A stretch of 64,000 bases of DNA from Arabidopsis thaliana (Eukaryota; Streptophyta; Magnoliopsida; Brassicales; Brassicaceae): positions 12,153,001-12,217,000 of the forward strand of contig NC_003075.7 in NCBI RefSeq assembly GCF_000001735.4, read 5' to 3'. This document shows positions 1-64,000 of this stretch, one piece after another (within the stretch, counting starts at the first letter, position 1; every line of letters begins with the position of its first letter). The notes under the pieces are model-generated. The model searched no databases. It was not told the DNA's origin and worked only from the letters and a program-made list of their open reading frames with translations. The translations under genes were made by a program, and so were the position numbers.

Positions 1-393
1 GTTCCATCTCAAGTGATCCAGAAAACGAACGGTTGGAGTAACGTACCATACAAAGAATCCCATTTTCGGGCCAGGCAATGCCTTCTGTCTGGTTGGTACA
101 TTCCTCTAACACCTCTTTAGAAGCAAGGTCGATACAGTTTGAGCAAACCTTTGGTTCAACAACTGAGATGAACATCCCCAAAGCATACACCCGATCATAG
201 ACTTGGCCAAGTGAATTACTGTAGAAGTCACCTCGAGCTACAACATGAGAAGCTAGAGAAGAGAGGAGAAGGCGACGGTTTGTATCATACTTATCATTGG
301 GTGTAAAAACGCCAGTTTTCCCGCTTGGTACAAACACAACAGGAAAGCCTACAAGGAGAAAACAAAAGATTTTAAATATATTTTCAAGATCAT
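1..393 (-). pseudogene. Left-truncated CRK ectodomain relic
   Basis: The minus strand encodes the first part of a DUF26 ectodomain: residues resembling KTGVFTPNDKYDTNRRLLLS, then a GMF motif, VCSNC and [11 protein letters not shown], running off the left edge. It is closest to the ectodomains of the genes here called CRK14 and CRK16. The aligned start codon near 391-393 is out of frame with the Cys-rich part and the intervening frame meets a stop. The first Cys of the C-X8-C-X2-C motif is replaced by Phe. I read it as the 5' end of a CRK pseudogene whose kinase part lies outside the window. A short upstream exon that rescues the frame cannot be excluded. Confidence 0.7.
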
Positions 394-1090
394 ATATTGT
401 TCTGGTTTAGGACAGCAAGCAATTGTGTTTGCATTGTACATGCATATATTCACGTCCATTAAATTTCGATCGCAAGTTTTCATTGAACCGTTGGTCGCAT
501 GTTTCTCAGTCAAATGTTTCTATTCGTTTGACTCGTGCAATTCCTGAATCATGTGGCACTTAAAAGAACACGTCGTAGAATTTTCAACGCAGAGATAATT
601 CAACACAAATACAAAAACTTTAACAAAGTGGAAAATTCAACCATTGATTGGAAAAATCAGAGCAACGCTATCAGAGATGAGAATACGAAGAATTAAAGAC
701 AAAAAAAAACGAAGACTCATAAGCTGCTTCACAATTCGACGAAACCAGTTTTCAACGCAGCAAACAATGGTGTCTACACACAAATTAAAACCAAATTTCA
801 GTGATCAAAGCTGACCGAGACATCAGTTTCTAAAGATAAGCAAAATGATAATCCCTAATTCCTAAATCTGAGTGTTGAGCAAAAACAGAGTATCAGTTTC
901 CGGTTTACATAATATCGTTTTTAGAAAATAAACCGAGTTAAGTAACATTCATATCAAATATAAGACCGGTTTGGATATTATACGTCAAGACTCCCATAAA
1001 ACAGAGAGCTGATATTACAACGTAGGAATGATAAAGATACTTAGATACATAATCATTCAAATGGAACAATGTCTCACTGGAATAGCAACT
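394..1090. other. Spacer between CRK relic and CRK14
   Basis: AT-rich spacer with no supported gene. The left part is the 5' flank of the CRK relic and holds several TTGAC/GTCAA cores near 500-535. The right part is the 3' flank of CRK14. Confidence 0.5.
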
Positions 1091-3881
1091 TCAACGAGGT
1101 TCAAAATCTGTAATGGTTACATCATTGATAGTTTGTGGATTGGACCTGTTCATAGAGTCGAGGCCATCTCGTTCTTGGTTGCTTATTATTGGAAAGAAGA
1201 ATCCAGGTTGTTGAGGATCAGGTAAAACATACGAATTGTTTATGAGCATCATGTTGATTGTCGACAAGCTGGGGCGATCTGTGGGATTGTGTTGAACACA
1301 CAGCAACGCAATGTGGATGCATCTTGTCACTTCTTCGGTTTCACAATTCTCCGAAATGGTTGGATCCACGAGTTCTAATGGTGAATCGTTTCTCCACAAC
1401 CTCCAAGCCTGTAAAATAATTTAATCATCAATCAAGAACGTATATACAGTTAAAACCACAATTTATCATACTGTTGGTACTCACGTATGTGACCAAATTC
1501 TCAACTGTAGTGTCTGACTGGTGGATGAATCTGTTATTTCGACCACATATAATCTCAAGAACTAAGACTCCGAAACTATAAACATCTGATCTTGTTGAGA
1601 ACTGACCTTGCCTCACATATTCTGGAGGCATGTAACCGCTGTAATTAAGAGTAAAATTCACAAGCTTCAAGATTATGGACATTACTGACGGAAAAAAGGT
1701 TCGAGATGGGTAATGATGGCATATACCGTGTCCCAGCTATTTTTTTTGTATTAGCTCCACTTTGATCGATCCCAAAAATTCTCGCCATTCCAAAATCAGC
1801 AATTTTTGGGTTCATATCTGCATCTAGGAGAATGTTGCTGGCTTTGAGGTCACGATGTATGATCGTGAGCCGTGAGTCTTGATGAAGATACAGAATTCCT
1901 CGAGTGATTCCCCGGATAATGTTGTATCGTTTAGTCCAGTCTAACTGCCCTTGCTTTGTAGGGTCTGCACATAAAAAAAACGTTGTTACATTCACTACTT
2001 TAGATTTCAGTTAAAGAAGCTTATTAAAATTATCTTGGCAGTTGGAACACATCTGTTTTATATGGTAATTCTGTAAAGGAGAAGTGTAGATTAAGGACAT
2101 AAAGCTCTAATGTTGAACCTATATACTGTACATTGTAAATCATTCCCTTCTATTAATGAAATCATTCTGCTGACAATTATAAATTGCACATACCAAAGAG
2201 GAAGTAGTCGAGGCTCTTGTTGGGGACAAACTCGTAAACAAGTATTTTCTCTTCTCCTTCTAGACAAAACCCGAGAAGCTTAACAAGATTCCTATGATGG
2301 AGTTTTGCAACAACAACAACCTCATTTTTGAATTCTCGTGCACCTTGTCTCGATGCTTTTGACAGCCTCTTAATTGCAACTTCAGTACCGTTAAGGACAC
2401 CCTGCATAAATTGAATTAGACAGCATATGTCATCCCATTGTCTAGATCCCTTCTGCAAATTTTTTTACAGAAACTAAAGATCAATTAGGTGCTCAAATTT
2501 TTTATAAGATGATACCATGAAAACTTCTCCAAATCCACCGCGACCAATTATGTTGCTCTCCGAGAATTTATTTGTTGCATCTTCAATCGCTTTGAAATCG
2601 AATTGCAGTGAGTGTGTAATGGTGATATCAGTGCTGGATCCTGCAACTTAAAAGTGTAGAGTTATGATGGAACTAGAGGCAGCAGTATCACTCCTGTCTG
2701 CAAAGAGACAGCCTTTGGATTGTGCATTTGAACCATTTCTTTTCAATATCCCCTAAAAATATCAAGATCCGCAAATTATAAAAAAAATGATGGATAAAAC
2801 ACAGAACAACTCACCTTGGTATGATTTCCTCCTCCTATAAACAACAAATCCTAGCGCAAGCAGTACCAAGAAGACAACAATGACAGTAGGAATAATGATT
2901 GCCCAGACAATTCCTATCGAGATTGTTATGCTACCTGCAAAAGTCCGAATAACGGGCAGGAGATGATTGAAATGAAAGATACATAGTTCATCCTCTGTTT
3001 GCAAAATTTTAAGCCTTTTTTAGATGTAGTATACAAGTAAGTATAGTTTTGCTATTGGAAGACTCACCTTTCTTGGTCGCTGTATTGGTTACTGCCGGAA
3101 GCGTGGGAAATGCTGGGGATTGAGGCGGAGGTGCCAACGAAATACGACTAAAAGCCTCAGAGAAGGGAAAAAGCTCCCACCGGAAAACACAGCTGGCTCG
3201 GTACACAATGCCACCTTGCTTTCCATTGCAGCATGTTTCATAGTCACCAACACTTTGTCTTAAACAGATATGGCAATCCTCCAAAGATAAGTCCGGAGTG
3301 CATTGCATTAGTGCATATATTATCTGGAAAGCTGTCAAGGCTGCTACGTCTGCTGCGTAGTACTTGCGTTTAGATGATGGAGAAGTAGTACTAGCTATCA
3401 TACGACGTGCTAACTCTTCCCACACTTGATCAAACTCTGTTAAATTGGATGTAATATCATCCACGTTGTGGATATAGAAATGCGGTTCTGCCTTGAGTGA
3501 TCCAAAAAAAGAACTATTGGAGTATCGTACCATACACAAAATCCGTTTCTCCGGCCAGGCCAGGCCTTCTGTCTGGTTGAGACACGTGTCTAATAACAGA
3601 TTAGAAGCATATTCAATACAGTCGGAGCAAACATCTGGTTCAGCACCTTCAATGCACATCCCCAGAGCATACACTCGATCAGGGCCTTGGCCAATCGAAG
3701 AATTGTAGAATCCTCCTCGAGCTGAAACATTGGAAGGAAGAGAAGAGAGGAGAAGGCCCCGGTTTGTTTCATACCTACTTTGTGGTACAAAAAACCCTGT
3801 TTTGCCGCATTCTTGTGCAGACACCACAGCAAAGCCTACGAGGACAAACCAGAAGATTGGAAAGAGATTCTTCAATTCCAT
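1091..3881 (-). CDS. CRK14: Cysteine-rich receptor-like kinase, CRK14
   Basis: Plasma-membrane receptor-like Ser/Thr kinase. Exons 3' to 5': 1091-1408, 1485-1638, 1727-1964, 2194-2401, 2516-2640, 2815-2934, 3068-3881. They join in frame to 658 aa. A signal peptide (residues 1 to about 22, ending VVSAQ) is followed by two DUF26 domains, each with C-X8-C-X2-C ([13 protein letters not shown] and [13 protein letters not shown]). One transmembrane segment follows near residues 280-300, with a basic YRRRKSYQ stop-transfer. The kinase has VAIK (Lys near 363), HRDLKASN and DFG motifs, so it looks active and of RD type. The glycine loop ends EVFM rather than the usual EVYK. An upstream in-frame ATG at 4094 would add 71 residues translated through a poly(A) tract, so I chose 3881, which starts the signal peptide. 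The number CRK14 is assigned by position and length. Confidence 0.9.
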
Positions 3882-3968
3882 TTTCAAGATAGTACAGATG
3901 ATATTTACGTTAGGACAGCAAGTAAGTATGAATAATATGCATACTTTTTTCTGTCTATCACCTTTATC

Positions 3969-4066
3969 AAAAAAAAAAAAAAAAAAAAAGTTATGTGGAG
4001 TGTGGACCATCAGTAGACAAATCAATATCTCCGTTGACTCATTTACTATTTCGGTGGAGTCAAGCA
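3969..4066 (-). promoter_or_regulatory. CRK14 proximal promoter: A-tract and two W-box cores
   Basis: An uninterrupted run of about 20 A starts near 3969. TTGACT lies at 4034-4039 and its inverse AGTCAA at 4059-4064, some 150-185 bp upstream of the CRK14 start. WRKY factors bind TTGAC(C/T) cores, and paired W-boxes are known in defence-induced CRK promoters. Occupancy is inferred. Confidence 0.45.
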
Positions 4067-4826
4067 ACACGTCATAGACAAATTCGAACATCAATCTGTC
4101 CCTTTCTTATCAGTTTACACAGAAAACCGAAGTTTTTTCTCTGAAAGTTCCAAGTGTTGAATTCGTCAAACTGGATAACAGTAGTCGTTTAACCAGTCTA
4201 CACGGTCCTAAAAGTAAACGCTAAAGTAAACAAAGTCTTATTAGCTGCTTCACTATTAATATCTCTTCGGCATTTTTAAACCAAGTCTCCTCTCTTTTGA
4301 AATCTTCATACAACCAAGTCTCCCGAACAGAGTGGCGAAAGCAGCAATCACTGGAGTCTACGCGTACAAATGAACACCTAATGTTATTGACTAAAGATCA
4401 AGCAATCTAAAGAAGCAAAACGAATCAAGTAATCTAAATATGACCGCCATTAAAACCAAAATGCTAACCCTATTTTGTCGAAAACGGCATATTTCAATCT
4501 TATCAATTTTTTGTATATATATACAACTTTGATACTAAACCGATTTTCATCCAAAAAAAACGTTCATCAAATGCAACTGAAAATTAGTATTAGTCGAAAT
4601 AGTGTTACTTTGAGTCACACATATCACTAAATCTATGTAAATATTGCTTTAAAATACAAACATTAATATGTAAATCTCTCTTGAGGTCAATTCAAGAGCG
4701 AAAAAGTTGTTAACTTGAAGGTTAACCACCATGTTCAAAGAGGATATAAATCAGTGTGATTGATGTATCGTCAATAAATCTTGGAACAGACTTGGTGGTC
4801 GTTGGTTGAAGTGGGTCCTTTTCAGT

Positions 4827-7279
<2,453 letters not shown>

Positions 7280-7369
7280 TGTTCGATTTCCTCAGCTTTT
7301 GTTTCAGATCATGAATCTCCTAATTATTATGAATATTTTCTTCTTCTCTCTGTTACGTGAAACAGAGGA

Positions 7370-7390
7370 TTGACTACTACTATAAGTCAA
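7370..7390 (-). promoter_or_regulatory. CRK15 promoter W-box pair
   Basis: TTGACT at 7370-7375 and the inverse AGTCAA at 7385-7390 sit 15 bp apart, about 90-110 bp upstream of the CRK15 start codon. This is a typical WRKY-binding arrangement. Function is inferred. Confidence 0.45.
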
Positions 7391-7501
7391 CTGCTTTTGT
7401 CTTTTTAAGTGGGAAAACAAGACAGGAAGAGTTTATAATGAAAGTGACCATTAGATTTTTGGCTTATGAAAAGCTATGCATATTATCATTAACCTCTAAT
7501 C

Positions 7502-10181
7502 TCAACGAAGATCAACACTCGTGATCGATGCATCATCAATGGAACAAGCAAACGACATGGTAGTAGACGGACCAGGCTCAAGTCTCTCGGCTAATGGGTT
7601 TGGCTCGGATCTGACCCTGAAAACAAATCCAGGTAATTGAGGCACGGGCAGAGTAAGAAAAGTATTAGTGAGCATCTGAAACACTGTGGACATTGTTGGA
7701 CGATCTGCAGGATTTTCTTGAACGCACAATAAGCTTATATGGATGCATCTGATGACTTCATCTTTATCATAACTCTCCCCCATGGCCGGGTCTACAAGTT
7801 CCAAGAATGATTCGTTGTTCCAAAGCCTCCAAACCTGTTAAGTCACAATAAACCAATGTTCATTCTTGTATCAAAGTTTAAAGAGGTCAAAAATAAGTTC
7901 AAGATTGCATTGGCTTTGTAGGACTAACATATGTGACCAAGTTTCCTACTGAACCATCAATCTCATGGAAGCTACTACTCTTTTTGCCAACAATAATCTC
8001 CAGAATCAATACTCCAAAACTATAAACATCAGATTTCATCGAGAACTGCCCGTTCGCCACATATTCGGGAGGCATGTAACCGCTGCAAAACACAGCACAT
8101 ATCACTTTAAGTTTTATTAGGGAAAGAAAAGGGAATAGACAGAGTGTAATTGAAGTTAACAATTACTTACAATGTTCCAACTACTCTTCCTGTGGTAGCT
8201 TCAGTTTGGTCCACTCTAAAATTCCTAGCCACACCAAAATCCGCGATTTTCGGGTTCATATCGACATCTAAGAGAATGTTACCCGCTTTGAGGTCACGGT
8301 GTATGATTGTAAGCCGTGAATCTTGATGGAGATATAAAATCCCTCGAGTCACTCCCCTGATTATGTTGTATCGTGTTCTCCAATCCAGCTGACCCCTCCT
8401 TCTATGGTCTGCACATCCAACGTATAGAGCCATTAGACTATGGGTAAGAGATCAAAAACAAATGTTTCAGAGAATCTAATCCTATATATCATATGTTTCT
8501 TACCAAAGAGAAAATAGTCAAGACTTTTATTTGGCATATACTCGTAGACAAGTATCTTTTCTTCTCCTTCAACAGAGAACCCCAGAAGTCTAACGAGATT
8601 TCTATGTTGGAGCTTTGCTACAAGAAGCACCTCGTTCTTAAACTCTTCTTCACCTTGACCTGAAATTTTAGACAGCCTCTTCACAGCAACTTCTGTTCCA
8701 TTCGGAAAAGTTCCCTGTCAATTCATATGATCTTCACTCACTATCAGAATTTCTTATCTTTTTTTTTGGCAACTAAGTTTATAACACAAACTAGTAGTTG
8801 AGAAAGTTTAAGAACATTTTGCCTTAAAAACTTCACCAAATCCACCATGACCAAGCTTGTTACTCTTCTGAAAATTATTTGTTGCAGCTTCAATTGCTTT
8901 AAAATCGAATTGAAGTGAACCTGAAGTTGTAATATCATCTGCAGCAGAAAGCATATATACATAGTGTTATGGTGGAAACGTATCCAAAGGGACATTAACA
9001 GTTTTAATGCAAATAGCTGTATAGTCTCTTACCATCATCTGGCGGTGCAGTACCATAAGTGGTCATTGACCTCCCTGCAAGAGAAATATAACCATCGTTG
9101 AAGAACAGAGAAAGAGACAACTGAATTGACATATTTAAAAACGTTTATGCCCTGAACTCATAATTGTTAAAACAAAAAAAAAAACTCACTTTCAGTTGCA
9201 AACTCTTGGTAGGCTTTTCTCCTCCTAGAAAGAGCATACCCTAGAACAAGCAGTACCGTGATAAAAAAGGCAAGAGCAACAGTGATTCCGAGGATATTTC
9301 TTGTAGAAATCTTTCCGCCATCTGAACAAGGCCAAATCACCTACGATTATTGCGCTTAAGGGAAAATATGAGACTAAAAAGCTAGTACCGTCAGATAGTT
9401 CTGAGATTCTACCTTTTTCACGAGGAAGCGTGGGAGAAGCCCTATACTCAATAAATCCATAGAATTGATAGAGATCCCATCGCATATAACAGCTCGGGCT
9501 GAAACTATGGCCACGAGGTTTCCCACTGCAGGACAACTTATAGTTATCCACATTCCCTCTTAAACATCTGGAACAGTTCCATGGAGATATATCCTTACTG
9601 CATAGCACGAAAGCGTAAACGGTTTGAATCCCAATTTTTCCAGTGCCGGCACCATAGAATTTTGGGTTTGGCGACGAGATAGCATCAGCTATCACACCAA
9701 GCATCAAAGCCTCCCATTTTTGATAAAACTCTGTCAAGTTGACTTGGAAATCTGTAGCATTGTAATTCTTGAAAAATGGTGTCATCTCAAGTAATCCAAA
9801 AAAAGAACGGTTGGAGTAACGTATCATACAAGGATACTCCTCGTTAAAGGAGGACCAGTCGAGGGCTTCTGTTTGGTTGTGACATTTCTTTATCACCCTA
9901 ATAAAAGCAGAGTCGATACAAGCTGAGCAAAGCTCTGGTTCAGAACCTTGGATACACGTCCCAGAAGCATACAACCGATCAGGTCCTTGTCCAATCGAAG
10001 CATTGTAGAAGCCGCCTCGAGCTGAGACATTAGAAGCTAGAGAAGAAAGGAGGAGGTGACGGTTTATATCATACTTATCGTTGGGTTTAAATAAACCAGT
10101 TTTTCCGCATTTTTGTGCAGATGAAATAGAGAAGCTTACAAGGAAAAAACAGAAGATTGGCAAGAGATTCTTCAGTTTCAT
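7502..10181 (-). CDS. CRK16: Cysteine-rich receptor-like kinase, CRK16
   Basis: Eight exons 3' to 5': 7502-7834, 7929-8082, 8171-8408, 8504-8714, 8823-8938, 9033-9074, 9190-9321, 9413-10181. They join in frame to 664 aa. Signal peptide [13 protein letters not shown] to SAQ, two DUF26 domains ([13 protein letters not shown] and [13 protein letters not shown]), transmembrane exon with [10 protein letters not shown], an extra 42-bp juxtamembrane mini-exon also present in CRK21, and a kinase with [14 protein letters not shown] and DFGVARNF. The intron after the glycine-loop exon begins GC rather than GT (donor at 8822-8821). As I recall, some public models split this locus, giving the kinase to CRK16 and joining the ectodomain to CRK17. 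The uninterrupted frame argues for one complete gene. Confidence 0.85.
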
Positions 10182-10313
10182 TATGAATATCATAGAGATT
10201 TTGTTTGGGTTTAGGAGAGCAAGTAAGTAAGCATGTATGAATATATGCATATGTTTTTGTCCATTAAACACGTTTGTGTCAACTAAATTTTCATTGCAAG
10301 CGTCCTAACGTCC

Positions 10314-10375
10314 TTGACCCATTGGTATCCAAGTCCAAGTCATTGCCTATCTTGCAATTTTTTTGGTTGAGTCAA
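10314..10375 (-). promoter_or_regulatory. CRK16 promoter W-box pair
   Basis: TTGACC at 10314-10319 and AGTCAA at 10370-10375 lie 130-195 bp upstream of the CRK16 start. These are WRKY core sites by sequence only. Confidence 0.4.
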
Positions 10376-10869
10376 GTGTAGTAAACAAATTGGTACGTGA
10401 GAATAGACAAAAAGTAATGTTATAGTTGCAATTATATGAATGAACCATGTGACCCCCAGAACCAGAAGAACACATTATAGCATCTTCTAGGCAGAGATAA
10501 TGCACATTTGGACGATGAGATAAGCCAAAACATTTTAGACTAAATGACACAAAGATAGCAAAAAAGGAAAATGGTCCATGGAAAAGTAGTCAATTGGTAG
10601 GGTAAAGCAGAGCAAGCTGCCCGGTTACAGCGCAGCGAAAGTAGCAATTAGCAACCAAAATGTTAAACTCTAATATCCTAAACGTAGTTGAGCGAAAACA
10701 AAGCATTTTTCAAAATGTGACTCGGAACGAGAGAAGGAACCATCAGTCAAAAGCTTAAATTTCCGGTTTAGTAAAACAATCGGTTTTGAATTACATTCAT
10801 ATAAAATTCGTCTAATTTCAGTAAAAGATTAGTGTAAGAGAATTCAGTAACTCACACACGACACAAGTA

Positions 10870-11250
10870 CTCCAAAGGCTTTGGACCTGACCTTAGATTT
10901 GGCTATGACTCGAGGCCATCTGTTCTTGATGGTTGAGGAACGTGTAAATTCAGGATATTGCTAGTGAGCATAAGATTGTTTGACGACAAGTGGGGACTAT
11001 CTGTAAAAGTGAACAAGGGTTCTCAAAACCCTTACAATCATTATCAAACCCTAAATTTCCCTGATTATGAATGAAAGACTCTTTAATTTGGAAGATGAAT
11101 CATAACCACATGGAACAACAAAACTCACATTGAATATCAATTTCTCGGTACGATTTTCTCCTCCGCTAAAAAGAAAACGCAGAGAAAGAAGCAGCAAGAC
11201 GATGACGATGGTCGTAACCATTATTCCCACTGAAAGTGAATCGTCATCTA
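10870..11250 (-). pseudogene. Internally deleted CRK relic
   Basis: Reading the minus strand, a decayed transmembrane exon (about 11250 to 11125: hydrophobic IVIVLLLLSL run, then an RRRKSYREI-like sequence with a good GTGAG donor) is followed directly by a last-exon remnant (about 11000 to 10870: DSPHLSSNNLMLTSN, then HVPQPS), matching the DRPxLSTIxxMLTSNxxxLPVPQP stretch of CRK tails. The ectodomain and most of the kinase are missing. It is the remains of a tandem CRK copy between CRK16 and CRK17. The rest of 10182-11450 shows nothing recognisable. Confidence 0.7.
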
Positions 11251-11450
11251 CACGCAGTCACCAAGTGAAAATTTCTAAATTTGTGTTTTAGCCCTTTAAA
11301 TTTTATAATATTGTTTATTTTTCTCCTAATTTAACCCCCTTAAACTTACAAATTTATGTTCAAACCCTTTATTTTTTTTTATTGTGACCCCTATAAAACT
11401 TATTTCTATATGGAAACATCAAAAAACAAAAACAGAACATGCTAGATATT

Positions 11451-14026
<2,576 letters not shown>

Positions 14027-14164
14027 TTTCTTTTTGTTTCTTTAGAAAAATGTGTGACTGGTGTTGTTGTTGGTTACTACTAGTGGTTCTTATCATTAAT
14101 ATGGCCCATAACTTCTGAATTTTCTACTCGAACGACGGAATGACCCATCCTCATTAACCAGACA

Positions 14165-14260
14165 TTGACTACTTTGGATTTTAAGGGGAAGACGTAGTTG
14201 GATTCTCTAAGTCAATATTTATTATTACGGTTTTACCCTTATAAAAGAATATAAAGTCAA
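14165..14260 (-). promoter_or_regulatory. CRK17 promoter with three W-box cores
   Basis: TTGACT at 14165-14170 and inverse cores AGTCAA at 14210-14215 and 14255-14260 lie 140-235 bp upstream of the CRK17 start, spaced about 45 bp apart. The third is followed closely by the relic described at 14305-14395. Confidence 0.45.
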
Positions 14261-14304
14261 CATTGGCCAAAGCTTATTTTTCTTTTTTGATAAAGGGTTT
14301 AGAT

Positions 14305-14395
14305 TGGCCTAACTTTCAACGAGGACTAACACTAATGATCGGTCCTACAATTACTATAAATTATAATAGTCAGCACTCGAGCTATTGTAGACATG
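14305..14395 (-). pseudogene. CRK last-exon relic
   Basis: On the minus strand a shred reading like RPSMSTI (about 14395) is fused to the terminal ITSVSPR-stop signature of CRK tails (near 14318). The middle of the exon is deleted. It lies between the promoter of CRK17 and the 3' end of CRK18. Confidence 0.55.
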
Positions 14396-14527
14396 CTTGA
14401 CTAATATAGAAACTTCAAATTTGAATCTTCAACCTGAAAAAATGACCCTTTGTAAACTTTTTCATAAACGGACAATAAATAAATGATAGACGTTTGTGGA
14501 AACAAGAAAAAACCAAATGCTGAATTT

Positions 14528-17055
<2,528 letters not shown>

Positions 17056-17099
17056 TTTTCTTTTTTCTTGAGATAATGTGTGGGTGGTGTAGTTAGTAT

Positions 17100-17224
17100 T
17101 TGACTATTTGTGGTTCTTAGAAATTTAATCATCAGTTTAAAATTTCCATTTGAATAACCATGCACATTAATAAGAAATTGACAACTTTGAAATTTTTGTG
17201 CTAGACTTGGACTATGTGAGTCAA
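17100..17224 (-). promoter_or_regulatory. CRK18 promoter W-box pair
   Basis: TTGACT at 17100-17105 and inverse AGTCAA at 17219-17224 lie 45-170 bp upstream of the CRK18 start. WRKY core matches only. Confidence 0.35.
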
Positions 17225-17284
17225 TCTTTGATATTAGGTTTTGGGGCTTATGAAAGAATATACATGTTAATCATTAGCCTCAAT

Positions 17285-17385
17285 TTCAACGAGAGCTAAA
17301 AACCGTGATCGATGCATCATCTACGTACAGAACAAGGAAAAGACCTGCTAGTAGACATGCTTGGAGGATGTGAATGCATTTAATG
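17285..17385 (-). pseudogene. CRK last-exon relic with internal deletion
   Basis: The minus strand starts with an EVIKCIHI stretch, matching [12 protein letters not shown] of CRK last exons, then jumps to a DDASIT-like tail and a stop near 17289. The central part of the exon is missing. It marks a lost minus-strand CRK copy upstream of CRK18. Confidence 0.65.
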
Positions 17386-17449
17386 ACTCATATCTAAAAA
17401 GTCAAAACACGCAGAAAGAAAAAATTGTCATCTCAAAACACGCAAAAAT

Positions 17450-17770
17450 GATCAAGCTAGATTCGATTTGTTTTCTCCACAAATAAGAAGCATAGTGACT
17501 TTAATTTTGTGATGTAAAGTGTAAAATGCTATTTTTCGGTTACGTAAAGACATCTTCGATGGTTACTTCTATATTTTCCTTTATTTTTGAAAAAACTTTA
17601 TTTTGGAGATGATCATTAGAATACAATTCTTTTAAAATAGAGTTGAAAATGGTTTAAAACTTTTTTTTTTTTAAGAAGCTTAAATTACAGCGTAAATACA
17701 ATTTAAGACAATATTTGCGGTACTCTCCTCACGCTGATTTTTCATGCTATCATAATTCTGAATTTCTGAT
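17450..17770 (+). repeat. Duplicated upstream block, CRK19 copy
   Basis: A block beginning GATCAAGCTAGAT and including TCTCCACAAATAAGAAGCA, then about 250 bp later a CTCCTCACGCTGATTTTTCATGC stretch (longest shared run interrupted), recurs upstream of CRK20 (21141-21340) and in shorter form upstream of CRK23 (about 31597-31690). It marks the flank of a repeated duplication unit. The remaining spacer up to the CRK19 start is AT-rich, with a GA-repeat near 17820 and a second shared motif, AAAACCGGCGTTTAC, near 18020. Confidence 0.65.
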
Positions 17771-18132
17771 GTCCACGAAAAAATAAAAATATAAAAATAA
17801 TATCTTGTATTAGAAAATTGAGAGAGAGAGAGAAAAGATTCTTTTCTGACAAATAATATCTTATCATATCCAACTAAGTTAGGCTGTTTTTTTTCCTTTA
17901 ATTCCTGACAAATAGTTTATTGTAATTTAGAAATCGTAACTACTCTCTCTTTGTCTTTTTTTAATAATAGTTATTATTTTGCGCGATACAAGTTTGACAT
18001 TACAAAATAAAATAAAATAAAACCGGCGTTTACTAAGACTTGTTGGTCTCATAGAAAAAAGGGAAAAATATAGTTCTAGTTTCAAAAATTGAGAGCTACA
18101 TGATCTGAAACCCAGATCGAGGAAAAGGAACC

Positions 18133-20794
<2,662 letters not shown>

Positions 20795-21739
20795 AGACAA
20801 AACTATTCGTTAATCTAAACATTTGTGATATATGATTTTAGACTATTAAGATCGACAGTGAACAAAAATTCATGTAAGTTAAACTGGTTTTATTGTTTAT
20901 TTTCTTTATAAATTCTTTAATTAACAAGTATTCATTTCAGTGGTCAAAGCATCAACAATAGAACAACAACTGAACAAGGAATATGAGCTAGAAAAGTCAC
21001 TGGAGGACGATTAAGAATCTTGACGGTCGTCCTCAAACTACTCATCCAAGAAGCGATCTACACCCATCTATAAAATAGTGATTCTTTAAACTTCCCTTGA
21101 GATCTCGTTTGTTACTTGTTTGATTTCGTACATCAATAATGATCAAGCTAGATTTGATTTTTCTCCACAAATAAGAAGCACATTGAGTTAAATTTTATGT
21201 TGTAAACTTAAAATGCTATTTTTCAGTTCTGTAAGAATTTCTTTGGGAGAAGCTTCAATTATAACGTAAAGACAAGACTATTTTTGAACTTTGAAGTACT
21301 CTCCTCACGCTGATTTTTCATGCTCTCATAAATGATAAATATGACAACTCCACGAAAAAAATATGTATATAGGATTAGCAAATTTAGAGAGAAAAAGAGA
21401 GAAAATTAAACTTGGAAATGTGTAAATCAATGAGTTTTGACGAGGAATTAAAGTTTTTTTAAAAAGAGCAAATTACTGACAAATAATTTATCGTTATACA
21501 GAAATCGTTAACTCTTTTCTTTTGGTAAGGCTATAAATAGTAACTTAAACTTCTCTCTTTGTTTGAAAGAACTAGCTATTGTTTTGACATTACAAACTAA
21601 AATTAAATAAAACCGGCGTTTACCATGACTTTCTTTGATTGACTTATAGCCGTCAGAAGAGTATGAACCATCCTCAATTTCGCGTTAATATACATACAGA
21701 GATTCATGATCTAAAACTCCAAATCAAGGAAAAGGAAGC
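20795..21739. other. Spacer between CRK19 and CRK20
   Basis: No gene supported. About 20795-21130 is the 3' flank of CRK19. From 21141 the sequence repeats the block upstream of CRK19 and ends with the shared AAAACCGGCGTTTAC motif near 21608, about 130 bp before the CRK20 start. Confidence 0.5.
21141..21340 (+). repeat. Duplicated upstream block, CRK20 copy
   Basis: Matches 17450-17770 in order: GATCAAGCTAGAT, CTCCACAAATAAGAAGCA, the TGTAAACTTAAAATGC region and CTCCTCACGCTGATTTTTCA. About 120 bp of the CRK19 copy is absent here. Confidence 0.65.
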
Positions 21740-24471
<2,732 letters not shown>

Positions 24472-24574
24472 AGACAAAACTATTCAAAATTTTAAACATC
24501 TGTAATATATGAGTTTAGACTTTTTGTCCAGAAAATAAGAAAATGATAGTCGGATTTGAAGTTTGGTTCCCTTT

Positions 24575-24675
24575 AACAAGGACTCATCTAAGTGATCGAG
24601 GCATCATCAATACGTACAATAAAGGAATAAATCTACTTGCCACGGGATCAAGAGAAATTACTAAGGAAGAATAAG
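24575..24675 (-). pseudogene. CRK last-exon relic
   Basis: Between the convergent 3' ends of CRK20 and CRK21, the minus strand carries a tail remnant: a TSRFIPLLY-like stretch then a decayed DDASIT segment near 24605 and a CCTTGTTAAA end that resembles the CRK terminal PR-stop. Too short to date or assign to a subgroup. Confidence 0.5.
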
Positions 24676-24909
24676 AAGCTGAAACTAAGCTTAAGCTTGT
24701 TCGAATTGTTTCAAGACTTACTTTCTTAAAGAATTCTCAAAATAAGGTCGTTTAGATTTTCAAAGAAAATTCTGGCTTAAAGTACTAAAGTTAACACCAA
24801 ACTTAAATAAATAAAAGTAACTAATACCAAATTCAATGTATTTTGAAAGAGAGAGAATAACATATTTTTAGACTTATGAAAAATATTCATGTTAATCATT
24901 AGCCCAATT

Positions 24910-27810
24910 TTAACGAGGTCTAACACTCGTGATCGATGCATCATCTACCGAACAAGTAAAAGACATGCTAGTAGACGGACCAGGCAGTAATCTCTCGGCT
25001 AATGGGTTCGGCTCGGATCTTTCCCTGAAGAAAAATCCAGGTGGTTGAGGCACAGGCAGAGTAATTGAAACATTAGTTAGCATTCGAAATATTGTGGACA
25101 TGCTTGGACGATCGTCAGGATTTTCTTGAACGCATAATAACCCAATGTGAATGCATCTAATGACTTCATCTTTATCATAATTCTCCCCAATGGCTGGATC
25201 TACAAGTTCCAACAACGATCCATTATTCCTAAGCCTCCAAACCTATTTATTCATTTGTCAAGAAACTAATGTTCAAAGTCATGATCACAGTTAAAAGGAG
25301 TAAAAAATATTTGTGATTGCATTGGCGTTTTAAAACTTACATGTGTGACCAAGTTGCTTACTGAACCATCTATCTGATGGAAGCTACTATTCTTCTTGCC
25401 ACCAATAATCTCCAGAATTAATACTCCAAAGCTATACACATCAGATTTCGTTGAGAACTGTCCATTTGCCACATACTCAGGTGGCATGTAACCGCTGCAA
25501 AATACACCGCATATCAATTTTAGTTTTATCACCTACTCTCAAAGGGCCATCAAGTTTCATATTATATCTAAATGCCAATTACTTACAATGTGCCAACTAC
25601 TCTTCCTGTATTTGCTTCGGTTTGATTAACTCTGAAATTCCTAGCCAGACCAAAATCAGCTATTTTTGGATTCATCTCGGCATCTAAGAGAATGTTGCTG
25701 GCTTTGAGGTCACGGTGTATGATTGTGAGCCGTGAATCTTGATGAAGATAGAGAATTCCTCGAGTGATTCCCTCGATAATGTTGTGTCGTCTTGGCCAAT
25801 CCAGTTGAACCCTTTTTATCGGGTCTGCACATTACATATCACCCGTTATGCTATGAGATCAAGAACTGAGATTTCAGAGAACATAAGTCTATATATCATT
25901 TGGCTCTCACCAAAAAGGAAATGATCGAGACTTTTGTTGGGAACAAACTCGTAAACTAGTATCTTCTCTTCTCCTTCAACCGAAAACCCGAGAAGTCCAA
26001 CAAGATTTTTATGCTGAAGTCTTGCTACAAGAAGCACCTCGTTCTTGAACTCTGGCTCACCTTGATCTGATGGTTTAGATAGTCTCTTGGCAGCAACTTC
26101 TGTTCCATTCGGAAACATACCCTGCTCATTCGCATGACCTTTACTATCAGAATTAGCATCTGAGTTTATAATACAATCAAGTAGTTGAGAAAATTTAAGA
26201 ACATCATGCCTTGTAAACTGCACCAAATCCACCATGACCAAGCTTGTTACTCTTATGAAAATTACTTGTTGCAGCTTTTATTGCTCTAAAATCGAATCGA
26301 AGCGAACCTGAGGACGCTGTAAGATCATCCGTAGCTGCACAAATATACTGTTATGCTGTAGAGTTTCCAAGGGACATTAACATCTCTGAACCGTAGACAA
26401 GTATTTTTACCATCATCTGGTGATGCAGTACCATAAGGCCTCCTAGGTCTTCTTGAAACAGAGAAATACCCATCTGAGAAGAAACAGAGACATAACAAAA
26501 GTGTTGGAAATAATTTTACCCTAAAATGTTGTTCTGAGATAATGTCGTTCTAGCAAACCATTGAAAACTCACTTTCACTTGCAAATGATTGGTAAGCTTT
26601 TCTCCTCCTAGAAACAGCGTATCCAAGAGCAAGCAGTACAGTGCTCACGACGACGGAAACAACCGCAATTGCCACAATAGATCCTGTAGATATATTTTTG
26701 CCATCTGCGCGAAAGCTGTCACTCAGAATACAATCCAAATTGGTTTAAGGGCATAAAGTATTTTAAATGCGAATTTTTTTAGAAACTTCTTTTAAATTTT
26801 TTGAATATGAAACAATTTTTTTTTGTGAAACGAATATGAAACATTATTACACAAAAATAACAGGAGGTTGTGTTTTCTTTTTGAGTTTGTATTTTCAAGT
26901 AAACAAAAATAAATGCAAACACATCAGCAAAAATCGAGATCCAACACAGCAGAAAAAGTTCAAATGAAGAGTTCATATCTTTATATTATATACCTTTCTT
27001 GGTTGTGTTAGAGTGACCATTATCTAATTCAGAAGGGGGAGTTGGTAACATCCCATTTATGAATAGTCCCAAGAATGGCTGTAGATCCCATCGCATGAAA
27101 CAGCTGGTCCTTGCAATATAGCCTACTTGTATCCCCCGGCAGCATGACCTATTATCTATCCTAAGATGTTGTAAACATTTCTCGCAGTTCAACTTGGTTA
27201 GGTCTTTATTGCATTGCGCGATGGCATAAATGCTCCTGAACGGGAACGACCCGAGCTCTTGTATGCTGTTGGCGTACAATGAACCATCAACTTTGTTTAT
27301 CACACGATCCATCAAAGCCTGCCATGTAGATTTAAACTCCGTCAAGTTGGTTTGGCCGAACGATGTGTTATATTTGTACTCAATATACTCTGCCCATATT
27401 ATGTCTTCGTCGAGCGATCCATTAATCAAGTGGTTTGAGTAGCGTACCAAACAAAGCGAGTCTCCAGAACTCCAGTCTATAGCTTCTGCCTGATTAGGAC
27501 ATGTGTGTAGCAAGGTATGAGATACACTCGTGATACAATCCGAACAATCCTGTGTTGTAGTACCTCGGCTACACATCCCCAGACCATGTGCTATGTTTGG
27601 ACCGGGCTTGAACGGAGTCTTGTAGAAGCCTTCATTATCCTTGACACGAGAAGGAAGAGACGAGAGCATGGCTCGGAGGTTTATGTCGTAAGGACCATTG
27701 GCTTTGAAAAAATCAGATCTCTGAATGCAGGTTGGTGCAGCGACAGCACAAGAGCTTATGACCACAAACCAGAAGATTGCTCGCAAGTCGACCATTTTGT
27801 TCTTTTGCAT
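24910..27810 (-). CDS. CRK21: Cysteine-rich receptor-like kinase, CRK21
   Basis: Eight exons 3' to 5': 24910-25242, 25341-25494, 25587-25824, 25911-26121, 26210-26334, 26411-26473, 26573-26704, 26994-27810. They join in frame to 690 aa. A second start at 27795 ([10 protein letters not shown]) gives a more usual signal peptide and 685 aa. DUF26 domains have [13 protein letters not shown] and [13 protein letters not shown]. Transmembrane exon with [11 protein letters not shown], then a 63-bp mini-exon homologous to the 42-bp one of CRK16. The kinase shows VAAKRL (Ala for the usual Val, Lys kept), HRDLKASN and DFGLARNF. The intron after the glycine-loop exon has a GC donor (26209-26208), as in CRK16, supporting common descent of these two genes. 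Confidence 0.88.
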
Positions 27811-29001
27811 CGAGTTTGATTTTCTTGTTTAAAACCTCCAGTCTTGAAAGATTTAATATTAGAAGAGGATTCGATTTTCAAAAGCAATCTCTTTCATATG
27901 TGATGTGACTACGTGTAGGACTCATTCCTCCCTTCTTTTTCATACGAATCCACTATGTATATTTGTAACCCTGTTTCACAACTCTTTTAAGGTATTTGGC
28001 TTTTAAATTTACCGGTTCCGTGGAAACTGAACCCCGCAAATGCACCATTATATTCAAATCGATATCTTTGAAAGCTTAAGCGAAATTCTGTAGTTTTGTT
28101 TTTCTTATGATGTCTTTTAAATTTACATATCTTGCATTATAAATAGTACTGATTCATATCCCCGCTGTAGGGAAAAATGTATTTTTCACATTTTCAAAAC
28201 AAAATGTGGAGATTTTACCATTTTCCCTAGCCAACCCAACTCACATGCCAATCTCGCTCGATATAGGACCCAATACAAAAACAAAACAAATATCGTTTAT
28301 TTCCGAAACTAATGACACTGACGCATTAGTTGAAAATAAAAACGACACTGACGCATTAGTTGAAAAATACAACACGACGAATTAGCCTAATACTCATCTG
28401 GTCCCCTTCCAAGTTCCGATAAGCTGAGTTCTAGTAAATTTCGTGGTTCTGATCGTTTCATTATCGCTGGAGTCAGCAGTAGATGACAGCAACAAGCTAT
28501 ACCAGTGTGCAACGAACGAAGAGAATGAACAACACACTTGATTATTCGTTTTTTCAAGCTACAATAACCACAGAGTTACATTTTCGATTATTTATTTATT
28601 TATTTTTATTTTGAATGAACTGTTAATTCACACAAAAAAAAACAACATGTTTTACAAGTATGGTCATAGACTAAAAACAGAGCTTTACAAGGACATAGCA
28701 TTTGCTGCGGAATATAATTTAATTCTCGAAATATGAAAGTTGCTATGGAACTGTGTCGTAGTTCTCACCCATTATTACAAGTAAACGAAGGGACTCGTCA
28801 TTTTCAGGGTATTATCTAAACTTTCAAACATTATTGACATTTTACCATCGACTATGTAGGTTTAGGGACCACTTATTAGTTTGATGGATTCAACATTAGA
28901 AAAATCGCAGAGAAACTTCACTTATCTGTTCGAACGGGTTAGAAACAGATACATGCGTAATTACTAACACAAAGATCACAGCTATAATCTCGTAAGGCAA
29001 A
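27811..29001. other. Divergent intergenic region CRK21/CRK22
   Basis: About 1.2 kb between two divergently transcribed CRK genes. No coding feature supported. It contains the 30-bp-period tandem repeat at 28314-28366, and nothing else I can name. Confidence 0.5.
28314..28366. repeat. Two-copy 30-bp tandem repeat with TGACG
   Basis: GACACTGACGCATTAGTTG plus AAAA occurs at 28314-28336 and again at 28344-28366, period 30 bp. Each copy contains ACTGACGC, and TGACG is the core of as-1-type bZIP/TGA sites. It sits about 640 bp upstream of the CRK22 start and 500 bp upstream of CRK21. Confidence 0.75.
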
Positions 29002-31531
29002 ATGAAGCAGAGGAGTTTCTTATCAATCCTCTGTTTTATTCTTCTAGCCTTTGGTGTTGCTTCTGTTTCAGCACAAACATGCATAGAGAACCGTAAATAT
29101 TTCACACCCAACGGTACATACGATTCAAATCGTCGTCTTATCCTCTCTTCTCTTCCTAACAATACCGCCTCTCAAGATGGTTTCTACTACGGTTCGATTG
29201 GAGAAGAGCAAGATCGAGTCTACGCATTAGGGATGTGCATCCCAAGATCAACTCCAAGTGACTGTTTTAATTGTATAAAGGGTGCGGCAGGCTGGTTGAT
29301 ACAGGACTGTGTTAACCAGACAGACGCGTATTATTGGGCACTTGATCCAACGCTGTGCCTTGTCCGCTACTCCAACATTTCTTTCTCAGGATCTGCAGCT
29401 TTTTGGGAGATTGAGCCTCAGTATTTGGTCTTGAACACTGCAACTATCGCCTCAGATCTAACGGATTTCAAGAACATATGGGAAGACTTAACATCTCGTA
29501 CGATTACTGCAGCCTCCGCAGCAAGAAGCACACCATCGTCCAGTGATAACCATTACAGAGTTGATTTTGCGAACTTGACAAAATTCCAGAATATCTACGC
29601 ATTGATGCAATGCACGCCAGATATTTCTTCTGACGAATGTAACAACTGTCTCCAACGAGGCGTACTTGAGTACCAGTCATGCTGTGGAAATAATACTGGA
29701 GGCTATGTTATGCGGCCAATCTGCTTTTTCCGGTGGCAGCTTTTTACATTCTCTAAGGCTTTTCATAACATTACCTTGGCTACTCCTCCGAAACCTCCAA
29801 TGAATGTACCGCGACCACCTTCTGTAGGTCACGGGGCGAACACTACAGATAATGGTAAGTATTCAAACCGATTAAACTATGCCTGTAAGAAAAAACTGAA
29901 ATAAACTCAATTATCTATGTCATGAACAGATAGCAGGGGAGTCTCAGCTGGAATTGTAGTGGTGATTACCGTTCCAGCAGTTGTCATCGTCTTGATACTA
30001 GTTGTTCTAGGATTTTTTATTTGCTGGAGGAGAAAGTCTTTGCAAAGAACTGAATTTGAATGTTAGTGTCTTGTGATTTATGCTTTTTATCGGTATTTTT
30101 TTTTCATTATAAGCCTATATTGTCTCCTTAGCCAAGAGACGAAGCATAACTAATACACGCTTTCTTTTCAGCTGATAGTGATGTTTCTACTACAAATTCA
30201 TTGCAATACGAGTTTAAGACAATTGAAGCTGCAACGAATAAGTTTTCGAAGAGCAATAAGCTCGGCGAAGGTCGATTTGGGGAAGTTTACAAGGTATTAA
30301 GCTATCGGTTTGCCAAATTTGCCAAGTCAAACACATAGGCTAAGTTACTGGTAATAAATGGCGATTGTTGTTTCATTCAATGCTCTGTAGGGTAAGTTTT
30401 CAAATGGAACTGAAGTTGCCGTGAAGAGGCTCTCGAAAGTATCAGGACAAGACACAAAAAAGTTCAGGAACGAGGCTGTTCTTGTATCAAAAATTCAGCA
30501 TAGGAATCTGGCTAGGCTTCTTGGGTTCTGTTTGCAAGGAGATGGAAAGTTTTTGATCTATGAGTTTGTTCTCAACAAAAGCCTTGACTATTTTCTATTC
30601 GGTATAGTTCCCTTTAACAGAATGATTACTCAAAGGATTCTTCTACAGCTTTAAAGTAAATGATTGTACATGGAGATGTGCAGATCCTGAAAAGCAAGGT
30701 GAGCTAGACTGGACTCGGCGATACAAGATCATTGGAGGGATTGCTCAAGGGATACTACATCTTCATCAAGATCCACAGCTCACAATCATATATCGTGACT
30801 TCAAAGCCAGCAACATTCTCTTAGATGCCGATATGAACCCAAAAATTTCAGATTTTGGAATGGCCACAGTTTTTGGAATGGAGGAAAGTCGAGGCAATAC
30901 GAACTGGATAGCTGAAACCTTGTAAGTTCTGCTCATATAACCGATAAACCTGAATTTCGTTAATCCCTGCTCTGTTTTTTTTAACCTGACTTGTACGTTT
31001 TCAGCGTTTACATGTCTCCCGAGTATGCGGTGCATGGCAAATTCTCCATGAAATCTGACGTCTACAGCTTTGGAATCTTGATTCTTGAAATTATTAGCGG
31101 CAAGAAGAATAGCAGCCTCTACCAGAACGATGAAACTACTACTGCTGGCAACTTGGTTACCTATGTACGCATAAAGACCTGAACTGTTGCATTTTTTACT
31201 AACGCTAAAAATTTGACTAAGCATCTTACTTTAGAGTTAACTAATTGTACGTACATTGTGTTAGGCTTGGAGGCTTTGGAGAAACGGCTCGCAACTAAAG
31301 CTGCTGGATTCGTCCATAGGAAGGAACTATCAGAGTAATGAAGTCACTAGATGCATCCATATTGCTCTTTTATGTGTTCAAGAGAATCCAGAAGACCGTC
31401 CAAAGTTGTCAACCATTGTCTCAATGCTTACCAGTAACACAATCAGTGTGCCAGCGCCTGGCATACCGGGATTTTTCCCCCAAAGCAGGCGTGAACTGGA
31501 CCCATTATCTGAGGGATTAGAGTCGGGTTAA
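29002..31531 (+). CDS. CRK22: Cysteine-rich receptor-like kinase with YRD loop, CRK22
   Basis: Exons: 29002-29854, 29930-30061, 30172-30293, 30391-30601, 30684-30921, 31005-31164, 31265-31531. They join in frame to 660 aa, the length I recall for CRK22. Signal peptide [21 protein letters not shown]26 domains with [13 protein letters not shown] and [13 protein letters not shown], transmembrane helix [20 protein letters not shown] followed by WRRK. The kinase keeps VAVKRL and DFG, but the catalytic loop reads [10 protein letters not shown] instead of [10 protein letters not shown], the following helix has [10 protein letters not shown], and the glycine loop is [11 protein letters not shown]. 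The activation segment is also unusual (ATVFGMEE, then [12 protein letters not shown]). The last exon is short, ending EGLESG. The catalytic Asp remains, so activity may be altered rather than lost. Confidence 0.92.
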
Positions 31532-32736
31532 TATATGAACGAGCAGGTTTTTCCTCATCATGTCTGAAAATAAAATAAAAACAAAAAAAATAGCCAGACA
31601 TCATTTGATTCTCCACAAATAAGGAACATAGTAAGTTTCTCTGAAATTTTAGGCTGTAAACTATACATTATATTCAGTTCAGTAAGAAAATAAGTTTCGG
31701 TGATACAAACATTGTAGTTGTAAAGAAGAGAATCAGTTTTGTTAATCTGTGACGTATACTTCAGGGTTCTACAACCACCAAATCCTTTTAGATCGATTGC
31801 CCCTTTATCAAGTATTCTTCACTTATAGCATCGTTTTAGGGAAGACGAATAATTAAAACGGGGAGATTAATCAGAACTATTGAAAAGACTAATCAGAACT
31901 TAAGAAAGCCAAACAATTATAGGCACGAATAAAGTATATATAAGCTAAGCTAAGCTAACACAAACAATTACGCCAAGCCCTAATTTAAGCCCCCAAAAAA
32001 AACATAATTCTTGAAATGAAAACAAGTGTTAAATATCGTTTCGTGCATTTTAGTTAACATGAATCAGCCTTTTCTAAAAGCCTAGGGGCCTTATTGGTTA
32101 AAATTCCACACAAAGCAAATTTAAAAAGAAAACCTTCAGTATAGCCGTATACTACATGTTTGATTAGTAGTTTAGTAGAACAAAATGTATTTACTTGGAA
32201 TGAAGTGTAACAACCGTTTTATTATTTTTTCTTTTTTTGGTAAGTTGACTGACGTAAAAGAAATTGTATTCTCTTACAGATAATTAGTGTCTGGCTTCAG
32301 ACTCTTCATCAGGACCCATAAACAAAGAAAAAACAGAAAGAAAAGGAGAAGAATAAATTTCGGTTATGCCTCATTCGGTTATCTTCTTTTACGCCTTCCT
32401 AACTTCCTTACAATTAAGCTTGAGTACTCTTCTTACATTTTACAAAACCCTTTAGTTTAAATGGTTGATTAGTAGGCCAAAATCCATTACTGAACGTGTA
32501 ACAAACGCTGTGAAAGTCACAGACTTACTCGTCAAGAAGAAGTTATGGCTCTTTTCGTTCTCTCTTTCATTGTGCCTTCATCGAAAGCTTGAGTTACGTT
32601 CTTCCACAGTGCAACAAGACCGTTTACTTTGACTTTGAATTTTGGTCCGTCACTCTTCACAAAACCATGCATCCTCTGTTTCAGGCTAATCTATTGGATT
32701 CCCAGCGACTAAAACTTAAATCGAGGAAAAACCATT
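31532..32736. other. Spacer between CRK22 and CRK23
   Basis: No gene supported. About 31597-31690 is a shortened copy of the block upstream of CRK19 and CRK20. The CRK23 promoter side contains TTGACT at 32245-32250 overlapping TGACGT at 32250-32255, a W-box joined to a bZIP-type core about 490 bp before the start. Confidence 0.5.
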
Positions 32737-35763
<3,027 letters not shown>

Positions 35764-36181
35764 AGACAAAACTATTCACTAAAAGTGACTATATACAAAG
35801 ATTTCGTCTAAATCAAACCGTTTCCAATGTTCATTTTCTTTTCTTTTTGAAAATAAGTATATTTATATTACGGCACTGAAGCTTAGAATACGAAACAGAG
35901 GATTATTACAGAGCTCTTCTTTGCCTGTTTCTTTTCCTTTAGTTGGTTCAGATAATGTGTGCATGTTTAGGAAATCTGGTTCTTATCAACTAAATAACAA
36001 GTTATATTTTCTACATGAAAGGCCATGCACATATATTCACGAGTAACTTCACTCATTTGAATTATCGTGGGACACGTGAAAACCTTTAGGTTATCCTTCC
36101 AGACTAATTGATATTAAGCTATTCATTTTTGTCAATAATTGGTTTATGAAAGAATCTACATATACAACATTAGCCTCGCTT

Positions 36182-38675
36182 TTAACGAGGACTAACACAC
36201 GTGACCGATACAGAACAAGAAAAAGACATGCTAGTAGACGGACCACGCTGCAATCTATCAGCTAAGGGATTTGGCTTGAATCTGACCCTAAAGACAAATC
36301 CTGGTGGTTGAGGCACATGTAGAGTAATTGAAGTATTTGTGAGCATATGAAAGACTGTAGACATCGTTGGACGATCAGCAGGATTTTCTTGAACACATAA
36401 CAATCCAATGTGAATGCATCTAATGACTTCATTTCTATCATAATTCTCCCCCATGGGTGCGTCTACCAGTTCCAACAATGGTTCATTGTTCCAAAGCCTC
36501 CATACCTATTCAAGTCATTTATCAAGAAACTAATTTAAATGTTGAGAGCTATGATCATTTTGCTAAGAGAAGTAGAAAAGTTTGAGATGGCATTGGAAAT
36601 ATACTAACATATGTGACTAAGTTACTTATTGAGCCGTCTGTCTCGTTGATGCTACTATTCTTTTTCCCACCAATAATCTCCAGAATCAATACTCCAAAGC
36701 TATACACATCAGATTTCGTCGAGAACTGCCCATTCGTCACATATTCGGGTGGCATGTAACCGCTGAAAAATACAACGCATACCAGTTTCAACTTTTATCA
36801 ACAACAATAAGTACAAACAGATTATATAACTAAAATGGAAAATTACTTACATTGTTCCAACTACTCTTGCTGTGGTAGCTTCAGTTTGGTCCACTCTAAA
36901 ATTCCTAGCCACACCAAAATCCACGATTTTCGGGTTCATATCGGCATCTAAGAGAATGTTACCCGCTTTGAGGTCACGGTGTATGATTGTAAGCCGTGAA
37001 TCTTGATGAAGATACACAATCCCTCGAGTAATTCCATTAATAATGTTGTATCTTCTTGTCCAATCTAGTTGACCCTTCTTTACCGGGTCTGCAAAAATCC
37101 CATGTATTAAGCAATTAGACTATGAGATCAAGAACTAAGGTTTCAGAGAATATAACCCTATCATCTGTTTCTTTTCTTACCAAAGAGGAAGTGGTCGAGA
37201 CTTTTGTTAGGCAAAAACTCGTAGACTAATATCTTTTCGTCTCCTTTGACAGCATACCCGAGAAGCTTAACAAGATTTCTATGTTGAAGCTTTGCTACAA
37301 GAAACACCTCGTTCTTGAACTCTTCTTCACCTTGTCCTGACGTTTTAGACAACCTCTTCACAGCAACTTCTGTTCCATTCGGAAATGTTCCCTGCCAAGT
37401 CATATGATCTTCACATAATTATCAGAACATGTTCTGTTTTTTCTCTCTAACACAAAAAAAGTACTAGAGACAAACATTATACCTTGTAAACTTCACCAAA
37501 ACCACCATGACCAAGCTTGTTAACATTATGAAAATTACATGTGGCAGCTTCAATTGCTTTAAACTCGAACTGAAGTGAACCTGAAGTTGTAATATCATCT
37601 GCTACTGCAAAACGAAATCATAATTATATAGTGTATCCAGAGAGTTTCTAAGGGACATTCAACATTTATATCTCAAATTCTTATTCAAGACCACTATCAA
37701 CTTTATGTTTTCAAAACATGAGAAAACTTACTTTTAGTTGTCTTTGTTTTATATGCTTTTCTCCTCTTCCAAAGACCAACTCCTAGAGCAAGCAATAAGA
37801 TGGGAACAACGATAATCGCCACAATAGCTCCTGTAGAAATGCTTTTGCCATCTGCACGAACCCTAGGAAAAATATTAGTCTCAAACTACGAACATAGCTA
37901 TAAAAAAAACTTAAAACATGGACCCATGGTCTTACCTTTTTGACGAGGACGAATATTATCAAAAAGTCCCAAGAACGGATAAAGCTCCCATCGAATGAAA
38001 CAGCTTGGCCTCAAAATAATACCTCCTTGTCTCCCACGGCAACATGACCTATACTCAACCACGTTTTGTTGTAGACACTTGGTGCAGTTTTGAAGAGATA
38101 AGTCTCTACTGCATTGCACAAAACCGTAAATGCGTGAGATAGACGTCTCAAGCTTTCGTATCCCGGCTGCATAGTACAAATATGAAGCTTGGTCTATCAT
38201 ACGAATCATCAAAGCCTCCCATGTAATTTCCAAATCCGTCAAGTTAGCTTGAAAATCTCTGGTATAGTTATCACTCCTCAGAATCTCCATACCAAGGGAA
38301 CTATAAAACGAGCGGTTTGAGTAACGTACAAGACAAACTGTTCTATCAATTCTCCAGACTATAGCTTCTGTCTGATTAGTACAATTCTGCAACAATCTAG
38401 CATTTGAAGGATGATACAATCAGAACAAGAGTGTGCATCAGTACCTGGGACACACATCCCTAGACCATATGCTCTGTTTGGATGTTCCCCGATCCATGTC
38501 GTGTAAAAGCCGTCGATAGCTGTGACATTAGAGGAAGAGAAGAAAGCAGGACTCGGCGGTTTAAGTCGTAAGTACTATTGGGTGTGAAGAAACCAGATCT
38601 TTCAAGGCATACCTGTGCAGAGACATGACTAAAGCTTATGACCACAAACCAGAAGATTACTAAAAACTTGACCAT
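36182..38675 (-). pseudogene. CRK24: Frameshifted cysteine-rich receptor-like kinase, CRK24
   Basis: Canonical exon layout 3' to 5': 36182-36505, 36609-36762, 36851-37088, 37181-37391, 37483-37604, 37732-37851, 37936-38675. Kinase and transmembrane exons are open, with [22 protein letters not shown] and transmembrane run IVAIIVVPILLLALG. The ectodomain exon is not open: the start frame ([12 protein letters not shown]...RRVLLSSLP) is lost by a small deletion near 38535, and a second shift occurs just after CSDCI near 38420, leaving the second half (NCTNQTEA to CSRDLSLQNCTKC) in another frame. The summed exon length is not a multiple of three. So the locus is a pseudogene, or makes only a shortened protein from an internal start. 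Kinase exons are well kept, so the decay is recent. Confidence 0.8.
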
Positions 38676-38787
38676 TTTATTTACTCTTTCCTTTTTTGTT
38701 TTGATGTCTGAAATTAAAACCTCAAATCTTGGAAGATGTAATATTTATACAGGCGTTTCAATTTCAACCTCTTGTGCTGTACAAAAT

Positions 38788-38838
38788 TTGACTAATCGTC
38801 ATTGAATTTTCTAACGTAGACTTTTGATGATGAGTCAA
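38788..38838 (-). promoter_or_regulatory. CRK24 promoter W-box pair
   Basis: TTGACT at 38788-38793 and AGTCAA at 38833-38838 lie about 115-160 bp upstream of the CRK24 start. The arrangement resembles other CRK promoters in the window although the gene itself is broken. Confidence 0.4.
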
Positions 38839-39135
38839 TGTCTAGTTTAGGTGACTTATGTCTTATACGAGCCTGATTCACATTTTTTACCACTTTGTAC
38901 CATATGAATTGGTATTTTTCCTCCAATGTGGTAACAAATCTTGTTGAAGCTTCATCAAAGCAAAACAGCAAATGCATGATTCTTGAAAGGGTATTAAATT
39001 GAAACTTTTAAAATGTTTAAGCATATTATGAAAAGTTAAAATATTAGTGGGGTGGATTTGTAGTTTTTTAAAACTTGGAGAACAGATACATCTTACTGTC
39101 ATTACTGAGGCAACATCGAGTACATTCACCGGAAA

Positions 39136-40383
39136 ATGGATGCCGGAGCTGAAATTGATGTGGTTCGGCCGGTGGAGGCAGATTCGGCGGCGGAAATTAG
39201 TCCGGAACAAGACCACGAAGGAAGATCGGAGCCTTCGTCGTTGAACCAAGGGGAGATTTTAAAAACACTTGCTACGGTGGAGAAGGATTCGCAGGCAATC
39301 GCGGAGAGCTTTTCGTCTCTCTTTGTTTCCCTCCGATCAACTCTTTCTGAGGTTAGAAGACGCTTCTGTGAATCGATTTTTGTTTCTTCGGTTACATTGC
39401 CTAGAAAATTTGACATTTGGGGAAAACTAAAGTCTAGGGTTCAAAATCCATCAATTTTGTGAATTTCTCTTTTCATGTCATAAATTAAGAAACTTTAGGA
39501 GCTAGCAGAGCTCAAATTATGAGATTTCATCAATAAATGGAAAACCAATTTCAATGTTTATGTTTTGAGCTGTGGAATGATCATAATCTTTTGCTGCATT
39601 GAAACCATTGCTAAGTTTGTTCAATGTCCTATGACTGTTTGTTTTCATGAAAACTGTTTCTTTTCCTTGTGTGTGTGTTGTTTATGAGACTTCCTTGATG
39701 GTGTTTTAGGCTACTGGTAGCTCGGTTGATCACATGGCTTGCTTTGGAGAGGCAGCGGGACGGCTTCAGGAAAATGGTAATAACACTACCTGTTTTGAGC
39801 AATAGATTCAGTTTTCCATTTATATATGAGCAATCAACTTGAGCCACCTTTCTTTGTTCTATGAATTTTTTTAGCTCTAGATGCAGCCACCAAAGGGAAC
39901 CGGTACATCAACTCTTGCCTCAGGTACTTTCATAACGGTCTCGTTATTACTCTACGTAATCGCATAGTCCAGTGAGTCAATGTCCAAATATGTTGCTTAT
40001 TAGTTTAAGACAGAGATATCTCACACTTTGTTTCATCTGAAGTTTTAATAAGATTCCTGAGCTTGACCTCTAACTTTCAAGATGCGTTTCTCCTGCGTCT
40101 TTTTGCTTCCGGTATGATTTCTTTTTTGGTTCAACATGTAGATTAAACGAGGAAATTAAAGGCGTTGAGAATTTGGCGGCTCGGTTGTATCCTTATATGT
40201 GTGTCAACCTGTTTGTGTCTGAATGTTGAACACAGACACACATGTCTGCTCAAAGCTTTCATTATCGTATTTTAGACAGAAATTTGTTCTAGAATCCTTA
40301 ATAAATCAATCTGCAGAAAGCACCTGAGGAAAAACGTGGATGTTCTTGACACGGCTGTAAACAAGCTTCTCCGGCCTCCATGA
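39136..40383 (+). CDS. Small helical protein, BORCS6/BLOC-1-related family (tentative)
   Basis: Five exons: 39136-39351, 39710-39776, 39875-39923, 40142-40183, 40317-40383. They join in frame to 146 aa. The N-terminal 40 residues are acidic and low in order (EADSAAEISPEQDHEG). From about residue 41 the protein is predicted helical: LATVEKDSQAIAESFSSLF, LRSTLSE, a VDHMACFGEAAGRLQ stretch, NRYINSCLRLNEE, then VENLAARLKHLRKNVDVLD. The spacing of hydrophobic residues and the C-terminal LAxxLKxLRxxVDxLD pattern recall the BORCS6 C-terminal helix family (BLOC-1-related complex, lysosome or vacuole positioning). That assignment is from memory of the pattern. No signal peptide or membrane segment. 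It is a single-copy gene between two expanding families. Confidence 0.75.
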
Positions 40384-41066
40384 GAAGTCGTCAGTTTTTC
40401 ACAGACTTGGATCACTTTTTTATTTTTTCTTTCAGACTTTGGATTACGTATTTCTCGTACATAAAGATTTTGATTATAAAACTGATGTTAAATTTCAACA
40501 TTACATATTTTCTAGGGTTTCTGGTTTAAGAAAAACAAAACACTCTGTTTTTTAAACTGTTTTCGGTAAACCGACTCGAAAAGGGATTATTTGTAATTTA
40601 TTATTGTTTGTATAAATAGGATGCCAAAAAATTCTAAACTTACGTTTCGCTCCCTCTCTAAGTCCCTCTCGCTCTTTGGTTCTTCTTCTCCCGCAAGATT
40701 GAATCTTTGGTTTCTTTGGATTGGTTTCGTAAGTGTTCGCACCGAATCATCAACCATTTCACCGCTGGGTATGTTTTCTACACTCGCTCAAAAGTTTTGA
40801 TAGTATGAACTGAATTATGGGTTTTGGAGAATTAGTTGTTTAATTGTAAAATAGAAAACTTTATGATTCTGCTTCCATTGATTTTAGCTGGTGGGTTTGT
40901 CAAAATTTCAATCTTTTCTTTGATTTGATGATTAATATTTCATTGAAATCATCGTTGTTTCAGGTTAGTAGGAGTTTGCTGGTTATTAAGACTTTAGTCT
41001 GAATCCAGGCCTGGCTCTTGGGGTTTGCTCTGTTGCTAGTGCACAGGGTCCAACCCTGTCTGAATC
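40384..41066 (+). promoter_or_regulatory. Promoter and 5' leader of the eIF3a-like copy
   Basis: A TATAAATAGG box lies near 40612-40622, followed by a CT-rich leader (CTCCCTCTCTAAGTCCCTCTCG region) and a probable leader intron ending before 41000. It looks like a promoter and 5' UTR carried along with the partial eIF3a duplication. Transcription start is inferred. Confidence 0.4.
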
Positions 41067-41861
41067 ATGGCGATTTTCACCAAACCTGAGAGTGCATTGA
41101 AGCGTACAGATGGTAACATTGCAAATTCTTACCTTTTTGACTCATGCTTTGATGTATGAATGTTGCGTGTTTGCCGAGCTTATCAATGTTGGGCAGAGAC
41201 AAGATGCTCTCATGGTGCTTTCTGATCTTTTTACCTGCTAACGAGAAAGTTGAGCAGGCTTGTAGTCAGCGGATGCTCTGGAGGAGGAGGCCCTTGATGT
41301 CGATGACTTTGAAGCAGATAAAAAGCCTGAAGACTTGCAGCCAAGTGTTGTATATCAGCAACGACTGCTAGAGGAAAGGAAAATTTATGAAAATGAGCAA
41401 CAGGTGAAATTTATTCTTACAGTAGTTTTGCATCTCTATATATTGGTTCTGAGTTTAGGCGAAAAAGGTCCTTATAGTCTCTTCTATTTTGTTTAGCGTG
41501 AGGTTGAGCGTCTTAAGAGTGACCTGAAGGAGAAGAAAAGGTTGGCCAGAATGTTGGATAATAAGGTAAGTTGGCTTGTGAAGTTGTGTCTACTGTATCT
41601 TCATATGTAGCAATCACTTCTTGCAATTTTTATTGTCTAGTAACTCAAAGCGAAATTTTGTTTCCAGGAAATATTCAGGGTGATTCGTCTTCGACAACCT
41701 GAGTTTGAGAGGCTAAGAAGCGAGAGGAGCATATTGGTCAAATAATTCGAGCCAGGAAACAAGAAAGCGGTATTAAGAGGAAACAGATATATCATTTGAA
41801 ATCTGATGAGGAAAGGATAAAAAAGCTTCAGGAAGAAGAGGAGGCTCATAGGCGTGAAGGT
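41067..41861 (+). pseudogene. Partial intron-containing copy of eIF3a
   Basis: Related to translation initiation factor eIF3 subunit A. Exon 1 (41067-41112) encodes MAIFTKPESALKRTD, matching the eIF3a N-terminus. The next segment (41177 to about 41245) reads ELINVGQRQDALMVLSDL, but its acceptor AG is missing and the frame ends in a stop. After a jump, an ADALEEEALDVDDFEADKK-like acidic segment (about 41272) is fused directly to QQRLLEERKIYENEQQ from the C-terminal coiled coil, so several hundred residues between are deleted. Coiled-coil exons REVERLKSDLKEKKRLARM and EIFRVIRLRQPEFERLR follow with proper introns; a one-base shift lies near 41735. Introns are kept, so this is a DNA-level duplication, not a retrocopy. 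It may correspond to At4g23330. A short coiled-coil product cannot be excluded. Confidence 0.75.
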
Positions 41862-42718
41862 AAGCCCTTGACTTCCATAGAAAAACAATTTGGTCATTTT
41901 TGCTTATTAGGCCTCAGTGAAGAATAATTTAGTCATGATTTTCCCAAGATTTGAACATGTGTAAGACTCGTTTTCAGCTATACAAACCCTTTTGCATTGA
42001 ATAAGCTTTTTATTTTCTAGTCAAATTTTCGCTTTTTCTTACAGTTTCATCTTGTCGCATTTTCATATTCTAAAGTCTTTCAATGCATAGAAACATTGTA
42101 GGGATTCATGTATATTCCTTCCTATAATGTACGAGAAGCTTTTATATCATACTAAAAACTGAAAGCTAAAATATTGGTCTGTTTTGTTAACACATCTTCA
42201 ATGGAGTTTTGGCTCCACTTGCGCTAAATAGTAATACTTATTATCTTGAAGTGGAAGCAAACTTTGACTCAACTGTGGTTCCTGCTAGAAAATATTCAGT
42301 TACTGAGACAGACATGCTTTTAAGCAAGTCAAAAAGAACAAATAAAGGTAAGACCCTTAAACTTTGTATAAATCAAGTTGGATTAGACAAACTATAAAAT
42401 CTTAGGGAAAAAGTTGTGTTTAGTGCTGCTCAATTCCTTTTCAGGACACAATCACTTGTGGGTCTATCTTACGCTTCTTTGTTCACATTGAAACTGAATA
42501 CATATGATGTTGGCTTTGACAAAAACTCCCACTTTGAATAAACATGTCGAAAAACCTCTGAAACATTACTTTAGATGGTTATAGAAAAACTCAGAACATT
42601 TTTTAATACAAAAATCAAATCCAAAAGCTTTTGATTCCACTAGTTAACACTCGCAACAATATCTTTCTTCTTCTAAAACCGGTTTAGTGATCTCTAAACC
42701 GAAACACCAGTTTGGTCT
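41862..42718. other. Spacer between eIF3a-like copy and dioxygenase
   Basis: No gene recognised. A 62-codon open frame at 42209-42397 ends in a plausible GTAAG donor context but matches nothing I know and has no family features. The right part is the 3' flank of the dioxygenase. Confidence 0.4.
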
Positions 42719-43793
42719 CTAAGGATCATCTGGTTGAGCCAGCTTTAGTCCAGCAAAGTCTTTGACAGTGAAACCAATCTTCTCAAACTTCCCTTCTTCA
42801 TTGCTCTGTCTGAACTTCAGGTACTCCGAACACTTAAACGACTTGTAGCTTCTTTGTTTTCCCTCACCCACAATTTCTTGAGGTGCAAGTATCACTTTCT
42901 CATCCTCAAAACAGAGAAAAAACGCCAGAGAGACTCTGTTCACCAACTTTCTCAATACAACTCGATGTTCAGATGATCTCAGCCGTCCATTACTCCATGC
43001 TTGCATAAGGTCTCCAATATTAACAACAAGGAAATCGTTGCACGGGTTTATATCGATCCATTTCCCTTCTTTAGACCTCATCTGAAGCCCACCAACGGAA
43101 TCTTGATAGACTATTGTTATGCAGCTCATATCAGTGTGCATCCCGAGACCTTCAACGAGCTCTTCTTGCTTCTCCACGTCGTGTGGAGGTGTGTAGTTCA
43201 CTAGCCTTAAGTATCCATGACAGTTGCTAAAGTCAGTTTGGTAGAGTCTCTTTCCGGTTTCATCTCCTAAAGTCATCATCAAGAGAATCTTTATGAGTCT
43301 TTTGGACAATTCTGCCATTTTAGCTCCGTATTCTTGCATTGTTTCTCTGAACAAAAAAAGAGGAGAGGTAAAAGGTTCAAGCCAATAAAAAGATGTGAAA
43401 CACACAATATGTAAAAAGAAACACTGATTTGTGTTGTAATGACAACCTTAACTCTGGTTTATGATGATCTTGGAACAAAACATCTGCTGAAGCTTTGGCA
43501 GAATCAGAGAAATCAGGTCCAGAGACAACAAGGCTTTCGAAATAAGGAGAGGCGATGTACCGAGGAGTATATGAAATGGGACCAAGCTTGAGCTTTGATT
43601 CAAGAGGAGCTTTGAAAACATCTCTGGACAAGGAACAAATTTTGCTGAACATCTCTTTAGAGATTCCATGATTGGTGACATAGAAGAATCCCCACTCTTT
43701 ACAAGCCTCAGAGAGAGAAGACAGTATAGAGGACTCAATTGGTTGTGTTAAGTCTAACACAGGAAGCTGCAGAGAAGAATGAAGTTCAGACAT
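42719..43793 (-). CDS. 2-oxoglutarate/Fe(II)-dependent dioxygenase (DOXC-type)
   Basis: Two exons 3' to 5': 42719-43346 and 43447-43793, joining in frame to 324 aa. The N-terminal DIOX_N part (LPVLDLTQPIESSI, then EWGFFYVTNHGI) is followed by the 2OG-Fe(II) oxygenase core: HTD (iron ligands in GMHTDMSCITIVYQD), the distal His in SEHRVVL and the 2OG-binding Arg in RVS of NRVSLAFF. All ligands are present, so it should be catalytically competent. The NYTPP sequence replaces the NYYPPC of many plant members. It resembles gibberellin-oxidase-like cytosolic enzymes, but the substrate cannot be read from sequence. A damaged copy of exon 2 and the promoter lies at 52.48-53.2 kb. Confidence 0.92.
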
Positions 43794-43835
43794 TATATTA
43801 TATATTTAGTTGTCTAAAGAGTTTAGAGGTTATGA

Positions 43836-43925
43836 GTAGGGGCAAGCTATGCTATGGATAGGGGTATATATATTTAAGACATGATTAAAAGAGGCTTTAG
43901 AAATGTTTCAGACAAATGCAGTAAC
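43836..43925 (-). promoter_or_regulatory. Dioxygenase upstream segment, duplicated at 52.9-53.15 kb
   Basis: Starting 40 bp upstream of the start codon, GGGGCAAGCTATGCTAT, then GGGTATATATATTTAAGACA (probable TATA region), recurs near 52920-53110 in altered order, once with the first motif repeated. Likely core promoter of the dioxygenase. Confidence 0.5.
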
Positions 43926-44115
43926 AGTAGAACCCACATTTTTGGTTATCATTATGTCTGTATTAGAAAGGATTGTAAATTGATGATTAGATTGTGACAT
44001 TTTTACAATTAGGCATAAACATCAAACTTATTGCAAAAAAGTTGGGAGGATTCATGGAAACTTTATTATTCATACAAACATATATAAGATTTATCTTGTA
44101 ACTCTGCATATCATA

Positions 44116-44222
44116 TATTATGTCCAAATGCATCCTGCAGGACCTCCACAGTAAATAGCTCTTAACCAAGGATCCTTATCATCATGAACATATGTGACTT
44201 TGTAACATTTTTTTGCAGTTGA
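44116..44222 (-). pseudogene. DUF239 C-terminal relic
   Basis: The minus strand reads KCYKVTYVHDDKDPWLRAIY and then a decayed GGPAGC, matching the last ~35 residues of the neprosin-like genes (CYKARYVHDxDKPWLKSxYFGGPGGC). Upstream exon sequence is absent. It sits between the dioxygenase promoter and the first intact array member. Confidence 0.75.
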
Positions 44223-44445
44223 GAATGAGATTTTTATTTTTAATGTACTTTAAGGTGAGTTAGCTATCAATCTATGCTCAATAAACTATAGAAATTTGTG
44301 CTGAAAGTTGTGAATTTCTAATACTTTATTATTATTTATTAGAGCGCAAGTAATGCTTAGATATATTTCAAATCTGTTGATTTTTCCTATAGCCTGTGTA
44401 AAATTAAAATCTTATGATATTGTTACTCTTTATCTCGTAGATCAA

Positions 44446-46200
44446 TTACCCTATGCACCCTCCAGGACCTCCAAAGTAAACAGATTTTAACCAAGGTTTA
44501 TCAACATCATGAACATATCTGGCTTTGTAACAGATTGGTCTGCTCTCATGTACCTTCACTGTCCCGCGTCCTGGATTATAAACTTTCCCGTGACCATCGA
44601 AGAGTTTGAGGCCACTAATAAAAGCAGCTTTATGAAAGCCCTCACTAGGCCAATGACCACTTCCCATAGGTGGACTCTTCTCTCTGATAGGGCTATACAC
44701 TTGCCCTCCCCAAGATGCATAATTTGCGCTGTTAGATTCCATCCAGGACTTGAACAATGATGCTGGCCAGTATCCAATAATCTCCTCTTTAAATACAAAC
44801 CACCAATTTCCCGTGCCACTATCCTGTTCCCAATTTTGAAATATGAATTCAAATGACTTTAAGAGAAGTGATAAAAAGTTGAGTAGACTTTACCTGAAAC
44901 AAGCCTAAACGCAATTCATATTGTCGACCATTATAGATGGAAAATGGTTGAAGAACGGCACCAACTGGTATAGTCTTGCTAACTTGCACAAATCCAGGAC
45001 ATGACATGCCGTAGCAGCCGCCAGTACTGCTTCCATGTAACTATTAACACAATTATAAGGAAACATATACATAAAGAACTTATAAGACACAGACAAGTTG
45101 ATAAAGAAACTATTGGTGTAAGCTCTTACTAGTATAATTCAAAACTTACAGTCCAGTAGGCGTATAAACGAACATGATCACCATGGTGCATCGATGGATT
45201 CACCTGTTGTATATACATATTTCAAACTTTTGTCAACTTTAAATTCATGCAACTTACAGTTGACGAACATGGTCACTTTTGCTAAGGAACCAGAATTAAC
45301 TTACAATCCATCCAACTGAAATGCTGGCGAAATCTTCTTCAATAGGCCCCCCACTAACTGCCATGTATCCAATACTAACTTGATCTTGCAAGATTTTTGG
45401 TTTCCATATGTTAATGTTTCCTGCAACTCCAGCAAAAGGGTTCGGTCCATAATCAGCTCTTGCATCCTAATATCCATAAAGAAGAAAGAAACTCAGAAAA
45501 TGAAAGTGGAAAACAAAAATGGTGGTTGCTATATATACTATCAACTTATAAGGGTTCTTACGTAGAATTTTCCATTAAAATTCATGTTGTTTGTCTCTGT
45601 GAGAAAAGGTCTCGGGCCCTCGAATCCCATGGATTTCAAACGTTGTGCATGCATAAGATCTTGCATTGTAGTCCTTTTTACAATTACTGTGCCATCTGGA
45701 CAGCTTATACCTTCTTGCAAAAGACTAAAACTCTCTGAAATGTTGTTTCCAGTGATATATTCAGGTACTGTTGTTGGCCTTAGCTGCATATACAAAGTCA
45801 GTCATTCTCTAAGGAGAGGCATCTTTTAATTGAAAAGACAGTAGATAAAGAGAGAATTAAATATGTATAAAATCAAACCTGAACAGAGTGGTTTTTTAGT
45901 AGGTGATGATCAAATGCTAGTTGTTTGTGAATATCGATACAATCGAATATATCACCATGTTCAGTCTGTTCATAAGAAAAAAAAGTTAGATATGAAACAA
46001 TATAAGCATGGAAGAAGAAGGAAGGCTAAACCAACCTTGAAACTCTTGATTGCAGGCTTGTTGATAGCTTTGAGTTGTCTCTTCATTTCATTCCTTTCTG
46101 CCTTTGATGGTATTGCTCGGCGTTCCTTAGTTGCTTCAGCGGATAGAATAAGAGTGATTATTAACAGAAGCAGTAACACAAAGTGGTTGAAGGAAGCCAT
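44446..46200 (-). CDS. Neprosin-like DUF239 protein 1
   Basis: Seven exons 3' to 5': 44446-44823, 44894-45040, 45150-45203, 45305-45466, 45562-45783, 45879-45965, 46036-46200. They join in frame to 404 aa. Signal peptide MASFNHFVLLLLLIITLIL to SAEA; an upstream in-frame ATG at 46260 is less likely. Next comes the neprosin activation-peptide region (INKPAIKSFK, DIFDCIDIHKQLAFDHHLL) and the DUF239/neprosin domain (ISCPDGTVIVKRTT, GYWPASLF, WGGQVYSP, GSGHWPSEG, CYKARYVHD, FGGPGGC). Neprosins are secreted glutamic peptidases. Here the usual IEAGW is ISVGW and the usual WGGE is WGGQ, so both expected catalytic Glu residues are absent. The protein is probably secreted and non-catalytic. Likely At4g23350. 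Confidence 0.88.
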
Positions 46201-46392
46201 TGATACTATGAAAGAGGCACTTATCTTTATTCTTTCTTCTACAAACAAGAAATGAATCAAAATGATTTATTTATAATGTAGAAAATCACATGAAAACTAA
46301 ATTCATTGACACAATTAGTTCATGCATTTTTGTATCATTTATTATCTTTCATTCAAATAAAAAGAATATGGACTAATGACCTTGACTGACAA

Positions 46393-46440
46393 ATAATTAA
46401 CAAAATAACATTTGACCAAAATAGTTTCCATTTGTTACAG
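46393..46440 (-). promoter_or_regulatory. Conserved upstream element of DUF239 gene 1
   Basis: AATTAACAAAATAACATTTG followed by ACCAAAATAGTTTCCATTTGTT lies about 193 bp upstream of the start. The same block occurs at nearly the same distance upstream of DUF239 genes 2 and 3 and twice upstream of gene 4. It contains a TTGACC W-box core. Confidence 0.55.
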
Positions 46441-46739
46441 ATCTTCTGTGACTTTTTGGTCTATATTACCATTTTGCTTACTTCTTCTTTTTGTGTTTCT
46501 TTTTTCCTTCTTCGTCACCAAACTTTAGCCAGAACTCTTTCTCATTGAATTTCTCTTCTGTCTTTGCCAGAACTCATGCCAGATTCATTACGGAGTCTCC
46601 TTTTTCTTTCTCATTCTCTCTCTATCTCGTCCTCTTTACCACCAGATTTATTTTTCTTAATATATCAATAAAATTAACAACTTTTGAGATTTTTGTTTTT
46701 TAATGTAATTTAGATTAAAAAAAAACATAAATGAAAATG

Positions 46740-46945
46740 TTAAGAAAACATGTATAAAAGTGAAAAAGCAGAGGAAACTTAATGCAGAGAGATTTAAGAA
46801 CATGTTAACTAAAATGTGCATCATTTCCTGGTCCTCTGTAGAAGATAGCTTCAGATAAAGTTGTAGTTCCTTAATCGTGTTATTAACTTGAAATAACTTG
46901 AAATACATCATGTTAACTAGAATGTGCATCATACCACAGTTCGCA
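46740..46945 (-). pseudogene. DUF239 3'-end relic (GGPGGCTF type)
   Basis: At about 46810-46860 the minus strand reads EAIFYRGPG, then a decayed DAHF-stop, matching the AIFYGGPGGCTF end of DUF239 genes 5 and 6 rather than the GGPGGCIG end of genes 1-3. The adjacent 3' flank (AGTGAAAAAGCAGAGG..., AGAGAGATTTAAGAACA) also matches the flank of gene 5. A second shorter piece of the same end lies at 46905-46940. The rest of the spacer to 47268 is the 3' flank of gene 2. Confidence 0.65.
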
Positions 46946-47268
46946 GTTCTTTAATCGTGTTATTAACTTAGAGCTTCTAGTTAATAATATATATGTCGTA
47001 ATAATATAGCAATGTTCCTTAATCTTATAATTACACTATTTTGCAGTTAAGAAGGAGATGTTTTTTTCTTGTACTTTGAGGTGATTTTGCACTCAATCTA
47101 TGCTCAGTAAACATATTAGTTTTTGTGCTGAATGTTGTGAATTTCAAATTCTTGATTATTCATTAGAGCGCGGGTAATGCTTACATATATTACAAATCTG
47201 TGGTTTTTTTCCTATAGCCTATTTAAAAGTTTTAAGATATTTCTACTCTTTATTTTGTAGATCAATAA

Positions 47269-49013
47269 TTACCCTATGCATCCTCCAGGACCTCCATAGT
47301 AAATAGATTTTAACCAAGGCTTATAATGATCATGAACTAATCTGGCTTTGTAACAGTTTCGACTGGTCTCATATAACTTCACTGTACCCGTTTGTGGATT
47401 AAAAACTCTTCCATCACCAAGGCTCATTTGGACGTGTCTAAAATAAGCAGATTTCTGGTAGCCCTCACTAGGCCAATGACCACTTCCCATAGGTGGACTC
47501 TTCTCTGTCACAGGGCTATACACTTGACCTCCCCAAGATGCATAACTTGCGGCGTTAGATTCTCTCCAGGACTTGAACAATGATGCTGGCCAGTATCCAA
47601 CGTCTTCATCATTACATGAAATCCACCAATCTCCCTTGATTTGATCCTGTTCCCAATGTTTGAAAGATAAATCCAAATGACTTTTAAGATAAGTGATCAA
47701 AGAGATGAGTAGACTTTACCTGATACAAGGTCAAATGCAATTGATATTGTGGACCCTTATAGATGGAAAGTGGTTGAATAATGGCACCAAGTGCTATAGT
47801 CTTGCTAACTTGCACAAATCCAGGACATGACATGTCGTTGCACCCGGTATTGCTTCCATGTAACTATTAGCAGAATTATAAGCAAACATATACATAAGAG
47901 TCTCAGAAGATAAAGGAACTATTAGTGCAAGCTAGCTCTTACTGGTATAACTCAAAACTTACAGTCCAAGAGGCGTATAAACGAACATGATCACCATAGT
48001 ACAGGGATGGATTCACCTGTTGTATATACATTTTTCAAAATTTTATTAACTTATAGTTGATGAGACGTATTTGCGAACATGGTCAGTTTTTGCTAAGAAA
48101 CCAGAAGTGGCTTACTTTCCATCCAACTGAAATGCTGGCGAAATTTTCTTTAGCCCCTCCACCAACTGCTATGTATGCCAGACTAACTTGATCTTGCAAG
48201 ATATTCGGTTTCCATACATTAATGTGTCCTCTTACTCCAGCAAAAAGATCTGGTCCAAAGGTACCTTTTGCAACCTAATATCCATAAAGAACAAAGAAAC
48301 TCAGAAAACGAAAGTAGACAAGAAAAGAAAATAGTGGTTGGTATATATGGTATCAACTTATAAGGGTTCTTACATAGAATTTTCCATTTGAATTAGTGTT
48401 GTTTGTCTCTGTGAGAAAAGGTCTCGGGCCGTCGAATCCCATGGATTTCAAACGTTGTGCATGCATCAGATCTTGCATTGTAGTCCTTTTTACAATTACT
48501 GTTCCATTTGGACAGCTTATACCTTCTTGTACAAGATTAATACTCCCTGAAATGTTGTTTTCAGTGATCCATTCAGGTACTGTTGTTGGCTTTAGCTACA
48601 TATACAAAGTTGGTCGTCATTCTCTAAGGAGAGTCATCATTTAATACAAAAGACAGTAGATAAAGAGAGAATTAGTTATGTATAAAACAAAACCTGAACA
48701 GAGTGGTTTTTTAGTAGATGATGATCCAATGCTAGTTGTTTGTGAATATCGATACAATCAAATATATCACCATGTTCAGTCTGTTCATAAGAAAAAGAAG
48801 TTAGATATGAAACAATAAGCATGTAAGATTAAGGAAGGCTAAGCCAACCTTAAAACTCTTGATTGCAGGCTTGTTGATAGCTTTGAGTTGTCTCTTCATT
48901 TCATTCTTTTGTGCCTTTGATGGTATTGGTCGGCGTTCCTTAGTTGCTTCAGCGGATAAAACAAGAGTGACTGTTAACAGAATCAGTAACACAAAGTGGT
49001 TGAAGGAAGCCAT
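47269..49013 (-). CDS. Neprosin-like DUF239 protein 2
   Basis: Exons 3' to 5': 47269-47646, 47720-47863, 47963-48016, 48116-48274, 48374-48595, 48694-48780, 48849-49013. They join in frame to 402 aa. Same architecture as gene 1: signal peptide (MASFNHFVLLILLTVTLVL), activation-peptide region, and DUF239 domain with TVIVKRTT, ISVGW, GYWPASLF, WGGQVYSP, GSGHWPSEG and a GGPGGCIG end. Both expected catalytic Glu positions are replaced (Ser and Gln). The coding sequence, introns and about 1 kb of flanks are shared with genes 1, 3 and 4, indicating a tandem repeat unit of about 2.8 kb. Confidence 0.88.
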
Positions 49014-49206
49014 TGATACTATGAAAGAGGCTCTTATCTTTATTCTTTCTTCTACAAACAAGAAATGAATCAAAATGATTTATTTATAATGTTGAAAATC
49101 ACATGAAAACTTAAGTTTATTGACACAATTAGTTCATGCATTTTTGTATCATTTATTATCTTTCATTCAAACAAAAAGAATATGGACTAAATGACCTTGA
49201 CTTATG

Positions 49207-49255
49207 AATAATTAACAAAATAACATTTGACCAAAATAGTTTCCATTTGTTACAG
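49207..49255 (-). promoter_or_regulatory. Conserved upstream element of DUF239 gene 2
   Basis: Same AATTAACAAAATAACATTTG block with TTGACC core, about 194 bp upstream of the start codon, almost identical to the copy upstream of gene 1. Confidence 0.55.
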
Positions 49256-49554
49256 ATCTTCTGTGAGTTTTTAGTCTATATTACCATTTTGTTTTCTTCT
49301 TCTTTTTGTGTTTCTTTTTACCTTCTTCGTCACCAAAATTTAGCCATAAAAAGCTATTTCTCATTGAATTTCTCTTCTGTCTTTGCCAGAACTCATCACC
49401 AGATTCAACATCGAATCTCTTCTTTCTTTCTCCTTCTCTCTTTATCTCGTCCAATCTCTTTACCAACAGATTTATTTTTCTTAATTTATCAACAAAATTA
49501 ACAACTTTTGAGAGATTTTGTTTTTTTAATGTAATTAAGAAGAAAATAAAAAAT

Positions 49555-49700
49555 AAATGAAAATATTATGAACACATGTATAAAAGTGAAAAAACAGAGA
49601 ATAGTTAATGCATAGAGATTTAAGAACATGTTAACTAGAATGTGCATCATTTCCTTGTCCTCCGTAGAAGATAGCATCAGACCAAAGTTCACAGTTCTTT
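49555..49700 (-). pseudogene. DUF239 3'-end relic (GGPGGCTF type)
   Basis: The minus strand at about 49635-49685 reads SDAIFYGGQG then a decayed DAHS-stop, again matching the end of genes 5/6. It occupies the same place relative to gene 2 as the 46.8-kb relic does to gene 1, so it was carried in the tandem unit. The remaining spacer to 50017 is the gene-3 3' flank. Confidence 0.65.
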
Positions 49701-50017
49701 AATTGTGTTATTAACTTAGAGCTTCTAGTAAATAGGTATATGTCCTAATGAGATAGCAGTGTTCCTTAATCTTATAATTACATTATTATGCAGTTAAGAA
49801 AGAGATGTTTTATTCTTATACTTTGAGGTGATTTTGCACTCAATTTATCCTCAGTAAACATATAAATTTTTTTGCTGAAAGTTGTGAATTTCTAATACTT
49901 GATTATTCATTACAGCGCAAGTAATGCTAAGATATATTTCAAATTTGTGGCTTTTTTCGTATAGCCTATTAAATAGTCTTAAGATATTGCTACTCTTTAT
50001 TTCGTATAGAACAATAA

Positions 50018-51792
50018 TTACCCTATGCATCCTCCAGGACCTCCATAATAAATAGATTTTAACCAAGGCTTATAAACCTCATGAACTAATCTGGCTTTGT
50101 AACAGTTTTGATTGGTCTGGTATAACTTCACTGTACCCGTTTGTGGATTAAAAACTCTTCCATCACCAAGGATCATTTGGAGGTGGCTAACATAAGCAGA
50201 TTTCTGGAAGCCCTCACTAGGCCAATGACCACTTCCCATAGGTGGACTCTTCTTTGTCACAGGGCTATACACTTGACCTCCCCAAGATGCATAACTTGCG
50301 GCGTTAGATTCTCTCCAGGACTTGAACAATGATGCTGGCCAGTATCCAACGTCCTCATCGTTAATTGCAAACCACCAATCTCCCTTGATGTGATCCTGTT
50401 CCCAATTTTTGAAATATGAATACGAATGACTTTTAAGAGAAATGGTCAAAAAGATGAGTAAACTTTACCTGATATAAGGTCAAACGCAATTCATACTGTG
50501 GACCCTTATAGTAGGAAGTTGGTTGAATAACGGCACCAAGTGGGATAGTCTTGCTAACTTGCACAAATCCAGGACATGACATGTCGTTGCAGCCGGTATT
50601 GCTTCCATGTAACTATAAGCACAATTATAAGCAAACATATACATATAGAATTGATAAGACCCTCGGAAGATAAAGGAACTATTAGTGCAAGCTCTTACTG
50701 GTATAACTCAAAACTTACAGTCCAAGAGGCATATAAACGAGCATAATCACCGTGGTATAGCGATGGATTCACCTGTTTTATATACATATTTTCAAACTTT
50801 TGTTAACTTTAAACTCATGCAACTTATAGTTGATGAGGCGTATTAGCGAACATGGTCACTTTTTATTAAGGAACCAGAAGTGACTTACTTTCCATCCAAC
50901 AGAAATGCTGGCGAAATTATCTTTAGCACCTCCACCAACTGCTATGTATGCAACACTAACTTGATCTTCCAAGATTTTTGGTCTCCATACGTTAAGGTTT
51001 CCTCTTACTCCAGCAAAAAGATCTGGTCCATAGTTACCTCTTGCAACCTAATATCCATAAAGAACAAAGAAACTCAAAAAACGAAAGTAGAAAGGAAATA
51101 AAATGGTGGTTGGTATATATACTCTCAACTTATAAGGGTTCTTACGTATAATTTTCCATTTGAATTAGTGTTGTTGGTTGTCTTTGTTAGAAAAGGTCTC
51201 GGGCCATCAAATCCCATGGATTTCAAACGTTGTGCATGCATAAGATCTTCCATTGTAGTCCTTTTTACAATTACTGTGCCATTTGGACAGCTTATACCTT
51301 CTTGCAAAAGACTAAAACTCCCTGAAATGTTGTTTCCAGTGATCCATTCAGGTACTGTTGTTGGCTTTAGCTGCATATACAAAGTCAGTAATCATTCTCT
51401 AAGGAGAGTCATCTTTTAATACAGAAGGCAATAGCTAGATAAAGAGAGTATTAATTATGTATAAAACAAAACCTGAACAGAGTGGTTTTTTAGTAGATGA
51501 TGATCAAATGCTAGTTGTTTGTGAATATCGATACAATCAAATATATCACCATGTTCAGTCTGTTCATAAGAAAAAGAAGTTAGATATGAAACAATAAGCA
51601 GGTAAGATTAAGGAAGGCTAAGCCAACCTTGAAACTCTTGATTGCAGGCTTGTTGATAGCTTTGAGTTGTCTCTTCATTTCATTCCTTTCTGCCTTTGAT
51701 GGTATTGCTCGGCGTTCCTTAGTTGCTTCAGCGGATAGAATAAGAGTGATTATTAACAGAATCAGTAACACAAAGTGGTTGAAGGAAGCCAT
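50018..51792 (-). CDS. Neprosin-like DUF239 protein 3
   Basis: Exons 3' to 5': 50018-50395, 50469-50612, 50719-50772, 50889-51047, 51146-51370, 51473-51559, 51628-51792. They join in frame to 403 aa. Signal peptide MASFNHFVLLILLIITLIL, activation-peptide region, and DUF239 domain with TVIVKRTT, ISVGW, WGGQVYSP, GSGHWPSEG, GGPGGCIG. Expected catalytic Glu positions are Ser and Gln. It differs from gene 2 mainly in exon 7 and by one extra codon near the end of exon 3. Likely secreted or vacuolar; no retention signal seen. Confidence 0.88.
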
Positions 51793-51984
51793 TGATACTA
51801 TGAAAGAGGCTCTTATCTTTATTCTTTCTTCTACAAACCAGAAATGAATCAAAATGATTTATTTATAATGTAGAAAATCACATGAAAACTAAATTTATTG
51901 ACACAATTAGTTCATGCATTTTTGTATCATTTATTATCTTTATGCAAATTTAAAGAATATGGACTAAATGATATTGACTTATGA

Positions 51985-52032
51985 ATAGTTAACAAAATAA
52001 TATTTGACCATAATAGTTTCCATTTGTTACAG
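51985..52032 (-). promoter_or_regulatory. Conserved upstream element of DUF239 gene 3
   Basis: The AACAAAATAATATTTGACCA block lies about 193 bp upstream of the start, aligned with the copies upstream of genes 1 and 2. Confidence 0.5.
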
Positions 52033-52274
52033 ATCTTCTGTGAGTTTTTAGTCTATATTACCATTTTGCTTTCCTCTTCTTTTTTTGTTTTTTCTTGAAG
52101 GGTGAGTTTGCACTCAATCTATGTTCATTCGATATTTTGTGCTGAATTGTGAACTTATGAGTATTCATTAGAGCGCAAGTAATGCTTAGATATATATATC
52201 AATTATGTCAATTTTCTATTATACCCTATCTAAAAGTCTTACGATCTTGCAACTCTTTATTTCGTAGATCATTA

Positions 52275-52475
52275 TTACCCTATGCATCCTCCAAAGTAAA
52301 AAGCTCTTAACCAAGGCTCATCATCCTCATGAACATATATGGCTTTGTAACATTTTGGTCTCCTTTCATGTACCATCATTATATCCACTTCTGGATCGAA
52401 AACTGTTCCCGAACCATCGATGATTTTGATGCCTCTCACATAAGCTGCTTTACTTAAGCATTCAATATCTTGATG
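52275..52475 (-). pseudogene. DUF239 last-exon fragment
   Basis: The minus strand encodes KAAYVRGIKIIDGSGTVFDP, then HERRPKCYKAIYVHEDDEPW and an FGG-CIG end. It lacks three residues of GGPGGC and everything upstream of this point. At about 52470-52485 it is fused directly to a dioxygenase exon-2 fragment in the same orientation, making a chimeric open stretch. Confidence 0.8.
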
Positions 52476-52479
52476 ATAC

Positions 52480-52895
52480 TTGTGGCGCAAGTATCACTTT
52501 CTTGCCCACAAAACAGAGAAGAAACGATAGAGAGACTCTGTTCACCAACTTTCTCAATACAACTCGATGTTCAGACAATCGCAGCCGACCGTTACTCCAT
52601 GCTTGCATTAGATCTCCAATGTTAACAACAAGGTGATCCTCACACGGATTTATATCGATCCATTTCCCTTCTTTAGACCTCATTTGAAGCCCACCAACGG
52701 AATCTTGATAGACTATTGTTATGCAGCTCATATCCTTATGCTTTCAAAGACCTTCAACGAGCTCTTCTTGCTTCTCTACGTCGTGTGGAGGTGTGTAGTT
52801 CACTAGCCTTAAGTATCCATGACAGTTGCTAAACACACTTTGGTAGAATCTTTTCCCTCATCAAGAGAATCTTTATGAGTCTTTTGAACTGGTGA
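52480..52895 (-). pseudogene. 2OG dioxygenase exon-2 fragment
   Basis: Copy of the middle of exon 2 of the dioxygenase at 42719-43793: MSCITIVYQDSVGGLQMRS, INPCEDHLVVNIGDLMQAW, SEHRVVLRKLVNRVSL. The distal His and RxS survive, but the segment before the HxD is interrupted by a stop and the ends of the gene are missing. Sequence beyond the Met-rich start is collapsed near 52860-52890. Not a functional enzyme. Confidence 0.85.
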
Positions 52896-52914
52896 ATCAA
52901 TTGATATACTCTCG

Positions 52915-53260
52915 TGAAAGAGTAGGGTAGGGGCAAGCTATGCTATTATCATCAAGACAATCTTTATGACTCTTTAGTCTTAAGGGGTTTAGAGGTAAAG
53001 AGTAGGGGCAAGCTAGGCTATGTATATGGGTATATATATTTAAGACATGATTTTTTTTTTTGTCATCATATTTAAGACATGATTAAAAGAAGCTTTTAGA
53101 TGAATTTCAGACAAAAGCACAGTAGAACCCACATTTTTGGTTATCACCATGTTGGTTTTATAAAGGATGGTAATTTATGATGATTTGACTTAGGCATAAA
53201 CATCAAACATATTGCAAAAAAAGTTGTGAAGATTCATGGAAACTTTATTATTCGTACAGA
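52915..53260 (-). repeat. Copied dioxygenase promoter and flank
   Basis: Matches 43830-44085: GGGGCAAGCTATGCTAT (twice here, about 52922 and 53003), GGGTATATATATTTAAGACA, CAGTAGAACCCACATTTTTGG, GGCATAAACATCAAAC, and GATTCATGGAAACTTTATTA. It runs on directly into the 3' flank of DUF239 gene 4, whereas the original runs into a DUF239 relic. Confidence 0.8.
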
Positions 53261-53361
53261 GCGCAAGTAATGCTTAGATATATTTCAAATATGTGGTTTT
53301 TTTCCTATAGCCTATTTAAAACTTTTAAGATATTGCTACTCTTTATTTCGTAGATCAATAA

Positions 53362-55140
53362 TTACACTATGCATCCTCCAGGACCTCCATAGTAAAAAGA
53401 TTTTAACCAAGGCTTCTTAGCATCATGAACAAATCTGGCTTTGTAACAGCTTCGCATGGTCTCATGTAACTTCACTGTACCCGTTTGTGGATTAAAAACT
53501 CTTCCATTAACATTAATGATTTGGAGGTTGCTAACATAAGCAGATTTATGGAAGCCCTCACTAGGCCAATGACCACTTCCCATAGGTGGACTCTTCTCTG
53601 TCACTGGGCTATACACTTGGCCACCCCAAGATGCATAACTTGCGGCGTTAGATTCTCTCCAGGACTTGAACAATGATGCTGGCCAGTATCCAACGTCCTC
53701 ATCATTACATGCAAACCACCAATCTCCCTTGATTTGATTCTGTTCCCAATTTTTGAAAGATGAATCCAAATGACTTTTAAAAGAAGTGATCAAAAAGATG
53801 AGTAGACTTTACCTGATACAAGGTCAAACGCAATTCATACTGTGGACCCTTATAGATGGAAATTGGTTGAATAATGGCACCAAGTGCTATAGTCTTGCTA
53901 ACTTGCACAAATCCAGGACATGACATGTCGTTGCAGCCGGTATTGCTTCCATGTAACTATTAGCACAATTATAAGCAAACATATACATATAGAACTTATA
54001 AGACCCTCAGAAGATAAAGAAAATATTAGTGCAAGCGCTTACTGGTATAACTCAAAACTTACAGTCCAAGAGGCGTATAAACGAACATGATCACCATGGT
54101 ATAGAGATGGATTCACCTGTTGTATATACATATTTTCAACTTTTGTTAACTTTAAACTCATGCATCTTATAGTTGATGAGGCGTATTAGCGAACATGGTC
54201 ACTTTTTGCTAAGGAACGAGAAGTGACTTACTTTCCATCCAACTGAAATGCTGGCAAAATTTTCTTTAGCACCTCCACCAACTGCTATGTATGCAACACT
54301 AACTTGATCTTGCAAGATTTTTGGTGACCATATGTTAATGTTTCCTCTTACTCCAGCAAAAAGATCTGGTCCATAGTTAGCTTTTGCAACCTAATATCCA
54401 CAAAGACCAAAAAACTCAGAAAATGAAAGTAGAAACTAAAAATGGTGGTTGGTATACTCTCAATTTATAAGGGTTACTTACGTAGAATTTTCTATTGAAA
54501 TTAGTGTTGTTTGTCTCTGTGAGAAAAGGTCTCGGGCCGTCGAATCCCATGGATTTCAAACGTTGTGCATGCATAAGATCTTGCATTGTAGTCCTTTTTA
54601 CAATTACTGTTCCATCTGGACAGCTTATACCTTCTTGTAGAAGACCAAATGATCTCCCTGAAATGTTTCTATTGATCCATTCAGGTACACTTGTAGGCTT
54701 TAGCTGTATATATACGTCAATGTGTTCACAAATTACATCATTCTCTAAGGAAATATTCATCTTTTATTGAAAAGAAAGGAGATAAAGAGAAAATTCTGTA
54801 TAAAAAACCTGAATAGAGTGGTTTTTGAGTAGATGATGATCAAATGCTCGTTGTTTGTGAATATCGATACAGTCGAATATATCACCATATTCAGTCTGTT
54901 CATAAAAAGATAAATAAAATATTAATCAGGTATGAAACAATATAAGCATGGAAGAAGAAGGAAGGCTAAACCAACCTTCAAACTCTTGATTGCAGGCTTG
55001 TTGATAGCTTTGAGTTGTCTCTCCATTTCTTTTCTTTCTGCCTTTGATGGTATTGGTCGGCGTTCCTTAGTTGCTTGAGCGGATAAAATAAGAGTGACTG
55101 TTAACAGAATCAGTAACACAAAGTGGTTGAAGGAAGTCAT
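53362..55140 (-). CDS. Neprosin-like DUF239 protein 4
   Basis: Exons 3' to 5': 53362-53739, 53813-53956, 54063-54116, 54232-54390, 54482-54703, 54809-54895, 54976-55140. They join in frame to 402 aa. Signal peptide MTSFNHFVLLILLTVTLIL, activation-peptide region, DUF239 domain with TVIVKRTT, ISVGW, GYWPASLF, WGGQVYSP, GSGHWPSEG and an end that reads GGPGGCIV instead of CIG. Expected catalytic Glu positions are Ser and Gln. The start Met aligns with the second Met of genes 1-3, supporting the shorter start there. Confidence 0.88.
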
Positions 55141-55279
55141 ATTGATTATTCTTTAAAATACAGGCTCTTGTCTTTATTCTTTCTTCTGCAAATAATGAAT
55201 CAAAAGGATTTTAGTTATAAATTTATAATGTAGAAATCATTTAGGAAGTACTAAATCACTTGTGACATTTGATTTAAAA

Positions 55280-55470
55280 TGAATTAACAAAATAACCCTT
55301 GACCAAATGTTTTCTACACTAAATTCATTGACACAATATAACTAATTAGGTACTAAATCACATTCAAACTAAATTTATGGACACATTTAGTTAATTAAGT
55401 ACTAAATCACATGAGACCTTTGACTTGAAAGAATTAACAAAATAACTTTGACCAAGTAGTTTCCATTTTC
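55280..55470 (-). promoter_or_regulatory. Duplicated conserved element upstream of DUF239 gene 4
   Basis: Two copies of the GAATTAACAAAATAAC...TTGACCAA block, at about 55280-55320 and 55431-55470, with the intervening CTAAATCAC/ACACA(A/T)TTAG sequence also repeated. They lie 140 and 290 bp upstream of the start. The rest of 55471-56088 is AT-rich with no gene supported. Confidence 0.5.
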
Positions 55471-56088
55471 TACCAAACCTTTTTGGAAATTTCTTTTAAG
55501 AAAATTGCATGCGTTTTTGCAAATATAGCATGTTATTTCAAATTAACACATGACTTTTCCACAAGAGATGTACACAATCACTTAAAACTATGTTACAACT
55601 AGCACGGGCGTTGTTGTAAAAACAAGATAATAGAGAGATAGTTTAGTATTTACTCCACCCAACAAAATGTTATTTGCTAATATGTTTGGCACAAGGCTAT
55701 TATTCTCTTCATTTATTTTGATTCTATGGTTAGTTACTAATATTACCCAAAAATCAATCTAATTCAATTGATCATAGTTTTATTAAAACTTTCATATTTT
55801 TATTTACAAATAATTTAGCAATGGTTTTAGCGGTCTAAAATGAAATTATATTACAGTAAAGTGTTTTTAACCTTTCCATAGAATATTATCAATAGAGGAT
55901 GATTGCATAATTTGCATTAATGATATTCACATAATCTTGGGCTTATGTAACGGTTACAGAAATTTGGAAGACATTCTTGTATTTCTGTTATTCTTTCGAA
56001 AACAAGGTCCAAGTTTTATTTTTCAACTTAAAAAGTGAAAAAACTGAGGATACTTGATTAATGCGGAGAGATCTTAAGAACACGATAA

Positions 56089-57945
56089 CTAGAATGTGCA
56101 TCCTCCTGGTCCTCCGTAAAAGATAGCGTCATCCCAAACATGACCAAACAATGGTTGGTCCTTTTTGACTTTGTAACAATTCGGGGTGCTTGAGAATGTC
56201 TTTAGAGTATCAAGTGGTGGAGTCATACCTTCCGATCCAAGATCATTATATACTACAAAATCATTCATATAGGCTACTTTCGTGTAACTTTTCTGTTGTG
56301 GGAAATGTCCACTTCCCATGCTTGGACTCTTCTCTTTCACTGGACTATATACTTCTCCTCCCCATGAGGCCAAGCTTCCTCCATGGCCTAAACCAACATC
56401 TGTGAACAATGATTTTGGCCAGTATCCAACATAATTATTATTGAACGCCACCAACCACCAATTTCCTGTAATATGATCCTGCTTAAACAAGCACGGTTAC
56501 TTATAGAATCAAAGGACTAGAGAAACAGCATGAACATTCTCATTAACAAATACCCTCAAGTTTTGGTGGAATTGGCTAATATCATAAAACTTCTCATATA
56601 AGCAAATTTGTTTGGAAGTTGATGCTACCTTATACATGTTGATGCCTACTTCGTATTGTTTGCCACCGTAAGTGGAAACTGGTTGAAGAAGGTAACCTAG
56701 TGGGATATCAGTGCTTACTTGTACAAAGCCAGGACATAATGTATTGTAACAACCTGTCTTGTTAAACCCATCTGCCTGTTTCGAAATCAAAGGGACATAT
56801 ACAAATCATGGCGAGACACAACATGAAAATACCAAAAAAGAGGTCAAATGTATTATTGTAAATCTCTTTAGAGGTTTAAGATCTTACTGTCCAATATGTG
56901 TATAAGCGGCTGTGATTCTTGTTTAGCCATTGGTACACCTGAGCGATATTTTGGAATATGTATATTTGGTAAATTTTCTATATCTTCACCATGGATGAGT
57001 GCAATTCAGAGAAAGCGAGGGAAAACACAAGATTATGACTTACTATCCATCCAGCTCTAATGCCTTGAAACTGTTCATTTGATCCTGCAGAGATAGTGAT
57101 ACTTGCAAGACTGAATTGATTAGGTGAAACTTCGGGTTCCCAGATGTTAAGATTTCCCTTTGCTCCATAATGAAATTTTTTGTACTGAGCCACAGCAAAC
57201 TATAATACAAAGAGAATAATAAGGAGAGAAAAGTGATTAATGCTCAATGTATATATATATAGGGATGTATTAGCCTGGTTCATACATGATAACCAGATAG
57301 ATCAATGTTCTTGCTCTTTGAAGAAACATATCTTGAAGATTTGAAGCCCATGGATTTCAAACTCTGAGCTTGTATAAGATCTTCCAGTGTGGTCCTCTTA
57401 ACAATCACGGTTCCAAGTGGACAACTTATACCATCTCGTCTAAACGGGAAGGAACCACCTTTCTCAGAATTGTTGTTATTATTTATGGTCCATTTAGGTA
57501 TAGTCGTAGGCTTCAACTACACATCATATTCCAATCCATTCATAAAATAAGCTCTTCATTAAGAACTTTCAGTCGAATTAGGGATCGGAACTAATTCTTA
57601 TATGGGATAAAACCTGAATAGAATGGTTTATGAGTAGAGGATGATTAAAGGCTAGCTGCTTGTGAATGTCTATGCAATCCAATGTATCGCCATGTTTAGT
57701 CTACAGAATTGCAAACAGAAATAAACTTGATTTGTTCTGAAAAAAATGCGACCATTCTATGATTATACCATATTTTTTGAAAGGCTTACCCGAAAACTCT
57801 TGATCGCAGACTTATTGATATAGTTGAGTAAACTCTCCAACGTGTTTTCCTCCTCTTCCAATGGTTTTGTTCTGTAACTCTCAGTAACTATAATTAGAGC
57901 TATTGCTGAAAAAGTTAGCATAAGAAATTTTTCATAGGAATTCAT
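56089..57945 (-). CDS. Neprosin-like DUF239 protein 5
   Basis: Exons 3' to 5': 56089-56478, 56629-56775, 56888-56938, 57044-57199, 57286-57516, 57614-57700, 57790-57945. They join in frame to 405 aa. Start chosen at MNSYEKFLMLTF; an upstream ATG at 57966 adds seven residues. Signal peptide, then INKSAIKSFR, KHGDTLDCIDIHKQLAFNHPL-type activation region, TVIVKRTT, GYWPKSLF, WGGEVYSP, GSGHFP and a GGPGGCTF end. This subgroup keeps Glu in WGGE, but the first expected Glu is Arg (IRAGW). Diverged from genes 1-4 and paired with the pseudogene next to it. Confidence 0.87.
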
Positions 57946-58624
57946 GGCAACTAATAAAACTCCCAAGGAACCAAGACTATATATTAACTATCTTTTCACA
58001 CACAAAAAAAAAAAAAAAAAATGTTTGATGCACAACAACTATATAATGGTGTCAGATTAATCTAAAGACCATAAAAATCAATAAAGATCCTATGTAGAAT
58101 GACTGGCAAGTGGCTCTCTTGCTATTAGCTTTCTGTTGATTCTAATAAAAGTCTTTTGCAAACTTTTAAGACTTTTTTCCTTTTTACCTTTTTACCTTTT
58201 TCTAAGCTCACAAAAAAACTTATCAGATCTCCAATAATTAAATTCTTTGTTTACTTTTATCTATGACAAAAGCTCTGCTTTGTGAAAAAAAAATTACTCG
58301 AAGTCCAAGATATAAGTCAATCTTTTGAACATCGTAGTGTATTGACATTCCTGGATACCTTTCTCTAGTTTCAAAAGAAAAATTTAGGAGATTAATTTCC
58401 CCACTTTAACCCCCAAAAAAAGTAGAAGAAACATGTACTGAAGTAATTTTGCATATTAGCTAAACCTTATTACAAGCAAACAAATTGTTTTTGAAAAAAG
58501 GACACTACGAAGTAGCTCCAACAATATCTTCCAGCATAATTGTTTCAATTCTTCCACCAAAACATATGTACTATATTTCAACTTAAAAATGAAAAACTAA
58601 ATAGAGATCTTAAGAACATGGTAA
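57946..58624. other. Spacer between DUF239 gene 5 and pseudogene 6
   Basis: AT-rich, with a run of about 18 A near 58004-58021. No coding feature or relic recognised. Confidence 0.4.
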
Positions 58625-60435
58625 CTAGAATGTACATCCTCCTGGCCCTCCAAAGAAAATAGCATTAGCCCAAAGTTCACCCATACCTGGTTTCTTTATG
58701 GCTTTGTAACAATTTGGGGTGCTTGAAACTGTTTTTAGAGAATGAAGTGGTGGACCCATCGAACCTTCCAATTTAATATCTTCGATTAGTTCAATACCAC
58801 TCACATAGGCTGCTTTCTTGAAACCCTCTTGTGGGAAATGTCCACTTCCATGCTTGGACTCTTCTCTTTCACTGGACTGTATACTTCTCCTCCCCATGAT
58901 ACTAAACTTGCTCCATGGGCTAAACCAACATCTGTGAACAATGAATTTGGCCAATATCCAACATAATTATTGAACGCCATCAACCACCAATTTCCTGTAA
59001 TATGATCCTGTTTAAACAGACGCAGTTATTTATACATTCGAAATGACTAGAGAAGCAAAATTTTGGTAGTTGATGCTACCTTATATATGTTGATGTTTAT
59101 TTCTTATTGTTCGCCACTGTAAATAGATATTGGTTTAAGAAGTAAGCCTAGTGGGATATCAGTGCTCACTTGCACAAAGCCAGGACATAATGTATTATAG
59201 CATCCTGTCTTCTTAAATCCATCCGTCTATATGAGTCAAATGATAGAACATGTATAAATGATGATATCCACAACATGAGAATATCAAAAATGTCAAGATG
59301 GATTTTATATTAAAGCTCTTTAGAGATTTTGAGAACATACAGTCCAGTAGGTGTATAAGCGAGTGTGATTCCGGTTTAACCATTGGTACACCTGAGGATA
59401 TTTTTGAGTGTGGGTTTTGGTAATCTTTTTTTACTTTTCACCATTGATAAAAAAAAAAATTAGAGAAAGCAAGGGACAACACAAGATCTTGACTTACTAT
59501 CCATCCAGCTCTAATGCCTTGAAACTGTTCATTTAAGCCGCTAGAGATAAGCATACTTGCAAGACTGAATTGAGTAGGTGAAACTTCTGGTTCCCAAAGA
59601 TTAAGGTTTCCTCTTGCTCCATAATGAGAATATTTGTACTGAGCCAACCGCAAACTAGAATCAAAGAGAAAATATAAGAAGAAAGAAGTGATTAATGCTT
59701 CATTGTATGTGGGAAATTCAAATTTCTCTATGTGACAGATGTACTAGCCAGATTAATACATGAAAACCAGTCAAATCAATGTTCTTGCTCTTTGAAGAAA
59801 GAGATATTGAATCTTTGAACCCCATGGCTTTCAAACGCTGATCTTGTATAAGATCATTCGGTGTGGTTCTCTTAACAATCACGGTCCCAAGTGGACAACT
59901 TATGCCATCTTGTCGAAGCGGTACGGGACGAGAATCATTATTATTAGTTATGTTCCATTTAGGTATAGTTGTAGGCCTCAACTGCACATCATATTTCAAT
60001 CAATTCATAAATAAACTCCTCTTTTTTAAAAAATATACTCGAAGTAGGGAACTTCTATAATATAGACATGCATAAACCTGAATAGAATGGTTTTTGAGCT
60101 GAGGATGATCAAATGCGAGCTGCTTGTGAATGTCAATGCAATCCAATATATCACCATTTTCAGTCTACAGAATTGAAAAAAGCAATCAACTTGATTTGAT
60201 ATGTAAACAATATGATTCTAGCCGCATGAAAACCATAACTTACGAACATGTTATCCGATTTTTCAAAAGACTAATTTACCTGAAAACTCTTGATTGGAGG
60301 TTTATTGATATAATTGAGTAACCTATCCAACTCGTTTTCATCATCTTCTAGTAAGATTTGTCCGCGACTCTCTGCAACTAGAATGAGAGATACCGCTAAA
60401 AAGGTAAGCAGAAGAAGCTTATCAAAAGAAATCAT
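58625..60435 (-). pseudogene. Neprosin-like DUF239 gene 6, disrupted
   Basis: Exon-equivalents 3' to 5': 58625-59007, 59080-59226, 59341-59391, 59498-59654, 59760-59981, 60078-60164, 60280-60435. Closest to gene 5 (IRAGW, WGGEVYSP, GGPGGCTF end; signal peptide MISFDKLLLLTFLAVSLIL). Three lesions are visible: a one-base deletion just after SPSM in the last exon, an in-frame TAA in the 59080-59226 exon where gene 5 has QYE, and one extra base at the start of the 59498-59654 exon. The 5' half is open, so a truncated secreted peptide could be made. A sequencing or strain-specific cause is unlikely with three independent lesions. Confidence 0.8.
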
Positions 60436-61666
60436 GGCAACCAATTGATGTAACTATAAAGATTCAAAGGCACTCTTAATTATATGGTTGTCAAAAGTAT
60501 ATATGGTGTCACATTAATCTAAGACCATTAATTAATATTAACAAACAATCTATATACCATTATAATGAGTGGCAAGTGGCCTTCTTTCTATCCCCCTTAT
60601 TATGGATTCTAAATTTCTAATAAGAGTCTTTAGCAACCTTTAGTATACATAAACTTTAGAACAAGAATTAAAGTATTCATTTACCTTTTTCTAAGGTCAC
60701 AAAATAAAAACTTGACAAATCTCAAGAATTAAAGTCTTTGTTTACCTTTTTCTATGCAAGACACGAAAGGGTATTTTTTGAAGAAAAAGAAATATAAGCC
60801 AAATCCAAGATATAAGTCTAACCTTGAGCATCGCAGTGTATTGAACATTTACGGATAACAAATCAAATTTAGAGCTCCATATATAACATTGTCGGCTCTC
60901 CAAACACGGAAAAGTTTGTTCGGTCTGAATCCAAAACTCATGGCCTAACTTCTTGTAAAATTCTTGGGTAAAAACCCCCAAAGTTCTAGATCAATTCAAA
61001 TCTAGGAGGAAACTGAAGCATTTAAAGAACTGACTACGAGAAATTGGGGAAAATAAATCTAAAAGCAAAATCGATGTTTCCATTGCATCAATTTGGTATC
61101 AGAGCGACGCTTAGTTATTATACATCATGCGTTGCTCTGATAGCAATTGACGTGATGGAAACCGACTGATGGAATTGTAGAACCCTAATTAGTGGAAAGC
61201 TCTGTATGTATATATATATTGGTAGAAAAGATTGACGAAATCCTAACCCTAGAAAGAACAACTTTTTTACTGCTGTATATTTTTTTTTTTCCTTTTTTAA
61301 AAAACTCTTATATGTTTTTACCGTATCTATGTGAAAATCAAAAACAAAATTTAACAATTAGGAGAGAAAAATAGTTAGCAAGAAATTTATTGATTTGCTT
61401 AGAAGTTCTAGTCAATAGCAATTATACTTTATGTCCTACTTATAATGCAGTTTCTTAATCTTATAATTATGATTTTTGTAGACAAGAAACGTATGTCCAA
61501 TGCTCAATAAACATATACTGAAAGTTCTGAAATTGGTTTAGTTTATTTTGATTATTTATAAAAGCATAAGTAGTGCTAAGATATGGTTAAAATTTGTAAA
61601 ATTTTCTCATATTAGCCTAATCTATAACTTAAGATATTGTAACTCTCCAGTTCATAGATTATTGCC
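60436..61666. other. Spacer between DUF239 pseudogene 6 and gene 7
   Basis: About 1.2 kb with no gene supported. Contains the palindrome at 61076-61162 and, from about 61430, the 3' flank of gene 7, which resembles the flanks of genes 1-3 (TGCTCAATAAACATATACTGAAAGTT, interrupted). Confidence 0.45.
61076..61162. mobile_element. Palindrome with primer-binding-like sequence, possible LTR-element fossil
   Basis: Arms of about 35 bp (61076-61110 and 61129-61162) are imperfect inverted repeats around an 18-bp loop. The left arm contains TGGTATCAGAGC, the sequence complementary to the 3' end of initiator Met tRNA used as primer-binding site by many plant LTR retrotransposons; the right arm carries a diverged inverse copy. 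No LTR, gag or pol sequence is recognised around it, so this is at most a small, old remnant. Confidence 0.4.
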
Positions 61667-63333
61667 TTAGCATCCTCCAGGACCTCCAAAGTAAACAGCT
61701 CTTATCCAAGGTTCATCTTCATCATGAACAAACTTGGCTTTATAACAATTTGGACTGCTCTCATGTGTCTCTATAGTGTAGATTTGTGGAATCAAAGCTT
61801 CTCCCTTACCATTCATGATATGTATATTGTTTACAAAGGCTGCTTTTCCGAAACCTTCCTTAGGAAAATGCCCACTGCCCATGATTGGACTCTTTTCTGT
61901 CTTTGGACTGTACACTTGACCTCCCCAAGATGCAAGATCTGCTCCTTTCACTAAGCCTGACGCTATGAACAATGACTGTGGCCAATACCCAACATTCACA
62001 CCTCCAAATATAAGCCACCAATCCCCCGTGACACGATCCTGTTCGCGATATTATAAGATGAATATCTAAGTGACTTAAAAGATGAGATCACCAGAGACTC
62101 TGGAGGTAACTACCTGATGCAAGCTTAAGTCCATTTCTTTTTGTGTGCCATTATAAACAGAAATTGGTTGAAGAAGGACACCAAGTGGTATCCTCTTGCT
62201 GACTTGCACGAATCCAGGACATCTTATGTCGTAGCAGCCTGTCTTATTATATCCATCTGCCTGTTTAAATCAATATTTAATTACCATATATATCTCACTA
62301 AGACCATGCCAAGTTAGAAAAAAAAAAACATAAGCGTAAACTTTCAAGTGGTTACTCAAAACTTACAGTCCAGTAAGTGTATAAGTGAATGTGATCTTGG
62401 TATAACAACGGATTCACCATCCATCCAACTGAAATGCTGGCGAGCTGTTCTATTTTAGGACCGCCTGCAATCGCCATGGTTGCAAGACTAACTTGATCAT
62501 GTGACACTTGTGGATCCCAGAGGTTAATGTTTCCTGTTACTCCAGCAACGTTGTCATAGTCATAGTCGGCTGTTGCAAACTAAATATCCATAGAGAATGA
62601 AGAAATTAAGAAAATGGAAACAGAGTAATTGTATTTTATACTGTGAATTAAGGATTCTTACATGATGTCCACTTAAATCAATGTTACTTCCCTGGCTAAG
62701 GACATGTCTAGGGATATTGAAACCAATGGATTTCAAATGTTGCGAGTTTATAAGATCTTGGATTGTAGTCCTTTTAACAATTACTGTCCCATGTGGACAA
62801 CTTATTCCCTTTAGCTGAAGCTGCATAGGACCAACTTTTTGTCCTTTGTTGTCGTATGTGATCGGCCATTTAGGTACACTTGTTGGCTTTAGCTGCATAT
62901 ATACGCCAAGGAGTTCACAAAGTCATTCTCTAAAGAGCTTTAGTTTATGTATAAAGAATTTGATAAACCTCAAAACCTTAACAGAGTGGTTTCTTAGCAG
63001 ATGGTGATCAAAGGCTAGTTGCTTGTGAATGTCTATACAATCGAATATTTCAACTTGTTCAGTCTATTCAAAAAGGGAAAGTTGAAAAAAGGTTAATGTA
63101 TACTCATAAAAACTTATGTCATGTTTCTTAGTTAGCATGTATGAAGAAGGAAAGGCTAAGCCCACTTTGAAACTTTTGATAGCAGGTTTGTTGATAGCTT
63201 TGAGTTGCCTCTCCATTTCTTTCTTCTCTTCTTCCGATGGAATCCCCCGGCTTTCATGAGCTGCTTCAGAGACTAATACAAGAGAAATTGTTAACAGAAT
63301 TCGTAACACAAGGTTTTTATTGGAGGAATCCAT
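61667..63333 (-). CDS. Neprosin-like DUF239 protein 7, one intron fewer
   Basis: Six exons 3' to 5': 61667-62038, 62114-62260, 62367-62579, 62662-62892, 62977-63063, 63166-63333. They join in frame to 405 aa. Signal peptide MDSSNKNLVLRILLTISLVL; activation-peptide region; DUF239 domain with TVIVKRTT, ISVGW, GYWPQSLF, WGGQVYSP, GSGHFPKEG and an end that stops at GGPGGC. The exon 62367-62579 equals exons 4 and 5 of the other genes joined exactly (GWMVNPLLYQDHIH), so one intron is missing without change of coding sequence. Both expected catalytic Glu are replaced. Likely At4g23390. Confidence 0.88.
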
Positions 63334-63800
63334 TGTGTATAAAAAATGGTTATCCAAAAGTCAGAGGCTCTTATCTTTCTTATGTAAATGAACAAATGAA
63401 TCAAAAGAATCAGTTATAGTGAATGAACAACTTACAAGCAAAATGCTGAGAAGAACTCACAGACAAGTGGCTTATACTTTTTTCATGGAATCATATTAAT
63501 AAAGAGTGAATAAATTAATGAATAGTTAAAGGTTCCAGAAAATTAAAAGGAGAAGATCTGAGATTAAACTCTTCATATTAATACTGAGAAATAAACGTAT
63601 CTACCTCTCTGCTAAAGCAAACAGAAAAGTTCTAAAAGAAATCTATAAAGTAAACAATCATAATCTCTTAAACATAATTGATTGTATTTATCTGTATCAA
63701 TCTAAAATAAGAAAAAGGGAAGTGGAAATCAAAAGGCTTAAAGATCAGACCATCTAATTTCTGATTTTCATCTCAAAATAAAAAAGTTAATGCAAAAAGA
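63334..63800. other. 5' flank of DUF239 gene 7
   Basis: AT-rich spacer, no gene supported. It is the upstream region of gene 7 and does not contain a clear copy of the AATTAACAAAATAAC element of genes 1-4. Confidence 0.4.
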
Positions 63801-63860
63801 TCATACTAGAATGTGCATCCTTAAGGTCATTCATAGAACATAGATTTAGACCAAATAAAT
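63801..63860 (-). pseudogene. Decayed DUF239 3'-end relic
   Basis: Minus strand reads KSMFYE, then two stops around a decayed GGPGG, then GCTF-stop, matching the AIFYGGPGGCTF end of genes 5 and 6, with the same CTAGAATGTGCATCC context. No further exons are recognisable to the window end at 64000. Confidence 0.6.
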
Positions 63861-64000
63861 TAACCCAACAACTTGTGTAGTTAAGACTTCTTAAGAACAT
63901 AGAGATGTAAATTCTTAAGTGCGAGTTATTAGCAAATTCTAAAACACTTTTCTCTTCTTGTATACTTGTGCTGACTTAGGTGTCTCAAAGAGAAGGATTT

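Follow-up and report, generated by a model that had tools for sequence, protein, structure and literature searches.

The seven neprosin (DUF239) genes found in the window, the 64,000-nucleotide stretch of Arabidopsis thaliana chromosome 4 analysed here, all lie on the minus strand and, with a probability that we put at about 0.62, encode functional secreted proteins that do not cut. That neprosin-type catalysis is absent from these proteins is, judging from their sequences, highly probable: The Glu188/Glu297 pair of neprosin occurs in none of the nine loci of the array clade, and Gln173 together with Trp175 in none of the seven window genes. A pseudoenzyme combines a derived catalytic loss with a maintained gene, and we find Glu at both positions in all 55 readable rows of bacterial relatives, its loss in the array, dN/dS below 1 between distant members of the clade, and open frames in six of the seven genes.

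An earlier note on this DNA had counted six intact proteins, and indeed gene 6 alone is broken. Genes 1 (44446..46200, 404 amino acids), 2 (47269..49013, 402), 3 (50018..51792, 403), 4 (53362..55140, 402) and 5 (56089..57945, 405) comprise seven exons each, gene 7 (61667..63333, 405) has six, exons 4 and 5 being fused, and gene 6 (58625..60435) carries frameshifts at 59645 and 58848-58847 as well as a stop in exon 6; its motifs were read with the frameshifts skipped. Two C-terminal DUF239 relics lie on the same strand, one between genes 3 and 4 (52287..52457; search match with E 7.7e-4) and a short one beyond gene 1 (44120..44220, approximate ends), recognized by eye without a search hit. The eighth array gene, L009, lies just beyond the window edge and the ninth clade member, L025, on chromosome 2; both have S188 and E297. 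The intron boundaries of our hand-made exon models equal those of a spliced profile aligner in all seven genes, the two sets being not fully independent in that the aligner's own profile included six array proteins. Domain scans of whole proteins, conducted for genes 3, 5 and 7, detected Neprosin_AP (PF14365; 96.5-116.9 bits, cut-off 39.2) and Neprosin (PF03080; 223.8-248.9 bits, cut-off 22), so that the propeptide-bearing, neprosin-type architecture proposed earlier stands for the proteins scanned, while genes 1, 2 and 4 match the family at exon level; NCBIfam models gave no match for neprosin or gene 3. The hydrophobic N-terminus, judged by eye, suggests that the array proteins are probably secreted. 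Genes of the family are labelled putative carboxyl-terminal peptidases (e.g. PMC7483743, PMC8794472), and the assignment of a Brassica napus gene to AT4G23370 (PMC6737612) may mean that the array arose earlier.

Nepenthes neprosin (PDB 7zu8, 7zva, 7zvb, 7zvc, 9qr8; PMC9343461) gives full-length matches with gene 3 (E 5.8e-55 for 9qr8, 8.7e-55 for 7zu8) and with gene 5 (E 9.2e-63), and it has the two Pfam domains and the disulfide cysteines in common with the array. Its two catalytic glutamates are residues 188 and 297 (PMC9343461). Numbered along the alignment with 7zu8, in which the expected letter is found at all eight numbered neprosin positions tested, the Glu of IEAGW is residue 188 and that of WGGE residue 297, just as the earlier note had them. 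At the first position, exon models and profile alignment place Ser or Arg in all seven window genes: The motif reads ISVGW in genes 1-4 and 7 (minus-strand codons TCA from 45319, TCA at 48130, TCT at 50903, TCA at 54246 and TCA at 62432, respectively) and IRAGW in genes 5 and 6 (AGA at 57058 and 59512). The second is Gln in five of the seven, with WGGQVYSP in genes 1-4 and 7 (CAA from 44703 and at 47526, 50275, 53619 and 61918) and WGGEVYSP in genes 5 and 6 (GAA at 56355 and 58887). Both exon-model sets concur with the motifs first noticed from the letters, and the alignment with neprosin leaves no window gene with a conserved Glu at both catalytic positions. The motif spacing, given before as about 110, measures 111-112 residues in the six intact genes versus 109 in neprosin (297 minus 188). 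The claim that the catalytic glutamates were lost holds throughout for E188, which is present in none of the nine array-clade loci, but not for E297, which four of them (genes 5 and 6, L009 and L025) have kept; the 188/297 pairs within the clade are Ser/Gln, Ser/Glu or Arg/Glu.

The neprosin mutants E188Q, E297Q, Q173A and W175A are each inactive (PMC9343461), and genes 1-4 and 7 naturally combine Q297 with A175. Because Gln173 and Trp175 are replaced in all seven window genes as well (both are also absent from L009 and L025), cleavage by the neprosin mechanism is very unlikely, as the earlier suggestion of non-cutting proteins implied. In the alignment, residue loss is targeted to the active site and not evenly spread, since all six conserved active-site columns are changed but only 17 of the 78 conserved columns elsewhere (Fisher p = 0.00025; lost columns being those changed in most of eight array-clade genes, with gene 6 left out). 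Still present in the array are the cysteines that form disulfides, Gly and Trp residues of the core and the propeptide domain, and every gene except gene 6 has an open frame, the conservation of the fold being read from the sequence alignment with 7zu8. Cys 52, 98, 219 and 358 are present in all eight array-clade genes and C224 in seven; together with C379 these constitute the disulfide cysteines of neprosin, in which 219 and 224 are paired. Propeptide lysine 118 is unconserved among genes with both glutamates too and is thus uninformative, and positions 134 and 136, whose alignment is uncertain in genes 1-4, were given no weight.

That the proteins might still be peptidases by way of other residues, be it through E297 paired with a different residue in genes 5 and 6 or through a LOTR1-type Cys/His site, strikes us as very improbable. 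The persistence of E297 in four loci and of Cys 219 in eight of eight genes would suit such a site, as would the finding that C255 and C260 changes abolish the function of LOTR1, for which a Cys/His site has been suggested (PMC8794472); however, the loss of either Q173 or W175 by itself kills neprosin (PMC9343461), Cys 219 and 224 form a disulfide there, and the equally spaced LOTR1 pair likely does so too. Moreover, a compensating acid did not emerge: None of the seven acidic columns gained by the array clade falls among the 16 listed active-site and cleft positions (after PMC9343461).

The loss of E188 extends far beyond the array, and the earlier view of a lineage-specific set is not supported in that form. 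Of the Arabidopsis loci in which both positions can be read, 52 in all, Glu188 is missing from 33 and both glutamates from 21, and 19 have retained both. The 32 loci without E188 that are placed in the tree form one clade (support 99/97), which makes us favour a single loss over several, with approximately unbiased tests leaving unrejected the alternatives that group the array (p 0.109) or the sister clade (p 0.151) with the genes that keep both glutamates. This sister clade, referred to as the Q clade, shows Gln188/Glu297 in eight Arabidopsis loci, a combination present in none of the nine array-clade loci. A Gln/Glu pair also characterizes the eqolysins, fungal glutamic peptidases of family G1 (PMC9343461). 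Other pseudopeptidases such as the iRhoms and Ecm14 resemble the array in that the fold is kept and the catalytic residues are lost, but they are described as having other folds and belonging to other catalytic classes; the texts retrieved by a literature search on pseudopeptidases included none on neprosins.

Distant members of the array clade are under purifying selection, as judged by dN/dS values of 0.35-0.55 in the 22 pairs outside the group of genes 1-4 (highest upper limit 0.74). For genes 1-4 this is much less clear: Among themselves they show 0.55-1.09 for the whole gene and 0.66-1.29 for the catalytic half, the latter being compatible with an absence of constraint. Positive selection on their catalytic domain was considered and is unproven, as dN is never significantly above dS (lowest p 0.17). 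Gene 1 does diverge from genes 2-4 more in exons 4 and 7 (0.157-0.201) than in introns 4-6 (0.057-0.151). Elevated rates are not confined to the array, given 0.29-0.78 in six pairs of the Q clade; several pairs of genes with both glutamates have dS above 1.5, near saturation. These rates bear on whether the array is a decaying tandem cluster, in which duplicates freed from selection are heading to pseudogenes without present function. The broken gene 6 and the two relics, the values of genes 1-4, and disrupted alleles reported among 80 accessions for 34 of 48 DUF239 genes (PMC3521719) would fit such decay and, relics aside, count against a functional reading. Nevertheless, we regard decay as quite unlikely: The upper limits between distant members are all at or below 0.74, the changes cluster in the active site, and simulated neutral drift introduces on average 12.6 stops into the four recent copies and 35.8 into three deep lineages, with none of 5000 runs for genes 1-4 stop-free, whereas the six real intact genes contain no stop.

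If the array proteins are indeed secreted pseudopeptidases, the replaced residues (in genes 5 and 6 E188 alone of the glutamate pair) would preclude cutting in the way neprosin does. As autoactivation fails in neprosin mutated at E188 or E297 (PMC9343461), the proteins should also be unable to remove their own propeptide and would stay latent two-domain pro-forms for good, with a cleft that is either obstructed or turned into a surface for binding; that this permanent pro-form is the working form we consider an even bet. Locus L018, by its position presumably LOTR1, has both glutamates, unlike the array. The unprocessed state in which this relative is reported to work (PMC8794472) is therefore no evidence on dead members. 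LOTR1/HOLO proteins belong to the same family as the array, which fits the eight consecutive chromosome 4 loci of group C in PMC8794472, where a Cys/His site rather than a glutamate pair is discussed. The cell wall of reproductive tissue is a possible site of action: One study names AT4G23350 among genes enriched in the female gametophyte (PMC7483743), another reports an enrichment of DUF239 in central cells (PMC3266888), and a role in the female gametophyte is conceivable, at somewhat less than even odds.

A special form of the pseudopeptidase reading holds that the dead proteins regulate true neprosins, binding substrates, propeptides or active enzymes as decoys or inhibitors. In 28 of 28 array-clade pairs the better-conserved half is the propeptide, which in neprosin occupies the cleft with its linker (PMC9343461); the propeptide/catalytic ratios of pairs with both glutamates, 0.54-5.70, overlap those of the array. 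The 19 loci with both glutamates in the same genome are potential partners; yet a rapidly changing catalytic domain could go with many types of ligand, and we hold such regulation to be unlikely.

Taking pseudopeptidases as the preferred reading, we tentatively, and at rather long odds, combine these observations as follows: The majority of the neprosin loci readable in Arabidopsis would belong to a plant clade that gave up glutamic proteolysis, possibly once, and the chromosome 4 proteins would have been rebuilt around the propeptide, the former inhibitor now being the half that works and is conserved, and the inactive catalytic domain a quickly evolving surface for recognition, perhaps in the female gametophyte. 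Should the known mechanism be closed to 33 of the 52 readable loci, mutants of the family and data on its expression would have to be reinterpreted. The family may also serve as a test case for the conversion of a secreted zymogen into a protein without enzyme activity; sisters in that genome which seem to be active, and the dead mutants already published, would be the yardsticks.

The seven DUF239/neprosin genes of the array occupy positions 44446-63333 of the window (C4:12153001-12217000 of the 119.66 Mb genome) on the minus strand. Their exon models were made twice, by hand and then with a purpose-written spliced profile aligner, and every intron boundary was identical in 7/7 genes, the aligner profile including six of the same proteins. 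Six of the seven are intact and encode 402-405 residues; gene 6 carries frameshifts and a stop. An eighth array gene (L009) lies immediately beyond the window, a ninth relative (L025) on chromosome 2, and two C-terminal DUF239 relics inside or beside the array. This arrangement fits the eight consecutive chromosome 4 homologues already known from the available text of PMC8794472. Between genes 3 and 4 lies a 2OG-Fe(II) oxygenase fragment (52462-52743, minus strand, E = 2.2e-21). It may be the remnant of a copied neighbouring gene, since an ORF of the same Pfam family (42719-43447, minus strand, E = 6.1e-28) borders the array. Propeptide-exon matches adjoining L025 (G000:C2:8696929-8697442) perhaps represent the remnant of another array-clade member on chromosome 2.

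In neprosin, the catalytic residues are E188 and E297:[PMC9343461, available text] E188Q and E297Q are folded yet inactive, Q173A and W175A show no activity at all, and H134A, Y136A and Y214A lower activity by about 80%. Counting residues along the 7zu8 alignment places E188 in IEAGW and E297 in WGGE, and the numbering returned the expected letter at 8/8 positions; the motifs that the earlier note gave as consensus are therefore right. The Glu replacements it had described are likewise borne out: genes 1-4 and 7 have Ser at position 188 and Gln at position 297, genes 5 and 6 have Arg and Glu at these positions, respectively, and upon alignment to neprosin no window gene has Glu at both catalytic positions. 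Position 173 is occupied by Y, S or T and position 175 by A, T or L, whereby Q297 and A175 of the array are the letters that the inactive neprosin mutants E297Q and W175A carry.

A genome-wide profile search gave 110 PF03080 matches (counts are lower bounds), all within the window or 52 retrieved regions and checked by eye. The accessible part of PMC6430479 assigns a SNP to a DUF239 gene, at 9765013 of chromosome 4, and this site falls between two of the family matches (9764394-9764735 and 9765153-9765323). At least 59 family loci result, seven of them partial and 52 readable at both positions, the latter including gene 6, L041 (stop at 188) and the identical pair L049/L060. Among these 52, 19 have both glutamates (E/E), 33 lack E188, 21 lack both, and 31 have E297. 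The sister group of the array clade, here called the Q clade, is larger than the array group and mostly has Gln at 188 (IQAGW and similar). Eight of its loci (L037-L040, L042, L044, L045, L052) keep E297 together with R173 and H175; the remainder have A, T, M, N, F, Y, L, V or I at position 297. Fungal eqolysins use a Gln/Glu pair, the same letters as Q188/E297; these eight might be re-tooled peptidases instead of dead ones. L049 and L060 lie about 59 kb apart on chromosome 5 with zero branch length between them, which points either to duplication in the very recent past or to a locus duplicated in the assembly.

Active-site losses in the array clade are beyond chance. The test used 87 columns with at least 85% conservation across 19 E/E plant rows (neprosin plus 18 Arabidopsis loci), and a column was counted as changed if altered in most rows. 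The eight array-clade genes, gene 6 excluded, have changed 6/6 active-site columns, 2/3 cleft columns and 17/78 others (active site versus others, Fisher p = 0.00025), and retain Cys 52, 98, 219 and 358 in 8/8 and Cys 224 in 7/8 genes. The same test gave p = 0.0022 for the 15 other Q-clade loci and no significant active-site excess for the eight Q188/E297 loci (4/6 vs 30/77, p = 0.22).

Regarding the direction of change, a pattern scan yielded 18 bacterial loci, but with EAGWQ in one of the two patterns used it is biased toward E188. Four further searches by HMM alone, covering 200, 296, 197 and 199 genomes around centres taken from that scan, matched in 38, 1, 11 and 1 genomes, respectively, centres counted in, and loci were retrieved for part of the matches of the 200-genome search. 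A single one of the 56 bacterial rows misses both sites; the remaining 55 can be read and are E/E in 55/55 cases, 37 of them in loci first encountered by HMM-only searches. Thus, the simplest reading is that the E/E pair is the ancestral state and that the losses in plants came later. Many short Streptomycetaceae rows keep E188 and E297 without Q173 and W175, which makes the latter two less universal than the glutamates. A tree was built from neprosin, 50 Arabidopsis rows and 14 selected from the 55 bacterial rows, with eight active-site columns removed. In it, the 32 rows without E188 form one clade (99/97), the nine array-clade members group together (100/100), and so do genes 1-4 and 7 (100/99), for which a single E297-to-Q change suffices. 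Two alternative groupings implying two E188 losses were not rejected (p = 0.109 and 0.151).

The array clade is maintained, as indicated by the dN/dS of its distant pairs and the stop-free frames of genes 1-4. Among the array-clade pairs, the 22 outside the genes 1-4 group have dN/dS of 0.35-0.55, with upper limits reaching 0.74; the range is 0.05-0.31 in eight E/E pairs, some with saturated dS, and 0.29-0.78 in six Q-clade pairs. When drift of four copies was simulated, 0/5000 runs remained stop-free; the four real genes have no stop. In genes 1-4, the most recent copies, the catalytic half may be only weakly constrained: dN/dS is 0.55-1.09 for the whole gene and 0.66-1.29 for the catalytic half, dN being not significantly in excess in either. 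Propeptide divergence is lower than that of the catalytic domain in 28/28 array-clade pairs (ratio 0.21-0.99, median 0.72). The corresponding ratios, with ranges that overlap the array's and, as in the array, from non-independent pairs, have a median of 1.12 for E/E loci (0.54-5.70, 105 pairs); the Q clade, likewise overlapping, has 0.96 (0.34-1.34, 136 pairs). In genes 1-4, exons 1-3 are more alike than exons 4-7, and gene conversion may contribute to this closeness of the propeptides; five listed array-clade pairs without genes 1-4 have ratios of 0.60-0.95.

Pseudoenzymes in general are a familiar phenomenon. A literature search combining neprosin or DUF239 with pseudoenzyme, whose coverage left out most subscription journals, found no report, and wider searches returned none on neprosin-fold pseudopeptidases by title and abstract start among the entries listed; an in-silico neprosin study cited in the available text of PMC9147577 also lies outside this coverage. 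A neprosin-fold pseudopeptidase clade appears undescribed so far, for which a negative of such limited coverage is weak evidence.

Neprosin mutated at E188 or E297 fails to autoactivate, but was activated when wild-type enzyme was added.[PMC9343461, available text] By analogy, the array proteins should remain two-domain pro-forms unless cut by another protease. For the relative LOTR1 (L018), the available text of PMC8794472 reports the full-length protein alone in working lines and proposes the Cys pair C255/C260 as active site. The spacing of this pair equals that of the C219-C224 disulfide reported for neprosin, so we infer that the LOTR1 Cys mutant may have failed by misfolding. Taken together, the expected retention of the pro-form, the full-length LOTR1 and the inverted constraint on the two domains suggest that the array encodes secreted proteins that would not cut, and whose propeptide would be part of the working form.
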